A stretch of DNA of 64,000 nt from an uncultured Acidobacteriia bacterium (GTDB taxonomy: Bacteria > Acidobacteriota > Terriglobia > Bryobacterales > Bryobacteraceae). Made by a program: the position numbers and the translations under genes. This document shows, piece after piece, positions 1 to 64,000 of the stretch. Below the pieces are notes generated by a model. It had not been told where the DNA came from, did no database searches, and worked only from the letters and a program-made list of their open reading frames with translations. The DNA lies in the NCBI GenBank assembly GCA_903923395.1, contig CAIXXM010000106.1:1-64000 (forward strand). Reading direction: 5' to 3'. The first letter of the stretch is position 1. Each line of letters starts with the position of its first letter.

Positions 1-1138
1 CACGGCGAAGCCTTCCCTGGACCGTGTTTTTGACGGCCTGGCCATTATCCCCGCCAAGACGGGGCAGCAGTTTTCCGCCTCCGCCGGACCATTTTCCGTT
101 GTGGAGTACAAGCCGGCTTCCTACGTGAAGCTGGCAAAGAACCCGAACTTCCCGTTTCCCGCGAAGCTCGATTCCATCCGGATTGATATCCAGCAAAACC
201 GGGAGATTGAGATTTCCCGTTTTCTGAAGGGCGAACTCCAGATCATGAGCAACCTGGAGCCCGAAGCCTTTGACCGCGTGAAAGCCGCGAACCCGAAAGC
301 CGCGCGCAATCTGGGTCCGGCGTTGAGCAATGAGTTTCTCTGGTTTAACCAAGCCCCTGCCAGAAACGTGGCGGAGTATAAGCGGACCTGGTTCCGTTCC
401 GCTGCCTTCCGGCATGCCATCAGCGCCTCCATTCACCGCGACGATTTGGTGCGGATTGTATACAAAGGCTATGCACATCCTGCCAGCGGACCGTTCTCGC
501 CAGCTAACCAGTTCTGGTTCAACAAAGCTCTCAAGCCGCATGCTTTCGATGCCGCGGCCGCAGCGCGTTTTCTGAAAGAAGACGGCTTCACCAACCGCAA
601 CGGCGTGTTGTTTGACAAGGCCGGGCATGCGGTTGAGTTCTCTCTCATCACGCAGGCGGGCAATAAGGTCCGGGAACGTATGGCCGCGCTGTTGCAGGAT
701 GATCTCAAGAAAATTGGCATCCGCGTCAATATCGTTCCCCTGGATTTCGGTTCGCTGATTGACCGGATCATGAAGACTCTGGATTATGAGGCCTGCCTGC
801 TGGGCTACGGCAATGTGGATATTGACCCGGTGGAACAGAACAACGTTTGGATGAGTTCCGGGCCCTTGCATGCCTGGTGGCCCGCACAGAAGACACCCGC
901 GACGGATTGGGAAAAGGAAATCGACAGCTTGATGCTGGCGCAGACGGCCGATGCCAACCGGGCCAACCGCAAGAAGGCTTTCGACCGCGTGCAGCAGATT
1001 GCTTATGACCTGGAGCCGATTATCTATTTGGTCAACCGGGACTTTCTCTCCGCGGTTTCGCCTGCCGTGAAAGGTACGCAGCCGGTGGCTGTGGCCCCGC
1101 AGATCCTCTGGAACGTGGAGCGCCTGAGCATTGATTGA
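1..1138 (+). CDS. Peptide/oligopeptide ABC transporter substrate-binding protein (5' end outside window)
   Basis: This is the C-terminal part of a family 5 extracellular solute-binding protein (SBP_bac_5), which captures peptides or similar ligands outside the membrane for an ABC importer. The frame is open from base 2, so the true start and signal peptide lie upstream of the window. Family features visible are the RSAAFRHAISASIHRDDLV segment, the MAALLQDDLKKIGI segment and the terminal stretch in which EID, DRVQQIAYDLEPIIYLV and NRDFLSAVSP lead to the end. The stop TGA (1136-1138) overlaps the TTG start of the ATPase gene, implying translational coupling. The permease genes are not visible and are presumably upstream. 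The ligand cannot be told from this fragment. Confidence 0.85.
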   Translation, partial: TAKPSLDRVFDGLAIIPAKTGQQFSASAGPFSVVEYKPASYVKLAKNPNFPFPAKLDSIRIDIQQNREIEISRFLKGELQIMSNLEPEAFDRVKAANPKAARNLGPALSNEFLWFNQAPARNVAEYKRTWFRSAAFRHAISASIHRDDLVRIVYKGYAHPASGPFSPANQFWFNKALKPHAFDAAAAARFLKEDGFTNRNGVLFDKAGHAVEFSLITQAGNKVRERMAALLQDDLKKIGIRVNIVPLDFGSLIDRIMKTLDYEACLLGYGNVDIDPVEQNNVWMSSGPLHAWWPAQKTPATDWEKEIDSLMLAQTADANRANRKKAFDRVQQIAYDLEPIIYLVNRDFLSAVSPAVKGTQPVAVAPQILWNVERLSID

Positions 1139-1907
1139 CGCCGCACCGGTTTTCGAGTACACCATCTCTGCACGCTACGGTGGCGTGACCGTCTTGGATC
1201 AGATTCAGGGCAGTTTGCGGAGCGGGGAAATCGTCTCGCTGGTCGGGCTGAGTGGTTCCGGCAAGACCACGCTCTCCATGTCTCTGCTGCAGTTGTTGCA
1301 ATACCGCGGGGGTACGGTTTCGGGCTCCATCCGTTTGCATGGCAGGGAACTGTTCGGGCTTCCGGCGGGCGAATTGCGCAATGTGAGGGGCAAAGAGATT
1401 GGGTATGTCCCGCAAAGTCCCACGGCGGCGCTGAACCCCAGACTGCGGATTCAAACGCTGCTCGATGAAACCTGGGGTGCCCACGCGACAGGGAAACCGC
1501 CCGCTGGTTTTTACGAGGAACTGCTGGGGAGTGTCAGTCTTCCCGCGGATGCGGAATTCCGCCGGAAGTATGCTTCCAGCTTGAGTGTGGGACAGGGGCA
1601 GCGGTTGTTGATCGCGCTGGGGATACTTCACAAGCCCGCGGTTTTACTGGCCGATGAACCAACGAGTGCGCTGGATGTGATCACGCAGAGCCAGATCCTG
1701 AAGTTGCTCAGTGAACTTGCCCGGCGCTCCAACATGGCGATGCTGTTTATCTCGCATGACCTGCAAGCCGTCGCGTCATTCAGCAGCCGCGTTGAGATCT
1801 TGCACCGGGGCCGCGTTGTGGAAACGGGTGCACCGGCGGAGATCTTCCGCAATCCGGTGCACCCGTTCACGCAAGAACTGGTGCGGTCCCTGCCCCGGGG
1901 CTTCTGA
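1131..1907 (+). CDS. ABC transporter ATP-binding protein, dipeptide/oligopeptide type
   Basis: Cytoplasmic ATPase subunit (258 aa) that would power the importer whose binding protein is encoded immediately upstream. Walker A is GLSGSGKT (39-46), the Q-loop is PQSPTAALNP, Walker B is VLLADE (171-176) followed by PTSALD, and the H-loop is SHD (His209). The signature reads LSVGQGQR instead of the usual LSGGxxQR of peptide importers. The C-terminal stretch GAPAEIFRNPVHPFTQEL is typical of the DppD/OppD-DppF/OppF group. The start is a TTG at 1131, inside the stop region of the upstream gene. Peptide importers usually have two ATPases; only one is seen here, so the partner is upstream or absent. 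Confidence 0.88.
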   Translation: MIDAAPVFEYTISARYGGVTVLDQIQGSLRSGEIVSLVGLSGSGKTTLSMSLLQLLQYRGGTVSGSIRLHGRELFGLPAGELRNVRGKEIGYVPQSPTAALNPRLRIQTLLDETWGAHATGKPPAGFYEELLGSVSLPADAEFRRKYASSLSVGQGQRLLIALGILHKPAVLLADEPTSALDVITQSQILKLLSELARRSNMAMLFISHDLQAVASFSSRVEILHRGRVVETGAPAEIFRNPVHPFTQELVRSLPRGF

Positions 1908-1923
1908 GGAACCGCCGCACAAC
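1901..1923. repeat. 23-nt dispersed repeat, copy 1
   Basis: The 23 bases at 1901-1923 are identical to 29651-29673. This copy covers the last codons and stop of the ABC ATPase gene and runs into the intergenic space. Flanking bases differ between the two copies. Confidence 0.6.
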
Positions 1924-1947
1924 AGGGCGCGGTGCGATGCTGCTGAT

Positions 1948-2634
1948 TTAGACGATCGGCATCGGGTCCACGCCGTCTTCGTAGGAGGGGATGGCCATCG
2001 TTCCGGGATAGGTGCCGGGCGAAAGCTTTGCCTGCTCCAGAACTCCGCAACGGGCGAGTTCGAAACGGTTCCGGACACCCAGTTTGTGGAACAAACGGAA
2101 TAGATAGATCTTCACCGTGCCTTCCGTGATGCCCATTTCCGCGGCAATTTGCTTGTTGCGCAAACCCTGCCGGAGCAGCGTCACGATTTCGCGTTCCCGC
2201 GGTGTGAGGGATGCCGCGCGGCGGGTCTGCTGCACTTCCCTCGGGCTGCCGAAACCGATCTGCAGTTCGCCAGCCGCGACCTTGCGCAGGCATTCGACGA
2301 GTTGTTCCGGGGTGGAGGTGCGCTGCACAACGCCGCGCACTCCGAATTCGAGCGTCTTGAATACCAGATCGAGCGGCAGTTGATCTGCCCAGAGCACCAC
2401 AGGACTATCCTGCAGTTGCGCATGCAGGCTGGTCAGGGTGCTGAAGGTTAAACCGGCGGTGATGTCCAGGAGGATTAATTGCGGTTGTGCGGTGGCGGCC
2501 ATCGTTTCCACAATATGGCCCTCCGCTTCCAGGGCAGATGCAGCAGCCGTAATCCGGAAGCCGCTCTGGCGTAGTACTTTGTCGAAGCCCTGCAACAAGA
2601 CGGGCTGGTCACTAAAAATTGCGATCTGGGTCAT
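1948..2634 (-). CDS. Response regulator with LuxR-type HTH
   Basis: NarL/FixJ-type response regulator (228 aa). The N-terminal receiver has Asp9 and the phosphoacceptor candidate Asp57 (LILLDITAG). The C-terminal LuxR helix-turn-helix is clear: SLTPREREIVTLLRQGLRNK followed by IAAEMGITEGTVKIYLFRLF. The conserved switch Lys expected near position 104 is replaced by Gln-Arg in GVVQRTST, so phosphorylation may be altered or absent. No histidine kinase is adjacent. It lies convergent to the ABC ATPase and upstream, in the same orientation, is the receiver-PilZ gene. The target genes are unknown. Confidence 0.85.
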   Translation of the reverse strand: MTQIAIFSDQPVLLQGFDKVLRQSGFRITAAASALEAEGHIVETMAATAQPQLILLDITAGLTFSTLTSLHAQLQDSPVVLWADQLPLDLVFKTLEFGVRGVVQRTSTPEQLVECLRKVAAGELQIGFGSPREVQQTRRAASLTPREREIVTLLRQGLRNKQIAAEMGITEGTVKIYLFRLFHKLGVRNRFELARCGVLEQAKLSPGTYPGTMAIPSYEDGVDPMPIV

Positions 2635-2787
2635 AGTCTCTCCGGTTCCTCAATACCCACGCAGGGTTTCATGTCTCCCCACGCAGTTGTTTCGGCCCGC
2701 CGCCGTGACCCAGCAGGAATTTTTTGTCGTGCAATGGAAGGGTACCGCCTCTGTCGGGCGGTTTCTAATCCCGGACTGCCAGCCTTT

Positions 2788-3525
2788 TCAGGCCTTCTTC
2801 ACTTCTGCTGCACCCGCCTTGATCTTGCGGGTGCGGAACTCATACTTATCAATCCGCATGGCAGCCGTACCGTTGGAACAACGGACGATCCTGCCTTCCG
2901 CCACCAGCTTGAGCGGAATTTGATTCTCCAGGCGGGCCGGCCAATCGACTGACACCTGTAACAGCTTCCCCGGTTCCAACTGTTCTCCGGTGGTGAACAG
3001 AAGCCCTTTGCTGCTGATATTTAACGTTTCGCTGGAGCCCTGTCCCGAAAGAAACGGGAATTCGAGCGTCTGATAGGCAACGGCCAGACGGCAGGGAAAC
3101 CGCGCTGACATGCGCCGTTCTGCTGCTCTGGCATCTTCATCCAGAGCTTCCGCCGCCAAAGCCGCGGAGATGGATTGTTTCAGATTCGCCGAATCAAGAT
3201 CTTCAAAACAGAAGAAGTCATGCGCTCCCTTGCGGACAGCGTTGACGGCCACATCGCGGTCGCGCGTATGGCATAACACAATGACTGGAACGTCCGGGGC
3301 GTGTTGCTTCAGATGCCGCAGGGTTGCCAAGCCCTGCCCATCGGGCAGGAAGAGATCTGAAATGATGAGGGCGAATGAGTTTTCCTGCATCAGGCGGAGT
3401 CCGTCAAACAGACTTTCCGCGCGCAGCCACTCGAAGTCGTCGGCAAATTGGGCCCGAACGGCCGTTTCCGTCTTCTTCGCCAGGGCGTCGTCACCGCTGA
3501 TCAGCAATAAGTTGCGCTCTAACAT
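2788..3525 (-). CDS. Receiver domain fused to PilZ (c-di-GMP-binding) domain
   Basis: A 245-aa two-domain regulator. The receiver (about 3-125) has acidic Asp12/Asp13 and phosphoacceptor Asp57 (IISDLFLPDG). The usual Lys before the last helix is missing (DFFCFEDLD). The C-terminal PilZ domain shows the two c-di-GMP signatures: RMSAR (RxxxR) near residue 137 and NISSKG (D/NxSxxG) about 35 residues later. It probably links phosphorylation or protein contacts to c-di-GMP level, for surface motility, pili or exopolysaccharide. It sits 124 bp downstream of the CpaE-like gene in the same orientation, which fits a pilus or surface role. No output enzyme domain is present. Confidence 0.85.
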   Translation of the reverse strand: MLERNLLLISGDDALAKKTETAVRAQFADDFEWLRAESLFDGLRLMQENSFALIISDLFLPDGQGLATLRHLKQHAPDVPVIVLCHTRDRDVAVNAVRKGAHDFFCFEDLDSANLKQSISAALAAEALDEDARAAERRMSARFPCRLAVAYQTLEFPFLSGQGSSETLNISSKGLLFTTGEQLEPGKLLQVSVDWPARLENQIPLKLVAEGRIVRCSNGTAAMRIDKYEFRTRKIKAGAAEVKKA

Positions 3526-3649
3526 AGCTTATCCGCGGCCGGCCCCCCTGCATTCGTGAAATTGCGGCAAGAAAACTTCCATTCCAAAAGCTTACACAAA
3601 TTAGCACTCAAGTTAACAGTGCAGGTACTCAGTAAATGTCTGGTTTCCT

Positions 3650-4909
3650 TCAAGAATCCCTCCGAAAGAGACCGCCACTCTGTTTTGGTGGCACTACGCC
3701 TGCGATTTTCTGCGCCAGTTTGATCATGTGGCGCCCGAAATCGGTATCGGTTGGATATTGGTACTTGTCCCTGGGTCCGTGCGCAAGGCGGGCGTAATCG
3801 TTGGGCAGGACGAAATAGACCGGCATTTCGAACATCTGCTGGATCGATTCCTTCCAGAAGTCCTGCGGGCCACTGTGGTTGCGGTTCAGGATGAGCCGGA
3901 TCCTGCTCTTGTCAAACCCCCTGCTCGAGAGAGTTTGCAAGACGGTTCTGGTCTGGAAAAGCGCCAGAACATCTGGCGATGTCACCAGATAGAGATCATC
4001 AATGTTTTGCAGAAATGCCCAGTTCGAAGGGTTCAACTGGCGGCCGAGATCGACGCAAACGTAGGAATAGTTCCTGGCCATGAAGCGAAATAGCGCTTCC
4101 ACGCGCCAGGGCTCCATGAGACTTTGCGCAGCGCTCTGCGGCAGGTTCGGCGCACCGGCAAGCAGGTCTACGCCGGCCTCTGTCGCACAGACCAGATCAC
4201 GCCAGGAACTGGTATTGACCCGCCTGACCTGTTCCAGGGCATCATAAACGTGAAACCGCGGGTTGGAGCGCAACAAACTTGCGGCACCGGCAGACTGGCA
4301 GTCCAGGTCGGCGATCATGGCCCGGACGGGCTTGCTGGCCGCCTGTGTGATCGCGGAGGCAAGGTGGCAGAGGATGGTGGTGGCACCGCAGCCGCCCTTG
4401 GCGGAAAGAAACCCGAGGACTTGTCCGCGCTGCGCCGCCGCTGCCCGCTTGGATTCCAGAATCGCGGCCGTCCTGTCGATCGCCTCATACATGGCCGGAC
4501 GCAGAGGCAGCGCAAGAAACTCAGTGGCACCGGCCCGCAGAGCCCGAATCATTTCCCCAGGGTCTTCAGTGGGGTGAAGAGCCACCACCAGCGGAAGATC
4601 ATTGCCACGCCTGGCCTCCGCAATCCACGCCGCCGGAGCAAGGGAGAGACGCGCGGTCTCCACGAAAAGCACATCCGGCCTTGTCTTCTCCAACGCGCTC
4701 GCGACTTCTATGGGAGAAGCCGAGGGAGGCAAATCAAACAGAACCGTGGACCCGATCTCAGAAAAGACACCGTAGAGTTGATCCCGGATGGCAGGGGAAT
4801 CCGCAACCACCGCGATTTGCAGAGCCGCGCCGGAGGTCGCGAACTGGTCCGCCGGACGCCACGCCAGGCCTTCGTCTTCTCGTATCGGGGATTGTAACTG
4901 GGTCTCCAT
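3650..4909 (-). CDS. cpaE: CpaE-like pilus assembly ATPase (MinD/ParA family) with receiver-like N-terminus
   Basis: A 419-aa protein of the CpaE/TadZ family, cytoplasmic ATPases that position Tad (Flp) pilus machines. Residues 30-150 form a receiver-like domain without a clear phosphoacceptor Asp. It is followed by a ParA/MinD ATPase with deviant P-loop AKGGCGATT (170-178), in which the second position Cys is unusual, and the switch motif LDCQSAGAAS. YSYVCVDLGRQL is the Walker B region. The rest of a tad locus (cpaB, cpaC, cpaF, tadB/C, flp) is not in the window, so this is an orphan copy or works with genes elsewhere. The start ATG at 4909 follows no strong ribosome-binding site. Confidence 0.8.
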   Translation of the reverse strand: METQLQSPIREDEGLAWRPADQFATSGAALQIAVVADSPAIRDQLYGVFSEIGSTVLFDLPPSASPIEVASALEKTRPDVLFVETARLSLAPAAWIAEARRGNDLPLVVALHPTEDPGEMIRALRAGATEFLALPLRPAMYEAIDRTAAILESKRAAAAQRGQVLGFLSAKGGCGATTILCHLASAITQAASKPVRAMIADLDCQSAGAASLLRSNPRFHVYDALEQVRRVNTSSWRDLVCATEAGVDLLAGAPNLPQSAAQSLMEPWRVEALFRFMARNYSYVCVDLGRQLNPSNWAFLQNIDDLYLVTSPDVLALFQTRTVLQTLSSRGFDKSRIRLILNRNHSGPQDFWKESIQQMFEMPVYFVLPNDYARLAHGPRDKYQYPTDTDFGRHMIKLAQKIAGVVPPKQSGGLFRRDS

Positions 4910-4999
4910 CCGCTAGTGCGCTTAGTTCATTAGTACCACCGAAGAAACGCCAAATATAGGTTGTCTTTCGATAGGAAATCGGGGTTCTCTCTGCTCCTA

Positions 5000-5029
5000 T
5001 TGACAGAAACCACTTAGAAGTGGTGTTAT
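5000..5029 (+). promoter_or_regulatory. Near-leaderless promoter of hisC with internal inverted repeat
   Basis: TTGACA (5000-5005) and TGTTAT (5024-5029) are spaced 18 bp apart. The predicted start of transcription is within a few bases of the hisC ATG at 5037, and no Shine-Dalgarno sequence precedes that ATG. An inverted repeat ACCACTT-AG-AAGTGGT (5009-5024) fills the spacer and touches the -10, as expected for a repressor site. The assignment rests on sequence alone. Confidence 0.55.
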
Positions 5030-5036
5030 TTGGCTA

Positions 5037-6158
5037 ATGTCTCTGGTACCCCGTTGTATCGCCGAACTCGAGCCCTATGAGATCAGCCGCACGCCGGATG
5101 AAATCCGCCGGGAATTCGGTCTGGGGCGTGTGATCAAGCTCTCCTCGAATGAGAATCCGCTGGGGGCATCGCCCAGGGCTTTGCAGGCGATGCAGGAAGC
5201 CTTGCAGGGGGTGGGCAGCTATCCCTCCGGCGGAGTCCGCCTGCGGGAAGTACTGGCACGCAAGTTCGATGTCAGTCCGGCAAACGTGATCGCGGGCAGT
5301 GGTTCGGAAGGCATCATGTCCAACATCATCCGCACGTTTCTTTGTGATGACGATGAGGTGCTCACCGCGGAGGGCACGTTTATGGGCTTTCCCGTACTGG
5401 CCAAGTCCCGCGGTGTGGTTTACAACACCGTTCCGCTGCGGGACTGGGCTTTCGACCTGCAGGCGCTGGCCAATGCGGTAACGGAAAAGACCAAAATCAT
5501 CTATCTTGCGAACCCCAATAACCCCACGGGCACGATGTTCACCCGGCAGGAGTTTGACGCCTTCCACTGCCGCGTGCCGGACCGGGTCCTGATCATCCTG
5601 GACGAGGCCTACTTCGAATATGCGGCGGGCAACCCGCGCTATCCGGATTCCATGCATTACCGCTATGACAACGTCATCACCCTGCGCACGTTTTCCAAGG
5701 CTTACGGACTGGCAGGCGCGCGCATCGGTTATGGCTTCGCGCATGAGGAGTTGATCGCCAACCTGCTCAAGGTCAAGCTTCCGTTCGAACCTTCCGGACC
5801 CGCGGAGGCTGGCGGCATCGCGGCCCTGGATGATTTGGAATTCCTGCACACCACACTCGCCGTGAATGCGAAGGGTCTGCGTCTGGTGACAGACGAACTG
5901 CGGCGGATGGGCGTTGAGACTGTAACATCCGAAGCGAACTTCGTGATGACGGTCTGGCCCGATGCAGACCGCGCCCGGGAGGTCTATGGTGCCCTGTTGC
6001 GTCAGGGCATCATCACCCGCCCACTGCGCGCTTTCGGTATCCCCAATGGATTGCGCATCACCATCGGCGTGGAGGAGCAGAATCAGATGCTCCTCGAAGC
6101 GATGCGGAAAGCGGTTCTCGAACCCGCGTCAACTACTCCGCAGCTGGCGAATCGCTGA
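5037..6158 (+). CDS. hisC: Histidinol-phosphate aminotransferase
   Basis: PLP-dependent class I/II aminotransferase (373 aa) of the HisC family, converting imidazole acetol-phosphate and glutamate to L-histidinol phosphate. KLSSNENPLGASP, YPSGG, ANPNNPTG, ILDEAYFEY and TFSKAYGLAGARIGY are all present, with the PLP lysine at residue 221. Length is normal for HisC. No other his gene adjoins it; some HisC homologues act on aromatic amino acids, so specificity is not certain. The start ATG 5037 lies just downstream of a consensus-like promoter with no ribosome-binding site between, which suggests a leaderless message. Its 3' end overlaps the convergent HemQ-like gene by 26 bp. Confidence 0.88.
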   Translation: MSLVPRCIAELEPYEISRTPDEIRREFGLGRVIKLSSNENPLGASPRALQAMQEALQGVGSYPSGGVRLREVLARKFDVSPANVIAGSGSEGIMSNIIRTFLCDDDEVLTAEGTFMGFPVLAKSRGVVYNTVPLRDWAFDLQALANAVTEKTKIIYLANPNNPTGTMFTRQEFDAFHCRVPDRVLIILDEAYFEYAAGNPRYPDSMHYRYDNVITLRTFSKAYGLAGARIGYGFAHEELIANLLKVKLPFEPSGPAEAGGIAALDDLEFLHTTLAVNAKGLRLVTDELRRMGVETVTSEANFVMTVWPDADRAREVYGALLRQGIITRPLRAFGIPNGLRITIGVEEQNQMLLEAMRKAVLEPASTTPQLANR

Positions 6159-6855
6159 GGCGCTGCCAAACAGCACGGCCCACGAAGAACGGACCCATCG
6201 ACGCCATATGGTGTGAGGTCTGCTGCGTTTTGCGCATCGCCTGCACGCACGCGGAGAGCGGAAACAGCTCCTTGCCAATCAGGCCGATCACGAAGTCATT
6301 GTCGTTCTTATCGAGGCCAAAGCAGGCCAGGCGGACATCAAGCGCGAGGTCTGCTTCGCCGAAGGCCTTGCCGATGCGGCCGTGTTCACTGAGCGCGGCA
6401 CGCTGTACATCATCCGGCAAAGTGTTGAACTCCCCTTTACGGCGCAGGGGATACCAGACGTGCCACTTCCAATCGGGATCTGTCACCACGCGGCGGGGAC
6501 GGTCGAGCAGCCACTCTTCCAGCTTCGGCTCATAGCCAATGGAATACGTGCGGCCGAGCATGGTGTATTCCGGCTTGGCTGTGAGGTTGGCGAATTCCGG
6601 GCCGCGCAGCAGCGGGCGCACGGCATCGACGAAGTGATTCGGATCATCACTCCAGGTCAGCAGGCCCACGCCATGCGCATCATTCGCATCTTCATACAGC
6701 ACGGCATCGAGTCCGGAGTCATCCAGGATCTCAATGAGACCTTCCATATCCATGGCGTCGCCAAAGGCGAGAAACTGCATGAACAGACGGCGGTCCGAGG
6801 TCTGCTGCTGGCCTTGGCGCATGCCGCCTTTTTCGCGTAGATCGAGTTGTTCCAC
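6133..6855 (-). CDS. Chlorite dismutase/HemQ-family heme protein
   Basis: A 240-aa member of the chlorite dismutase superfamily. Most members outside true chlorite dismutases are HemQ, coproheme decarboxylases of the last step of heme synthesis. The alignable core is WYPLRRKGEFN, then the helix SEHGRIGKAFGE whose His158 matches the axial heme ligand, then CFGLDKNDNDFVIG and the C-terminal FFVGRAVW. The catalytic Arg of chlorite-degrading enzymes is not evident, so HemQ or an uncharacterised heme peroxidase role is more likely than chlorite dismutation. It lies alone, convergent with hisC (26-bp overlap) and downstream of the anti-sigma gene in the same orientation. No hem genes are adjacent. 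Confidence 0.78.
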   Translation of the reverse strand: MEQLDLREKGGMRQGQQQTSDRRLFMQFLAFGDAMDMEGLIEILDDSGLDAVLYEDANDAHGVGLLTWSDDPNHFVDAVRPLLRGPEFANLTAKPEYTMLGRTYSIGYEPKLEEWLLDRPRRVVTDPDWKWHVWYPLRRKGEFNTLPDDVQRAALSEHGRIGKAFGEADLALDVRLACFGLDKNDNDFVIGLIGKELFPLSACVQAMRKTQQTSHHMASMGPFFVGRAVWQRLSDSPAAE

Positions 6856-6881
6856 GCTTTTACTTTACCGCCGGGGCAAGT

Positions 6882-7571
6882 TTACGATCCAATCTTCGAA
6901 ACGATGAAGGGCGTGGTGGTCGGCTGCGCTGAGCCGCCTTCCGGTTCCACGGAAACGGCGACGGCGACCGGTTGCTCCAGGGCACCCTGGCGGACATAGA
7001 CAGCGGTGGCATCGGCTTCGGCCTGGAAGGTACCTTGCGGGACGGGCTTGCCATTGGCCGGGATGGTCCACAGTTCGAACGCGCGGCCCTTGTCGAGCTT
7101 GGGAAGATTGGCCGCAATGAAGACCACACCCTTTGTGGGGCTGACGAAGACGCGCCCGCGGGCAGGCTTTTCCGCTGTGCCGAACGAGACATCCTTCGCG
7201 GCAGGGTCATTCAAAACAGACAGGGCCTGTTCCAGCCGGGCTGTGTCTTCTGCCTGTTTCTTCGCGGGGATGGCAACCGCCAGCAGCATGATGGCCAGAA
7301 GCGCCGCCAGAGACCACCCAAGCTGCCAGGCGTTCCCCTTCACCACCACCGGGTTGACCAGTGCGAGAACCCTCTTGCGCAGACGCTTTGGCGGATCTTT
7401 GAGCTCAACGCCGCCCGAAAGCACTGTCACCAGGCTGAGGGCCTTGCGGACACCAGGCACACAGTTCGCGCAATTGGTTTCCAGATGCTCGCGCAGCTCG
7501 CCGGATTCCGAACGGTCCAGCGTGCCGAGAGCATAAGCCCCGTATTGTTCCTGCAGTTCTTCACAGCTCAT
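6882..7571 (-). CDS. Anti-sigma factor, RskA/ZAS type
   Basis: Membrane-anchored anti-sigma factor (229 aa). The N-terminal zinc-binding anti-sigma motif is His29-x4-Cys34-x2-Cys37 (HLETNCANC). A single transmembrane segment follows at about 83-102 (WSLAALLAIMLLAVAIP). The extracytoplasmic RskA-type domain has GRVFVSPTKGVVFIAANLP and GRAFELWTIPANGKP. Its start codon overlaps the stop of the ECF sigma gene by 4 bp (ATGA), the standard arrangement for a sigma/anti-sigma pair. It would hold the sigma factor at the membrane until an envelope signal triggers proteolysis or redox release. Confidence 0.9.
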   Translation of the reverse strand: MSCEELQEQYGAYALGTLDRSESGELREHLETNCANCVPGVRKALSLVTVLSGGVELKDPPKRLRKRVLALVNPVVVKGNAWQLGWSLAALLAIMLLAVAIPAKKQAEDTARLEQALSVLNDPAAKDVSFGTAEKPARGRVFVSPTKGVVFIAANLPKLDKGRAFELWTIPANGKPVPQGTFQAEADATAVYVRQGALEQPVAVAVSVEPEGGSAQPTTTPFIVSKIGS

Positions 7572-8161
7572 GCCGACACCACCTGTCCGATGTCCTCACG
7601 CAACAACTGGAGAGCCGAACGGACCCAGGTCTTGACGGTGCCCAGGGGCTGTCCAAGACGTTCTGCCATCTCGCTCTGCGAAAGGCCCTCGTAATATGCC
7701 AGTTCAATCACCTTGCGCTGATTGTCAGTCAGTTTCGCGAGTGCCGCGCGGATCACGCGGGCGTGGTCTGTATTTAGAACCTCGCGTTCCATATCGACAA
7801 AAAGCGAAGGATGTTCTCTCACATCAAACTCATACGAGTTCCGGTCCATTCGGGATTGCACGGAACGTATGTAATCGATCGCACGGTTGCGCGCGATGGC
7901 AAGAAGCCAGGGGCCAAGTGCGCCTTTTCCGGGCTCAAAAGCCTGCGCGCGGTTCCAGACACGGAGAAATGTTTCCTGGACCAGATCTTCCGCCACGCCA
8001 CTATCCCGGACGATCGCGAGGATCACGGAATAAGTGAGCCTGCCGAAGCGGTCATACAGATCAGCCATGGCCTGGGGCTCCCGCCGCTGCAGGCGCCGGG
8101 CTAATTCTTCGTCATATTGCCCGCTCATTTCGAGAGCAAGCAGTATTCCTGTTATATCCAC
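7568..8161 (-). CDS. ECF RNA polymerase sigma factor
   Basis: Extracytoplasmic-function sigma-70 (197 aa) of the SigK/RpoE-like group. Region 2 contains DLYDRFGRLTYSVILAIV, the AEDLVQETFLRVW motif and GPWLLAIARNRAIDYIRS. Region 4 contains LTDNQRKVIELAYYEGLSQS and the helix-turn-helix LGQPLGTVKTWVRSALQLL. I accept the GTG at 8161 because AAGGAAGAGG stands 4 bases upstream; the internal ATG at 8128 has no ribosome-binding site. It is co-transcribed with the overlapping anti-sigma gene. The promoter of the adjacent RNA gene points the other way, so the two share a divergent intergenic region. Confidence 0.9.
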   Translation of the reverse strand: MDITGILLALEMSGQYDEELARRLQRREPQAMADLYDRFGRLTYSVILAIVRDSGVAEDLVQETFLRVWNRAQAFEPGKGALGPWLLAIARNRAIDYIRSVQSRMDRNSYEFDVREHPSLFVDMEREVLNTDHARVIRAALAKLTDNQRKVIELAYYEGLSQSEMAERLGQPLGTVKTWVRSALQLLREDIGQVVSA

Positions 8162-8218
8162 GCAGCCTCTTCCTTCCGGTTCACCATTATCTTAGACCCG
8201 GGCTCCGGTCTTTTTCTC

Positions 8219-8247
8219 TTGACTTTCCGGGATACCAACTCTATATA
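8219..8247 (+). promoter_or_regulatory. Strong promoter driving the orphan RNA
   Basis: TTGACT (8219-8224), 17-bp spacer, TATATA (8242-8247, within TATATATGA). Transcription would start near 8254. No open reading frame follows on this strand; a structured stretch ending in a strong hairpin does. Confidence 0.65.
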
Positions 8248-8253
8248 TGAATC

Positions 8254-8394
8254 ACGCTGCGGTTTCGCGCCGCAGATGTCGAATTGGGAGAATCACTTCG
8301 ACGCAGTCTCCAACCAAGTGGGGCCTTTGTGCCTCCCGGAAGTGAGCAACGTGGTGCGGAGGCCCTTGGGAAGCCGGGGGCCTTTCGCTTTTTG
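8254..8394 (+). ncRNA. Structured orphan small RNA with possible pseudoknot
   Basis: About 140 nt between a consensus-like promoter and a strong terminator, in a gap with no gene on this strand. Helices seen by eye: CTGCGG/CCGCAG (8257-8262 with 8270-8275); GTCGAA/TTCGAC (8278-8283 with 8297-8302); TTGGGAGA in that loop pairs with TCTCCAA (8284-8291 with 8307-8313, one bulged G), which makes an H-type pseudoknot or an alternative helix. CCAA plus GGGCCT (8314-8317, 8321-8326) can pair with AGGCCCTTGG (8360-8369), and the same AGGCCC forms the terminator stem. I do not recognise a family. 6S RNA is unlikely because the ends do not pair, and the SRP RNA core is not matched. It could be an sRNA or the remains of an attenuator. 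Confidence 0.6.
8360..8393 (+). terminator. Intrinsic terminator of the orphan RNA
   Basis: AGGCCCTTGG, loop GAAG, CCGGGGGCCT: a 10-bp stem (two G-U pairs) at 8360-8383, followed by TTCGCTTTTT. Right behind it, 8394-8403 is the perfect palindrome GATACGTATC. Confidence 0.8.
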
Positions 8395-8454
8395 ATACGT
8401 ATCTAAAAGCGCATACGTGCAGCCGGTCGTGCGCAGATTGATCCGCGAGGGGTT

Positions 8455-9381
8455 CTATAAATCTGCGTTACCGCCGGAAATCACCACCCCGACGCGCTTA
8501 TATTTTGCAGGGAGCTTGCCGTGCAGAACCGCCGCGGCAGAGACCGCTCCGCTGGGTTCCACCACAATCTTCATGCGTTCCATGAGGAACCGCATGGTTT
8601 CCATGATCTCCTCTTCAGTCACCAGCAGAATATCTTCCACCAGTTTCTGAATGATGGGGAAGGTCAGCTTGCCGGGCGAAGGCGAACGGAGACCGTCGGC
8701 GACTGTTTCGGGCGGCGGAATCGTCACTCGTTCGCCCTTGCGCAGAGACTGCCATGTGTCATTGGCCAGCAGTGGCTCCGCGCCGAAGATCTTGATATCG
8801 GGCTTGGCTTCTCTCGCGAAAGTCGCGCAACCGGAGACCAAGCCACCCCCACCAACACAGACGACGATCGCATCCAGATCCGGCACGTCTTCCAGAATTT
8901 CGAGCGCCGTTGTGCCCTGGCCCGCAATAATCATCGGGTGGTCATAGGGGGGAACGAGAATGCCGCCGATGTCCTCCATCACCTTGGCAGCGATGGCTTC
9001 GCGGTCGTCGGTCAGCCGGTTGTAAGTGATGACGTTGGCACCCAGATCCCGCGTGGGCTGCATCTTGGCCTTCGGTGCATCTTCCGGCATCACGATGGTC
9101 GCCTTCGCGCCGGCGTGCTTTGCGGCAATGGCCACGGCCTGCGCGTGGTTGCCTGAAGAGTAAGCCACCACACCCTTGCGGAGTTCATCGCCGGTAAGGG
9201 AGAGGATCAGATTCGAAGCGCCGCGAATCTTGAACGCTCCGCCGCGCTGCAGGTTCTCGCACTTCAGAAAGACTTCCATCCCGGCGCGCGAATCCACGCT
9301 GCGGGAGGTCATCACGGGCGTCCAGCGTGCCAGGGGACGAATGCGGTCCGCTGCGTCGCGAACCATGTCGGCTGTAATCAA
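8455..9381 (-). CDS. Threonine/serine dehydratase, catabolic type without ACT domain
   Basis: Fold-type II PLP enzyme (308 aa) that deaminates threonine to 2-oxobutyrate and possibly serine to pyruvate. KCENLQRGGAFKIRGA carries the PLP lysine (Lys51), SSGNHAQAVA is the substrate loop, and VCVGGGGLVSG the phosphate-binding glycine loop. EPSGA and VVISGGNADL close the protein. It ends directly after the catalytic domain, so it lacks the ACT regulatory domain of biosynthetic IlvA and resembles TdcB; serine racemase is a possible alternative within the same family. GAGAGGA precedes the ATG at 9381. It reads toward the orphan RNA gene, 60 bp away. Confidence 0.87.
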   Translation of the reverse strand: MITADMVRDAADRIRPLARWTPVMTSRSVDSRAGMEVFLKCENLQRGGAFKIRGASNLILSLTGDELRKGVVAYSSGNHAQAVAIAAKHAGAKATIVMPEDAPKAKMQPTRDLGANVITYNRLTDDREAIAAKVMEDIGGILVPPYDHPMIIAGQGTTALEILEDVPDLDAIVVCVGGGGLVSGCATFAREAKPDIKIFGAEPLLANDTWQSLRKGERVTIPPPETVADGLRSPSPGKLTFPIIQKLVEDILLVTEEEIMETMRFLMERMKIVVEPSGAVSAAAVLHGKLPAKYKRVGVVISGGNADL

Positions 9382-9480
9382 AATATCCTCTCAAGAAACA
9401 CCGCGCAAAACGGAGTACGGCGCGGACTCTTTCCCTCCTTTTGGAGGGTGCCCGCCGCACCCTTTGCGCCCGGAACGAAG

Positions 9481-11100
9481 TTAGTTGGCTGTTTCAAACT
9501 GCAGCCGTGCGGCCTGGTTATACCGGAGACGGTCCTTGTACTCCTGGTAGAGAGTGCCGAAACCTGCCCAGTAATAGCCAAACACAAAGAGACTCAGGAA
9601 CGGCAGCGACGGATAGTTGAACGTCGTCACGGCGAAGTAGCACATGTAAAGAAAGTACGTTCCCACCGCGATTTCAAAATAAGGCAGCCAGCCGCTCTTG
9701 CGCTTGTACTTCTTGACGGTCATGCGCTTCTGCTGGGTGCCTTCGATGGCATACTTGGGCGTCCGCACAAAGCCGCTCTGCACACCGAAGAGAGCTTCCA
9801 GAACCGCGCGCGTGTTGATCAAAGTCAGGCCGATCCCCGTGGCCATCAGCATCGGCAGCATCAGAATGGAACGCTTCCAGTTCTTCGGATGCAGTTCCCT
9901 TTGCGCGATCACATAGAACGCGGAGATGGACCAGAAGGACGCCGCGATGAGAGGCAGATCAATCAGCATCATCTGCCAGAAGCCCATGTAGAAACGCACG
10001 ATCATGACCGGCAGCATCAGCGCGGAAACAACCACCATTAGCGGGTACGAAATATTCGGAGTCAGGTGCATGAAGGCTTCGAGCTTCACGCGCCAGGGGA
10101 TATCGGCCTTGGAGAGCTCCGGCAGCAACTTTTTGGCCACCTGCGTGAGCCCCTTGGCCCAGCGGAACTGCTGCACCTGGAAACCGTGAATTTCCACGGG
10201 AAGTTCCGAGGCGCAATGCAGGTCAGGAAGGTAAACAAACTTCCAGCCCTTCATCTGCGCGCGGTAGCTGAGGTCAGAGTCTTCGGTGAGCGTATCGTGT
10301 TGCCAGCCGCCAGCGTCATCGATCATGGAAATGCGAAGAATGCCGGCCGTGCCGTTGAAGTTGAAGAAGTAACCCGCTCTGGACCGCGCGCCATGTTCCA
10401 GGATGAAGTGGCCATCGAGGAGAATCGCTTCTACCTCCGTGAGGAAGTTGAAGTCGCGGTTCAGGTAACTCCAGCGCGTCTGCACCACGCCGACCTTCGG
10501 GTCAGCAAAATGGTGGATCGTGCGCATCAGGAAGTCTGGTGGAGGAATAAAGTCCGCGTCGAAGATTGCGGCGAACTCGCCGGTGGCTGATTTCAGGCCT
10601 TCTTGCAGGGCTCCCGCCTTGAAGCCGTGGCGGTTGGTGCGGTGCAGGTAAACAATGGGGTAACCCATGTTCTTGTAGCGTTCGCAGAGTGCTTCGGCGA
10701 ATTCGTGCGTGTCATCCGTGGAATCATCCAGGACCTGGATCTGCAGCTTGTCCTTGGGGTAATCCATCTTGATGGTTTCTTCGATCAGCCGTTCCAGCAC
10801 ATACCGCTCGTTGTAGAGGGGTAGCTGGATGGTGACGCGGGGCAACTCGGCGAAGCGCACGGGAGGCTCTCCGGTGGCCTTCTTCCGGTGCTTGAAGTAC
10901 AGCATGATCGTGTGATACCGGTGCAATCCGAAGACGGAGAGCAGCAGCAGAATGCTGAAGTAGGGCACGAGCATCGCCCAGTCAAACCAGGACAACTGGT
11001 GTATGCCTGCGAACGTATCGTCGAAGAAAGAACGCACGACACGTTCCGCCGAAGGGGAAGTGGAGGCGAGGGCGGGAATGAGCGGGAGCGGGATCATCAT
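9481..11100 (-). CDS. Processive family 2 glycosyltransferase, multi-spanning membrane protein
   Basis: Membrane GT2 of the cellulose synthase/glucomannan synthase-like group (539 aa from the chosen start). It polymerises sugar from a nucleotide donor on the cytoplasmic face. Motifs in order: LPRVTIQLPLYNE, VLDDSTDDT, FDADF, TEDSDLSYR and QQFRWAKG (QxxRW). One hydrophobic segment precedes the catalytic domain and about five follow it. I chose the ATG at 11100 because GGAGA lies upstream; the in-frame ATG at 11145 has no ribosome-binding site. No polysaccharide export or c-di-GMP PilZ domain is fused to it, so the polymer is unknown. Confidence 0.85.
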   Translation of the reverse strand: MMIPLPLIPALASTSPSAERVVRSFFDDTFAGIHQLSWFDWAMLVPYFSILLLLSVFGLHRYHTIMLYFKHRKKATGEPPVRFAELPRVTIQLPLYNERYVLERLIEETIKMDYPKDKLQIQVLDDSTDDTHEFAEALCERYKNMGYPIVYLHRTNRHGFKAGALQEGLKSATGEFAAIFDADFIPPPDFLMRTIHHFADPKVGVVQTRWSYLNRDFNFLTEVEAILLDGHFILEHGARSRAGYFFNFNGTAGILRISMIDDAGGWQHDTLTEDSDLSYRAQMKGWKFVYLPDLHCASELPVEIHGFQVQQFRWAKGLTQVAKKLLPELSKADIPWRVKLEAFMHLTPNISYPLMVVVSALMLPVMIVRFYMGFWQMMLIDLPLIAASFWSISAFYVIAQRELHPKNWKRSILMLPMLMATGIGLTLINTRAVLEALFGVQSGFVRTPKYAIEGTQQKRMTVKKYKRKSGWLPYFEIAVGTYFLYMCYFAVTTFNYPSLPFLSLFVFGYYWAGFGTLYQEYKDRLRYNQAARLQFETAN

Positions 11101-11269
11101 CCGGTCAACATCTCCTATTCTATCGCCGAACAGGGTCCGTGGCATGGTTGCAAACGCAGCCCGCCTCTGTTGCGGTACTATAAACTAGCAGATTCCGGGT
11201 GACTTGCGGCGTTTTTGCCCTGTTTTTTGCCGGTGCAGCCGGACCAAAGAGCTTGAAATACGAGGTGGA

Positions 11270-11488
11270 ATGAGTAAAGAAGACAGCATTGAAGTACAGG
11301 GAACGGTTTTGGAAAAGTTCCCCAGCGGTTTGTTCAGCGTGCAATTGGAGCAGGAACGCGTCGTGCTCGCGCATCTCGCCGGCCGCCTCCGCCGCAATCG
11401 AATCCGTGTTCTCGCCGGAGACAAGGTGACGCTCGAACTTTCCCCTTACGACTTGACCAAGGGTCGTATTACCTTCCGGCACCGCTAG
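11270..11488 (+). CDS. infA: Translation initiation factor IF-1
   Basis: A 72-aa S1/OB-fold protein that binds the ribosomal A site with IF-2 and IF-3 during initiation. [20 protein letters not shown], then [20 protein letters not shown] and [11 protein letters not shown] match IF-1 from start to end. The ATG at 11270 has GAGGTGG at 11262-11268. It stands alone rather than in a ribosomal-protein operon. The [11 protein letters not shown] segment differs from the usual GKMRKNxIRIL, as in several acidobacterial and proteobacterial copies. Confidence 0.95.
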
Positions 11489-11635
11489 TCCCAGAATGGC
11501 GGTCACACGCCAAAATAAAACTGTTCTGAAGCGGGCTGTTCATCGCATCACATTGAATATACGTACGTTAGCGTCCATTTCCCGACTTGCTGGCTGTACT
11601 ACTTCTATGCCTTTCGGCCATACAATGGGGCCAAG

Positions 11636-13081
11636 ATGACGGACCGCAACAAACCTACCGGCTCACGCCCGCGCAAACAGAGCTCAGAACCCGCCGTGGA
11701 TCTGACTTCGGTTCTCTCGTCCAAGGTCGTTGGACAACCGAACGTAATTGACGCGATCGTTCCCTATATCGAAATGTTCCAAGCCGGTCTTTCCCCCGAA
11801 AACCGGCCCGTTGGCGTATTCCTCCTGCTCGGCCCCACGGGCACCGGCAAGACCAGAACCGTGGAAGCACTGGCGGAGGCCATCCACGGCAGCGCGAAAA
11901 ACCTGCTGAAAATTGATTGCGGCGAGTTTCAGATGGAACACGAAGTGGCGAAACTGATCGGCGCACCCCCGGGTTATCTGGGCCACCGTGAAACGCAGCC
12001 CATGCTTTCGCAGCAGAAACTCACGGCTGTCACCAGTGAACGCAGTCCGCTGTCTTTGGTTCTGTTCGACGAAATCGAGAAGGCTGCCCCCTCTTTGACG
12101 CGTTTGTTGCTCGGCATGCTCGACCGTGGCGTGCTCCGCCTGGGCGACAATTCCGTGGTGAACTTTGAGCGCAGCGTGGTCTTTCTCACCAGCAACCTGG
12201 GGGCCCGCGAGATGTTGCGCGAAATCAGTCCCGATTTCGGTTTTCAGCCAGCGGGCAAACCGATTCCGAAAGAGGAACTCACCGGCAAACTCCAGAACAT
12301 CGCCATGGTGGCGGTGCGGAAGAAGTTTTCACCGGAGTTCGTGAACCGGATCGATCACGTGATTACCTACCAGCCGCTGGATGCCGGCAGCTTTGATGCC
12401 ATTCTGAATCACGAAATCGCGGCACTGCAGGATCACGTGAATACACGGTTGGGTCCGCGTTGTTTCAATATCGAAGTTCTCTTCGAAACGCGGCAGTGGA
12501 TTATTGCCAAAGGGACGAGTCCGGAATATGGTGCCCGCGAACTGAAGCGCGTGATCCACAAACATCTGACCCAGCCTCTGGCCACGCTCGTCGCCAAGAA
12601 TCTGGTGGAACCGGGGTCGAAGGTCATAGTGGATCTTGCCAAGGATGGCGAGTCGCTGGAGCTTCGCATTGCCGGGGACAGCGAAGCCGCGGTGAACACG
12701 CACCCCACCGTTCTTCTGGTGGACGATAATCACGATCTGCTCAAGTTTCTGGAGCGTCTGATGGCGGAATCCGGCTGGCGGCTCCTGGCGGCCGAAACTG
12801 CTGCCGCGGCCAAGAAGCTGGCCGCGAAACACAAGCCCAATGCGGCGCTGATTGATTACATGCTGCCGGACCAGAATGGCGTCGAACTGGCGCAGTTCCT
12901 GCGGCGGAGTCAGCCGAAACTGCCGGTTATCGTGATGACCGGATCCATGCTCGCACCAGAGGAGGAAGCGCTCTGCGAAGAGTACGATTTTCCTGTGATC
13001 CGCAAGCCGTTTCTGGCAGTGGATGTGATGAACCAGATCCGGACGCGCCTCGCTGCCAGCCGTGCCGCCGCTGGCCGATAA
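11636..13081 (+). CDS. ClpB-type AAA+ ATPase fused to a response-regulator receiver
   Basis: A 481-aa fusion. Residues about 20-345 match the second AAA+ module of ClpA/ClpB: Walker A GPTGTGKT (66-73), pore-loop GYLG (113-116), Walker B LVLFDE (141-146), sensor-1 TSNLG, arginine finger VNRID (Arg238) and sensor-2 GARELKR, then the small ClpB D2 domain. Residues 357-475 form a receiver with Asp363/Asp364, phosphoacceptor Asp407 (LIDYMLPDQNG), Thr435 and Lys457 (RKPF), all the residues needed for phosphorylation. There is no N-terminal substrate domain, no first AAA+ ring and no ClpP-binding loop that I can see. It looks like a phosphorylation-controlled unfoldase. No kinase is adjacent. Confidence 0.88.
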   Translation: MTDRNKPTGSRPRKQSSEPAVDLTSVLSSKVVGQPNVIDAIVPYIEMFQAGLSPENRPVGVFLLLGPTGTGKTRTVEALAEAIHGSAKNLLKIDCGEFQMEHEVAKLIGAPPGYLGHRETQPMLSQQKLTAVTSERSPLSLVLFDEIEKAAPSLTRLLLGMLDRGVLRLGDNSVVNFERSVVFLTSNLGAREMLREISPDFGFQPAGKPIPKEELTGKLQNIAMVAVRKKFSPEFVNRIDHVITYQPLDAGSFDAILNHEIAALQDHVNTRLGPRCFNIEVLFETRQWIIAKGTSPEYGARELKRVIHKHLTQPLATLVAKNLVEPGSKVIVDLAKDGESLELRIAGDSEAAVNTHPTVLLVDDNHDLLKFLERLMAESGWRLLAAETAAAAKKLAAKHKPNAALIDYMLPDQNGVELAQFLRRSQPKLPVIVMTGSMLAPEEEALCEEYDFPVIRKPFLAVDVMNQIRTRLAASRAAAGR

Positions 13082-13107
13082 AACCCGCTCACAATCGTCA
13101 TCGATAT

Positions 13108-13137
13108 TTGACGATTTCATGAGGAACGCGCTACTAT
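13108..13137 (+). promoter_or_regulatory. Promoter of tRNA-fMet
   Basis: TTGACG (13108-13113), 18-bp spacer, TACTAT (13132-13137), a few bases before the mature 5' end of the tRNA. Confidence 0.55.
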
Positions 13138-13142
13138 ACAAG

Positions 13143-13219
<77 letters not shown>

Positions 13220-13250
13220 AGCACTAATTCCCTTTTTCCAACTCAAACTC

Positions 13251-13283
13251 AAAACGGCATGCGGATCTTCGCGTGCCGTTTTT
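13251..13283 (+). terminator. Terminator downstream of tRNA-fMet
   Basis: AAAACGGCATGCG, loop GATCTT, CGCGTGCCGTTTT: 13-bp stem with one G-U pair and a T-rich 3' arm. Confidence 0.75.
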
Positions 13284-13448
13284 GCGTTTGGTTGGCATAT
13301 CGCGGGGAGAATCCTTTCCTCTCTGGGAACCCACGCTTCAGGTCGTCCGCCAGCCGCGCGAATCTGGTTCTTCAGGTCGGCGGGAAACTGTCCGTAAGTG
13401 TGGGAAATGAGTGTCTCTCCCGCCCACGCGGCGGTAAAATCGGGAGAA

Positions 13449-14219
13449 ATGAAAAAGGCACTCCTGCTCTTCGCTCTTGGACTCCAACTCATGGCTGCCC
13501 AAAGTGTCCCGTCCGCCGAAGAGATTCTTACGAAAGTTGCAAATGCTTACCGGTCCGCACAGAAGTATCTGATCGTTGCCAACGCTGGCATGGAATTTCC
13601 GGGGGGCACGCAACCCAAGTCCGTGAAGGTCACGCTGGCTGTGGAACTGCCGGACAAGATACGCCTCGAAGGCGACGGCAGCGCCCTGCGCCTGGGCGGG
13701 TTCAACGGACCAGTCGCCATCGTGTCAGATGGTGACGCCATTTGGATCAGCGACACCGCTTCGAAGAAGCACTACAAAAAGCCCCGCACTTCTGCGAAAG
13801 GCACCGTTGGTACCGTCGATGGTTCGGAACCCAGCCTGGACCACCCGGAGCAATTCGTTGCCACCTACCACTACTTCAACAACGCCAACTACCAATCGCT
13901 CCTCGACAAGCGCCGCAGTTCCACAGTGACTGGAACCGAAACGCTGTCGCGGGATGGCGGGAGCGTGGAATGCTATGTCGTGCAGAGCGACAGAGGAGCC
14001 TACGCGGAGAAGAAAGCAGGGTCGGACCGCCACACGGTTTGGGTTGATCAACGGACCTATGTGGTTTGGAAAGAGATCCGCTCCACCTTCAGGGGTAATG
14101 GTGTGGAGGAGCGAACGGTCACTGACATGACTACGGTCATCCTGAACGGCAGCCTGCCCAAAGACGTCTTTGTGTTCCAGCCCACACCGGGTTCCACACT
14201 CGCTGCTCTTCCCCAATGA
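13449..14219 (+). CDS. LolA-like periplasmic protein (DUF2092 type)
   Basis: A 256-aa exported protein. The signal peptide is MKKALLLFALGLQLMAAQS, and GGGAGA precedes the ATG at 13449. The rest has the layout of the LolA/LolB-like beta-barrel family: an opening helix AEEILTKVANAYRSAQKYLI, strands such as VKVTLAVELPDKIRLEGDGS and VSDGDAIWISD, and a closing ILNGSLPKDVFVFQPTPGS. DUF2092-type proteins of this kind are common in acidobacteria. A lipid-binding or sensing role is likely from the fold; true lipoprotein chaperone function is not shown. It stands alone between the tRNA and the SOD gene. Confidence 0.72.
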   Translation: MKKALLLFALGLQLMAAQSVPSAEEILTKVANAYRSAQKYLIVANAGMEFPGGTQPKSVKVTLAVELPDKIRLEGDGSALRLGGFNGPVAIVSDGDAIWISDTASKKHYKKPRTSAKGTVGTVDGSEPSLDHPEQFVATYHYFNNANYQSLLDKRRSSTVTGTETLSRDGGSVECYVVQSDRGAYAEKKAGSDRHTVWVDQRTYVVWKEIRSTFRGNGVEERTVTDMTTVILNGSLPKDVFVFQPTPGSTLAALPQ

Positions 14220-14297
14220 GCGAGTTCCGAAACTTGGCGCGCCGCGCATTCTGCCTGCCGGGAAAATGCGTTACCATCGTCCCTTGACAGGAGATTT

Positions 14298-14984
14298 ATG
14301 ACTCGCAGAGAACTGATTCAATTCGCGGCGCTGGGCGCAATCACGGGCTCCCTGAAGGCAGCAGGGGCACCCTTTACACTTCCTCCTCTTCCTTACGCCT
14401 ATGACGCATTGGAGCCCTACATCGACGCGCAGACGATGCAGATCCACCATGACAAGCACCATCAGGCCTATGTGGACAACCTGAACAAGGCCGTGGCTTC
14501 TGATTCCTCACTTGCCGGCAAGAGCCTGGAAGAATTGGTTTCTAACCTGGATGCCGTGCCCGCGGCAGTCAAGACCGCCATCCGCAACCAGGGCGGCGGC
14601 CATTACAACCACAGTCTCTTCTGGAATACGCTGACCCCGGCCTCGAAACAGAAAAAGCCCTCGGGCAAACTGGCAGCGGCGATCAATTCGACCTTTGGCA
14701 GCCAGGAAAAGCTCGAAGACAGCTTGAAAGCCGGTGCTACGGGCGTGTTCGGCAGCGGCTGGGCATGGCTCTCGCTCGACAAGACCAACAAGCTGGTTCT
14801 GGGTGCCGGCCCCAATCAGGATTCTCCGTTGTCCTCCGGCCTGAAGCCGCTGGTGGGGATCGATGTGTGGGAACACGCGTACTACCTGAAGTATCAGAAC
14901 CGCCGCCCGGAGTATCTTGCCGCCATCCTCAAAGTGATCAACTGGGATTTCGTTTCCGCCCGCTACGAAGAACTCTCCAAGTAA
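14298..14984 (+). CDS. sodA: Exported superoxide dismutase, Mn type
   Basis: Mn/Fe superoxide dismutase (228 aa) with an N-terminal twin-arginine signal (MTRRELIQFAALGAITGSLK...), so it should act in the periplasm. Metal ligands are His50 (MQIHHDKHH), His105 (GGHYNHSLFW), Asp189 and His193 (DVWEHAYYL). Gly-Gly before HYNH and the Gln in GPNQDSPL are the Mn-type residues. It removes superoxide formed at the cell surface. Shine-Dalgarno AGGAG lies just before the ATG. The gene ends in a 12-bp hairpin (14998-15027). Most SODs of this family are cytoplasmic, so the export signal is the notable feature. Confidence 0.92.
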   Translation: MTRRELIQFAALGAITGSLKAAGAPFTLPPLPYAYDALEPYIDAQTMQIHHDKHHQAYVDNLNKAVASDSSLAGKSLEELVSNLDAVPAAVKTAIRNQGGGHYNHSLFWNTLTPASKQKKPSGKLAAAINSTFGSQEKLEDSLKAGATGVFGSGWAWLSLDKTNKLVLGAGPNQDSPLSSGLKPLVGIDVWEHAYYLKYQNRRPEYLAAILKVINWDFVSARYEELSK

Positions 14985-14997
14985 CCACTTCCAGGCA

Positions 14998-15027
14998 CAT
15001 GCAGGGCCCGGGTGCGGGTCCTGCATG
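14998..15027 (+). terminator. Hairpin terminator after sodA
   Basis: CATGCAGG and CCTGCATG arms extended by a G-U and three G-C pairs give a 12-bp stem with loop GGGTGC. No U-tract follows. It covers the ATG at 15025, one reason to reject that codon as the start of the next gene. Confidence 0.55.
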
Positions 15028-15063
15028 TTGCGTACAGAGCGCCGGAGGTTGAGGAATAATACT

Positions 15064-17790
15064 TTGTTGAAGAACTTCTCCAGCGCGCCGCTCTGTATCC
15101 TGCTTGCGCTCCAAACCCTGACCGCCCAAACCACTCCAACGCAGGTGAATGGCGGAGGTCTCACGGGCTCTGTTTCCGGTCTGGGGTACATCTCAAACAA
15201 CATGCCCGCGCCGCCGCCCGGTTACGGTTACGGCATCAGCTTCTACGAAAACTCCTGGCCACTGGTGCAGGTGCCGCTCGATTCCTTCCAGATTGGACTC
15301 CCTTCCACTTGGATTCTTCCCGCCAACGCTGGTTATTCCGGTGCTGGAAAGCTCTGTCCGCCGAATTCCGTTTCAGCGCAGAATGGCTTTGGCAACGGCA
15401 ATTACACGAGTTTTTTCCAGACCATCGAAGGCAGCATGGGCTTTTGGGGCAGCACGAAGTTCCCCTCGGTTACTCCGAAGTACCGGGCGAACAGCACGCC
15501 GAACTGCTACACCACGGAGGTCTCCTCGCAGGGCTGGAATTTCTATGGCAGCCCCTTGCCGGATAGTTCCATGGGTATCGCCCAGCTCAGCAACCGGCTT
15601 CTGGTCGCTCCGGACGGATTGCCACTGCAGCCTGGACTCAATAACCAACTCCTGGGAGTCGCATGGATGGCGATGCCCTTCACCGGCTATACACAAGGCT
15701 CCACCGAAACCTATACGATGACGAGCTTGTTCCAGGCGCCAAAAAACCGGTGTCTCAATAGCAGCTCGCCCGATGCTTCTCTGTTCGCCGGAGCCGCCTA
15801 CATGGCCAGTTGCGATGTTTCCCAGCCGGAGATCTGGTTGCTGCAAGTGGCGGCACCTGGCTATTACACACTGCAAAGTCAGGCATCCCAGGCGGCCAAC
15901 TTCTGTCTTGAGGGAAATACCGGCGTCTCCTCCGCAATCCATGGCGGTTCACCTTACATGGCCCCCTGCAATGGTTCCGCGGGCCAGTTGTGGGCGCTGC
16001 GTTCCTCCAACGGTGCTTATCAACTGCAGACGCAGCTATCCAAAAAGAACAACTTATGCCTGGAAAGTAATGATCCGGATAACGGGATTGCTCCCCGGAT
16101 GAATCCCTGCGGGGCCTATTCCGGTCAGCTTTGGACCTTCACACAGCAAATACCGGCGGGACAACCACCGGTGGGGAACAAGAGCTGGACTTTGTTCCTG
16201 AATTCCTCGAATTTCAGGGGTCCGGTGGAATATTTCATCCCGGATGGTTGGGAGATTCTGGCCGCCAGCACGCCGGCTTCGGCGGGGCGCGGTCTCGATA
16301 CCCTGCCAGGCGTTGCGGGAGGCGGCGCGATGGAGTTCAATACCGTCCCGATGATGTTTTCCAAGGACTCCACAGGCACCGTCTACACGAGAATTCCGCG
16401 GATTCAGTTCCCCGTCGATGCCAGCGGGTCCACCATTCTGATGCAGGATGCGACTTTCTACTCCGCAAACAGTTTGTTCGCCGGGGCGGCAGCATGGTTC
16501 GCCGGAGGTGCCGCGCACACTGGCCCATTCTCCACGTCGGCTGCCTGGACACCGACGAACTGCACCGTGAACCCGCTGGATTTCGGCCAATACCTGACCG
16601 CTGCCGATCCGAACACCCGCATCGCTCTCACTGGTCTGGACCAGACCGTGCAAACCAAACTCTTTGACAGCGCCACATGCAAATGGGGCCTGCAGTGGAC
16701 CGGCAAACAGGACATGACCGCCAGCGGGATGGCTGTTCTGCCGGAGTATTACCAGCAGAACGGCAACACCCGGACCGTGGTGCCTGCCGCCGCGGTTCCC
16801 GCCTCCACCGGACTCACTTCAGCGACCTTCCGGCCGGCATCCAACAATGGCCCCTACACGGCAGGAACGCCCGGTTCCACGGCATGGGCCGCGCCCGGAC
16901 CCGTGCTCGGGCCGTTTTCAGCGGTGCTTTCCGACGGCAGCATTCTCACCTATTCCTGGTACCGCTTCATTGACCAGCCCGTGTTTCAGCACCTGAACCT
17001 GAGTGACGCCGCGAAGGCTGATTTGCAGAACATCGCCACGAAGATTCACCAAAGCTGGCCAACCAACCGGGACTACATGGCACCGCCGTCTTCCGGCACT
17101 TTGCTTGCGCTTGACGCTGCCCTTCTGGTCACGCCTCCCGCTGGCCTGGAGGCGGGGTACGTTCCCGTGGTTACCCGGCAGGCCAAACCCACAATCACCA
17201 GCGTGACCAACGCGGCCAGCGGGGCGGCAGTGATCGCGCCGAACACTTACATCACCATCAAAGGCACAGATCTGGCCCTGGCAGACAGCAACCGGATCTG
17301 GCAGGGTGATGACTTCGTCAACGGCAAGCTGCCTGCGTCGCTCGATGGCGTCTCCGTGACGGTCAATGGCAAGGCGGCGTTCGTGTATTACCTGAGCCCG
17401 ACCCAGATCAACATCCTCACGCCGCCCGATGCGATGACCGGAGCGGTTGCCGTGCAGGTCACCGTGAAGTCGGCGGTGAGCAACGCATTCAATGTGGGCA
17501 CGCAAAACGTGGCACCCTCGTTCTTCACGTTCGGTGGAGCTTATGTCGCGGCAACGCATGCCGATGGAAGTCTGCTGGGCCCGGCAACGTTGTACCCTGG
17601 CTCCACCACTCCGGCGAAACCGGGCGAAGTCATTGTTCTCTACGGCAATGGCTTCGGGGCGACGTCACAGGCTGTGGTCAGCGGCTCACCCACACAATCG
17701 GGAACACTTTCGCCGCTGCCGGTGGTGCAGATCGGCGGATTGACCGCAACGGTTCAGTTTGCAGGACTCATTTCGCCGGGGCTGTATTAG
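15064..17790 (+). CDS. Exported protein with ricin-type lectin repeats and truncated TIGR03437-type C-terminus
   Basis: Large exported protein (908 aa to the stop). I prefer the TTG at 15064, with GAGGA 8 bases upstream, giving a signal peptide ending LALQTLTAQ; the ATG at 15025 lies inside the sodA terminator. Residues about 210-370 hold ricin-type beta-trefoil repeats with QxW marks (GQLWAL, GQLWTF). The last 200 residues are the Bryobacterales TIGR03437-type module (ITSVTNAASGAAVIAPNTYI; VYYLSPTQINILTPPDA). A TAG stops the frame at 17788-17790, inside the highly conserved SPGLYQ motif, and the same frame continues to a normal end at 17898. Function unknown; a carbohydrate-binding surface protein is plausible. 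Confidence 0.75.
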   Translation: MLKNFSSAPLCILLALQTLTAQTTPTQVNGGGLTGSVSGLGYISNNMPAPPPGYGYGISFYENSWPLVQVPLDSFQIGLPSTWILPANAGYSGAGKLCPPNSVSAQNGFGNGNYTSFFQTIEGSMGFWGSTKFPSVTPKYRANSTPNCYTTEVSSQGWNFYGSPLPDSSMGIAQLSNRLLVAPDGLPLQPGLNNQLLGVAWMAMPFTGYTQGSTETYTMTSLFQAPKNRCLNSSSPDASLFAGAAYMASCDVSQPEIWLLQVAAPGYYTLQSQASQAANFCLEGNTGVSSAIHGGSPYMAPCNGSAGQLWALRSSNGAYQLQTQLSKKNNLCLESNDPDNGIAPRMNPCGAYSGQLWTFTQQIPAGQPPVGNKSWTLFLNSSNFRGPVEYFIPDGWEILAASTPASAGRGLDTLPGVAGGGAMEFNTVPMMFSKDSTGTVYTRIPRIQFPVDASGSTILMQDATFYSANSLFAGAAAWFAGGAAHTGPFSTSAAWTPTNCTVNPLDFGQYLTAADPNTRIALTGLDQTVQTKLFDSATCKWGLQWTGKQDMTASGMAVLPEYYQQNGNTRTVVPAAAVPASTGLTSATFRPASNNGPYTAGTPGSTAWAAPGPVLGPFSAVLSDGSILTYSWYRFIDQPVFQHLNLSDAAKADLQNIATKIHQSWPTNRDYMAPPSSGTLLALDAALLVTPPAGLEAGYVPVVTRQAKPTITSVTNAASGAAVIAPNTYITIKGTDLALADSNRIWQGDDFVNGKLPASLDGVSVTVNGKAAFVYYLSPTQINILTPPDAMTGAVAVQVTVKSAVSNAFNVGTQNVAPSFFTFGGAYVAATHADGSLLGPATLYPGSTTPAKPGEVIVLYGNGFGATSQAVVSGSPTQSGTLSPLPVVQIGGLTATVQFAGLISPGLY

Positions 17791-17898
17791 CTCAACGTGT
17801 TGGTTCCCTCCGGCGCACCGAACGGAGATCTTGCCATTCGTGCCACAGTCGGGGGCATTTCCAGCCAGGCCGGTGTTGTGGTGAGCGTGTTGCAGTAA
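17791..17898 (+). other. In-frame continuation of the module beyond an amber stop
   Basis: The 35 codons after the TAG encode LNVLVPSGAPNGDLAIRATV and onward to VVSVLQ, then TAA. This is the normal end of the TIGR03437-type module: compare SPGLYQINLTVPDGLGAGD in the gene at 20192-21691. The TAG therefore replaces a conserved Gln codon (CAG to TAG). Confidence 0.8.
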
Positions 17899-17911
17899 CG
17901 TCGGAAGGGTG

Positions 17912-18775
17912 ATGACACGGCGAAGCATTTTGGGCTTGGTGCCCGCGCTCTTGCAGGCCTCTAATCCGGAACTGCCGGATCTCCAGAGCGTTCCCCCGGA
18001 TCTGGTGATTCCCCCGGTGGCTCCAGGCCCGGCTGCCCCGGGCAAACGCGTGCGTCTCACTCTGCCGGATTACCAGGGAACAGAGGTTCACCACCTGCTC
18101 TATCTGCCCCCGGATTGGTCGCCCCGCAAACGCTGGCCTGTGATTGTGGAATATGCGGGGAATGGCAATTACCGCAATGAATTTGGGGATGTTTCTGACG
18201 GCTCGGTGGAAGGCTCCAGGCTGGGTTTCGGCGCTTCCGGCGGCAAGGGGTTTCTCTGGCTGTGTCTGCCCTTCGTGAATCAGCGGGATGGGGTCAACCA
18301 AGCGCTTTGGTGGGGTGATGTGGAAGCCACCGTCGCCTATTGTCGCCGGGCCGTGGCGAGTGTATGCAGGGAGTTTGGGGGTGACCCGCGCGCGGTGATT
18401 CTGGCCGGTTTCTCCCGGGGTGCCATCGCTTGCAACTACATCGGTCTGCATGATGACTCCATCGCCGGGCTCTGGCGCGCCTTCATCCCCTACAGCCATT
18501 ACGACGGCGTAAGAACCACCTGGCCCTATCCTGCCGCCGACCGGGATTCTGCCCTGGCGCGCCTGCAGCGACTGCAGGGCCGGCCGGTTTTTCTCTGCCA
18601 GGAAGTAACCGTGGAACCCTCCCGCAGCTATCTGGAAGCAACCGGGCTGGCAGGTTCCTTCACCTTTCAGCCCGTTGGCTTCCGCAATCACAATGACGCC
18701 TGGGTGCTGCGGGATGTACCGGAGCGGCGCGCGCTGCGAAGTTGGCTCGCGCGGGTTCTGCGTTCGCCGCGATGA
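17912..18775 (+). CDS. Exported alpha/beta hydrolase-like protein
   Basis: A 287-aa protein with a Tat-like leader (MTRRSILGLVPALLQAS). The nucleophile elbow AGFSRGA fits GxSxG, preceded by GDPRAVIL; WPVIVEYAGNGN resembles the oxyanion strand of esterase-like alpha/beta hydrolases, and NHNDAWVLRD near the end may supply the catalytic His. GGAAGGG stands before the ATG at 17912; the GTG at 17909 is too close to it. The gene starts 14 bp after the extended end of the preceding gene and is convergent with the fucosidase gene (4-bp gap). Substrate unknown; a carbohydrate esterase is a guess from the neighbour. Confidence 0.7.
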   Translation: MTRRSILGLVPALLQASNPELPDLQSVPPDLVIPPVAPGPAAPGKRVRLTLPDYQGTEVHHLLYLPPDWSPRKRWPVIVEYAGNGNYRNEFGDVSDGSVEGSRLGFGASGGKGFLWLCLPFVNQRDGVNQALWWGDVEATVAYCRRAVASVCREFGGDPRAVILAGFSRGAIACNYIGLHDDSIAGLWRAFIPYSHYDGVRTTWPYPAADRDSALARLQRLQGRPVFLCQEVTVEPSRSYLEATGLAGSFTFQPVGFRNHNDAWVLRDVPERRALRSWLARVLRSPR

Positions 18776-18779
18776 GCGG

Positions 18780-20117
18780 TCAGGCGCTCAGGCGTTCCCG
18801 GGTCTTCCGCACGTTATCCGTATCTTGCGTCGGGGGAGCTTCGAACTCAATCGCGACGGTGGAGATGAGCGGGTCCGGGGCCTTTTCGGGCAGTCCGGTG
18901 ATCTTCAATTGCAGGTCGGTTTGCTGGATTTTTAGCTGTACATTGGAACCATACAGCTTCGCGGAGAGCGCCTTCGTTGGTATCCCCGCCAAATTCAACA
19001 CACTGCCCGGCCAGTAGTAGCTATGCACAAAGAGCGTGTTCCCTTTGCGTGTGAACTGCGCGAACTGGGACCGGGTGACCTTCACTCCAGGGTCTGTATC
19101 GTGCACCAGCGGACCATGCGAATTCACCCAGCGCCCCGCGGCGCGCAGGCAATCGATTGTCGGTTCGGGAATGGATCCATCGCCGCGCGGGCCGATGTTT
19201 AACAGGTAGTTGCCGCCATCCTTGGCACAGGTCAGCAGGTTCCGGACCACGGTCTTCGGCGATTTCCAGTTATCGTCGTTCGCGTGGTAACCCCAGCTGT
19301 CATTGAGGGTCATGCAGGATTCCCAGGCGCGCCCGCCCGTTTCGGCGACAATGCGCTGCTCCGGCGTAGAGAAATCGCCGCGCAATCCGTTGCGGTCATT
19401 CACGATGATGTCGGGCTGTAAGTCGAACACCATTTGGTTCATCTTCACGGATTCCCAGCCGTGCCAGTTCAGCGGCCAGTTCACGTCATACCAAAGCACG
19501 CCGATCTTGCCGTAATTCGTCAACAGCTCGCGGATCTGACCGTGGATGTAATCGACGAAGCGGCGGCGGGCAGCCTCATCGGTGGCGCAGCGTGCACCGT
19601 CGGGATGATGCCAGTCCATGAGCGAGTAATAGAAGCCGGGTGTAATTCCCTCCGCGCGTGCGGCCTCCACAAATTCCGCCACCAGATCGCGGCCCGGGCC
19701 CTGCTTTGGTGCACAGTAATTCGTGAGCTTGGAATCAAACAGGCAGAAGCCTTCATGGTGTTTGGTCGTCATGACCATGTACTTCTGACCCGCGGCTTTG
19801 GCGAGCTTTGCCCACTCGCGGGCAGCGTTCGGTTTGGGTTTAAATTGCCTTGCGATGAGTTCGTATTCGCGGACGGGAATTGCCTCGCGTTCCATGACCC
19901 ATTCATGCCGGCCAATCACACTGTAGAGACCCCAATGGATGAACATGCCGAAGCGGGCATCATGCCACCACTTCATTCGTTTGTCTCTGGTGGCTTCCTG
20001 TTTGGAATCGAGCGGTGGAGGGTCGTTCAATTTCACGACCGGCTGAGCAGCGGCGTACCGGGCCGCGAGCGGAGCGCCCATCAGCGCTATTGCGTTTCGA
20101 CGGGAGATCATGGCCAC
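18780..20117 (-). CDS. Alpha-L-fucosidase, GH29
   Basis: Glycoside hydrolase family 29 enzyme (445 aa) releasing alpha-L-fucose from glycans by a retaining mechanism. The leader MAMISRRNAIALMGAPLAAR is Tat-like, so it is exported. GH29 marks: WWHDARFGMFIHWGLYSV, TTKHHEGFCLFDS, and LWYDVNW, where Asp211 is the nucleophile. The C-terminal beta domain is short. MTLNDSWGYHANDDNWKSP and GGNYLLNIGPRGDG are also typical. It fits a polysaccharide-degrading soil lifestyle together with the GH5-like and debranching enzymes in the window. No fucose catabolism genes are adjacent. Confidence 0.93.
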   Translation of the reverse strand: MAMISRRNAIALMGAPLAARYAAAQPVVKLNDPPPLDSKQEATRDKRMKWWHDARFGMFIHWGLYSVIGRHEWVMEREAIPVREYELIARQFKPKPNAAREWAKLAKAAGQKYMVMTTKHHEGFCLFDSKLTNYCAPKQGPGRDLVAEFVEAARAEGITPGFYYSLMDWHHPDGARCATDEAARRRFVDYIHGQIRELLTNYGKIGVLWYDVNWPLNWHGWESVKMNQMVFDLQPDIIVNDRNGLRGDFSTPEQRIVAETGGRAWESCMTLNDSWGYHANDDNWKSPKTVVRNLLTCAKDGGNYLLNIGPRGDGSIPEPTIDCLRAAGRWVNSHGPLVHDTDPGVKVTRSQFAQFTRKGNTLFVHSYYWPGSVLNLAGIPTKALSAKLYGSNVQLKIQQTDLQLKITGLPEKAPDPLISTVAIEFEAPPTQDTDNVRKTRERLSA

Positions 20118-20191
20118 AGCATACGCCTGTGAAAAACCGGGTGCAAGCGTACTCTTTATCGATTAAGTGAGAGGCAGTCTGCGGAAACCTC

Positions 20192-21691
20192 TCACGGGAG
20201 TGTCGCGGTATATTGTCCACTGAAGCCGCTCGAAAGACTCACCGTGCCGGTTCCTGACTGCGGCGTGCCCTTCACCAGGAGTGACCCACCAATCGTTCCA
20301 ATCCCATACCCTCCTGTGGCCAAGGTCTGCGTCAGCGTAAACGCGAAGGAACCCGTCACATTCGTCAGCACCTGCCCGGCAATCGGAAAAGCATTCGCCG
20401 GGGAACTAATCGTGGTGAAGGTGAACGTGGATTTCCCACTTAGCGTGCCGTTGAGGAACTTAAAGGGTCCTACGGTTGCCGTATAAGTGGTGTTACCCGG
20501 GTCAGGATTCACAAAGATTGCCAACTGCTCCTGGGGATACCCAAGGGACGAAAAGGTGAAGTACGAAGTAAGCTGTTTGAACGGTGCTACAACCGGCACG
20601 GCAATGGTCAGTGCGCCTTGCACGGCGCTTCCGCCGTAAGAAGCAATGATGTTGACGGTCTGCGTGGCAGTCACTGTAGCCGCTGTGACTGCAAACGTCC
20701 CGGAATCAGCGCCAGCGGGAATGGTCAGCGTAGCAGGGACGGAAGCATTGGTGGAACTGGATGACAACATCACGATCGCTCCACCAGGGGGCGCAACGCT
20801 GGAGAGAGTGACGGTACCACTCACTGTACCGCCCGGAAGGACCGAATTCGAAGAGAAAGTTACTGCCTTCGCCTGCGGCGCAGTCGCTGGACCTTGCAGT
20901 GGAATCACGACGCCCGCAGGTGTCTGCAAGCCGCCCACAGTGGCGCGAAGTGGTATATCCCCTGCACCAAGTCCGTCAGGAACTGTCAGGTTGATTTGAT
21001 AAAGCCCGGGGCTGGAAAGACCCACATAATCCAGAGTTACATTGGCATTGTTGATAACAAGACTGACGGGATTGTTGGCGGGCGCCGAGCCAGCCCAATA
21101 TCTTCCCGGGGGAATGGACGGACTGGTGGGACCGAAGCCCAGACAGAATAATTCCACAATGTCACCAGCCTTGGCTGAGACGGTCGGGTAGCCGAGCGAG
21201 GTTCCTGTGGGGCCAAGGATGTCATAAGTTCCCCCTCCATATGCGCCTGTCCCATCGGACCGGAGGATAATGCCGGCCACATGCTTCGAATCCAGGAGGC
21301 TGAATGTGGGGCCGAACTGGCCCAGAGTCACTGTGCTGGTGGCGGTACCGGCGGCTGTCCTTACCACTACGGAAACAGGTCCCGTCGCAGTATCGGCCGG
21401 AGTTTGAAGGTTAATCTGCGTGGGACTGACGAACCATATATACGCCGCCTTTCCATTGATGGAAACGCTGGTTCCCACCAGGGTAGTTGGAAAGTCTTGA
21501 TTCCATAACTTGGTGCTGGTGGCCAGGTTGGTCCCGTAGATAGATATCCATTCGCCCGGCTGTATCATGGGCGAAGTACTGTAAAGCGGAGTTACTCCGC
21601 CAGGGTTAATGGTGGGTGCCTGAGCCCAGGCGGATACTGCCAGACAAGTAAGCAGAATGCCGGTAATACTTAGGCGTTGCGCGACTGGCAT
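20192..21691 (-). CDS. Exported TIGR03437-type module protein with Ig-like domain
   Basis: A 499-aa exported protein (signal peptide MPVAQRLSITGILLTCLAVSAWA). The TIGR03437-type module occupies about 25-265, starting PMIQPGEWISIYGTNLA and containing WFVSPTQINLQTPADTATGP and SPGLYQINLTVPDG. An Ig-like segment (about 270-365) with VTFSSNSVLPGGTVSGTVTL follows, then a 130-residue C-terminal domain I do not recognise. Having the module at the N-terminus is unusual; in the other three proteins here it is C-terminal. Function unknown, likely cell surface or secreted. It is separated from the fucosidase gene by 74 bp, same orientation. Confidence 0.78.
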   Translation of the reverse strand: MPVAQRLSITGILLTCLAVSAWAQAPTINPGGVTPLYSTSPMIQPGEWISIYGTNLATSTKLWNQDFPTTLVGTSVSINGKAAYIWFVSPTQINLQTPADTATGPVSVVVRTAAGTATSTVTLGQFGPTFSLLDSKHVAGIILRSDGTGAYGGGTYDILGPTGTSLGYPTVSAKAGDIVELFCLGFGPTSPSIPPGRYWAGSAPANNPVSLVINNANVTLDYVGLSSPGLYQINLTVPDGLGAGDIPLRATVGGLQTPAGVVIPLQGPATAPQAKAVTFSSNSVLPGGTVSGTVTLSSVAPPGGAIVMLSSSSTNASVPATLTIPAGADSGTFAVTAATVTATQTVNIIASYGGSAVQGALTIAVPVVAPFKQLTSYFTFSSLGYPQEQLAIFVNPDPGNTTYTATVGPFKFLNGTLSGKSTFTFTTISSPANAFPIAGQVLTNVTGSFAFTLTQTLATGGYGIGTIGGSLLVKGTPQSGTGTVSLSSGFSGQYTATLP

Positions 21692-21798
21692 TTCGAAAGT
21701 CTAACGCATCATTCGTTTCGAATTTATAACAAATATCGAGTGTTTTCCAAAGTTATTAGCCGGTATATCACGATAGAAATCAGCCACGCCGAAGTAAC

Positions 21799-22794
21799 CT
21801 ACCGCCACATACGGAGTTCGCGGTAAGGCTGCTGCGCCCACTGTTCGGCAGCGTCCAGCACGGCTTTTGAGGCCCGGCGGTGCTTCTCTTTCCGGTCATC
21901 GCGGAAGCCCGCCTGCCCGGTGGGGTCTTTGGAATAAGAACCCATCACGCGCTCGAAACGCCTTGGCTGGATGCCCAGAAATGCAGAGGCTTCCAGAATT
22001 CCTTCGCTGTTCAGATCCGCATAATCCATGACCTTGCACTTACTGCGGTCATGGGCGGCGTCGAAGGCTTGCCGGGCGGCACGGCAGAAATCCCCCTGTA
22101 CATGTGCGGCATACACTTCCGGAGACATCCCGGTGATGTCCCACCCGAAGAGCTGTGCCGCCCTTGGCGGATCCTTTTGTAATTCCATAAAGCCGCCGCC
22201 GGGAAGATTCGCCACGATCACTTCCACCGGATCGCGCACGATCATGAGGAACGGAACCTCCGGCCACCACTTCCGCGCGGCCTCGATGCCAAGGGTGCAG
22301 ATACTCGGCAGTTTGACCAGCAGTTTCTCCGGCTCTCCGGTCTTGTACCTCGCAAACAGAGAAAACATTGCTTCGAGAGCCTGCCTTCGCCGCCCGTCCC
22401 AACGTGCTTTCAGGTAGGCGGAGGTCTCTCCGTGCGAGGGATAGAACAGATGATTCGCGGCCAGTGGCTCAGAAACCACGGAGACGCCCTCCGCAGTCCG
22501 CAGCGCATTCGCCAGCAGCGTGGACCCGCAGCGCGAAACATGAAAGATCAGCCCCGAAGGCCGCACCGGCGCACTTGCCGCAGCCGTTCGCAGGACCGTG
22601 TCGAGATCCGTGGTGATCTCACGCGCGGGCGGAACCTGCTCCCGCAGGCGCTGCATGGTGTGGACCATGAACGGATCTGTCAGCGGAGTATCGCCGAACT
22701 CCATCCACCGGACATTCGCCTTCGGGATCAACGTGGGGCGGAGTTGGATCTCGGTATGGACCGGCAGCCAGCCGCGGTCTGGATATTCGCTCAT
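21799..22794 (-). CDS. Sulfotransferase family protein
   Basis: A 331-aa PAPS-dependent sulfotransferase-like protein with no signal peptide. The 5'-phosphosulfate loop is in LIFHVSRCGSTLLANAL (Ser87-Thr92), and the 3'-phosphate motif is FLMIVRDPVEVIVANL. The N-terminal 75 residues are family-specific. Its ATG overlaps the stop of the JmjC/cupin-like gene by 4 bp, so it is the last gene of a tight four-gene set with two 2OG oxygenases. The acceptor is not known; context suggests a hydroxyl group or tyrosine on a peptide or protein, though small molecules or glycans are equally possible from sequence. Confidence 0.82.
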   Translation of the reverse strand: MSEYPDRGWLPVHTEIQLRPTLIPKANVRWMEFGDTPLTDPFMVHTMQRLREQVPPAREITTDLDTVLRTAAASAPVRPSGLIFHVSRCGSTLLANALRTAEGVSVVSEPLAANHLFYPSHGETSAYLKARWDGRRRQALEAMFSLFARYKTGEPEKLLVKLPSICTLGIEAARKWWPEVPFLMIVRDPVEVIVANLPGGGFMELQKDPPRAAQLFGWDITGMSPEVYAAHVQGDFCRAARQAFDAAHDRSKCKVMDYADLNSEGILEASAFLGIQPRRFERVMGSYSKDPTGQAGFRDDRKEKHRRASKAVLDAAEQWAQQPYRELRMWR

Positions 22795-23705
22795 GCCTCA
22801 TCTCCTACCGGCGGGATGAAGGTGACCACGCCCTTGCTATCCAGCACGGCAAGGAAATCCTGCAGTTCCTCCAGGTCATAACCGTCATGAAACGCGGCGA
22901 AGAACTTGTTCACGGAACAAGGCGCATGGTCCTCCAGGAAATACAGGAGTTCCGCGGCATCTTCGGGAAAGTAGACTGCTTCACCGCCAAATTCCACCTG
23001 AATCACTTCCGGTGCTGCGGATTGTACACGCAGCTTGCGGGGAACCGCCATCACCACGCGCCAGGCCTGCGGCAGATCCACGTTCCAACGCACGCCAGGG
23101 AGTTCACGCGGCATCGCATGGCTGCTGCGATGTTCGGCGAAGCGTTCGAGAAGGCCCGGTCTACCGACCTCGGCCCACACGGCTTTCTGCAGGTGCTCCA
23201 GATAATTCGCCCGCGCGCCAGGGCCTTGGAAACGGGGTACTGCGGATGCCCAATGCGGATCTTTGGCAATCCGGTCTGCGATGAAGCCCCAGAGTTCGCC
23301 GCCGGAGGGATTGTGTATTTCCAAGGCCAGGATCGCGGCACCGGGGCCTGTTTCCGCGCGCCAGGAATAATGCGCCGGGAGATACAGGGCGTCACCTTCC
23401 AGCAAACTGATGGTCCCGGCGCCCGGTCCGAACTCCCAGGAACTCCAGCCGGCGGCTTGCAGCAGGATGATCTCGGCCCCGCGACCCGTGCCGCCAGAGG
23501 AATAGTCCGCCAGTGAGACCGGGCACTCCAACAGACGCTCCCAATGGTGTGCCAGCAGGACCGCTGCCTTCGAATCCGCGGGCAAGAGTCCGGCAAAGCG
23601 ACCCGGGTACCCGGCTGACTGCAGATGTTTTTGGCCGAAATATTGGCCCAGAAACTCAGCTTCCGTGAAGGGGCTCAAGACATCTCTGGGCAGCAGGCAT
23701 CGCAT
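22791..23705 (-). CDS. JmjC/cupin_4-like protein without the iron-binding motif
   Basis: A 304-aa protein resembling ROXA/cupin_4 oxygenases that hydroxylate ribosomal proteins. The opening PFTEAEFLGQYFGQKHLQSA is the usual lead-in (aromatic-x-Lys-x-Leu) before the jelly-roll. The strand pair GDALYLPAHYSWRAE is the distal-His region. The HxD iron motif expected before it is not visible. The C-terminal 70 residues (VYFPEDAAELLYFLEDHAPC...VVTFIPP) resemble the winged-helix tail of ROXA proteins. It may be a non-catalytic partner or use altered ligands. It starts 10 bp after the oxygenase-trigger factor gene and overlaps the sulfotransferase start. Confidence 0.65.
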   Translation of the reverse strand: MRCLLPRDVLSPFTEAEFLGQYFGQKHLQSAGYPGRFAGLLPADSKAAVLLAHHWERLLECPVSLADYSSGGTGRGAEIILLQAAGWSSWEFGPGAGTISLLEGDALYLPAHYSWRAETGPGAAILALEIHNPSGGELWGFIADRIAKDPHWASAVPRFQGPGARANYLEHLQKAVWAEVGRPGLLERFAEHRSSHAMPRELPGVRWNVDLPQAWRVVMAVPRKLRVQSAAPEVIQVEFGGEAVYFPEDAAELLYFLEDHAPCSVNKFFAAFHDGYDLEELQDFLAVLDSKGVVTFIPPVGDEA

Positions 23706-23715
23706 AGGGTGGAGC

Positions 23716-25002
23716 TCAGGACAGCCCGGCTAACTCAACCGCGGTTGCTTCCCGTTCGGAAAGAGGCACCTGCGCGAGGATGGCTTGCAGCACGCGCTGC
23801 TCCAGTTCGCTTCCCGATTGGGCCTGCATCCCCCACCGTCTGGCCAGTTCCTGGATGACGATTCCTACCCGCACCCGGCGTTCTGCAATGGCACCAAAAT
23901 ACCGGCGTGCCTCCTCCAGGTCCGGACCTTCGGGCGGGAGTTCCTGCTGTTCGGCCACCTTCCAGACCGCTTCGAATTCCCGCGCCACCAACCCGGGGGG
24001 CACTGGAAACCGGTAGAGTGCGTCCAGTTGCGTGAGGACCTGGCGAGATAGATGCGCCTGCAACGCGCCTGCTAACTCCGCTGGTCCCGTCAGCCGCTCC
24101 ACCTGCATGACCGAAAAATCGACTTCAGGTAAGTCAGAAAGTTCCGTACCAGTAAGTTCCACAACGGCACTGCCGGACTCTGCACCGCTAAGCACCTTGC
24201 CGCCAACCGCGACAAAGCCCTTACGCAATTGTTCGTCACAGAGCTGTGCAACCACGCGTTGCAGGGCATGAGCCCTGGCGGAAGCCCCGTATCGCTCTTG
24301 AAGCATGTCACTCGGAATCTGGCCCGCTGGATACTCGGGAAGGCGTACCGTCCGGTTCATCTGCTGCAGATATTCGGCGATTGGATTTTGCAACTGTTCC
24401 TCAGGGATCTCAATCGAAATGGTCTTGCCAACAAAAGGCTCCGGCGCGGGCGCAGCAGCAAGTTCGCCATCCGCAATCAGTTTGAAAGCTACCGTGATGC
24501 GCAGGCCATGGAAATCCCTGCTGGGCGCGCGGCCCTTGTGAAGAATACGGGAATCGAAGAACACGGCCCGGTTGGGCAAAGGCAGAATGGCGGCTTCGAT
24601 CTCCATTTTTTCGTCGTAGAAGACCGTGTCTCCATCCCAACTGCGGTCCCATTCCCCGTGCGGGTAGTAAAGCAGCGTATAACTGCCGGGGCGCGAATCA
24701 TCCTGATGCGGCTCGCCGCCCTGGCCGAAGGTGTGGCCGTTGGCGTAAACCCGCAGGAGCTTCAGCCGGACCCCCGCGAGAGCTTCACAACGGGGCTTCG
24801 CCTCATTCCAGATCGCCTGAAAGACTGGTTCCTGTTCGAGATCCAGCTTCCAGAACCTGTGGGTTCCGGTCTTGTTGGAGGCGTTGCCGAAATACCAGCC
24901 CTTGCCGTTGCAGACCGCCAGCGCGGCGCGGTGCGCATCCGGGGCGGCAAAGTTCTCCAGCACTTCGAAGACAGGCTGCATTGTTTCAGACATCGGCACC
25001 AT
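23716..25002 (-). CDS. 2OG-Fe(II) dioxygenase fused to trigger-factor-like chaperone domains
   Basis: A 428-aa fusion. Residues 10-180 are a prolyl-4-hydroxylase-type jelly-roll: iron ligands His99-x-Asp101 (EPHQDD) and His155 (RILHKGR), 2-oxoglutarate Arg168 (HGLRITVAF). Residues about 192-280 match the trigger factor ribosome-binding domain (TISIEIPEEQLQNPIAEYLQ; DMLQERYGASARAHALQRVV), but the GFRxGK signature reads EYPAGQ, losing the Arg and Lys that contact the ribosome. Residues about 330-425 match the trigger factor C-terminal arm domain (FPVPPGLVAREFEAVW; AERRVRVGIVIQELARRWG). The PPIase domain is absent. I infer a hydroxylase that carries its own substrate-holding chaperone. The start overlaps the PiuC-like stop by 17 bp (8 bp if ATG 24993 is used). 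Confidence 0.85.
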   Translation of the reverse strand: MVPMSETMQPVFEVLENFAAPDAHRAALAVCNGKGWYFGNASNKTGTHRFWKLDLEQEPVFQAIWNEAKPRCEALAGVRLKLLRVYANGHTFGQGGEPHQDDSRPGSYTLLYYPHGEWDRSWDGDTVFYDEKMEIEAAILPLPNRAVFFDSRILHKGRAPSRDFHGLRITVAFKLIADGELAAAPAPEPFVGKTISIEIPEEQLQNPIAEYLQQMNRTVRLPEYPAGQIPSDMLQERYGASARAHALQRVVAQLCDEQLRKGFVAVGGKVLSGAESGSAVVELTGTELSDLPEVDFSVMQVERLTGPAELAGALQAHLSRQVLTQLDALYRFPVPPGLVAREFEAVWKVAEQQELPPEGPDLEEARRYFGAIAERRVRVGIVIQELARRWGMQAQSGSELEQRVLQAILAQVPLSEREATAVELAGLS

Positions 25003-25657
25003 ACCGGATGAGATTTTGTTCGGCCTTGATCAACAGGTGCAACAGGTCCTTCTCTCCAGCCTTCGTTGCGAGATCAGTGGCACGCCGCAGGTCGTAGAGC
25101 ACTTCCCGAAGCTCGCTATGGCGGATGAGGCTCTGCATCCATGTTACGACTGCAAGCCGTACACCACGGGTCACCGGATTTACCTTGTGCAGGGTACTGG
25201 CGGGGTAGACGAACGCCTCACCAGCGTCGAGTTTGATTTCGACGGGCCCGGAATCCTGCATCACCACAAGTTCGCCACCGTCATACGTTGCCGGAGGACG
25301 AAGAAAGACGGTCATGGCGAAGTCGGTGCGTTGTAAAGAACCCAGCCCGCCCATTACTGCACCATCCACGTGATACCCGTAATTCATGCCAGCCTCGTAG
25401 CGGCTGTAGAGAGGAGCATAGACCTTGGCGGGCATCACGAAGTCCATCAGCGCCGAATGTCGCTGGATGGCGTGGAACACGGTGCGGTCTAGTTCGGAGG
25501 CGTCTGTCTTCGTACGGTCCAGTTGGAGGTTTTGCTTGACGTCACGCGCAGGACCACCTGCGGTGGCTTTGCCATCAGCAAAGACGCCCGATTCTATAGC
25601 CCTACAAATTGATTCTGCGTCTTGATGGGAGAGTAAGCGGAACGATTTGAAGTTCAT
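24986..25657 (-). CDS. PiuC/PKHD-type Fe(II)/2-oxoglutarate dioxygenase
   Basis: A 223-aa member of the PKHD-type hydroxylase family (PiuC/YbiX). I take the ATG at 25657 (MNFKSFRLLS), which gives the normal family length; the longer in-frame extension runs through the intergenic region. Iron ligands are His96-x-Asp98 (GYHVDGA) and His157 (STLHKVNPV), with Arg167 (GVRLAVVTW) for 2-oxoglutarate. RTDFAMTVFLRPPATYDGGE is also diagnostic. It is the first enzyme gene after two PEP-CTERM genes and overlaps the oxygenase-trigger factor gene. The substrate is unknown; YbiX-like proteins are commonly tied to iron uptake, but no TonB receptor is near. Confidence 0.85.
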   Translation of the reverse strand: MNFKSFRLLSHQDAESICRAIESGVFADGKATAGGPARDVKQNLQLDRTKTDASELDRTVFHAIQRHSALMDFVMPAKVYAPLYSRYEAGMNYGYHVDGAVMGGLGSLQRTDFAMTVFLRPPATYDGGELVVMQDSGPVEIKLDAGEAFVYPASTLHKVNPVTRGVRLAVVTWMQSLIRHSELREVLYDLRRATDLATKAGEKDLLHLLIKAEQNLIRYGADV

Positions 25658-25743
25658 CTGTACAGTAGGGGGCTTGGTAAGCCACAGCCAATTGGCAATC
25701 GACGCCCGTGCTATCCAGCCCGCCCCACGAGACAAAAGGGCTT

Positions 25744-26283
25744 TTATTGCTTGGAGCGGCGGCGACGCCACGCGAGAGCACCAGCCAGAGCGACACCAGC
25801 AAGGGCGGACGTGCCGGGTTCCGGTGCGGATGAGGTAGTTGCGTCGGTTGCGAAGCTATAGTTGGAGGTGTAATCTTCGGAATCATAACCGATGGTTAGA
25901 TTTCCATCACTCCCTACAACCACGCTGTTGCTAATGGGAACTCCTTCCACACCTAAATTCGCGAACAGAGGGCTCGAGGTATTCGCACTATCAAAGATCA
26001 AAAAACTACCTTCAAAGCCGCCCAAGGGTATGAAGGAAAAGTTGATGGTCCCGGGAGTGAGACCCTCAAGCTCGAAGTATTGGTTTAGCTCCTCGCCGAG
26101 CCCGTTGACCGCGGTGGTGCCAGCGGGCAACACGGTCGGGTTGTTCTTGTCCGTGCTGAACGCACTGGTCGCCGTGAAAGTGGTTGCGCCAGCCGGTACG
26201 GCGGCAGCGGCGGTCAAACACGTTGCGGCTAGCAAACCTTGGCCTACTTTGAGAACAGATTCGACATTTTGCATGTCCGTCAT
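25744..26283 (-). CDS. PEP-CTERM protein, first paralogue of the oxygenase locus
   Basis: A 179-aa exported protein ending in a PEP-CTERM sorting signal: APEPGTSALAG, a hydrophobic helix, then WRRRRSKQ. The N-terminal signal region has LLAATCLTAAAAVPAGA. The mature part is about 110 residues with a beta-sandwich-like pattern (GTINFSFIPLGGFEGSFLIF). It is clearly paralogous to the next gene upstream (shared GQGLLxATCLTA, FELxGLTPG, SPLF). The segment GEELNQYFELEG puts a Tyr among acidic residues. PEP-CTERM proteins are processed by exosortase; none is encoded in this window. The gene lies 86 bp upstream of the PiuC-like gene and may be a substrate of that locus. Confidence 0.82.
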   Translation of the reverse strand: MTDMQNVESVLKVGQGLLAATCLTAAAAVPAGATTFTATSAFSTDKNNPTVLPAGTTAVNGLGEELNQYFELEGLTPGTINFSFIPLGGFEGSFLIFDSANTSSPLFANLGVEGVPISNSVVVGSDGNLTIGYDSEDYTSNYSFATDATTSSAPEPGTSALAGVALAGALAWRRRRSKQ

Positions 26284-26353
26284 GCTAGCAAGACTGCTTC
26301 CCTAGAGGCAACAAGTTGGTGTGGGGAAGTTTGGGAATTTCTTGGGCTTCTCG

Positions 26354-26908
26354 TCACTTCGACCGGCGGCGGCGCCACGCGAGGACACCAGCCAGAGCCG
26401 CACCAGCAAGAGCGGTCGTTCCAGGCTCTGGCGTCGCAGAAGAGTAGGTTGCGTCCGTGGTCAGCGAAATGGGATTACTGTAATTACCATCGAACCAGTA
26501 CTCGAACGTCAAATTGCCGCCGGAGGGCACAGATAGGCTGCTTGTAACGTTGTTGTACGTCGAGAAGAGAGGGGTCGAAGTGTTCGCACTGTTGTAGATG
26601 TAGAAATCACCTTCGAAGAAACTGCCGTGGGTGAAGGTGAAATTCAGCGTATCCCCGGGGGTGAGGCCCGAGAGTTCGAAGTATTGAAATTCTTCCCGGG
26701 TGTAACCCAGATAGTCTTCTCCCAGCATGTCCACCTCGGTCGTACCAGAAGGCAGGATTGTGGGCGAGTTGTTGTCGCTGCTGAACTTCGTGGACTGCGT
26801 GAAGGTGCTGGCTGCCGCAGGAACCGCAGCGACTGCGGTCAGGCAGGTGGCTGTCAGCAGGCCTTGGCCAGCCTTCGTCAAAGTTTCATTCCATTTGGTT
26901 GATTGCAT
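26354..26908 (-). CDS. PEP-CTERM protein, second paralogue of the oxygenase locus
   Basis: A 184-aa exported protein, paralogue of the neighbour at 25744. It has an N-terminal signal region (GQGLLTATCLTAVAAVPAAA) and a C-terminal PEP-CTERM signal (TPEPGTTALAGAALAG, then WRRRRSK). I take the ATG at 26908, which has TGGAGGA upstream at good spacing; a GTG directly before it is too close. The mature part contains GEDYLGYTREEFQYFELSG, a Tyr-rich acidic stretch longer than in the paralogue. It is the first gene of the minus-strand run leading to the oxygenases and sulfotransferase, so a promoter probably lies at 26912-27000. Confidence 0.82.
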   Translation of the reverse strand: MQSTKWNETLTKAGQGLLTATCLTAVAAVPAAASTFTQSTKFSSDNNSPTILPSGTTEVDMLGEDYLGYTREEFQYFELSGLTPGDTLNFTFTHGSFFEGDFYIYNSANTSTPLFSTYNNVTSSLSVPSGGNLTFEYWFDGNYSNPISLTTDATYSSATPEPGTTALAGAALAGVLAWRRRRSK

Positions 26909-27001
26909 CACGTTCCTCCAACGAAGTAATTGCCTTGGGAGAGATTATCAAATTGCACCAGCCTGAGGCAAGTATATTCGGAGATTCTGCATTGAAACCT
27001 G

Positions 27002-28744
27002 TCAGCCGTGCTGGTATCGGACGAAAGCCGCTACGCTCCAGGCTTGCGCGATGCAGCCACGCGCCTGGTGTGGTGCGTCACCGTCGAAGATCTCCGGCAA
27101 CTGGCCGCAGCCGGGGCCATCCATATATTCACTCAGGGACCCGGTGACTTCGCCGGTTTCAAAGCCGAAGTTCCTGGCGGAATCCAGATAAAGTCCGATG
27201 AGCCAGGGCCAGACAGTCCCCTGATGATAGGCACGATCCCTCTGCTCCGGGCCACCTTCGTAGCGCCCAATGTATTTCGGGTCCAAAGGGGCCAGAGTCC
27301 GCAGGCCGACGGGCGTTAGCAACTCCCGGGAAACAAGCGCAAACACCCGGGTAGCGTGTTCGGGCTCCGCGATGGGATAAGTCAGTGCCATCGCCAGGAT
27401 CTGGTTGGGGCGAATGGAAGCGTCTCCCAAGAGATCGAAATAGCAGCCCTGCTCCGCATTCCAGAACTTGGCATCGAAACTGGCCTTGGTATGAGCGGCT
27501 GCGTCGTCTTCGCCCATGATCCGTAACGCGTTGTACCAGAGCGCCTGGATCTCCACGGCTTTGCCTGCGCGCGGGGTGGCTGCGGTATCCATCCACGTGA
27601 GTTGCGGACCGGCTTCGATGAGCCCATCTTCGTCCTCACGGATGCCGTAACGCGTTCCGGCCCGGTAGCCCTCGATGATCTTGCGAAGGGCCGGAAAGAC
27701 AGACACCTCCATCCCTTCGCGGTCGCCGGTCGCTTCGATGTATTTCTGTACCGCCTCAAAGTACCAGAGCGATCCATCGACGGTGTTGTACTCCGGAGCC
27801 TCCCCGGAATCCGGAAAGCGATTCGGGATCATGCCGCCGTCCACATATTCGGCGAAGGTGTTGAGGATGGATTTCGCATCTTCATAACGACCGGTGGCAA
27901 GAGTCAGACCGGGAAGAGCGATCATGGTGTCGCGGCCCCAATCGGTGAACCAGGGGTAACCAGCGATAATGCTCTTCCTGCCGCCCTCGCGGGTAACGAT
28001 GAACTGGTCTGCCGCGCGGTGTTTCGAAGCAACCGCAGGTGCCTCCGGTTCCGCGGGGCCCACGGACGCGGTGATCACCGCCATCCTGTCCAATTCAAAC
28101 GCAGCTTCGAAGGGGCAGAAGAGATCTTCTTCATACTCCAGTCCACGTTCCTGCTCACGTGGATATTGGAAGTGCAGATACCATTGGCCAGTGGGCTTGA
28201 CGGAGGCGGCGTTGGATTTGAAATGGAGTTCCGGCAAGTCGGTGTAGGGGTGGATGATGGCGGTATCGCCATGTATATCTACATGCGGCCGGAGCGCATC
28301 GTTCTTATGTGTGGTGGAGTGATAATCGCGGAAGGCGATCAGCGGGCGGACGGTGAGAAGACACTGCTCGTCCGGCTTTTCGAGCAATTCCCACTCGACG
28401 ATCACCGCGTTCTGGCCCTGCAACATGCGGACGCGCTTTTCCAGCACTGCGCCGCCAGCTTCGTAGCGGAAGACAGGGCCGGGGTCCATGCGGAAGCTGG
28501 TCATCCGCTTGAAGCCTTCGGGGTGCACCGTGCCGGGGTAATAATTCGCGGAAAGAGGGAATTGCCGCAAGCCGACCCAGAGCACCTCTTCGTACTTCGA
28601 AAGCAGCAGGTGGCGTTTGGTGGGTGGTTGCAGCGCGGCGGTCAGCAGCCCGTGGTAACGGCGCGTGTTGATGCCGGAGACCGTGGACATCGCAAAGCCG
28701 CCGAGCCCGTTCGTCTCCAGCCACTCGCGTTCATCAGGTTCCAT
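27002..28744 (-). CDS. Glycogen debranching enzyme (amylo-alpha-1,6-glucosidase, GH133)
   Basis: A 580-aa cytoplasmic enzyme of the archaeal-type debranching family. The N-terminal domain (WLETNGLGGFAMSTVSGINT, RRYHGLLTAAL) is the GDE_N type; the C-terminal (alpha/alpha)6 barrel contains IAGYPWFTDWGRDTMIALPG, DGSLWYFEAVQKYIE and YHQGTVWPWLIGLY, the catalytic-domain signatures of amylo-1,6-glucosidase. It removes alpha-1,6 branches during glycogen breakdown. No glg gene is adjacent, and it lacks the 4-alpha-glucanotransferase domain of eukaryotic enzymes. It ends 90 bp upstream of the PEP-CTERM gene, which has its own good ribosome-binding site. Confidence 0.9.
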   Translation of the reverse strand: MEPDEREWLETNGLGGFAMSTVSGINTRRYHGLLTAALQPPTKRHLLLSKYEEVLWVGLRQFPLSANYYPGTVHPEGFKRMTSFRMDPGPVFRYEAGGAVLEKRVRMLQGQNAVIVEWELLEKPDEQCLLTVRPLIAFRDYHSTTHKNDALRPHVDIHGDTAIIHPYTDLPELHFKSNAASVKPTGQWYLHFQYPREQERGLEYEEDLFCPFEAAFELDRMAVITASVGPAEPEAPAVASKHRAADQFIVTREGGRKSIIAGYPWFTDWGRDTMIALPGLTLATGRYEDAKSILNTFAEYVDGGMIPNRFPDSGEAPEYNTVDGSLWYFEAVQKYIEATGDREGMEVSVFPALRKIIEGYRAGTRYGIREDEDGLIEAGPQLTWMDTAATPRAGKAVEIQALWYNALRIMGEDDAAAHTKASFDAKFWNAEQGCYFDLLGDASIRPNQILAMALTYPIAEPEHATRVFALVSRELLTPVGLRTLAPLDPKYIGRYEGGPEQRDRAYHQGTVWPWLIGLYLDSARNFGFETGEVTGSLSEYMDGPGCGQLPEIFDGDAPHQARGCIAQAWSVAAFVRYQHG

Positions 28745-28795
28745 ATACCCGCACTGTAGCAGGAATTTCGAAAGCGTCTGTTTTACAAATGGAAA

Positions 28796-28821
28796 GGGCG
28801 GACAGCCGAAGCCACCCGCCC
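28796..28821 (-). terminator. TTCG-capped terminator of the PEP-CTERM gene at 28847
   Basis: On the minus strand GGGCGGGTGGC, TTCG, GCTGTCCGCCC form an 11-bp stem that needs three G-U pairs, so it works only on this strand. TTTCC follows. Confidence 0.7.
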
Positions 28822-28846
28822 GAATGGTCCTGATTGGGGAATAGAA

Positions 28847-29467
28847 CTAGAGCGTGTTGCGTTTGCGGCGGTAAGCCAGCAATGAGGCCGCGGCCAAAAC
28901 CACCAGGCCGAGGGAAGCAGGCTCTGGCGCAGACGAGGCGGTAACGTCCACTTGAAGGTCGTACGACGAATTGTACGTGTTTCCAGTTCCGAAGATCCCG
29001 GAGTTGGGAACTCCGGATGCGTTCTTAATTTCTGTGGTGAAAGTAGACCCATCGTTGACCAGGGTATACAAATTCGACGTGCCAACCGGTGCGTTCGACA
29101 AGGCCGTCAGTGTGAAGGTGAAGAGAGTGTAAGTGCCTGCACTTCGAGAGACCGAATCACTCATTCCGAAATCATAAATCCCACTTCCGGCAGATCCATT
29201 CGTGGTGATGGTCGGGGTAGTGGTGTAGAGGTTTCCTGCCGTGAAGTCACTGACAGAAAACTCAGTGGGATCAAATCCCAGAACTACCTGTGTTACGGTA
29301 GCCGAAAATGAATTGTTCGCCACGAAGGTCTCCGACACTGTGATGCTGGAACCCTGCTCTACCGTGGCAGGTCCGGTGATCTTGTAATTGCCAAGAACGT
29401 TGGCGGATGCGCTGCTGGCGGTGATGGCGATTGCAGCGAAGATGAGGAGACTCGACTTAAATTACAT
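28847..29467 (-). pseudogene. PEP-CTERM protein gene with a stop at codon 2
   Basis: Reading from 29467 on the minus strand, AAGGA and 5 bases precede ATG, the next codon is TAA (29464-29462), and the same frame then gives a good signal peptide (FKSSLLIFAAIAITASSASA) and an uninterrupted mature protein. That protein has a cohesin-like pattern (VVLGFDPTEFSVSDFTAGNL, LFTFTLTALSNAP) and ends with SAPEPASLGLVVLAA and YRRKRNTL, a PEP-CTERM signal. The first standard start after the stop is GTG 29338, beyond the signal peptide. The gene is a fresh pseudogene, uses a non-standard start, or contains a sequence error. It is a close paralogue of 29826-30467. Confidence 0.6.
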
Positions 29468-29523
29468 TATTTTCCTTGAGAGACGTGATCATTGGGTTGA
29501 TCTCATAACGGTACTATTACCCA

Positions 29524-29563
29524 CTAAGATTCTTAGTTTAGTACATGTGTCGTAACAGTTCAA
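29524..29563 (-). promoter_or_regulatory. Promoter and palindrome upstream of the 28847 PEP-CTERM gene
   Basis: Minus strand TTGAAC (29563-29558), 17-bp spacer, TAAACT (29540-29535). The palindrome CTAAGA-T-TCTTAG (29524-29536) overlaps the -10 and the likely start point. A working promoter in front of a gene with a codon-2 stop argues for recent damage. Confidence 0.5.
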
Positions 29564-29597
29564 TCGCGTCGCAATAAGAGGAGTTGGCATAAAAAAA

Positions 29598-29619
29598 GCG
29601 GGCCGCCGAAGCTACCCGC
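29598..29619 (-). terminator. TTCG-capped terminator in the 29.5-29.8 kb gap
   Basis: Minus strand GCGGGTAGC, TTCG, GCGGCCCGC with a run of seven T (29597-29591). It ends the transcript of the PEP-CTERM gene at 29826. The 358-bp gap 29468-29825 otherwise holds the promoter at 29524-29563, the repeat at 29651-29673, and an inverted repeat AGGAACCGC (29657-29665) / GCGGTTCCT (29700-29708); I see no gene in it. Confidence 0.75.
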
Positions 29620-29650
29620 CTGATTTGGAACCGTGATGGAATGAACCGGA

Positions 29651-29673
29651 CTTCTGAGGAACCGCCGCACAAC
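29651..29673. repeat. 23-nt dispersed repeat, copy 2
   Basis: Identical to 1901-1923. Here it is intergenic, and its AGGAACCGC part is the left arm of an inverted repeat with GCGGTTCCT at 29700-29708. The copy at 1901 lacks the right arm. Confidence 0.6.
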
Positions 29674-29825
29674 GGACGACTTCGGGCCGCCGGAACGCTG
29701 CGGTTCCTGATTGATATTGCGGGCGCGGCCCTCGCGCCTGTGCGGCTTCTAAGTATTCCCCGGCAACACGGACCTGGGCGGCAGCGAATGCTTGTTTGTG
29801 ATGAGGCCGCCCCGGCCTTTGCCGC

Positions 29826-30467
29826 CTAGCGAGACTGGCGTTTGCGGCGGTAAGCCAACAGGGAACCAGCGGCCAACAGAACAAGGCCTGCGGTCGCGGG
29901 TTCAGGTGTGGCAGCGGACGTCACATTGATCTGAAGATCGACGGGCGAATAGTAGGTCGTGCCGAGCCCATTGAGCGGAGTTACGGCGGTCCCGCCGTTC
30001 GATACCCGCGACGAATACCCGGCGCCGTCATTCACCAGCGTAAATAGATCTGAATTGCCCGTTGGGGCATTCGCAAGTGCTGTCAGTGTGAACGTAAAAA
30101 GGCTCACCGCCGTTCCGCCAGTGAGCGAAACAGACCCTGCAGTGCTGCTCGCACCAAAATCATAGATCCCAGAACTCGGGGAGGTGTTCTTGTCCGCAGT
30201 GGAGGATGAGAAGATGTTGCCCATCTGGAAGTTGCTGACGGAAAATACCGTTGGATCAAAGCCGAGAACTGCTTGGAACTGGTCCGCATTCTCGGTCAGG
30301 GGAACGAACTTCTCTGTGACGGTGATGCTGGAGCCTTTCGCCAATGAGTATGGTGCGGTTCCAGAGGTCGTGACCTGGAAAATATTCGCTGCGGCACCGA
30401 AAGCGCTGCTGGAACTGAGTGCCGCGAGGCAGGCGAGTATGGAGGAGTGAAGAAGAGTACGTTTTAT
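29826..30467 (-). CDS. PEP-CTERM protein with ATA in the start position
   Basis: Paralogue of the 28847 gene, with the same order of motifs: VLGFDPTVFSVSNFQMGNIF, LFTFTLTALANAPTGNSDLF, TPEPATAGLVLLAAGSLLAY, RRKRQSR. The frame upstream of the TTG at 30344 continues through a convincing signal peptide (KRTLLHSSILACLAALSSSS) back to ATA at 30467, with an in-frame TGA five codons before that. No ATG, GTG or TTG lies between this TGA and the end of the signal peptide. Either ATA serves as start or ATG has mutated to ATA. Starting at TTG 30344 would make an unexported protein. The mature part looks cohesin-like. It is the second defect in this tandem pair. Confidence 0.6.
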   Translation of the reverse strand: MKRTLLHSSILACLAALSSSSAFGAAANIFQVTTSGTAPYSLAKGSSITVTEKFVPLTENADQFQAVLGFDPTVFSVSNFQMGNIFSSSTADKNTSPSSGIYDFGASSTAGSVSLTGGTAVSLFTFTLTALANAPTGNSDLFTLVNDGAGYSSRVSNGGTAVTPLNGLGTTYYSPVDLQINVTSAATPEPATAGLVLLAAGSLLAYRRKRQSR

Positions 30468-30496
30468 GCCGGAGGAACTTCAGAATACCAAAAAAA

Positions 30497-30514
30497 GGAG
30501 CGCCGAAGCGCTCC
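30497..30514. terminator. Bidirectional terminator between ndk and the PEP-CTERM gene
   Basis: GGAGCGC, CGAA, GCGCTCC: a perfect 7-bp stem with A-run on the left and T-run on the right. On the minus strand the loop is TTCG and the T-run is 7 long, so it mainly terminates ndk. Confidence 0.85.
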
Positions 30515-30537
30515 GTTTTTTACGACTCGGGAAATTA

Positions 30538-30957
30538 CTACAGCTGGTTCAGATCCACGCCCGTGAAGAAATACTTCAGTTCTTCCGCAGCCGTTTCCGG
30601 TGCGTCTGAACCGTGCATGGAGTTGCGCTCGATGGACTCCGCGAAGAGCTTGCGGATGGTACCGTCCGCCGCGTTGGCGGGGTTGGTGGCACCCATCACT
30701 TCGCGCAGCTTCTTCACGGCATCTTCCCGTTCCAAAGCCAGCAGAACCACAGGGCCTTCCGTCATGAACGTGACTAAGCTGTTGAAGAAAGGCCGTTCGC
30801 TGTGAACCGCGTAGAAACCTTCCGCCTGGCTCTTGCTGAGCTTGGTCATCCGCATCGCAACGATACGGAAGCCATTCTCTTCCACAATCGCGAGGATCTT
30901 ACCGATGTTGCCGTTCTTGACGGCATCGGGTTTGATGATTGAAAACGTTTTTTCCAT
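30538..30957 (-). CDS. ndk: Nucleoside diphosphate kinase
   Basis: A 139-aa NDPK, moving the gamma phosphate from ATP to other (deoxy)nucleoside diphosphates through a phosphohistidine. [19 protein letters not shown] is the family opening and RNSMHGSD holds the catalytic His115. Length and sequence are normal. It follows sucD by 6 bp in the same orientation, so sucC-sucD-ndk is an operon, which links NDP supply to substrate-level phosphorylation by succinyl-CoA synthetase. A bidirectional terminator ends it. Confidence 0.96.
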
Positions 30958-30963
30958 AAATTC

Positions 30964-31839
30964 TTATTTCCCGAGAAGGGCTTGCATCTTCTCGCCCATT
31001 TGCGCAGGGGAACCGCAGACGGTGATGCCGGCGGCTTCCATGGCCTTGATCTTGTCTTCAGCAGCGCCCGAACCACCCGAGATGATGGCTCCGGCGTGGC
31101 CCATGCGGCGGCCCGGAGGTGCCGTTTGTCCCGCGATGAAACCAACCACAGGCTTCTTCACATGCTTGCCGATGTATTCCGCGGCCGTCTCTTCCGCGCT
31201 GCCACCGATTTCACCGATCATGATGATCGCGTGCGTATCGGGGTCGGCGTCGAAGAGCTTGATGGCATCGAGGAACGTGGTGCCGATGATCGGGTCACCG
31301 CCGATGCCGATACAGGTCGACTGGCCGATGCCTAACTTGGTCAACTGTCCCACGGCTTCATAAGTCAACGTACCGGAGCGGGAAACCACGCCGACATGAC
31401 CCGGTAAGTGGATATGTGCGGGCATGATACCGATCTTGCACTTACCCGGCGAGATAACACCAGGGCAATTCGGTCCCACCAGGCGGGTCTTCGGCTTGGT
31501 CTTGAGGAAGTTCCAGGCCTTGACCATGTCAATGGCGGGAATGCCTTCCGTGATGCAGATGACCAGTTCGATACCGGCATCCGCCGCTTCCATGATGGCA
31601 TCCGCCGCGAAGGGCGGGGGAACGAAGATCACGGTCGCATTCGCGCCGGTTTCCTTCGCTGCCTTTTCCACCGTGTCAAACACAGGCAGGTCAAGGTGCG
31701 TGCCGCCGCCCTTGCCCGGAGTCACGCCGCCGACAACCTTCGTGCCGTAAGCGATCGCCTGCGTGGCGTGGAACGTGCCTTCTTTGCCTGTAAAACCCTG
31801 CACCAGCAGGCGCGTATTCTGATCTACCAGTACGCTCAT
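30964..31839 (-). CDS. sucD: Succinyl-CoA synthetase alpha subunit
   Basis: A 291-aa subunit with CoA-binding Rossmann domain ([20 protein letters not shown]) and the phosphohistidine site [13 protein letters not shown] (His248). With SucC it makes succinate and ATP or GTP from succinyl-CoA in the TCA cycle. [12 protein letters not shown] and [11 protein letters not shown] are conserved. It overlaps the 3' end of sucC by 4 bp and precedes ndk by 6 bp. Length is standard. Confidence 0.97.
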
Positions 31840-33017
31840 TGCTTGCCTCCCCCAACTGCACCCAAAGCGGCCGCGACGACTTTTTCCGCCGCGTCCTTCA
31901 TGCCGTCCGCGACGGTGAAGTTGAATCCGGATTCTTCCAGAACCTTGCGGCCCTGTTCCAGGTTGGTACCTTCCATGCGGATGACAATCGGAACCTGAAT
32001 ATTGAGATCACGTGCCGCGGCCACCACGCCATTGGCGAGGGTGTCGCAGCGCAGAATGCCGCCGAAGACGTTGATCAGCACGGCCTTCACCGCGGTGTCA
32101 GAGAGCAGAATGCGGAAGGCATTCTTGATCTGTTCCGCGTTGGCACCGCCGCCGACATCGAGGAAGTTCGCCGGCGAGCCGCCCGCATACTTGATGATGT
32201 CCATGGTGCCCATCGCCAAGCCCGCACCGTTCACCATGCAGCCCACGTTGCCATCGAGCTTGATGTAGTTGAGGCCGTACTTCGAAGCTTCCACTTCGAG
32301 CGGATCTTCCTCATAGATGTCACGCAAAGCCGCCAGATCTTTGTGGCGGAACAGTGCGTTGTCGTCGAGATTGATCTTGGCGTCGAGCGCGTAAACCTTG
32401 TTGTCCTTGGTGAGGATGAAGGGGTTGATTTCGGCGAGGGTGGCGTCGCTTTCAAGGCAGGCTTTCACCAGCGCCTTCATCGCGGCCACTGCGCCGTTGA
32501 CAGCCGGTGCGGGAATGCCGATGCCGAACGCGAGCTTGCGCGCCTGGTAATCCTGCAGGCCGAGACCGGGGTCAATCGTTTCCTTGAGAATCGCGTCGGG
32601 ATTATCGTGCGCGACCTCTTCGATTTCCATGCCGCCCGCTGCGGAAGCCATGAAAATCAGGCTGCTCGAAGCGCGGTCGAGAACGATGCCGAGGTAGAGT
32701 TCTTTCTCGATCGGCAGCATCTCTTCGACGAGCAGGCTGCGAACGAGCTGGCCTTCCGGGCTGGTCTGGTGCGTGATCAGCGTCATGCCGAGAATCTTCT
32801 CCGCTGCCGCCTTCACTGCATCCAAATCGCGCGCGACTTTGACGCCGCCGCCCTTGCCGCGGCCGCCGGCATGGATCTGCGCTTTCACCACAGCGCCGCC
32901 GCCCAGCTTCTCCGCCACTGCAACCGCCTCTTCAACGGTCAACGCGACTTCCCCGCGAGGCACGGGGACGTTATATTTGGCCAGTATCGCTTTGGCCTGA
33001 TATTCGTGTATTTTCAT
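31836..33017 (-). CDS. sucC: Succinyl-CoA synthetase beta subunit
   Basis: A 393-aa ATP-grasp subunit, partner of SucD. I take the ATG at 33017 ([20 protein letters not shown]), the universal family start; the frame is open further upstream only because it reads into a palindrome at 33059-33076. Marks: [38 protein letters not shown], and FGGILRCD. No strong Shine-Dalgarno precedes the start. It opens the sucC-sucD-ndk operon and is divergent from trpD, with an 85-bp shared intergenic region. Confidence 0.97.
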
Positions 33018-33058
33018 GGGTGTTTTAGTGCGCTGCGTTACTATGCTGAAGTAGCGGT

Positions 33059-33076
33059 TGGAAAAGATCTTTTCCA
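33059..33076. promoter_or_regulatory. Perfect 18-bp palindrome between sucC and trpD
   Basis: TGGAAAAGATCTTTTCCA is fully self-complementary and lies in the 85-bp gap between two divergent genes. It is a good candidate for a shared operator of a dimeric regulator. An RNA hairpin role is less likely because it has no loop. Confidence 0.5.
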
Positions 33077-33102
33077 CCTCTCTTCAAAGTTCCAACTCTA
33101 CC

Positions 33103-34125
33103 ATGACCCTTCTTGAAGCCGTTCATTCTGCCGTTGAGTTTCAATCTCTTGACACTTCCCAGGCCGAGGAAGTGATGCATGCAATCCTCGCGGGAGAGTC
33201 CTCTCCAGCGCTTACGGCTTCCTTTCTCACAGCGTTGCGGATGAAGGGGGAGACGGTGGAGGAGTTGGCCGGCTTCGCGCGTGCGATGCGGGCTGTGTCG
33301 GAACCTCTGCCGGTGAGTGCGTCGTGCCGGCCGCTGCTGGATACCTGCGGCACGGGTGGCAATGGCATCCCGGTTTTCAATGTCTCCACCGCGGCGGCTT
33401 TCGTCGCTGCAGGTGCGGGCGTTCATGTGGCGAAGCATGGCAACCGCTCCATTTCGAGCAAGTGCGGCAGTGCGGATGTGCTGGAAGCTCTCGGCATCAA
33501 GACGGCGGTGCCCCCGGCGACTGTTGCGCGGGAAGTGGAGGAAGCCGGCATCGGGTTTCTCTTCGCGCCCGCCTTCCATCTGGCCGTGAAACATGTGCAG
33601 CCGGTGCGTCTGGAGTTGAAGTTGCGCACGGTGTTCAATTACCTGGGAACACTCAGCAATCCCGCCGGTGCTGAATTGCAACTGGTTGGCACGGGCTCAG
33701 CCGCGGTCGCAGAAAAACTGGCGAATGCCCTCGTTCTGCTCGGTTTGCAAAGGGGCTTTGTGGTCAGCGGGTCAGATGGTTTGGGCGAGGTGACCGTTAC
33801 TGGACCCTCCACCGTATTCTCCATCGCCAACGGGCAAGCGGAGAAACTGACTCTCACACCCGCGGATTTCGGTCTGCCGGTTTCTCCCCTGGAGGCGCTT
33901 GGCGGCGGGGACAGGGAGACCAATCGCGCCATTATCGAAGCGGTGCTGGGCGGGGAGACGGGTGCGCGACGCGACATCGTCGTCATGAATGCGGCTCTGG
34001 CGCTGATCGCCGCGGGGAAAGCTGCGGGCTGGCACGATGGTGCCCGCTTGGCCGAGGCCACCATCGATTCCGGTGCGGCGCTCGCCAAGGTTCGCCTGCT
34101 GGCCAAAGTCAGCAACGCGATCTAA
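33103..34125 (+). CDS. trpD: Anthranilate phosphoribosyltransferase
   Basis: A 340-aa TrpD joining anthranilate and PRPP in tryptophan synthesis. DTCGTGGNGIPVFNVSTAAA is the PRPP-binding signature, KHGNRSISSKCGSADVLEAL the next conserved block, and FLFAPAFHLAVKHVQPVR and NYLGTLSNPAG complete the fold. I take ATG 33103 (MTLLEAVHSAVEF), matching the family; the earlier TTG lies in the palindrome. No other trp genes adjoin. It is convergent with pepA; the gap contains a GGGCGG/CCGCCC hairpin (34140-34159) that may terminate it. Confidence 0.95.
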   Translation: MTLLEAVHSAVEFQSLDTSQAEEVMHAILAGESSPALTASFLTALRMKGETVEELAGFARAMRAVSEPLPVSASCRPLLDTCGTGGNGIPVFNVSTAAAFVAAGAGVHVAKHGNRSISSKCGSADVLEALGIKTAVPPATVAREVEEAGIGFLFAPAFHLAVKHVQPVRLELKLRTVFNYLGTLSNPAGAELQLVGTGSAAVAEKLANALVLLGLQRGFVVSGSDGLGEVTVTGPSTVFSIANGQAEKLTLTPADFGLPVSPLEALGGGDRETNRAIIEAVLGGETGARRDIVVMNAALALIAAGKAAGWHDGARLAEATIDSGAALAKVRLLAKVSNAI

Positions 34126-34186
34126 GACGGCCGCGCTGAGGGCGGTACGAGTTCCGCCCGGCAAGTGGTCTTTCGGGTTTTCGTCG

Positions 34187-35632
34187 TTACTTCCAATCGA
34201 GCACGAGCTGCACAAAAGTGCCGAGTGGCACTGCGGTCGGGCCCTTTGCCAGGAACGGCTTGGCGTCGTCGTACCAGGCGGTGCCGGCGATATCCACGTG
34301 GACCCACGGAGTATCTTCCACGAATTCCTTCAGGAACATCGCCGCCGTGCAGGCTCCGCCCCAGCGCGTACCAATGTTCTGAATGTCGGCATAAACGCTC
34401 TTCAGTTGCTCGCGGTATTCATCGAACAGAGGCATGGGCCACATGGAATCGCCGGCAACCTGCGCCGCTGCCATCCAACGGCCCAGCAGTGCGTCATTAT
34501 TCGTGAAAACACCAGAGGCGGAGGGTCCCAGGGCCACGGCAATGGCACCGGTCAGCGTAGCCGCATCCACCATGTGGGTGGCGCCCAACTTCTTCGCGTA
34601 GGTAATGGCGTCGATCAGAATCAAGCGGCCTTCTGCATCCGTATTCAAAACCTCCACGGTCTTGCCGGAGAACGATTTGACGATGTCGCTGGGGCGCACG
34701 GAAGCGGGTCCAGGCATGTTTTCCACGGCGGGAATGATGCCAGTGACGGCCACGGAAGGCTTCAGGCGTGCGATGGCTTGCATGGCGCCAATGACTGCCG
34801 CACCGCCGCACATGTCGTACTTCATCTTTTCCATGCCGTCGGCCGGCTTGATGGAGATACCGCCGGTGTCAAAGGTAACGCCCTTGCCGATCAGCGCAAT
34901 ATGGTCGGCAGATGCGGCTTGCGCGGGACGGTATTCGATGACGATCAGCGCCGGCGGAGCGGCACTGCCTTGTGCCACGCAGAGCAGGGAGCCCATGCCG
35001 AGCTGTTCCATGCGGTGGCGGTCCAGAACGTCGATCTTGAGGCCTTCGGCTGCGGCCATCTTGCGTGCCCGCTCAGCCAAAGCCAATGGATTCAATACAT
35101 TGGGCGGTTCCACGGCGATGTCGCGGGTCAGGTTCTCGGCCTCACCCAGCACGATTCCCCTGGTGAGCGCGGCGGTGTTTTCCGGTGTGAGCGCGGCCAC
35201 CACGGTGACCGTCTCCACGGTCTTGTCGGCCGAGCGGTCCGTCTTGAGAGCGTCGGGTTCCCAGTTGCCGGTGATCAGACCCTCGGCTGCGGCGGCGATG
35301 GAGGCTTCCCCATCGAAACCAGCCGGCAGGACCACAGCGAAATTCTTGAGGTTTTTCCCCTTCAGGAAGCGCAGTGCGGCTGCCACCAGTTTCTTGAGCA
35401 ATACGGGGGTGAATTTCTCTTTCTTGCCGCCGCCCGCGATCAGGACGCGTTTGGAATCAAAACCTGCCAAGCCATGGACCAGAGTGAATTCCAGGAATTT
35501 TCCAGACACTTCCCCGGCTTCATACAAAGAGGGCAGCGCCGCAGCGACGGCAGCATGTTGCTCTCCGTCCCAATTCACAATCACCACAGCGTCGGCCGCC
35601 AGCGTGGCGGTGCTTCTCAGGTTAACTTCCAT
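34187..35632 (-). CDS. pepA: Leucyl aminopeptidase, M17
   Basis: A 481-aa M17 metallo-aminopeptidase removing N-terminal residues in peptide turnover. Metal and catalytic region: IGKGVTFDTGGISIKPADGM (with KYDMCGGAAV), and the signature NTDAEGRLILIDAI. The N-terminal macro-like domain is normal. I take ATG 35632 because GAGAGGA lies about 6 bases upstream; a GTG ten codons earlier is possible. Downstream of smpB, same orientation, with a 69-bp gap. Confidence 0.95.
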   Translation of the reverse strand: MEVNLRSTATLAADAVVIVNWDGEQHAAVAAALPSLYEAGEVSGKFLEFTLVHGLAGFDSKRVLIAGGGKKEKFTPVLLKKLVAAALRFLKGKNLKNFAVVLPAGFDGEASIAAAAEGLITGNWEPDALKTDRSADKTVETVTVVAALTPENTAALTRGIVLGEAENLTRDIAVEPPNVLNPLALAERARKMAAAEGLKIDVLDRHRMEQLGMGSLLCVAQGSAAPPALIVIEYRPAQAASADHIALIGKGVTFDTGGISIKPADGMEKMKYDMCGGAAVIGAMQAIARLKPSVAVTGIIPAVENMPGPASVRPSDIVKSFSGKTVEVLNTDAEGRLILIDAITYAKKLGATHMVDAATLTGAIAVALGPSASGVFTNNDALLGRWMAAAQVAGDSMWPMPLFDEYREQLKSVYADIQNIGTRWGGACTAAMFLKEFVEDTPWVHVDIAGTAWYDDAKPFLAKGPTAVPLGTFVQLVLDWK

Positions 35633-35701
35633 CGAAAATCCTCTCTCTATGCTCGCTTCCACATTCTCTCAAGATACAAACCGCTGCCGGTGCCGCGTGG
35701 T

Positions 35702-36190
35702 TTAACGGGCATCGGCCCGCGCCTTGCTGGCCCGAACTGCGGCCCGCGCTTCGGCCTCGCTGGATTTGGCGCGCTCGGTCTCCCGCTTATCGTAGTTCTT
35801 CTTGCCCTTGGCGATGGCTATTTCGCACTTGATCTTGCCGTTTTTCAAGTACATGCGGACGGGGATCAGGGAAAGGCCTTTTTCGCGCACTGCCTGAAAC
35901 AGCTTGTCGATCTCCCGCCTGTGCAGCAGAAGCTTCCGGCTCCGCTGGGGCAGGTGGTTGAACTGATTTCCATGGCTATATTCCGCAATGTGTGCGTTCA
36001 GCAGCCAGGCCTCGTTCTTGTCAATTGCGGCGTAGGCGTCACGCAGTTGTACCTTGCCGGCCCGGGCTGCTTTTACTTCTGTTCCGGTCAGAGCCATGCC
36101 GCACTCATACCGGTCAAGCAGAAAGTAATTGTGGCCCGCCTGGCGGTTATCGCTGATCAGCCTGTTTGCTTCGTCTTTGGCGGCAGCCAC
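35702..36190 (-). CDS. smpB: SsrA-binding protein SmpB
   Basis: A 162-aa partner of tmRNA in rescue of stalled ribosomes. [40 protein letters not shown] and [20 protein letters not shown], then [17 protein letters not shown], are diagnostic. The C-terminal tail is basic and alanine-rich, as expected for the segment that enters the mRNA channel. No ssrA (tmRNA) gene was found in the window. Divergent from the secretin gene. Confidence 0.96.
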
Positions 36191-36316
36191 GGAATCCTCT
36201 CATGTGTTCAACAATTCCCTCAACGGCTGAGCCGGGAATTGCGTCACATATAACGATGATAGACCAACAACCCCGGATGCGCCGTCCTTTGAGCCGGCCG
36301 GGGCAGGACCGATAAC

Positions 36317-38806
36317 ATGCGCCGTTTCAATCAGATACTTGCGCCGTGCCTGGTATTCTTGCTGCTCGCGCCCTCCACGCCGCTCTACGCGCGCACCAGA
36401 AAGGGCGACAAGTTCCTCGCGCAGGCGAAGACGGCGGAGACCCGCAGTGACTATGACAAGGCTCTTGGCTTCGCGGAACAGGCAGCGGCGGAAGACCCCA
36501 CGGACGCGGCGTACATGATCGAACTGCGCCGTCTGCGCTTCCTCGCCAGCACCTATCACGTGAAGCAGGGCCAGAAGATCCGCTCCGCAGGGAAGATTGA
36601 AGAAGCACTCGCCGAGTTCCAAAAAGCCTACGGCATTGACCCCTCGTCTGATATCGCGGTCCAGGAAATCCAGCGCACGAAGGCGATGATTGAGCGGAAC
36701 AAGAATGCTGCCAATCCCGAGGCCGCCGCGAAACCCGCACCTCCTCCCGGCGGGCTCACCGAGGACGAAAAAAGCCTGACCCCCGCCGATCTCGCCCACA
36801 AGCGGGCCATCGACCGCGCGGAATCCATGCTGGCCATGCCGGAGTTGCGCCCGCTCAGCCAGGACCCCATCAATCTGAAGATGTCGAACAAGCCGCGGGT
36901 TCTCTTTGAGACCCTGGGCCGCGTCGCGGGGGTCAACGTTCTCTTTGATCCGGAATATGACTCCCAGCAGCAGATCCGCACTCAGAGTATTGACCTGGTG
37001 AACACCACGCTGGATCAGGCGCTGGACCAACTCGCCCTGACCTCGAAGTCCTTTTGGAAGGCGCTCTCCCCGAACACCATCTTCATTACGATGGATAACG
37101 CGCAGAAGCGCCGGGAATATGAAGAGCACCTCGTCCGCATCTTTTACTTGAGCAACGTGACCACGCCACAGGAACTGCAGGAAATGCAGACCGTGCTCCG
37201 GACCGTCATCGATGTTTCGAAGGTCTTCCCTTATTCCTCTCAGAACGCTCTGATCGTCCGGGCGGAAGCTGACAAAATGGCGCTGGCCGAAAAGATCATC
37301 TCTGATCTCGATAAGCCGCGGTCCGAAGTTCTCGTCGATGTGATGGTGCTGGAAGCCAGCAGTACCTATATCCGGAATCTCTCCTCCACCATTGCGCCTG
37401 CCGGTCTGAACGCCACCGCCACCTTTACGCCGCGATCCTCGATTACGTCCGCTGCAACAACGTCCTCCTCCAGCACCACCACAACCACGACTTCGACCAG
37501 CAGTACCTCGACTTCGGTGCCGCTCTCCCAGTTGGGCCACATCTCAAGCGCGGACTACGCCATCACCGGATTGCCCAGTGCCACCCTGCAGGCGGTTCTG
37601 ACGGCCTCCGGGACGAAAATTCTGCAACACCCCCAGCTGCGCGGCGTCGCGAATCAGAAGACGAGCCTGAAAATCGGTGACCGCGTTCCGACTGCGTCGG
37701 GCAGCTACCAGCCTGGCGTTGGTTCCGTGGGTGTCAATGCCCTGGTCAACACGCAGTTCACCTACCTCGACGTCGGCGTCAATTTCGAAATCACCCCGTT
37801 TATTCACGACGGCACCGAGGTCTCGCTTCATTTGGATATGGATGTCTCCCAGGTGAAGGACCGCATCGATATCGGCGGCATCTCGCAACCGGAAATCGCC
37901 CAGCACAAAGTCACGCAGGATGTCCGTCTGCGCGAGGGCGAGATGAGCATTATCGGTGGCCTCATCCAGGAACAGGACTCAAAATCCAAAGCCGGCATCC
38001 CCTGGCTTTCGAGCATTCCGATATTCGGCCACCTCTTTGCGACCGACAACATTGAGAAAGACCGCACCGAACTGATTATTGTGCTGATTCCGCATATCAT
38101 CCGCGGACCGGATGTGACGGAGAGCAACCTGAAGTCCACGGCCTCCGGCAATTCCACGGTCTTCAAGGTCAGCTATGCGCCGCGGAAGACCGCGCCCGCT
38201 GTGGAAAAGAAAGATGCGGCAACGCCGGCGGCGCCTCCAGCAACTGCGCCCCCCGCAACTGCACCTCCCATGGCTGCTGCACCCGCACCGGCATCCACTG
38301 TTATGGCCGCGCCGGGACTGGCACCGGCTATGGCTCTGGCGCCGCCTGCCACCGCGCCGCCTGACAACACCAGCCCCTCCATCAGCGGACCCGTCCGCGT
38401 GAGCTTTACGCCGCCAGTTATGGAGGCCACTCTCGGCTCCACTGTCACCGTCACTCTTTATGCGGAGAACGTCACCGACTTGGCCGGAGCCGGCGCGCGG
38501 CTGCAATTCGATCCCCGCTTTCTGCGCGTCCAGAATATCGTCGCGGGAGACCTTCCTCAGAGGAATGGCTCCCAGTTGCAGCCGCAAAAGAACATCTTGA
38601 ATGACACTGGCACCGCCGATTTCTCGGTGAGCCGCAACCCGCAGGACCCGGGCGTTTCCGGTTCCGGCAACCTGTTCACGGTGGTTTTCCAGGCGTTGGG
38701 GCGGGGCAATACGCAGGTTTCGGTGATGAACCTCGCTGTTCAGACTGCTTCCAGGCAGCCTGTAAACGTGACCGGACCACCACCGTTAGTCGTGAATGTG
38801 AAGTAA
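36317..38806 (+). CDS. Secretin (type II/IV pilus family) with TPR N-terminus and C-terminal cohesin domain
   Basis: An 829-aa outer-membrane secretin. Signal peptide MRRFNQILAPCLVFLLLAPS; TPR-like helices at 30-125; STN/secretin N-domains (about 190-345); secretin core with VTQDVRLREGEMSIIGGLIQ and GIPWLSSIPIFGHLFATDN, then TELIIVLIPHIIRGP. A Ser/Thr-rich loop lies at about 375-400. After a Pro/Ala linker (640-695) comes a cohesin-like domain (GSTVTVTLYAENVTDLAGAG, LFTVVFQALGRG). The cohesin end may dock periplasmic or surface partners. It heads a run with two pseudopilins (4-bp gap), so the locus is a type II-like system. ATPase and inner-membrane platform genes are not here. Confidence 0.88.
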   Translation: MRRFNQILAPCLVFLLLAPSTPLYARTRKGDKFLAQAKTAETRSDYDKALGFAEQAAAEDPTDAAYMIELRRLRFLASTYHVKQGQKIRSAGKIEEALAEFQKAYGIDPSSDIAVQEIQRTKAMIERNKNAANPEAAAKPAPPPGGLTEDEKSLTPADLAHKRAIDRAESMLAMPELRPLSQDPINLKMSNKPRVLFETLGRVAGVNVLFDPEYDSQQQIRTQSIDLVNTTLDQALDQLALTSKSFWKALSPNTIFITMDNAQKRREYEEHLVRIFYLSNVTTPQELQEMQTVLRTVIDVSKVFPYSSQNALIVRAEADKMALAEKIISDLDKPRSEVLVDVMVLEASSTYIRNLSSTIAPAGLNATATFTPRSSITSAATTSSSSTTTTTTSTSSTSTSVPLSQLGHISSADYAITGLPSATLQAVLTASGTKILQHPQLRGVANQKTSLKIGDRVPTASGSYQPGVGSVGVNALVNTQFTYLDVGVNFEITPFIHDGTEVSLHLDMDVSQVKDRIDIGGISQPEIAQHKVTQDVRLREGEMSIIGGLIQEQDSKSKAGIPWLSSIPIFGHLFATDNIEKDRTELIIVLIPHIIRGPDVTESNLKSTASGNSTVFKVSYAPRKTAPAVEKKDAATPAAPPATAPPATAPPMAAAPAPASTVMAAPGLAPAMALAPPATAPPDNTSPSISGPVRVSFTPPVMEATLGSTVTVTLYAENVTDLAGAGARLQFDPRFLRVQNIVAGDLPQRNGSQLQPQKNILNDTGTADFSVSRNPQDPGVSGSGNLFTVVFQALGRGNTQVSVMNLAVQTASRQPVNVTGPPPLVVNVK

Positions 38807-38810
38807 GAAG

Positions 38811-39281
38811 ATGCCTGGTCGAAACTCCAGAAGCGGAATGACGCTGATTGAGCTGGTCGTGGCGTTCACGATTCTGCTCATCCTGACCTCCATGGCTGTG
38901 CCGATGGCGCGGTCGAACGTCCGGCGTATCAAAGAGCGGCAATTGCGCGAAGCTCTGCATGAGATCCGCAACGCCATCGATAAATATAAGGACTTCGCTG
39001 ATGGCGGCAAACTCGGGCAGCTCAAGCAGGATTCGCAGGGCTATCCCGATACGCTCGAAGCTCTCGTCGAAGGAGTGAAGGGCAGCGGCACGAATGCTGA
39101 CACCAAGCTGAAATTCCTGCGGCGGATTCCGATGGACCCCTTCACCAGAAAGCGCGAATGGGGGCTGCGCAGCATGCAGGATGACCCCAAGAGCCTCGGC
39201 TGGGGTGGGCAAAACGTGTTCGATGTATATTCGAAAACCGATGAAAGGGCGGCAGATGGCACACCTTATTCCGAGTGGTAA
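38811..39281 (+). CDS. Type II secretion/type IV pilus pseudopilin 1
   Basis: A 156-aa GspG-like pseudopilin. The short leader MPGRNSRSG ends in Gly9, cut before MTLIELVVAFTILL; Glu14 is the conserved mature Glu5. A 20-residue hydrophobic helix follows, then a globular domain ending GTPYSEW. It sits 4 bp after the secretin gene. The last 26 bases overlap the start of pseudopilin 2. The globular part (MDPFTRKREWGLRS) recalls the major-pseudopilin loop. It would be matured by a prepilin peptidase not encoded here. Confidence 0.88.
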   Translation: MPGRNSRSGMTLIELVVAFTILLILTSMAVPMARSNVRRIKERQLREALHEIRNAIDKYKDFADGGKLGQLKQDSQGYPDTLEALVEGVKGSGTNADTKLKFLRRIPMDPFTRKREWGLRSMQDDPKSLGWGGQNVFDVYSKTDERAADGTPYSEW

Positions 39282-39675
39282 AGCAAACCGCCGCCGCTTC
39301 GGCTTCACGCTGATTGAGCTGATGATCGTGATGACGATCATTGTGATCCTGATCTCCGTGGCCGTGCCGGCCTACCAGAAGGCCATCTTCCGCGCGAAGG
39401 AAACGGTGCTGCGGAACAACCTCTTCACGATCCGCCAGGCAATCGACGAATACACCTACGACAAGCAGAAGGCTCCGCAAACCCTGCAGGATCTGGCGAC
39501 GGAACGTTATTTGCAGGACGTGCCCAAGGACCCGATCACCGCCCGCAATGACACCTGGAAGCTGATTATGGAAGATGCAGGACAAGCTGTGAGTCAATCT
39601 GAACCAGGAATATTCGACATCCGCTCAGGATCGGATAAGATAGGGCTAGATGGAACTCGCTATTCAGAGTGGTAA
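39256..39675 (+). CDS. Type II secretion/type IV pilus pseudopilin 2
   Basis: A 139-aa paralogue of pseudopilin 1. The leader MAHLIPSGKANRRRFG is cut before FTLIELMIVMTIIVIL; the globular end is GTRYSEW, as in pseudopilin 1. I take ATG 39256 over 39241 because the overlap with the upstream gene is exactly 26 bp, the same as the overlap of this gene with the next one (39650). The RRRFGFTLIEL junction is typical. LQDVPKDPITARNDTWKLIM matches the GspG calcium-loop region. Confidence 0.85.
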   Translation: MAHLIPSGKANRRRFGFTLIELMIVMTIIVILISVAVPAYQKAIFRAKETVLRNNLFTIRQAIDEYTYDKQKAPQTLQDLATERYLQDVPKDPITARNDTWKLIMEDAGQAVSQSEPGIFDIRSGSDKIGLDGTRYSEW

Positions 39676-41851
39676 AACTCACAGGACTTCGGGTGTAGCC
39701 CGATTTTTGATGCTGGCCGCCGCGATGGCGATTGGGGCGTTCGCCCAAACCACCGTGCCGACGTGCACCACCGCAGGCGTTGCCGCCAATGTACACCCGG
39801 AAGGCTTGACCGAACTTCTCGGAGCCGTCTCCTTATACTGCACAGGTGGAACAGCAGGTGCGACCGCCAATGTGACTGCATTTGTTGGACTGCAGAATGC
39901 GACCATCACCAACAGTCCAAATAGCAATGGCAGTCTCGGTATTTCGGTTTCCATCAGCAATGGTGCCGGCAGCTACCAAGCTTCGGCCAGCGCCTTGGTC
40001 AATGGCACCCAGACCATGGTTGTACAGGGTATTCTTTACACCATCCCGACCGGTGGTATCACCACCCAAATCACGATCACAGGTATTCGAGCCGCGATTG
40101 GCAGCACACCTAACCTCCAAGTGGTCTACGCGAACGTCGGCGGTGTGGGTATCAACGTTTCCAGTGTGGCTCCTGTGCCCCTGGGCGTTCCCGGCGCAAC
40201 CGGTTCCGTCCTCACTTCCTACCTCAGCGGTGGTGTTCCCTGTAATGGCTCGCCCCTGCCGTCTCTAATCGACTTCCCGGATTTCCTCGCTGCGGGAACG
40301 GCCTCTTCCTCGTTGCGCGTCACCGAAGGTTATAGCGATGCGTTCACGAATCTCGACCAGAATTTGGCAAACGGCACTCGAATTGTCGTCTCGCTTGCCG
40401 GATATCCGACCGGTGCCCGCGTGTTTGTTCCGGACACACTGGTGGGCAGCTCAGGCACGGGGCCCACTTCCACCGGCGCTTTTGGAACCTTTGCTCAAGT
40501 TGGTTTCTACAGCCCTGGCAGCGGCACCGGGCAGTTGCTTCTCACCCGCGTGGACCAGGCGGACCAGTATGGTGCCGGCGGCAATCCGGTCCTCTATGCC
40601 GCTCCGTCCGCGCCATCAAGTTTCCCTAATATGACGGAAGTGATTCTGAAGAACGGTGCAGCCACCGTGACCTATCAGATTATTGAAAGCGCGCCCTCCA
40701 TCCGGGAAAGCGTGCAGATTCCGGTCTTCGTCACGGCTGGCCCCACTGCCTGCACCACCGTCGTCCAACCCACCATGAGCGCCAAGATCGGGCCAATATC
40801 GACAGTCGCCATTGCGGACTCCACGCAGCCGTTCCCGCGTTTCGTTTCCGCCACGGCCGCGTCGGACTGCAGTGTGATCGGTGACTGTTCCGCCTCTTAC
40901 TTCCCGACTCTCAATGTCAGCACAACGGCGATCACTCTCAATGGATCGGCATACGGTTCTCCCCAGTTGCAGGCGTTCCAGGTCAGCAACTCCGGCCAAG
41001 GCTTAATCAGCTACACCATCTCGGTCGCGTATCCTGCTGGAGCGGCAACCGGGTGGTTAACGGTAACACCTGCCAGTGGTTACAACACCACTGGTGTCAA
41101 TGTGTCGGCGAATCCCGGCACACTGCAGCCAGGGGCGTATAGTGCAACCATCACTGTCAACGCCGGGCAATACGGACTGCAGACCATCGCTGTCACCTTT
41201 AACGTCGGGTCCCCGGGCGTGACGATCCAAAGTATCGTCAACGCAGCTACGTTCCTGCAGGGTGGACCGCTGACGGCTGGCTCGATTGCCTCGCTCTATG
41301 GTTTGAACCTGAATGGCAAAGTTGTAACCGTGAGCTTCAGTGGCGTCCCTGCGACGGTCTTCGGTATTTACCAGCTCAGCGGAAATAACGGACTTCAACA
41401 GCAGATCAATCTCCTGGTTCCGGCGAGTCTGGCCGGGCAGACTTCGGCCAATGCAGTCGTGAATGTGGATGGTGTGCTCAGCAATACCTTCCCGGTTTCT
41501 CTCGTGCAGAACTCGCCCGGCGTCTTCAATCCGGGCATTCTCAACCAGAATTACTCCGTGAATACTGCTGCTGCGCCGGCGAAGGTCGGAACCATTATCT
41601 CGGCTTATATGACAGGTCTCACCATTCCGCTCACCGGTCAGGTCACCATCAAGATCGGCAGCACTGATTTTCTTGTTCCGCAGTACGCCGGGGTTGCACC
41701 CACTCTCACCGGCGTCCAACAGATCAACGTGCTGATTCCCACGGCGCTTCCCTTTACCGGCAACCAGGCGGGCTTCCAGGTTTGTATTCCCTCCCTGGAT
41801 CCGACCCAGCGGCTCTGCTCTCCTGCCGTTCCGCTCTACCTGACGCAGTAA
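39650..41851 (+). CDS. Exported protein with C-terminal TIGR03437-type module
   Basis: A 733-aa exported protein (leader to AMAIGAFAQ). N-terminal region (35-400) contains HPEGLTELLGAVSLYCTGG and TEGYSDAFTN, a pattern shared with the protein at 46179. Residues 430-520 look like a BACON-type Ig domain (VSNSGQGLISYTISV, GWLTVTPASGYNTTG). The C-terminal TIGR03437-type module begins TIQSIVNAATFLQGGPLTAG and has GVQQINVLIPTALPF. The ATG lies 26 bp inside pseudopilin 2, so it is translated with the secretion genes and may be a substrate of the system. Function unknown. A TTCG hairpin ends the transcript. Confidence 0.8.
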   Translation: MELAIQSGKTHRTSGVARFLMLAAAMAIGAFAQTTVPTCTTAGVAANVHPEGLTELLGAVSLYCTGGTAGATANVTAFVGLQNATITNSPNSNGSLGISVSISNGAGSYQASASALVNGTQTMVVQGILYTIPTGGITTQITITGIRAAIGSTPNLQVVYANVGGVGINVSSVAPVPLGVPGATGSVLTSYLSGGVPCNGSPLPSLIDFPDFLAAGTASSSLRVTEGYSDAFTNLDQNLANGTRIVVSLAGYPTGARVFVPDTLVGSSGTGPTSTGAFGTFAQVGFYSPGSGTGQLLLTRVDQADQYGAGGNPVLYAAPSAPSSFPNMTEVILKNGAATVTYQIIESAPSIRESVQIPVFVTAGPTACTTVVQPTMSAKIGPISTVAIADSTQPFPRFVSATAASDCSVIGDCSASYFPTLNVSTTAITLNGSAYGSPQLQAFQVSNSGQGLISYTISVAYPAGAATGWLTVTPASGYNTTGVNVSANPGTLQPGAYSATITVNAGQYGLQTIAVTFNVGSPGVTIQSIVNAATFLQGGPLTAGSIASLYGLNLNGKVVTVSFSGVPATVFGIYQLSGNNGLQQQINLLVPASLAGQTSANAVVNVDGVLSNTFPVSLVQNSPGVFNPGILNQNYSVNTAAAPAKVGTIISAYMTGLTIPLTGQVTIKIGSTDFLVPQYAGVAPTLTGVQQINVLIPTALPFTGNQAGFQVCIPSLDPTQRLCSPAVPLYLTQ

Positions 41852-41864
41852 TCTAAACAGGAAA

Positions 41865-41890
41865 TGCAGGCGGATTTCGATCCGCCTGCA
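41865..41890 (+). terminator. Hairpin after the 39650 gene
   Basis: TGCAGGCGGAT, loop TTCG, ATCCGCCTGCA: perfect 11-bp stem. It has only a weak T-tract (ACCTTTATG). Confidence 0.7.
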
Positions 41891-41943
41891 ACCTTTATGA
41901 GCCACGCAGGGTTAAAGCGTATTACCATAAACACTCCTGTCCC

Positions 41944-44900
41944 GTGCGATTACTCAATCCCATCACTGCTGCCCTTGTGGCGACCGTCGCCTACGCTTCC
42001 ACCGTGGGGAGCGGTGCACCCAGCCCCAATGTGGCCCAAGGGTTCATCAATGCATATTTGCGCGGGAACTTCGCGAACCTGACGCTACCACCCACTACGG
42101 ATGTCACGTCGTTCGGCAATCCGGGCTTGGTGCAGGAATTCCAATCCAAAGCCAACAGGAACCTCAATTTCGCCCTCGTCAAGCCGGACCCCAACGCGCC
42201 CGTCAGCAATACGGACACGCTCCAGGTGTTCGACACGATGTACACCGCCTACGGGAACATTGGACCCAATATCGCGGGCTACCCGACGATCGATACCACC
42301 ACCTGCCCAAGCAACCTCTACGGCAACTGCACGTACCAGCTTTTCACCAAGAACTACGCGATTTTCGTCTATACAACACCCGGCACCAATACCTACGACG
42401 TCAAAGACCCTTACTATACCGAGTGGAATAACCAGGGCGGTATCTCCGGGAACCTTGGCCCGGCCAGCAGCGCCACCACAGCGATCGCCTCTGTCTCCAA
42501 GCTGAGTGGAAATTATCAAAATTTCGTATCCGGCGCGATCTTTAACTACAACAGCACCACCGCATCGGGCGGAACCGTAGCCAATACCTACAGTGTCTTC
42601 GGAACCACCTACGCGGCTTACTCGGCAGCGGGCGGTCCGGCAGCTCTTGGTTTTCCCATAGCGCAGGAAATCGTACTCGCTTCCGGGCTTCACCGCCAAG
42701 TTTTCGAAGAGGCCCGCGTAGAATGGATGCCCGGAAATCCAGGGCAGGTCATCTTTCCCGTTGCCGCCGTCGCCATCACCAACGCGGCAGCTGGCCTGAG
42801 CATGAACCTCGGTGATACGGCCACCCTGACTGTCACCACCACCGATACCACCGGAAATCTGGTCACAAACCGGGCAGTGTCTTGGAGCGTGAGCAATGGC
42901 CAGGCTCTGAGTATTCAGCCCAACGGCTACTCTGCCACCATCAAGGCGATTGGCAAGGGTGTTTCGAATGTGACTGCAACCGCTGAGGGCAAAACCGGTG
43001 TTTCGCTTCTGGTTCGGGTGGCCACGCCCTGTTGTGATATCGGCGAGGGTGCCCCCACTGCCGCCATCACCACTGCCTTCCAAGCGGCGGTAACCCGGAA
43101 CCGCTTGAGTCTGGTCCTGCCGAATCCCACGCCGGTAACGCGTGCCAGTGGTGGCTACATCCAGCAATTCACTGCCGCCGCGGGAGGGACTGTTGTGATC
43201 AGTGAATCCGACAAATCCACTGTGGCCTACTCCCTCCTGGGAAATCTCTACACCGCATACCTTGCTTTTGGAGGGTTTGGAAATTCCCTCGGCTATCCTT
43301 CGACTGACGCATCGCCAGGCGGCACGCAATTGTTCGAAAGCGGCGCGGCCCTTGCGGGTTCGCCCGTGGTGTTGGTACCCGCCGCGATTACCCAGAAGTG
43401 GGCGACATCCGGCTACGAGAAGGGTTCTGTTGGCGCTCCCACCGCCGCCGCAGCCAGTTTCGTCAGCAGTTTGGCCACGGCAGGACAGTCGCAATCTTTC
43501 GCAGGTGGCACGATTTATGCCCTGACCAAGGGTGGTGCTTATCTGTCGTCCGGCCTGATCCTCGCCCGTTACGGTGCGCTGTCGGGTCCGGCTGGGTCTT
43601 TGGGTGCCCCGCTGTCAGACATCTTTGTTTCGGGCACCGCCACCCGCCAGAATTTCGAAAACGGCTATATCGATCTGCAAGCTGGTGCAACGGCTGCTGT
43701 AGAACATATCAATCCCCGCCAACCTGCGGTGACGGCTGCTCCGGCAAGACTCGCCCCCGGCGGTAAAGTCCATGTCGCCATCAGTGGCTTCGCGAAGGGG
43801 GCAACCCTCGCGGTATCGCAAACCGGCACGGCAACCTTTAATGTGAATGTCGCCGCAGGCACGTACGCCTGGGATATTGTGATTCCTTCCACGGGCACTC
43901 CCGGCACGTTCACCGTCTCAGTGAAGGACACATCGAGCACAGACACTGCATCGGCCACTTATACCGTGGTCAGTCTACCTTCTTTGGCACCTTCGTTTAC
44001 TGCTGTTTCCGGTGACCGCCAATCGGGCGCACCAGGTGCCTTGCTCCCCTTGCCGCTGACGGCGGTCCTCAAAGACATCAACGGCAATCCACTGGCCGGG
44101 ATTCCGGTCTTTGCTGCCGCCTCCCCTGGCACCTCCGTTCAAGCCGCAGCCTTCACTGATGCGAACGGTATTGCCACTGCAACTGTGCGCCTGCCGCAAT
44201 CGGGCGTCGCAATCGTCTCCCTGACGTCAGGTGGCAAAGTGGCGTCATTCAGTGCTGCCACGGTGGCGGTTACTGTTCCTGGCGTCCCCGCGTTATCGCA
44301 ACAGGATAACGGGACGATGGTCGACACTGTCGGCCAGACGCTCGCCAATAAGGGATCTCAACTGACGGCACTCGCGGAACTCATTGCCTATTACCAGAAC
44401 CAAGGGGCGCTCGCGGCACCAAACGGCATCGCCACTCCCCAATTGCTGAACACCTATCTCACCGCCAACGGTGGTTATGCAATCTCGGATACCGGCGATT
44501 ACATCGCGAATCCCTGGGCCGCCACTGCATTTACGGGCCTTCGCGGGGGAGTTTCCGTCGAAACGCCCGCCTTGAGCCGCCTTGCCGACATCATCGCTGC
44601 AGGCAATCCCGCGCTCATTGGTATTACCCTCACTGTGGATGGCGCTCCAGGCGGCATGACTTATGCTGTCGCGAATGGTATCGCAGCCGATGGAACTGTT
44701 CAAATCCTCGATTCCGCGTTCGGACAAGGCTCGCTGGCCAATTACACCAGTGGATTTAGTTCCGCTGCCGGCCACAATATCTCCGGCTCTTTGGCCTCAC
44801 TGATACAAATCAACACCAGTCTTATCAGCCCGAGTGGCTTTGTGCTCGCCGCTCCTCTGGCTTCTGGGGCTGCTGCGGTTGGTCCAGGCGAAATTTGTGG

Positions 44901-45777
44901 ACCTGCGCTGAGCCTATCCGACGTCTATGTCCCTGGCGCTACCGCCCCTGCTACCGTGGGCGGCGTGCAATTCCTTGCCTGCGGCGGGGTACAGTCCGCT
45001 TACCAACTCACCTTCATGGGTGCCACTTCGGCAGCGTCAGTATATGACCTTACGGCGTCGAACTCGCAGCCCCTCCAGCCCGCAGCCGGTGCCGCCTACT
45101 CGGCGACGCGGGGCAATGCCGGACTCACACTCACCCCGCAATCCCTGGCCATCTCTTCCGTCGTCAATTCGGCCACATTTACATCAGGACTCACAGCAGG
45201 CGGCTTGGCGACGATCTTCGGTGCCGGATTAACGGGCTCCTCCGCGGCCCTGCCCACTATTCAGGTGGGCGGCAAGAGTGCCTACGTCTACGCGGCATTC
45301 CCCTTCCAGGTGAACTTCCAAGTCCCGGCAGGTCTACCCGCTGGAAGTACGCAACTCACTCTCAATGGAGCGTTGGGGCAAGCAACGCAGTCCATCACGA
45401 TTGCTCCCACCGCCGCGGCGATCTTCGGCGTTGGCGCATCCGCTTCGGGACTCCCGCTCGGCGCAGTGGCAAACCAAAGCGGCACGCTGAATAGCTCCAC
45501 CACGCCGGCGCAGCGTGGAGAATACATCGTTATCTATTGCACGGGCCTCGGCGCGAAAATCGCGCAGGGCAGTTACCAAGTGGCGCAATCTCCTGTCAAA
45601 GCGGTTCTCAATGGAGTGGAGGTGATCCCTGCCTACGCGGGTGTGTCCCCTGGTCTCATCGGCGTGGATCAAATCAACGCGCAAATACCGGGTTCGCTGC
45701 CTCCCTCGCTGACATCCACTCTGCTCCTGCGCCAAAACGGGCAGGATTCCCCCGCAGTTCAAGTCTCGATCCAGTGA
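41944..45777 (+). CDS. Giant exported protein: LGFP repeats, Ig-like domains, C39-like domain, TIGR03437-type module
   Basis: A 1277-aa exported protein, start GTG 41944 with leader MRLLNPITAALVATVAYA. LGFP-type repeats occur at about 85-275 and 400-590 (AALGFPIAQE, NSLGYPSTDA, GSLGAPLSDI), as in cell-wall-binding proteins. An Ig-like (Big_2) domain lies between them (NLGDTATLTVTTTDTTGN), and a Big_1-like domain follows (LKDINGNPLAGIPVFAAAS). Near 780-940 is a C39-peptidase-like segment (LSQQDNGTM, KGSQLTALAELIAYY, MTYAVANGIAADGTVQILDS) with Ser in place of the catalytic Cys and no catalytic His. The C-terminal TIGR03437-type module ends the protein. No ribosome-binding site is obvious. Role unknown; surface adhesion or matrix is plausible. 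Confidence 0.78.
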   Translation: MRLLNPITAALVATVAYASTVGSGAPSPNVAQGFINAYLRGNFANLTLPPTTDVTSFGNPGLVQEFQSKANRNLNFALVKPDPNAPVSNTDTLQVFDTMYTAYGNIGPNIAGYPTIDTTTCPSNLYGNCTYQLFTKNYAIFVYTTPGTNTYDVKDPYYTEWNNQGGISGNLGPASSATTAIASVSKLSGNYQNFVSGAIFNYNSTTASGGTVANTYSVFGTTYAAYSAAGGPAALGFPIAQEIVLASGLHRQVFEEARVEWMPGNPGQVIFPVAAVAITNAAAGLSMNLGDTATLTVTTTDTTGNLVTNRAVSWSVSNGQALSIQPNGYSATIKAIGKGVSNVTATAEGKTGVSLLVRVATPCCDIGEGAPTAAITTAFQAAVTRNRLSLVLPNPTPVTRASGGYIQQFTAAAGGTVVISESDKSTVAYSLLGNLYTAYLAFGGFGNSLGYPSTDASPGGTQLFESGAALAGSPVVLVPAAITQKWATSGYEKGSVGAPTAAAASFVSSLATAGQSQSFAGGTIYALTKGGAYLSSGLILARYGALSGPAGSLGAPLSDIFVSGTATRQNFENGYIDLQAGATAAVEHINPRQPAVTAAPARLAPGGKVHVAISGFAKGATLAVSQTGTATFNVNVAAGTYAWDIVIPSTGTPGTFTVSVKDTSSTDTASATYTVVSLPSLAPSFTAVSGDRQSGAPGALLPLPLTAVLKDINGNPLAGIPVFAAASPGTSVQAAAFTDANGIATATVRLPQSGVAIVSLTSGGKVASFSAATVAVTVPGVPALSQQDNGTMVDTVGQTLANKGSQLTALAELIAYYQNQGALAAPNGIATPQLLNTYLTANGGYAISDTGDYIANPWAATAFTGLRGGVSVETPALSRLADIIAAGNPALIGITLTVDGAPGGMTYAVANGIAADGTVQILDSAFGQGSLANYTSGFSSAAGHNISGSLASLIQINTSLISPSGFVLAAPLASGAAAVGPGEICGPALSLSDVYVPGATAPATVGGVQFLACGGVQSAYQLTFMGATSAASVYDLTASNSQPLQPAAGAAYSATRGNAGLTLTPQSLAISSVVNSATFTSGLTAGGLATIFGAGLTGSSAALPTIQVGGKSAYVYAAFPFQVNFQVPAGLPAGSTQLTLNGALGQATQSITIAPTAAAIFGVGASASGLPLGAVANQSGTLNSSTTPAQRGEYIVIYCTGLGAKIAQGSYQVAQSPVKAVLNGVEVIPAYAGVSPGLIGVDQINAQIPGSLPPSLTSTLLLRQNGQDSPAVQVSIQ

Positions 45778-46178
45778 GTACGGTTTTCACATGAAATTTC
45801 ACTCATAATCGTGATGGAAAACTTGCAACCGACGCAAAGAACATCTAGGATTAGGTTATCGAGGCACGTTGTACCGTATCTGGATGTCCAAGGATAGGTC
45901 TAAATCTTGACTTGGACGGCGAGATACGGTATCAAGGTTCTTGCTGTAACGGATTTTTCGATCTTGCACTTCGGGTAGCTGGCACGCAGTTAAATAAAAA
46001 GCTGGCACCCAACGAGTTGTACCGCCTAGGCCAACCGCTCCCTGGAAGGTCGGCAGTTCAGTCTCTCCGCCCGACACGGAGAAGTTCCCTAAGGTAGTAC
46101 GAAGAGATTTCGTTGTAGTTGAGGCTCAGGTAGAGAACTTCGACCAATTCACAAGAAGGACATTCACAAGGAGAAGAA
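45778..46178 (+). other. 401-bp leader region of the 46179 gene
   Basis: No gene is visible. It holds a promoter at 45907-45935, a pair of related sites, TACCGTATC (45872-45880) and GATACGGTA (45923-45931), the second inside GATACGGTATC, and about 235 nt of untranslated leader. AAGGAG stands 5 bases before the ATG. The leader has GTTGTACCG at 46014 repeating 45868. I do not recognise a riboswitch class. Confidence 0.6.
45907..45935 (+). promoter_or_regulatory. Promoter of the 46179 gene
   Basis: TTGACT (45907-45912), 17-bp spacer, TATCAA (45930-45935). The spacer end and -10 coincide with GATACGGTATC (45923-45933), an 11-bp odd palindrome. Confidence 0.6.
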
Positions 46179-47942
46179 ATGGCTAATTTTAAGCTTTACA
46201 GTGTCGCTGCCGCAGCCCTCGCTTTCGCGGGCATTGCCAGCGCACAGACCGCCCCGAGCTCTTGCACAGCTAGTGCACCGTTCGGCGCGAACATCATCCG
46301 CGCGGAAGGCACGACCGAACAGGTTGGCGAACTCAACGCAGTTTGCACCGCCGGCCCCGGCGGCGCGACCAGCTTCCAGGTTCAGTTCCCTGCGAACACC
46401 ACGGTCACCAGCAAGGTTCTGAGCACCTCCGGTAGCAACAACACCGTTGATGCGTTCATCGCCTTCGGCACCACGCCTACCTCTGCCACCAACACTGTTC
46501 CTCTGGCCGCTACTTACTCGGTCGTGAACGGTGTGGTTAACACCTCCACCCCCAACATCGTTACGTTCTCGGTCACCCTGCCTGTGGGCGCGGTTACCTA
46601 CATCCAGTTCGGTAACCTCCGGATCAACGCAAGCGCTCTGGGTGCTGCTTCTTACACCCCGGTGTCGGCGAACCTGTTCAGCATCAACACCGTGGTTCAG
46701 ACCAGCGTCTCCACCGTCGTATCCTACGTCCTCAGCGGCATCACAAAGGCGACCGCGAACGGCTCCACCAGTGCTTCCTCGACCACCTCTCTCACCAACC
46801 CCGTGGTTTGCACCACCCGGTATGGTTACACCAGCTACATTTACTATGCTCACTTCTCCGAAGGCTTTGCGCAGTCCTTCAAGACCGCGTATGGCTCCAG
46901 CCTTGTGGTTTCCGGCGGCGTCACCAGCCCGAGCCCGAACACCACCGCTACTGGTGTGCTCGGCAGCGAAGTTAACAACAACACGGAAGGTGGCGTTGCA
47001 GCTAACGCTCTCTCCGGCGGCGTGACCTCTGCTACCCGCCTCGCAGTGACCCTCACTGGTCTGCCCAACGCAACCGTTTACCTGCCCCTCGTGATCAATG
47101 ATGATTCGTCAACGACCAATGCTAATACCTACGTCGGTCGCATCTCCATGATCAGCAACCCCACGCTCCCCAACAGTCTGCAGGCCACCGTTTCCGGTAC
47201 CACCTCCAGCAACTCCCCCGACAAGGGCGGCACGGCCGCAACCGCGCTTCCTGCTGTTGGAACGATCGGCACTCCGGCGTTCGCTGCCTTCACGCCCACC
47301 AACGGCACCGTGACCGCGTACTACGAAGTTCTGTACTCCACCGCCTCCGCTGTCGAAAGCTACACGATTCCTGTTGCTGTCTACTACAGCGCCAACAGCA
47401 TCGCTCCCGCTGCGACCGCAACTGGCGTCCTGGTCTCCTTTGCTCCGACCGGCACCACCAACGTCCCGAACTTCGCTGCCAGCGCCAACTCCGCGACCTC
47501 TGCCAGCAAGTTCCCGGGCTGCACCACGACCCTGCTCTTCCCCTACCTCGTGAACGCTGCTGGCTTCGACACCGGCCTCACGATCTCCAACACCTCGGTT
47601 GATCCCTTCGGCACCGGCAACCAGAACGGCGCTTGCACCCTGTACTACTACAATGGCGCTGCTGGTTCCGCTGGCAACACGGTTTCGCCCTCGTTCACTG
47701 TGAACGCTGGCACCACCTATGCCAACCTGATGTCCGTCCTCAACCCCGGCTTCACCGGCTACGCGATCGCCCAGTGCACCTTCCAGTACGCACACGGCTT
47801 CGCCTTCATCACCGACGGCTTCGCGAGCCCTGGTCGCGGTCTGTCGCAGGGCTACCTCGCCCTCGCGATCCCCGATCCCAACCAGAACTCCCGCAGCAGC
47901 TTTGTTGCCCCCACCGGCAACACGGAAAGCCTCGGCAACTAA
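46179..47942 (+). CDS. Abundant exported protein of unknown function
   Basis: A 587-aa exported protein, leader MANFKLYSVAAAALAFAGIASA. Translation signal AAGGAG is near ideal; third codon positions are overwhelmingly C, unlike its neighbours; promoter, long leader and a 15-bp terminator flank it. Together these suggest very high expression, as for an S-layer or major matrix protein. The N-terminal region (IRAEGTTEQVGELNAVCTAG; HFSEGFAQSFK) matches that of the 39650 protein. The last 90 residues contain paired Cys (FPGCTTTLLFPYLVNAAGFD, NGACTLYYYNG, AIAQCTFQYAHGFAFITDGF), a pattern I know from acidobacterial exported proteins but cannot name. Confidence 0.82.
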   Translation: MANFKLYSVAAAALAFAGIASAQTAPSSCTASAPFGANIIRAEGTTEQVGELNAVCTAGPGGATSFQVQFPANTTVTSKVLSTSGSNNTVDAFIAFGTTPTSATNTVPLAATYSVVNGVVNTSTPNIVTFSVTLPVGAVTYIQFGNLRINASALGAASYTPVSANLFSINTVVQTSVSTVVSYVLSGITKATANGSTSASSTTSLTNPVVCTTRYGYTSYIYYAHFSEGFAQSFKTAYGSSLVVSGGVTSPSPNTTATGVLGSEVNNNTEGGVAANALSGGVTSATRLAVTLTGLPNATVYLPLVINDDSSTTNANTYVGRISMISNPTLPNSLQATVSGTTSSNSPDKGGTAATALPAVGTIGTPAFAAFTPTNGTVTAYYEVLYSTASAVESYTIPVAVYYSANSIAPAATATGVLVSFAPTGTTNVPNFAASANSATSASKFPGCTTTLLFPYLVNAAGFDTGLTISNTSVDPFGTGNQNGACTLYYYNGAAGSAGNTVSPSFTVNAGTTYANLMSVLNPGFTGYAIAQCTFQYAHGFAFITDGFASPGRGLSQGYLALAIPDPNQNSRSSFVAPTGNTESLGN

Positions 47943-47964
47943 CTTAGTTAGTTGACTGGTAATT

Positions 47965-47998
47965 AAGAAGGGGAGGAGCTTCGGCTCCTCCCCTTCTT
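47965..47998 (+). terminator. 15-bp TTCG-capped terminator
   Basis: AAGAAGGGGAGGAGC, TTCG, GCTCCTCCCCTTCTT: perfect stem of 15 bp. It ends the transcript of the 46179 gene. The T-tract is weak. Confidence 0.85.
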
Positions 47999-48022
47999 GC
48001 TTGTGCTCTTATTACTTTCCTG

Positions 48023-48808
48023 CTATTGCTTCTCAACCGTCTTCAACTGAATCACAAAGTTTTGATTCAACGGGGAAACCTCCAACACAATCTGTTCCGC
48101 CACCAGCTTCGCCCCCTTTTCCGCCCGCAACTTCAACTCCGCCTTCGAGTTTCCGTTAATCGTCACAGTCTGAGGCTCCACCACCAAACCTGGAATCGGC
48201 ACAGTACGATATCCCAACTTCACAACAGCCACACCGGGCAGGTTGTTGATCAGCGTCACCGTTTGGGCCGGGCCCCCGGGTTCCAGATCCACGATATTCC
48301 TTGATATCTGAACGCCCTGCTGCAGCTTCTCAATCGATGGGGCACTGCCAGGCATACTGAAAGCGGGCGGCGTTCCATTGCTCTTCTCGCCTTCCTTGGC
48401 GGTTCCAAAGGGAGTCTGCTTCAGCAGATCGCGGTCCATGTACCAATACCACTTCCCGTCAATGAGTTTCCAGGATGACAAGGCGGGAATTTCGAACTGT
48501 TGCGTGGGGGCTCCCGCGAACGTGACGGTTGTCTTTGTCAGCGTGATGACCCGTGCGCGCTTCCCACCATCCAGGAACTCGACCTTCGAGATCTTGAAGC
48601 CCTCAATCTTCGGCTTGTGGGCGTTGTAGTAATCGTCTTTTGATTCATCTGCAACAAGCGCTTCTGCCTGCCGGAACTTGCTCTCCAACTGCATCTGCAG
48701 GAACTCTTCGGCGCGCTTCCGCAGCGCGGCCTCGGATGCAGATATCGCGGGGGTCTGAGCACTACAAGTCAGGGCAAGAAGAGGCGGTGCAATCCAACGT
48801 CGGTTCAT
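48023..48808 (-). CDS. Exported protein of unknown function
   Basis: A 261-aa exported protein with a short signal (MNRRWIAPPLLALTCSAQ). Residues 25-135 form an NTF2/SnoaL-like pattern (LRKRAEEFLQMQLESKFRQA, then SSWKLIDGKWYWYMDRDLL), a fold used in stress and toxin-immunity proteins. Residues 170-260 look like an Ig/MSP-type beta domain (VVKLGYRTVPIPGLVVEPQT, AELKLRAEKGAKL). I do not recognise the family. It lies between two terminators and the convergent 46179 gene, alone and in the same orientation as the aminotransferase. Confidence 0.65.
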   Translation of the reverse strand: MNRRWIAPPLLALTCSAQTPAISASEAALRKRAEEFLQMQLESKFRQAEALVADESKDDYYNAHKPKIEGFKISKVEFLDGGKRARVITLTKTTVTFAGAPTQQFEIPALSSWKLIDGKWYWYMDRDLLKQTPFGTAKEGEKSNGTPPAFSMPGSAPSIEKLQQGVQISRNIVDLEPGGPAQTVTLINNLPGVAVVKLGYRTVPIPGLVVEPQTVTINGNSKAELKLRAEKGAKLVAEQIVLEVSPLNQNFVIQLKTVEKQ

Positions 48809-48844
48809 GTTACTAATGTAACCGGATTACACCGCCCTGAGGCG

Positions 48845-50026
48845 CTACTTGCGCAGGAAGGCACCAATCGAGCGCGTTGCCTGCCGCAAACGGTGCTCGT
48901 TTTCAATTAAAGCAAACCGCACAAAGCCTTCCCCCATGGGTCCGAAGCCGATGCCGGGCGAAACTGCCACCAGCGCTTCCTGCATCATGAGCTTGCTGAA
49001 CTCCAGTGAGGTCAAATGCTGATAACGTTCCGGCAGCGCAGCCCACAGGAACATAGACCCCTTCGGCTTCTCCACGTGCCAGCCGCCTCTTCCCAGGCCT
49101 TCGATCAAAACTTCCACACGGTGCTGGTAGATATCCCGGATCTTCTTCGTCTCTTCTTCGCACTCACGCAGAGCAATGATGGACGCGATCTGGATCGGCT
49201 GAAACACCCCGTAGTCGAGATAGCTCTTGATCCTCGCCAGCGCGGCAATCATCTTCGAATTACCCACGCAGAACCCAACCCGCCATCCGGCCATGTTGTA
49301 GCTCTTGGACATGGAGAAGATCTCGACACAGTTCTCCTTCGCCCCCGGAACCTGCATGATACTTGGCGGCACATAGCCGTCAAACCCCAAATCCGCATAG
49401 GCAAAGTCGTGCACCACCAGAGTGCCGTGCTGCTGCGTCAGCCGCACCAGCTTTTCCAGGTACTCCAGATCCACGCAAGTCGTTGTCGGATTATGCGGGA
49501 AGCTGATCAACAACATCTTGGGCGGCTTGGGCGATTCCTTGTACAAAGCCTCCAGCCGATCCAGAAAGACCTCCGGCGTCGGCATCGGCAGCATCTGCGC
49601 ATGCCCTTCGCTCATGATCACGCCGTACTGATGAATCGGATACGCGGGATTCGGTGACACCACAACATCGCCAGGTCCAATCGTCGCAAAGAGCAGGTGC
49701 GCCAGCGCGTCCTTCGCCCCCATGGTCACAATGGCTTCCGTCTCGGAATTCAGGGTCACGTCATAATTCCGCAGGTAACGCTTGCAGATCTCCTCCCGCA
49801 ACTTCGGAATCCCCTTGGACATCGAGTACCGGTGATTGTCCGGATTGTTCGCGGCCTGCACCAGCTTGTCGACCACCACCTGCGGCGTGGCTCCATCGGG
49901 ATTTCCCATGCCGAGGTCAACGATATCCTGCTGTGCTGCCCGTGCTTTTGCCTTCATCTCATTGAGAACGGCGAAAACATACGGAGGCAGCTTTTGGATA
50001 CGGTAAAACTCGTCAGTGATGGACAT
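48845..50026 (-). CDS. alaC: Class I aminotransferase, AlaC type (alanine-synthesising)
   Basis: A 393-aa PLP aminotransferase closest to AlaC/YfdZ, which makes alanine from pyruvate and glutamate; LL-diaminopimelate aminotransferase is a close relative. IVDLGMGNPDGATPQ is the family start, SFPHNPTTTCVDLEYLEKLV the substrate loop, FAYADLGFDGY the PLP region and FSMSKSYNMAGWRVGFCVG holds the PLP lysine. C-terminal VSPGIGFGPMGEGFVRFALI is also conserved. Convergent side: the exported protein at 48023, 36 bp away. Divergent from the GT4 gene. Confidence 0.86.
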   Translation of the reverse strand: MSITDEFYRIQKLPPYVFAVLNEMKAKARAAQQDIVDLGMGNPDGATPQVVVDKLVQAANNPDNHRYSMSKGIPKLREEICKRYLRNYDVTLNSETEAIVTMGAKDALAHLLFATIGPGDVVVSPNPAYPIHQYGVIMSEGHAQMLPMPTPEVFLDRLEALYKESPKPPKMLLISFPHNPTTTCVDLEYLEKLVRLTQQHGTLVVHDFAYADLGFDGYVPPSIMQVPGAKENCVEIFSMSKSYNMAGWRVGFCVGNSKMIAALARIKSYLDYGVFQPIQIASIIALRECEEETKKIRDIYQHRVEVLIEGLGRGGWHVEKPKGSMFLWAALPERYQHLTSLEFSKLMMQEALVAVSPGIGFGPMGEGFVRFALIENEHRLRQATRSIGAFLRK

Positions 50027-50096
50027 AAGAACTATTTTGCCATCTACCCTAAATCCTTCTGAGAAAAACCCGGCGCGGAACCCACCAAAGTAATGA

Positions 50097-51386
50097 TTGA
50101 AACTCCTGATTCTGACGCCGTACTATGATCCGGAACCCTTCGGCATAGCGGTCGTGGCCACGGGGCTGGCCACTTACATGGCGGAACATGGCTGGAAAGT
50201 CACCGTCCTCAGCGGCATGCCAAAAACTCCGCAATGGGAAATCTTCCCTGCTTATCGCGGCAAACTTCTCGAACGGGAAGTCCGAAATGGTGTGGATATC
50301 GTTCGCACTTGGATCTATTGCCCCCGGAAGCCACGCTCCGGCCGTATGAAGGCTTGGCGGCGAATCCTCTCGGATACCAGCATGGGCCTCGCTCCCCTCG
50401 CTGCGGCGGGTGCGCTGGACCGTCCAGATGTCATCCTCGCCATCTCTCCCCCCCTGCAAACCGCTGCCGCCGCTATTGCCCTCAAGCGCCTATGGAATTG
50501 CCCCTTGCTGACGTGGGTGCAGGACATCGTTCCGGACGCTGCCATGAGCGTAGGAATGATGCAGGATGGTCTAGCCATGAGGCTCGGGCGCGGACTGGAG
50601 CAATTCGTCTACCGCAACTCCGACCAAATCGGCGTCCTCTCGGAGGGTTTCGCCCGCAATCTGCAACTGAAAGGCGTGCCGGAAGAAAAACTGCGTCAAC
50701 TCACCAATTGGACCGATCTCACCGCCTTTGCCGGAACTTCACGGCGGGAAGAATTTCGGGAACGCCTCCACGTCCAGCCAGATGACTTCGTCCTGCTCCA
50801 TGCCGGCAGCATGGCCCTGAAGCAGGATCTCAGCAACGTCATCCACGCCATGCGGATGCTGTCCTCCCGGCCCAACATCAAAATGTTCTTCCTTGGTGAC
50901 GGCATCTGCAAGGGAACGCTCCAGACCGAGGCGCTTGGCCTTGGGAACGTCCGATTTCTCTCCACTGCGGCACTGGCCGAATTTCCAGACATGCTGCGCG
51001 CCGCAGACCTCTTGATCCTGAATCAAGCCCCGAATGTGGTCGAAGCAGTTGCCCCCAGTAAACTCCTCAACTACATGGCCGCCACCCGTCCCGTCCTCGC
51101 GGCCTCAAATGCGATGAGCGAAGCCGCGCGGTTGATCAACTCAACGCACTGCGGCGTGGTTGTAGACGCCGCACAGCCAGCGCAACTCGCCAGCGCGATC
51201 GTCAATCTGCAACAACGCCCTGACCTTCGTGCCAGCTACGGGAAGAACGGTGCCATTGCCGTCGCAGAACGATTCTCCAAGGACCGCGCGCTAAGCAAAT
51301 TCGACGCGGTACTCCGCAACCTGGCCGGAGCACGCCAATTAGCCATTCCCGTTGGCTCCGTCACTAAACAAACGCGTGCCGCATGA
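50097..51386 (+). CDS. Family 4 glycosyltransferase, WcaI-like
   Basis: A 429-aa GT-B glycosyltransferase. The N-terminal LILTPYYDPEPFGIAVVATG with AEHGWKVTVLSGMP matches the WcaI branch, used in colanic acid and other exopolysaccharides. C-terminal motifs: HAGSMALKQDLSNVIHAM, FFLGDG, and EAVAPSKLLNYMAATRPVLA with the donor-binding Glu. The start is a TTG at 50097 with a poor ribosome-binding site. No polymer locus adjoins it, so the product is unknown. Divergent from alaC across 70 bp. Confidence 0.85.
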   Translation: MKLLILTPYYDPEPFGIAVVATGLATYMAEHGWKVTVLSGMPKTPQWEIFPAYRGKLLEREVRNGVDIVRTWIYCPRKPRSGRMKAWRRILSDTSMGLAPLAAAGALDRPDVILAISPPLQTAAAAIALKRLWNCPLLTWVQDIVPDAAMSVGMMQDGLAMRLGRGLEQFVYRNSDQIGVLSEGFARNLQLKGVPEEKLRQLTNWTDLTAFAGTSRREEFRERLHVQPDDFVLLHAGSMALKQDLSNVIHAMRMLSSRPNIKMFFLGDGICKGTLQTEALGLGNVRFLSTAALAEFPDMLRAADLLILNQAPNVVEAVAPSKLLNYMAATRPVLAASNAMSEAARLINSTHCGVVVDAAQPAQLASAIVNLQQRPDLRASYGKNGAIAVAERFSKDRALSKFDAVLRNLAGARQLAIPVGSVTKQTRAA

Positions 51387-51467
51387 AATTAGACCCGCAG
51401 CACCGCAAGCCGCATCCAACACACAGCAGCGGAAGTTCGGTCTAGCCGCCGCGATTGCACAGAAGGG

Positions 51468-51496
51468 TTGACCTGTTCTGCCCGATTCGCTATTCT
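51468..51496 (+). promoter_or_regulatory. Promoter of tRNA-Glu
   Basis: TTGACC (51468-51473), 17-bp spacer, TATTCT (51491-51496), 35 bases before the tRNA. The region 51387-51467 holds nothing else that I can see. Confidence 0.6.
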
Positions 51497-51531
51497 AAGG
51501 ATTGGCCTTTTCATCAGGGCCGTCCACTCGC

Positions 51532-51607
51532 GTCCCCATCGTCTAGGGGCCTAGGACATCGCCCTTTCACGGCGGTAACGAGGGTTCGAATCCCTCTGGG
51601 GACGCCA
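51532..51607 (+). tRNA. tRNA-Glu (TTC)
   Basis: A 76-nt cloverleaf with encoded CCA. Acceptor GTCCCCA pairs with TGGGGAC, discriminator G73, anticodon loop CTTTCAC (TTC), T arm GAGGG/CCCTC with TTCGAAT loop. Confidence 0.95.
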
Positions 51608-51628
51608 ACACATCCTAACCACCTACCC

Positions 51629-52582
51629 TCATAGAGGGTAGACCTCATAAGTAATCTTCCACCGAATCTTCTCACCCGGTTTCACCTGCAGCCGCACGTA
51701 GGCTTCTGGACACACCGTCGACGGAATGGACCAGAACACCAGCTTCGACAGCGCCCGATCTCCCACTTGCCGTACGCCAAACCCTGCGGTACGGCTCTCC
51801 ACCCGTATGTCGTACTCTTCCACGCCGCTGCCAAAACCTGAGAACTCTCCATAAGTGGATTTCCCCGCCTCCAGTTCCGCCGCGTAATGCAACTCTTTTC
51901 CCTCCACTACTAGACCTGGATTCTCACGGTCCGGCCGCGGCACAAAGGGAAAGCGCACCACAAACTCAGGACCCGTCTTCCGGCCGTCCAGCATGTAGAA
52001 GTTGTGATTGTAGACGTCCGTATCGATTACGGACTTCCCCAAATTCCTCAGCTCATGCTCAATCGAAAACCCATGGGCCACCAAACGGAGTACCTTGCGA
52101 TACACATAAGTTCCCGTCAGCGTCTGCTCGAATAAGATCGAATCGCCGCTGCGCCTTACCTTCCATGACCCGCCATCCTCCACCGTATAGGTTCGGAAGC
52201 GGTCATACGGCTTCTCATCCGGACGCTTCAGCCACCCCACCCCTGGCTTGAGAAAGCGCCCACCCACCGGAGCCGTCGCATACCCGATCTCCCCAAACTC
52301 TTCGACCGGACCCTGGATCGCATCGTGCAGCGTCGGTTCATACTTCTCGAACCATTTCCCAAACAGCTCATGCGTACCGTTCGGCAATTCAATCCGCAGC
52401 GACGAAATCGCACCGCTCCAATCAAACCGAGTCCCCCGGTAATACCCCTTCACGGAATCTGGCAGTAGAACCGTGGCTTGTATTGCCTTGTTGGAAATCT
52501 TCACCGAAGGAGCATCTTCCGCACCGAAAGACCTCAAAACCAAAACGAGTGCCAGGAGCATACATCGAAACATGCCCGGCAT
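51629..52582 (-). CDS. Galactose-mutarotase-fold exported protein
   Basis: A 317-aa protein with a signal peptide (FRCMLLALVLVLRSFGA). The beta-sandwich segments WSGAISSLRIELPNGTHELF, FRTYTVEDGGSWKVRRSGDS and YVYRKVLRLVAHGFSIEHEL with NHNFYMLDG are those of aldose-1-epimerase-like proteins; catalytic His/Glu placement is not clear to me, so it may only bind sugars. I take ATG 52582; ATG 52573 is possible. A longer frame upstream (to 53170) reads through the esterase remnant on the other strand and is rejected. Confidence 0.75.
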   Translation of the reverse strand: MPGMFRCMLLALVLVLRSFGAEDAPSVKISNKAIQATVLLPDSVKGYYRGTRFDWSGAISSLRIELPNGTHELFGKWFEKYEPTLHDAIQGPVEEFGEIGYATAPVGGRFLKPGVGWLKRPDEKPYDRFRTYTVEDGGSWKVRRSGDSILFEQTLTGTYVYRKVLRLVAHGFSIEHELRNLGKSVIDTDVYNHNFYMLDGRKTGPEFVVRFPFVPRPDRENPGLVVEGKELHYAAELEAGKSTYGEFSGFGSGVEEYDIRVESRTAGFGVRQVGDRALSKLVFWSIPSTVCPEAYVRLQVKPGEKIRWKITYEVYPL

Positions 52583-53206
52583 CGTATCACCCAGAAAGTC
52601 TTCTCCGGTCAGGCCGCTGCCTTCCTGGGCATCCCTGACGCCCAACTGCCCGTAGGCAACCTCCGCTGGCACGAACCGCTTCCACCGAAGCCCTGGGACA
52701 GCGTCCGTGATGCCCTGCCATCGGCTCACCGTGGCCCCAACACCCTCACGGCTAACAACGATGCCGCCGCCCGAGTGTCCCAAGAGGACTACCTCTACCT
52801 CAACGTTTGGACCCCCGAATGGCCTCCCAAGAGTGAGCTTCCCGTACTGTTCTGGATTCGCGGCAGAGATAACAACGCCGGCATTACGGACGGTATCGGA
52901 GCAGACGGCTCCGTGCTTGCATCGCATGGATCGTACTACAGCTCGCTCGATCAAATTGCCGCCCTGCGATGGGTCCGGGAAAACATCACCCAATTCGGAA
53001 GTGATCCGGAACGGGTCACCAACGCCGGTCAGTCCGCCGGTGCTCTGGATGCGGGAATATTGATGACCTCCCCCCTCGCCGCCGGACTCTTCATCATTCC
53101 CCCATGTGAAGCAGAGCTGCGGAGGGCCATCGGAAGGTTCTACCGTGACTTGGCGCCTGCAGAGTTGCAACTCTACGGCTTTGATGGTGCGCCGCCCCTA
53201 CTGTGA
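52583..53206 (+). pseudogene. Decayed type B carboxylesterase
   Basis: Fragments of a carboxylesterase in one frame: FLGIPDAQLPVGNLRWHEPL, EDYLYLNVWTPE, LDQIAALRWVRENITQFGSD and GQSAGALDAGILMTSPLAAG. The nucleophile Ser is kept (GQSAGA) but the oxyanion HGG motif has become RGR, the Cys of EDCLYLNV is Tyr, the stretch between VLASHG and LDQIAALRW lacks about 30 residues, and about 300 residues of the C-terminal half are missing. No start codon with ribosome-binding site is seen. It is divergent from and abuts the mutarotase-fold gene. Confidence 0.75.
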
Positions 53207-53327
53207 CCTGTTCACGCGGTGGCTGAATAAGTACCAACTCCAGTAAGAGCGGCGCGGTGACCTTGACTGTCGCAAACCTTGCCCGTTAGATTTGATCTCG
53301 CTACGGGAAAGATCCCCTGGCCGACAA

Positions 53328-53978
53328 TCACGATGCCAACAGATTCCTGCTGCCGCGCTCGCGCCGCTGGTGCAATTTTCGCCGCGAATAGCCAATCAAC
53401 AGCCCTAGACTGGTTCCCAGTTCCCACCAAGTCCCCGGTTCTGGCGTGGCGGCAGCGGTCCCAGTCCCCACCAGGAACACGGTGTCGTAGAGCGTTGTAT
53501 CTGTACTTCCGTCCGCAAAGCCACTGTTCTGATCCAGATGCAAGGTTGTCAGCCCCGTGGGTGCCAGCGTCAACGTCGGGTCACCGCCAACCACATCGAG
53601 AGAAGTAAAGGGCGTCGTCCCGCTTAACACCGCCGCCCCGCCATACGAAAAACTTTCCTCACGCTGACTGGAATCACTGTACTGAATCACCACAGACAGC
53701 GTGCCGGACGGCCCAAACCAAAAATCCCCATACTGCGAACCAACGATCAACAGGTAATTCCCATCCGGAATACCGCTACCCACGTCAAGCAAACTGTAGG
53801 TGGAATCACCCGCAGCCGCTACGTTTAATCCCGAGGCCCCGTCGACCTGCGGCGCCACCCATCCGCCGGGATATCCCGATCCATCCAACACGATTCCGAG
53901 CGTAATCTCCGTGATGCTACTCCCCCAAGCCGGCGAAGTCACCAAAATCATCGAAAGCAAACAAAGTCTGTGCAACAT
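53328..53978 (-). CDS. PEP-CTERM protein
   Basis: A 216-aa exported protein, leader MLHRLCLLSMILVTSPAWG. The mature part is beta-rich (YSLLDVGSGIPDGNYLLIVG, GTLSVVIQYSDSS). The C-terminal sorting signal is ATPEPGTWW, hydrophobic helix, SRRKLHQRRERG; the basic tail is longer than usual. It differs in sequence from the four other PEP-CTERM proteins in the window. Unlike the pair at 28.8-30.4 kb it has a normal ATG start. Substrate for an exosortase encoded elsewhere. Confidence 0.78.
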   Translation of the reverse strand: MLHRLCLLSMILVTSPAWGSSITEITLGIVLDGSGYPGGWVAPQVDGASGLNVAAAGDSTYSLLDVGSGIPDGNYLLIVGSQYGDFWFGPSGTLSVVIQYSDSSQREESFSYGGAAVLSGTTPFTSLDVVGGDPTLTLAPTGLTTLHLDQNSGFADGSTDTTLYDTVFLVGTGTAAATPEPGTWWELGTSLGLLIGYSRRKLHQRRERGSRNLLAS

Positions 53979-54065
53979 CCAACCTCCTCGTTAGCAGAAG
54001 ACGAAATTTCCGGGCAGGCACCGCCACTCCAAACACAATCTCCCGCCCTGCGATACAATTCCCGC

Positions 54066-55169
54066 GTGATTCGCCTCGTCGCACTCTGCGCCCTCATCCC
54101 CCTTCTTGCCACCGCCCAAACCACCCGCTGGACCGAACAACAAGCCAATGACTGGTACGCCAAACAGCCCTGGCTCGTTGGTGCCAACTACATCCCCGCC
54201 ACCGCCATCAATCAGCTCGAAATGTGGCAGGCTGATTCCTTTGACCCTGCCCGCATCGACAAGGAACTCGGCTGGGCACAGAAAATCGGCATGAACACCA
54301 TGCGCGTCTTCCTGCATGACCAACTCTGGCAGCAGGACGCCGCCGGTTTCCAGAAGCGCATGGATCAATTCCTCAAAATCTCGAAGAAACACGGCATCCG
54401 GCCTCTGTTCGTACTGTTCGATTCCTGCTGGGATCCATTCCCAAAACTGGGCAAACAACACGCTCCCACCCCCGGCATCCACAACTCTGGCTGGGTCCAG
54501 GGTCCCGGTGCCACTGCACTCATGGACCGCGCGCAGGAAGCCCGCCTGGAAACCTATGTCAAAGGTGTTGTCGGCGCTTTCGCGAAGGACGACCGCATCC
54601 TCGGCTGGGATCTGTGGAATGAGCCGGATAACACCAACGGCTCCTCCTACGGCAAGCAGGAACCGGAAGGCAAAGTGGCGCGTGTTGCGGAGCTTCTGCC
54701 CAAGGTTTACGCCTGGGCACGCACCGCCGCACCCACGCAGCCTCTTACCTCTGGCATCTGGAATGGCAATGACTGGTCAGAGAAGGCACAGCTCACGTCC
54801 ATCCAGAAAACCCAGCTCGAACAGTCTGACGTGATCTCATTCCATAACTACGACAATCCAACGGAATTTGAGAAGCGCATCACCTGGCTCGAAAGACTTC
54901 ACCGGCCTGTCATCTGCACGGAATACATGGCCCGCGGCAATGGCAGTTTCTTCAGCGGCTCACTCCCGGTGGGCAAACTCCATCACGTCGCCATGATCAA
55001 TTGGGGCCTGGTGCAGGGCAAGACCCAAACCCAGCTGCCCTGGAATTCCTGGCAGAAGCCTTACACAGACCGCGAACCCTCTATCTGGTTCCATGAAGTC
55101 TTCAAGACAGACGGCTCAGCTTACATACCGGAGGAAGTGACTTACTTGAAGAGGATCACGAAGAAGTAA
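54066..55169 (+). CDS. Exported glycoside hydrolase, GH5-like (clan A)
   Basis: A 367-aa exported enzyme, GTG start 54066 with leader MIRLVALCALIPLLATAQ. The (beta/alpha)8 fold has WAQKIGMNTMRVFLHDQLW, GWDLWNEPDNTNGS with the catalytic acid Glu, SFHNYDN and VICTEYMARGNG with the nucleophile Glu. This is clan A layout, nearest GH5 or similar; exact family and substrate (cellulose, mannan, xylan) cannot be told. Convergent with mfd, 4-bp gap. It fits plant-polymer degradation with the fucosidase and others. Confidence 0.85.
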   Translation: MIRLVALCALIPLLATAQTTRWTEQQANDWYAKQPWLVGANYIPATAINQLEMWQADSFDPARIDKELGWAQKIGMNTMRVFLHDQLWQQDAAGFQKRMDQFLKISKKHGIRPLFVLFDSCWDPFPKLGKQHAPTPGIHNSGWVQGPGATALMDRAQEARLETYVKGVVGAFAKDDRILGWDLWNEPDNTNGSSYGKQEPEGKVARVAELLPKVYAWARTAAPTQPLTSGIWNGNDWSEKAQLTSIQKTQLEQSDVISFHNYDNPTEFEKRITWLERLHRPVICTEYMARGNGSFFSGSLPVGKLHHVAMINWGLVQGKTQTQLPWNSWQKPYTDREPSIWFHEVFKTDGSAYIPEEVTYLKRITKK

Positions 55170-55173
55170 TTAC

Positions 55174-58100
55174 TTACAACAGCGGGGCAATCAGGGCGTG
55201 GTACACCGTCTCCAGCGTGGCTTGCGGTGTTACCACGCCCTCGATCGGCAACCGCAACAACCCGGCGGGAGTGAAGGACGCCCCATATGTGTGACTTACC
55301 AGATGCATGAGCTTCTCCGCATCCACACGGGTCTGCTCGTGGAACTTCACGTTCAGGAAGTTATGCCGCCGGTCAATTACCTCAATACCCAGTTTCTCCG
55401 CCGCGGCCTTGATATTCGAATAGAACAGCAGTAACACAATCTCATTCGGCACTGGACCATAACGGTCCGCCAGTTCCATCGCAATCCTGTCAGCATCCGC
55501 GGGAGTTGCTGCCTTGGCAATCTCTTTGTATGCCCGCAGCCGCTGGTTGTCGTCCGTAATGTAAGTGGAGGGAATCCGCAGATCCAGGCCCAGATTCACA
55601 TTCGAATGAATCTCCGGTACAATCTCTTCCCCGCGCAGTTCCCGCACCGCTTCTTCCAGCATACGGACATACATATCGAACCCAATCGCATTGATCTGCC
55701 CGTGCTGTTCGCCGCCAAGCAAGTTACCCGCGCCGCGTAACTCCAGATCCAGAGCTGCAATCTTGAAGCCAGCCCCCAGGTCACTGAATTCTTTCAAGGC
55801 TGCCAGTCGCTTGCGCGCAATATCCGTCAGTTCCGAATCTTCAGGCACCAGCAGATAGCAATAAGCGCGCCGGTTGGAACGCCCCACACGCCCGCGAAGC
55901 TGATATAACTCCGAAAGTCCGTAGCGCTCCGAATTCTCGATGAAGATTGTGTTCGCCATCGGGATATCCAGGCCATTTTCCACAATCGTGGTGCAGACGA
56001 AGAGATCAAATTCGTGCCGCATAAACTGCAGCATCACCTTCTCCAGTTCCGCCTCCGCCATCTGCCCGTGACCCACGCCGATCTTGATATTCGGGAACAT
56101 CTCCTGAATCATCGCCGCCCGCTGCCAGATCGATTCAATACGGTTATGGACGAAATACACCTGCCCGCCCCGCAGTATCTCCAGCTCAATGCCGGACTTG
56201 ATTAGATCTGGTCCAATCGGCGCCACCACGGTATGAATCGCCAGGCGGTCCTTCGGCGGCGTTTCAATGACTGACATATCGCGCAGTCCGAGAAGTGACA
56301 TGTGCAGCGTCCGCGGGATCGGCGTTGCGGACATAGCGATAACGTCCACGGCCCGGCAAACTTCCTTCAGCCGTTCCTTGTGCTTCACGCCGAAACGCTG
56401 CTCTTCGTCAATCAGCACCAGGCCCAGATCTTTCCAAACCACGTCCTTCGAAAACAGCCTGTGCGTGCCAACGGCAATGTCGATCTTGCCATCCGCCAGG
56501 TCCTGCAACCCGGCCGCAATTTCTTTGGAATTACGGAACCGGCTGAACATCTCAATCCGCACGGGGAAGCTCTGGAAGCGCTTCTTGAACGTCTCGTAAT
56601 GCTGGAAAGACAAGACCGTCGTCGGGGCCAGCACCGCCACCTGCTTGCCATCGCCCAGTGCCTTGAAGGCCGCCCGCATCACGACTTCCGTCTTGCCGAA
56701 ACCAACGTCTCCGCAGAGCAAACGGTCCATCGGCTGCGGACTTTCCATATCCCGCTTGATATCCCGGATCGCGTTCAGCTGGTCTTTGGTTTCTTTGTAC
56801 TCAAAGGCATCCTCAAACTCGCGCTGCCAGTTGCTGTCCGGCGAATACTGGAAGCCCTCGGCCATTTTGCGTTCGGCATAGAGCTTGATCAACTCCTCGG
56901 CCATGTCGCGCATCTTGGCTTTGATGCGGGTCTTGGTCTTGATCCAGGTCCCTGCACCCATCTTGTCGAGGACAGGTTTGCCCTCGCCTGCGCCGCGGTA
57001 CCGCTGAATCAAATCAATACGTGTCAACGGCAGATACAACTTATTGCCGCCCGCGTATTCGATCAGCATGTAATCGCCCTTGGCCTCACCCTGCGTGATC
57101 TCCCGCAGCCCAAGGAACTGCCCGATGCCATGCTCCGTGTGGACCACGTAATCGCCGGGCTTCAAATCAAACTGGTCAGCCGAAAACGTCGCCAGGTGAC
57201 TCTTCCCCGGCTTGGCCACGGTCTCCGGCGAATCAAACAGATCCTCCGTCCCGAAGATCGTCAGCCTGGCATCCGGGAACACTACGCCATGCGCAATCGA
57301 ACCCAGGATCAACGAAATCGGCGCATTCGAATCCTGCGTGCGCTGCTGCAGATAATCCGGCGCACGTTCGCCGCCGAGATCAATCTGGAAGGCAAGCTTG
57401 TATTCCGCAAAGACGTCAGAGAGCCGCTCAATCTCGCCTGTGGTTCCGGCGAAGAAGGCCACCTGGGAACCGGCGTCTACCTGCGAGCGCGCCTCCGCAA
57501 TGGCTGCCTGCACATTGCCGTGAAACACCATGGCAGGCCGGGTGGAAACTTGAATATCATCCGCGGAAGGCAATCCCATCGCCAGTTCGCGCAATTCAAT
57601 GCAAGTCGAACCAGCCGCTCCAGCCAGAAACTCCGTCCACTGGTGAATCGCCGGCGCGGGGTCCACCGCCACCTGCTTGCAAGTCTCCCGCAGGCGAATC
57701 CAGTAGCGGTCCGCCGCGCCTCGCACCAGCTCGGGCTCATCCACCAGCAACAAGGCACCGGGTAGTAACTCCAGCAGGGAATGGGCCTTCGGATACAACA
57801 CGGATGAGATCATCTCCCAGCCCGCGAAAGTCTCGCCTTCAAACGGCAAGTCCCGCCGGTTGGGGCTGTTCTCCCGCAAGTGCTGCACCATCCCGTTCAG
57901 CAGACTGCGCGTCTTCTGGAATTCACTCAGCGGACCCAGCCGGCATTCCTTCAACTTGTGTGTGGAACGTTGCGACGCAGGGTCAAACCGGCGGATCGAC
58001 TCCACCTCATCGCCAAAGAACTCAATCCGCACCGGCTCTGGATCTTCCGGAGGAAACACATCCAGAATGAACCCGCGCAGGGAGTATTGCCCCACCAACT

Positions 58101-58635
58101 CCACCGGGTCCTGTTTCGTATAGCCGACGCTCTCCAGATGCTGCACCAGGTCTTCCAGAGGAATCTCTTCCCCCGTCCGGACGGTCTGCTCCAGCTGCCG
58201 GTAATGCGCCGCACTCTCGAACTTCTGCACCGCCGCATGCACCGCCGCCACTGTCACCGGAACCTTCTCCGCCGCCAGTCGCACCAGTGCCGTGGCCCGC
58301 GTCTCCAGAAGCTCCGCATGCGGACTCATCGCCTGCCCCGGCAGCACATCGAGCGCCGGCAGCAGCAAGGGCTGGCTTTCAATATTCAGCAGGGAGAAGA
58401 AGGATCGCAGCGCCACCGTCAGCGCTTCGGCTTGCTTGTTGCCATCCACAACAATCAGCTGCTGCCGGCCCGTTTCCTTGTAGAGCAATGCGGCATGCAG
58501 CGCCTTCGCCGTCAGCGTCAACCCGGAAAGCCGCAGGTTTGCGGACGCACCAAGCCGCCCGAGGAGCGCCAGAAACGCCGGGCCACGGCTCAAATCAGAG
58601 AACAAATGATGCGTATGAACGTTCCGCAAAGACAC
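55174..58635 (-). CDS. mfd: Transcription-repair coupling factor Mfd
   Basis: An approximately 1153-aa Mfd, which removes RNA polymerase stalled at lesions and recruits UvrA. N-terminal UvrB-like part (LLLPALDVLPGQAMSPHAEL; EIPLEDLVQHLESVGY), RNA polymerase-interacting domain (KPGDYVVHTEHGIGQFLGLR), RecG-like motor with LLCGDVGFGKTEVVMRAAFK, LVLIDEEQRFGVKHKERLK and SATPIPRTLHMS, and the C-terminal TRCF domain. I take GTG 58635, which gives the normal family length; the frame is open to 58863 but that part overlaps the divergent hydrolase gene. Confidence 0.95.
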   Translation of the reverse strand: MSLRNVHTHHLFSDLSRGPAFLALLGRLGASANLRLSGLTLTAKALHAALLYKETGRQQLIVVDGNKQAEALTVALRSFFSLLNIESQPLLLPALDVLPGQAMSPHAELLETRATALVRLAAEKVPVTVAAVHAAVQKFESAAHYRQLEQTVRTGEEIPLEDLVQHLESVGYTKQDPVELVGQYSLRGFILDVFPPEDPEPVRIEFFGDEVESIRRFDPASQRSTHKLKECRLGPLSEFQKTRSLLNGMVQHLRENSPNRRDLPFEGETFAGWEMISSVLYPKAHSLLELLPGALLLVDEPELVRGAADRYWIRLRETCKQVAVDPAPAIHQWTEFLAGAAGSTCIELRELAMGLPSADDIQVSTRPAMVFHGNVQAAIAEARSQVDAGSQVAFFAGTTGEIERLSDVFAEYKLAFQIDLGGERAPDYLQQRTQDSNAPISLILGSIAHGVVFPDARLTIFGTEDLFDSPETVAKPGKSHLATFSADQFDLKPGDYVVHTEHGIGQFLGLREITQGEAKGDYMLIEYAGGNKLYLPLTRIDLIQRYRGAGEGKPVLDKMGAGTWIKTKTRIKAKMRDMAEELIKLYAERKMAEGFQYSPDSNWQREFEDAFEYKETKDQLNAIRDIKRDMESPQPMDRLLCGDVGFGKTEVVMRAAFKALGDGKQVAVLAPTTVLSFQHYETFKKRFQSFPVRIEMFSRFRNSKEIAAGLQDLADGKIDIAVGTHRLFSKDVVWKDLGLVLIDEEQRFGVKHKERLKEVCRAVDVIAMSATPIPRTLHMSLLGLRDMSVIETPPKDRLAIHTVVAPIGPDLIKSGIELEILRGGQVYFVHNRIESIWQRAAMIQEMFPNIKIGVGHGQMAEAELEKVMLQFMRHEFDLFVCTTIVENGLDIPMANTIFIENSERYGLSELYQLRGRVGRSNRRAYCYLLVPEDSELTDIARKRLAALKEFSDLGAGFKIAALDLELRGAGNLLGGEQHGQINAIGFDMYVRMLEEAVRELRGEEIVPEIHSNVNLGLDLRIPSTYITDDNQRLRAYKEIAKAATPADADRIAMELADRYGPVPNEIVLLLFYSNIKAAAEKLGIEVIDRRHNFLNVKFHEQTRVDAEKLMHLVSHTYGASFTPAGLLRLPIEGVVTPQATLETVYHALIAPLL

Positions 58636-58738
58636 TCTGAGTGTACCGCCCCAGGGAAACAAGCCGCATAACGGACGCTTTGGCACCTGTGCGGCTAACA
58701 AAACCCCGCCCACTGGCGATAGAATGTGGACCTTACCT

Positions 58739-60718
58739 ATGAAGTTCCCCGCACTGCTCGCACTCACCGCCCTTGTGCTTACCGCCGCGCCGCCGAAACT
58801 CCTGCCTCCCGCCGGAGTCCCGGTTCCCGAGGCCGAACGCAAAGAGCTCGAAGCCACCCTCACCCAGTTCGAGGCAAAGCTGAAAGCCGTTCGCGCCCAC
58901 CCGCGCAGCGCCGATGCCGAGGTCTACTACAAGGCCGTCAAATACGCGCTCGAAGGCGGAGAGTTTTTCAAGGCTGACGAAATCGCCCACGCGAAGGAAC
59001 TCCTGCGCACCGGCATGGACCGCGCGGATTCCCTCGCAAAGAAAGACGCGCCGTGGCTCAAGGCCACCGGTCTTGTGGTCCGCGGCTACCGCTCCAAGAT
59101 CGATGGCTCCGTGCAGCCCTATGGCCTCTATGTGCCCGCTTCCTTCGCGCCGGACCGTCCACACAAATGGCGCCTCGATACCTGGCTCCACGGCCGCAGC
59201 GAGACTCTCAGCGAAGTCAACTTCATCTGGAGCTCACAGCGCAGCGCCGGTGAATTCCAGCCGCGCGACACCATCGTGATGTTCCTCTATGGCCGCTACT
59301 GCAATGCCAACAAGTTCGCCGGAGGCCTGGATCTCTTTGAAGCCCTGGCTGACGTCAAGACCGATTACCGCATCGACGAAAACCGCACCCTTGTCCGCGG
59401 CTTCAGCATGGGTGGCGCAGGTACCTGGTTCATCGCCTCACACTATGGCGATGCCTTTGCCGCCGCCGCGCCCGGTGCCGGTTTCGCGGAGACCTATGAG
59501 TACGCCAAGGTCGCCGACAAGGCTGCCAAAGACCCCTCCATGAAACCCACCTGGTGGGAAGAGAAGCTCTGGAAGCTCACGGATGCCACCGTCTACGCCG
59601 CGAACTTCTTCCAATTGCCCATCGTGGCCTATAACGGGGAGATCGATCCCCAGAAACAGGCTGCGGACATCATGGAACGTTACATGGCCGAAGAAGGCCT
59701 CTCGCTTTCCCGCGTCTGGGGACCCAACACCGCGCACAAGTACCATCCCGATTCCAAGATCGAGATCAACAAGAAGCTCGACGCCATCGCCGAAAAAGGC
59801 CGCGATGAATGGCCGAAAAAGGTCCGCTTCACCACCTGGACTCTGGCCTATAACAAGATGCGCTGGGTTGCCGTGGATGGCCTCGACAAGCACTGGGAAC
59901 GCGCCCGCGTGGATGCGGAAATCGTCAACGACCACAGCGTTTCCGCCAAGACTGTCAACGTGTCTGCCCTGACCTTCGAACTAGGCTCCGGTGCCAAGAT
60001 GCTCGACCCCGGCACCAAAGTCACGGTGACTCTGGATGGCCAGACCCTCACCGCGGGCGGACCCATGACGGACCGCTCCTGGACCGCTCATTTCCGCAAG
60101 ACCGCAGGCAAGTGGGCCCTCGCCACGGGCAAAGACGAGACCCTCGCCAAGCGCCCCGGCCTGCAGGGTCCGATCGATGATGCGTTCCTCAGCAGTTTCC
60201 TCATGGTGAAGCCCACCGGCACACCGATGAATGAATTGACCGGCAAGTGGGCCAAAGCAGAAGGCGACCGAGCTATCCGCGAATGGCGCAAACAGTTCCG
60301 TGGCGATGCCCCCGTGAAAGATGATTCCGCGGTAACTGATGCCGATATCGCCGCGAATAACCTCATCCTGTGGGGCGACCCGCAGAGCAACAAGATCCTC
60401 GCCCGTATCGCGGCCAAGCTGCCCGTTCAGTGGACTGCGGATGGTGTCAAGCTCGGCGGCCAGTCCTACCCCTCAGCAACGCACGCTCCGGTGATGGTCT
60501 ACCCCAATCCGCTGAACCCGAAGAAGTACGTTGTTATCAACAGCGGCTTCACGTTCCGCGAATTCGCTTACACCAGCAACGCCTGGCAGGTGGCGGAACT
60601 GCCGGATTACGCGGTCGTCGATCTCACCACGCCCCCCGGCGATAAATGGCCCGGCAAGATCGTCCGCGCAGGCTTCTTCGGCGAAAAGTGGGAGCTGCTG
60701 CCCAACGACGGAAAGTAG
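58739..60718 (+). CDS. Exported alpha/beta hydrolase (peptidase/esterase-like)
   Basis: A 659-aa exported protein, leader MKFPALLALTALVLTAAPP at ATG 58739. Residues 30-100 are helical. A hydrolase domain (about 120-350) has YGLYVPASFAPDRPHKWRLD, the elbow RGFSMGGAGTWF with nucleophile Ser, YNGEIDP and the likely catalytic His in HKYHPDSK, as in prolyl-oligopeptidase/S9-like planctomycete and acidobacterial proteins. The last 300 residues are a beta-rich domain (VNVSALTFELGSGAKMLDPG), then WGDPQSNKILARIAAKLPVQ. Substrate unknown. Divergent from mfd. Confidence 0.8.
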   Translation: MKFPALLALTALVLTAAPPKLLPPAGVPVPEAERKELEATLTQFEAKLKAVRAHPRSADAEVYYKAVKYALEGGEFFKADEIAHAKELLRTGMDRADSLAKKDAPWLKATGLVVRGYRSKIDGSVQPYGLYVPASFAPDRPHKWRLDTWLHGRSETLSEVNFIWSSQRSAGEFQPRDTIVMFLYGRYCNANKFAGGLDLFEALADVKTDYRIDENRTLVRGFSMGGAGTWFIASHYGDAFAAAAPGAGFAETYEYAKVADKAAKDPSMKPTWWEEKLWKLTDATVYAANFFQLPIVAYNGEIDPQKQAADIMERYMAEEGLSLSRVWGPNTAHKYHPDSKIEINKKLDAIAEKGRDEWPKKVRFTTWTLAYNKMRWVAVDGLDKHWERARVDAEIVNDHSVSAKTVNVSALTFELGSGAKMLDPGTKVTVTLDGQTLTAGGPMTDRSWTAHFRKTAGKWALATGKDETLAKRPGLQGPIDDAFLSSFLMVKPTGTPMNELTGKWAKAEGDRAIREWRKQFRGDAPVKDDSAVTDADIAANNLILWGDPQSNKILARIAAKLPVQWTADGVKLGGQSYPSATHAPVMVYPNPLNPKKYVVINSGFTFREFAYTSNAWQVAELPDYAVVDLTTPPGDKWPGKIVRAGFFGEKWELLPNDGK

Positions 60719-60806
60719 TACTTAGATTAAATCCTCCCAACGTTCCGCAGCGGCATAGCAACTCATTGGTCCATCGGGGGTTTTGAACTTCGGAAGGGGG
60801 AACTGC

Positions 60807-62753
60807 ATGAAGTTCCGGATTCTTACCACGCTGTTCGTTTGCTGCGGATCACTTCTGGCGCAGGGGCTGCAGGATATCGCTGCCCAACTGCCTGTGAGTG
60901 ACCCTATCTGCCCGAGATTCCTCGAACTCAAAGACTTTTCCGGGGGAACCGGTGTCACAATCCCGGCAACGGCTTCCCCGCAGGCTCTGCATGCCGCGAA
61001 GCTTGCGGCCCTCACCCGTCGCGTGGAACTCGCCGGCCTTCCCCCGGTGCCGGGCGGCAGTCGAACCGGCGGTACAACAACCCTCAATAACCTGGGCTTG
61101 GTCGATAAATATCTGTTCAGTGCCATGGCGGATGCGGGCGTGGAGCCTGCTGACCAAACCACGGACTATGAGTTCATCCGCCGCGTCACGCTTGATCTGA
61201 CTGGCCGCATCCCGGACCCCAATACCGTCCTCAGCTTCGTCGCCTCGAATGATCCCAACAAGCGAGCCGGCCTGATCGATCAGCTTCTCGCAAGTCCCCA
61301 GTGGGTGGATAAGTGGACGATGTTCTATGGGGATCTGTTCCGCAATAATTCCTCAAACTCCCAGGTCCGCCGTTATACCGATGGCGTGGAAGCCTTCTAT
61401 CAATATCTAAAAGGTGCACTGGCCGCGAACAAGCCCTACAACCAGATCGCCACGGACTTACTCACCGCCACGGGCGACAACAGTTACACCACCGGCACCT
61501 TGAATTATCTTGCCGGCGGCGTCGCGACAGGCGGCCCCATTCAAGATATCTTTGACCTGCAAACCGCAAACGCTGCCAATGATTTTCTGGGGATAACACA
61601 TCTCAACTGCCTGCTGTGTCACAACGGCAGAGGCCATTTGGATACGCTCAGCCTTTGGGCCTCCCAGCAGACACGCGTCAATGCCTGGGGTATGGCATCC
61701 TTTCTTTCGCACACTTACACCAACAACACGCGCGTGGACCCCAACGTGGTTACTCCTTATTACTGGGGCATCACAGATTCCTCAACACATGCCAGCAAAG
61801 ATTATCCCCTCAATACCACCACTGGGAACCGGCCCCCGCGCCAGCCTGTTGGCACACTAACAAATATTCCGCCCAGTTACATCTTTACCGGCGAGACGCC
61901 GAAGTCCGGCGAGAACTACCGCGTTGCCTTCGCCCGCATGATTACCTCCGACCCCCAATTTGCCCGGGCGGCGGTCAACTATGTTTGGGCCTACTTCTTC
62001 GGTGTGGGTCTGGTGGACCCGCCGAATGCCTTCGACCCCCTTCGGCTGGACCCTGACAATCCGCCCCCCGCTGGCTGGACTTTGCAGGCATCCAACCCGC
62101 GGTTGTTGAATGCCCTCGCGCAGGCCTTCGCCCAGAATGGCTATGACCTGAAGTGGCTGATGCGTCAGATCGCGAACTCGCAGGCATACCAGCTTTCCTC
62201 CAGATACGACGGCCAGTGGAACGATGCCTGGGCCAGTCTCTACGCCAGAAAATTCGTACGACGTCTCTGGGCGGAGGAAGTGCATGACGCAATCGCAGTC
62301 TCCAGCCGCGTCGTCCCGAGCTATACCCTCGCCAGCCCTTACGGCACCGTCAGTTATGCCATGCAGTTCCCGGAGACTGTCGCGCTTCCTGATGGAGCCA
62401 CCGGGAATATCTCCGGATTCCTCGACGCCTTTCTAAGAGGCAACCGCGATGACCAGCCCCGCTCCGGTGAAGGCTCCATCCAACAGGCCTTGAACCTGAT
62501 GAACGATACGTTCCTCATCAACCGTACGACGCCTGCGGGAAGTGCCGCCAGTCCGCTGCTTACGGCCGCACTGGCACAACCGGACGCCACGCTCATCGAC
62601 ACCCTCTTCATGGCGGTGCTCTCGCGCCACCCCAGCGCGACGGAACTTTCCATCGCGTCTGGCAACCTCGCGGCGGCCACCAGCCGGACGACAGAAGCGC
62701 AGAACTTGCTCTGGAGTCTCTACAACAAAGTCGATTTCGTCTTCAATTACTGA
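60807..62753 (+). CDS. DUF1549/DUF1553 protein with c-type heme motif
   Basis: A 648-aa exported protein, leader MKFRILTTLFVCCGSLLAQG, ATG 60807 with GGAAGGGGG upstream. DUF1549 starts at FIRRVTLDLTGRIPDPNTVL; a single CxxCH motif (CLLCHNGRGH) could bind heme c; DUF1553 holds GYDLKWLMRQIANSQAYQLS and YARKFVRRLWAEEVHDAIA. The pairing with a DUF1501 gene 9 bp downstream is standard in Planctomycetes and Acidobacteria; the pair is of unknown function, thought to work at the cell envelope. Confidence 0.88.
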   Translation: MKFRILTTLFVCCGSLLAQGLQDIAAQLPVSDPICPRFLELKDFSGGTGVTIPATASPQALHAAKLAALTRRVELAGLPPVPGGSRTGGTTTLNNLGLVDKYLFSAMADAGVEPADQTTDYEFIRRVTLDLTGRIPDPNTVLSFVASNDPNKRAGLIDQLLASPQWVDKWTMFYGDLFRNNSSNSQVRRYTDGVEAFYQYLKGALAANKPYNQIATDLLTATGDNSYTTGTLNYLAGGVATGGPIQDIFDLQTANAANDFLGITHLNCLLCHNGRGHLDTLSLWASQQTRVNAWGMASFLSHTYTNNTRVDPNVVTPYYWGITDSSTHASKDYPLNTTTGNRPPRQPVGTLTNIPPSYIFTGETPKSGENYRVAFARMITSDPQFARAAVNYVWAYFFGVGLVDPPNAFDPLRLDPDNPPPAGWTLQASNPRLLNALAQAFAQNGYDLKWLMRQIANSQAYQLSSRYDGQWNDAWASLYARKFVRRLWAEEVHDAIAVSSRVVPSYTLASPYGTVSYAMQFPETVALPDGATGNISGFLDAFLRGNRDDQPRSGEGSIQQALNLMNDTFLINRTTPAGSAASPLLTAALAQPDATLIDTLFMAVLSRHPSATELSIASGNLAAATSRTTEAQNLLWSLYNKVDFVFNY

Positions 62754-62762
62754 GAGGCTGAT

Positions 62763-64000
62763 ATGACCGGACAAGACCAGTTCAATAAGTGGATCGCCAA
62801 GTATCAGCGGCCCGGGAGGAGTCTGAGCCGCCCGCATTTGTCCCGCCGGGCTTTCTTCGAAGTTGCCGGTGCCGGACTCGCCGGTTCCTTTCTCCTGGAC
62901 AACAAGGCTGATGCCTGTACTGTTCAAACCTCTCAGAATGTAACCACGCAAAACAAGGCGAAGAATTGCATCTTCATCCTGCTTGCGGGCGCACCAAGCC
63001 ACATCGATACCTTTGACCTCAAGGTGGTCAACGGAACCACGCCCGCCGCCATGAACCCAACCATGATCAACGGCATCAACTGGCCCGTGGGCCTGCTGCC
63101 GAACATGGGTAAACAGTTGAATAACATGGCGATTGTCCGCTCCGTTCAGCCCTGGGCACTGGTACACAGCCTGGCGCAGCGCTGGACACAGATCGGCCGA
63201 AACCCCTCTGCCGCGCTCGGTGACATTGCGCCTAACATCGGCAGTATCGTCGCCATTGAGAAAGCCGCATCCCGCACCCCCGGACAAGTCTTTCCCACTT
63301 TCATTGCGCTGAATTCCGCCACCGCACCAGGCAATGGCTATCTGCCAGCCACTTATGCACCGTTCCGCGTTACTCCCGCGCAGAGCGGGATTCCCAACAC
63401 CTCCAACCCGCTGGGGCAGAGCCGTTTCAACGACCTTTGGAGCCGCGTTCACCAACTGGATGACCCGTTGCGGATTAACTCCCCTTTGGGAACTCCCGCG
63501 TCCGATTACGATGAGTTCTACAACTCCGCCCAGCAGATCATGTACAACACCGCAGTCCAGCAGGCGTTCTCTTACAGTTCCACGGATAAAGCCCGGTACG
63601 GCGATAATTCTTTCGGCAATGCGTGTCTCGTCGCGAAGCAGGTCCTCGCTGCCAATCAAGGCACACGCTTCGTCCAGATCACTTTGGGCGGCTGGGATAT
63701 GCACCAGGATATTTATGGCCAGCAGGATCCCAAGGGGAATAACCTCTTCACGCTCTGTCCCGTGCTGGACACCGGTGTCGGCGCGCTTCTGACAGATCTT
63801 GCGGCCAGTGGCCTGTTGAGCCAGACACTCGTTGTGATCGCGGGCGAATTCGGACGAACTGTCGGCCCTGTCACTCCCGCGGGCGGGCGCGACCACTTGA
63901 ACCAGCAATCCATCGTCTTCGCTGGCGGAGGAATCCATGGCGGCAAGGTCATTGGGCAGACAACTGCCGATGGTTCAGATACCGCTGATTTCGGTTGGTC
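62763..64000 (+). CDS. DUF1501 protein (3' end outside window)
   Basis: An open frame of over 410 residues from ATG 62763 to the window edge. A Tat-type leader follows a short head: LSRRAFFEVAGAGLAGSFLL. DUF1501 marks: IFILLAGAPSHIDTFDLK, ITLGGWDMHQD, VVIAGEFGRT and GGRDHLNQQSIVFAGGGI. DUF1501 proteins belong to the alkaline phosphatase/sulfatase fold group, with the Asp and His residues seen here as possible metal ligands. It directly follows the DUF1549/1553 gene and is likely co-transcribed. Confidence 0.9.
   Translation, partial: MTGQDQFNKWIAKYQRPGRSLSRPHLSRRAFFEVAGAGLAGSFLLDNKADACTVQTSQNVTTQNKAKNCIFILLAGAPSHIDTFDLKVVNGTTPAAMNPTMINGINWPVGLLPNMGKQLNNMAIVRSVQPWALVHSLAQRWTQIGRNPSAALGDIAPNIGSIVAIEKAASRTPGQVFPTFIALNSATAPGNGYLPATYAPFRVTPAQSGIPNTSNPLGQSRFNDLWSRVHQLDDPLRINSPLGTPASDYDEFYNSAQQIMYNTAVQQAFSYSSTDKARYGDNSFGNACLVAKQVLAANQGTRFVQITLGGWDMHQDIYGQQDPKGNNLFTLCPVLDTGVGALLTDLAASGLLSQTLVVIAGEFGRTVGPVTPAGGRDHLNQQSIVFAGGGIHGGKVIGQTTADGSDTADFGW

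Follow-up and report, generated by a model that had tools for sequence, protein, structure and literature searches.

Introduction

Several described systems each share one part with the protein that is the subject of this report. Bacterial trigger factor (tig; TIGR00115) has in common with it an N-terminal docking module and a C-terminal arm module, which are homologous by profile; our protein differs in that it has no PPIase domain, carries an oxygenase at its N-terminus and has lost the docking loop. The P4H/PHD2-type 2-oxoglutarate (2OG) protein hydroxylases have the same fold and the same HxD...H plus Arg residues as its other half, and differ from it in that they have no C-terminal part derived from trigger factor. 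Collagen P4H binds peptides through a different domain. For a natural, reduced trigger factor that exists alongside a complete one there is a precedent in plastid Tig2, which is described as a truncated trigger factor with a GFR ribosome-binding motif that works in ribosome biogenesis (PMC11731035); the protein studied here differs in keeping both docking and arm domains and in gaining an enzyme. Two further families are related to its gene neighbours. The ROX ribosomal oxygenases (RoxA/YcfD, NO66 and MINA) share their fold with a JmjC-like neighbour that differs by its lost Asp and distal His, and the PiuC/YbiX PKHD-type hydroxylases include a second hydroxylase of the same locus, which differs from them by its trigger-factor-like and exported neighbours.

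Each of these domains is already known; what appears to be new is that they occur together with a dedicated exported partner. The original prediction, made from the letters of this DNA, knew of no described enzyme that joins a hydroxylase to trigger factor domains. Within the open-access literature we found no paper that joins trigger factor and a 2OG oxygenase, which does not imply absence from print. Among the open-access matches listed for trigger factor without PPIase or GFRxGK, no such fusion appears by title; among those listed for FlmC or 2OG the name FlmC belongs only to an unrelated Lactobacillus protein, no paper that links FlmC with an oxygenase being found; and open-access searches for PEP-CTERM with hydroxylase and sulfotransferase, or for sulfotransferase with 2-oxoglutarate and signal peptide, found none.

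Results and Discussion

An oxygenase joined to two trigger factor modules

The window, by which we mean the whole stretch of 64,000 nucleotides that was analysed, contains on its minus strand an ATG-initiated gene (23716..25002) for a 428-residue protein. Pfam matches above gathering place 2OG-FeII_Oxy_3 at residues 93-162 (E 6.5e-8), Trigger_N at residues 193-260 (E 6.2e-7) and Trigger_C at residues 309-404 (E 8e-13). The P4H-type oxygenase domain is estimated to occupy approximately residues 8-177 (24472..24981, minus strand), and the trigger-factor-like part approximately residues 190-428 (23719..24435, minus strand). As originally claimed the PPIase domain is missing: Pfam finds no PPIase (FKBP) match in the fusion, and the two trigger factor blocks flank its place. 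In a phmmer search of PDB chains the fusion matches E. coli trigger factor (1w26) at E 3.1e-6, a profile built from nine fusions reaches the same chain at E 1.1e-19, with one matching segment before the PPIase domain and one after it, and hhalign against E. coli tig returns the same two blocks. The AlphaFold2 model of the fusion has a pLDDT of 83.8 and a pTM of 0.52, because of which the relative placing of its halves is not reliable; Foldseek with this model finds PHD2 and viral and bacterial P4H structures for the oxygenase, and E. coli trigger factor 2vrh (E 1.1e-7 over 425 alignment columns). Pfam, the PDB profiles and AlphaFold2/Foldseek, which include the structure prediction and the profile search by which the original prediction was to be checked, agree, and the fusion of a P4H-type oxygenase with both trigger factor modules is real.

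His99, Asp101, His155 and Arg168, named beforehand for the oxygenase, are invariant in all nine aligned fusions; we take HxD...H to be the iron triad and the Arg/Lys position to bind 2OG. By fold and active site the protein is a P4H-type 2OG oxygenase, for which hydroxylation of a protein or peptide is predicted. The top NCBIfam model for the oxygenase half is NF052475 (FlmC family 2OG oxygenase; E 6.5e-18), yet the score of 65.4 bits against a cut-off of 240 puts it outside the FlmC family. Nor is the protein a trigger factor by strict membership, since it scores 63.2 bits against the TIGR00115 cut-off of 180.2, has no PPIase domain and has lost the docking loop, although its modules are homologous to those of trigger factor. 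We considered whether it replaces the tig of its genome and rejected this, as a complete trigger factor (383 bits) is encoded on a different contig of that genome.

Relatives and their distribution

Relatives were gathered from a 200-genome draw of the host family, a profile scan of genome contigs and all 237 host-family genomes. In total nine fusions and three relatives with the trigger factor (TF) part only were found, in Acidobacteriota, in Rudaea and in two metagenome-assembled genomes (MAGs) labelled Acetobacteraceae and Prosthecobacter; these labels are the records' own, and MAGs may be misbinned. The fusions are that of the window, L035 (genome G068), L036 (G072), L037 (G814), L038 (G163) and L041 (G195) and, outside the host family, L039 (Rudaea sp.), L042 (Acetobacteraceae MAG) and L040 (Prosthecobacter-labelled MAG); the TF-only relatives are L025 (G093), L026 (G013) and L209 (G818). 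Pfam recognizes the oxygenase and Trigger_N in 9/9 fusions and Trigger_C in 7/9. The survey of homologues thus gave nine loci with the same domain order in a recurring cassette, and chance or a frame artefact is rejected by that repeated order. In L040 the fusion ORF (4913-5929, 338 residues) stops before the arm domain, which may reflect a truncation, a frameshift or an assembly fault.

Elsewhere in the genomes searched the fusion is rare: it is present in 1 of 197 around Rudaea (13 others with matches at E≤1e-20 match the profile partly), a set of 200 around the Acetobacteraceae MAG likewise has it once and, in a phylum draw, it occurs in 1 of 396, namely the window's own genome; the second match of that draw, G484, is to an oxygenase only, and the draw scored four candidates per genome and so can miss members. 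Scanning genome contigs with a single sequence gave 98 pattern matches and no relatives. Such patchy spread suggests horizontal transfer of the fusion. A phage origin was rejected, none of the best 80 of 218 related viral-contig loci matching beyond query residue 180, as was a plasmid copy: 12 plasmid records match, none over 80% of the query, and among the ten of these that were listed six match the oxygenase part and four the arm part.

The fusion gene lies in a recurring cassette

Neighbouring genes in the window, all on the minus strand, are read in the order companion 2 (26354..26911), companion 1 (25744..26283), PiuC-type hydroxylase (24986..25657), fusion, JmjC-like protein (22791..23705) and sulfotransferase-like protein (21799..22794). 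Companion 1 is an exported protein with a TCLT-type signal peptide and a PEP-CTERM tail, recognized by Pfam PEP-CTERM and by alignments, and companion 2 is 59% identical to it by alignment. The PiuC/YbiX-type Fe(II)/2OG hydroxylase scores above the cut-off of NCBIfam PRK05467.1-3 (221 bits against 143) and matches Pfam 2OG-FeII_Oxy_3; its ORF as listed extends to 25771, and the start at 25657 was picked by alignment. The PiuC-type and fusion genes overlap by 17 bases, the fusion and JmjC-like genes are 10 bases apart, and the JmjC-like and sulfotransferase-like genes overlap by 4 bases. The operon, its second hydroxylase and the exported partner, a candidate client, had been missed by the original prediction.

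HMMs built from the cassette proteins were run on the ORFs of the relatives' loci. The PiuC-type hydroxylase is present in 12/12 cassettes, and the companion in all twelve genomes that have the TF part. The JmjC-like and sulfotransferase-like genes occur together in six of the twelve, which we call long cassettes, the other six being short. Rudaea sp. 3F27F6 has a long cassette, and G818 and G072 have short ones. The companion gene is immediately upstream of the PiuC gene in 11/12; the contig of G068 starts within the PiuC gene, and there the companion follows the sulfotransferase gene.

Extra genes of the long cassettes

The model of the 304-residue JmjC-like protein (pLDDT 86.5) resembles NO66, YcfD and MINA, having the JmjC fold and a C-terminal extension (Foldseek, best E 3.9e-13), and hhalign matches the protein to RoxA at E 3.7e-7; its profile also matches many other cupins. 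Aligned with E. coli RoxA, the Asp and distal His iron ligands are absent from 6/6 of these ROX-type proteins, and the first His aligns in 2/6. Because these ligands are missing, the protein is, judged from its sequence, most likely a pseudo-oxygenase, and for the same reason an active third oxygenase was rejected. A search at E≤1e-5 did not find the 304-residue protein in any of the six genomes with a short cassette (0/6), and the controls G000 and G163 were positive.

The sulfotransferase-like protein scores 21.2 bits against the Sulfotransfer_3 gathering threshold of 27; two blocks, CGSTL and R(D/N/E)P, are invariant in 6/6 of these proteins, and both (CGSTL and RxP) are presumably PAPS-binding motifs. 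In G195 the JmjC-like and sulfotransferase proteins are fused as one 638-residue ORF (L041 9357-11273; also L023), suggesting joint action of the two.

The ribosome-docking loop and the history of the cassette

When it is aligned with E. coli tig and the twelve relatives, the window protein reads EYPAGQ at its docking loop position (residues 223-228; 24319..24336, minus strand), where E. coli trigger factor has GFRKGK and the host tig GFRPGK; the GFRxGK signature is lost from this protein as had been predicted. Its loss is not a family trait, since six of the twelve relatives still have it, five as GFRPGK and one as GYRPGK, and it is precisely the cassettes without JmjC-like and sulfotransferase genes that keep it. 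The long cassettes read EYPAGQ (the window), GFRGGS, GVRPGQ, GFAPGQ, GFRPGQ and one string without resemblance. A "chaperone released from the ribosome", as the original prediction had it, can consequently fit the long-cassette branch only.

In a tree of the TF part a branch supported at 90/92 separates the six long-cassette members from the rest; this tree was made without L040, whose TF part is only 111 residues long, and it has no branch at the starred level. The oxygenase tree does not show the long-cassette group and needs three changes. Both extra genes were likely gained once, with differing loop erosions following, so that the six altered loops are not independent events. At the start of the TF-only protein L026, some 20 residues still match the N-terminus of the oxygenase (local score 60, where the best of 500 shuffles scored 40), and owing to this remnant we consider that L026 lost its oxygenase from a fusion ancestor; remnants in L025 (44 against a shuffled maximum of 41) and L209 (38 against 37) are marginal.

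The exported companion protein

Companions are small proteins with a signal peptide, judged by eye, around a motif LLxTTCLT. PEP-CTERM is matched in 9/11 at E≤1, the window companion scoring above Pfam gathering, and the companion from Rudaea, in which the domain is present twice, lacks a PEP-CTERM tail. We read a PPC-like domain in the companion by eye; Pfam PPC matches 1/11, at E 0.36. Ordinary signal peptides are not expected to show a motif more alike than their remainder. Among 14 companion sequences the mean pairwise identity of the motif is 0.57, against 0.36 in the remainder of the signal peptide, 0.31 in the mature part and 0.43 at the C-terminus, in a comparison whose rows were trimmed on the motif, which favours motif conservation; the companions of G814 and G816 were examined separately, outside these 14. 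The sole near-invariant proline of the mature part (LPxGT) is absent in L209, and so no hydroxylation site stands out in the 14 sequences.

The companion model has 34 matches in its own genome, and its N-terminal part is matched by only the two cassette-adjacent proteins; that the companion is just another PEP-CTERM protein was rejected on this ground. None of the approximately seven usable N-termini of the other matches, from plus-strand ORFs at 20 of the 34 loci, has the motif. When all 237 host-family genomes were searched at E≤1e-20, the companion was present in 9/9 genomes with the TF part versus 2/228 without it (Fisher p ~1e-14, a guide only, as the genomes are related), a count that is favoured by the fact that six of those nine genomes supplied rows of the companion model. 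The three that supplied none (G013, G814 and G818) all have the companion (3/3, p ~5e-6, likewise a guide only among related genomes). The exceptions are G816, whose companion carries the full motif and is encoded at the edge of its contig, so that its surroundings are not covered, and G142, where a relative of the companion has a weakened motif and both TF part and cassette are absent.

Other proteins of the window deserve mention. After a gap of 107 bases the sulfotransferase gene is followed by the gene of a 499-residue IPT/TIG-domain protein (20192-21691, minus strand), whose N-terminus, GILLTCLAVSA, is a loose fit to the companion motif; it is a possible second client, or the likeness is chance. 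Two more PEP-CTERM-like proteins are encoded between 28847 and 30344 on the minus strand (28847-29338, with a weak Cohesin match, and 29826-30344), and both have no companion-type signal motif.

A proposed modification cassette with its own client

These findings are consistent with the idea that the genes form a client-specific modification cassette in which the trigger-factor-like part holds the companion unfolded for hydroxylation, on the ribosome in the short cassettes or off it in the long ones; we give this reading a probability of roughly 0.55. It is gene order, co-occurrence and the leader-like motif that point to the small exported protein encoded beside the cassette as the client. 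The original proposal that an unfolded peptide is held for hydroxylation is supported, as something that we infer. The trigger-factor-like module would recognize the companion precursor, probably through the TTCLT-type signal peptide, and would keep it unfolded in the cytoplasm, so that it can be hydroxylated prior to export by the PiuC-type enzyme and by the fused P4H domain of those members that have one. For proteins that read GFRPGK this would most likely happen at the ribosome during emergence of the chain; among the long cassettes, including that of the window, docking would have eroded, the catalytically dead ROX-type protein would probably be a scaffold, and the sulfotransferase would probably cap the new hydroxyl, to which sulfate may be added. 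Several observations count against this reading, namely the G142 companion relative noted above, the L040 ORF that stops short of the arm domain, the lack of an outstanding hydroxylation site, the separate TF gene of G013, where companion and PiuC stand together on another contig, and the three TF-part genes (L025, L026 and L209) that have no fused oxygenase, which is therefore dispensable there.

A more specific form of this reading, in which modification is guided by a leader, is tentative and in our judgement somewhat short of an even chance. The TF module would read the signal-peptide motif at the ribosome and hydroxylation would precede export, and a later branch would have lost docking after gaining the dead ROX scaffold and the sulfotransferase; the signal peptide would then be a RiPP-like leader of an ordinary-sized secreted protein. 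If the cassette does act in this manner, the general nascent-chain chaperone has become the arm that gives a modifying enzyme its specificity, the operon of this enzyme names its client, and hydroxylation, perhaps also sulfation, of a bacterial protein during translation or before export becomes directly testable in a natural series with ribosome docking kept or lost. It would also suggest a role for PKHD-type hydroxylases, and the signal peptide would be an enzyme-recognition leader.

The retained docking loop of the short cassettes could also mean that the enzymes act on a protein of the ribosome or one associated with it, the trigger-factor-like and ROX-like parts bringing hydroxylases to the ribosome (compare RoxA/YcfD on L16) and the companion being merely co-inherited. 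The similarity of the JmjC-like protein to the ribosomal oxygenases NO66, YcfD and MINA fits such a role, but this protein has no iron ligands and is present just where docking is lost, and the association with the companion is left unexplained; we consider a ribosomal substrate unlikely. Slightly less likely still is that the trigger-factor-like part is a plain holdase for the companion, with the fused oxygenase and PiuC acting elsewhere or sensing oxygen or iron. The TF-only cassettes L025, L026 (with its N-terminal oxygenase remnant) and L209 are what a holdase would lead one to expect; against it, PiuC is present in every cassette with its iron ligands intact in 8/8 aligned proteins, as they are in 9/9 fused oxygenases, and because of this conservation catalysis is under selection in most cassettes.

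Finally, the enzymes might make or modify a siderophore-like small molecule, with the companion as an exported protein that binds it or has a structural role for it. The name of PiuC refers to iron uptake and our literature search met no established PiuC substrate, but biosynthetic genes were not seen in the loci listed, and a protein substrate is the better match for a client-holding chaperone fused to an oxygenase of the P4H/PHD-like, protein-type kind. We regard this explanation as very improbable. The client-specific modification cassette remains our preferred reading.

Standalone relatives of the oxygenase

Relatives of the oxygenase that stand alone bear on the same reading. Directly upstream of 3/7 of them is a FecR or FG-GAP gene whose product looks exported (L043 6675-8516, L044 6457-9249 and L046 6604-8531), and these neighbours point towards an exported client here too; the other 4/7 loci have no such neighbour among the ORFs listed, which counts against it. 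In L044 a PKHD-type hydroxylase also adjoins the standalone oxygenase. A PiuC-type and oxygenase pair in L048, titled as a Klebsiella pneumoniae MAG, is very similar to that of the Gammaproteobacteria MAG L049, and for this reason the title of L048 looks doubtful.
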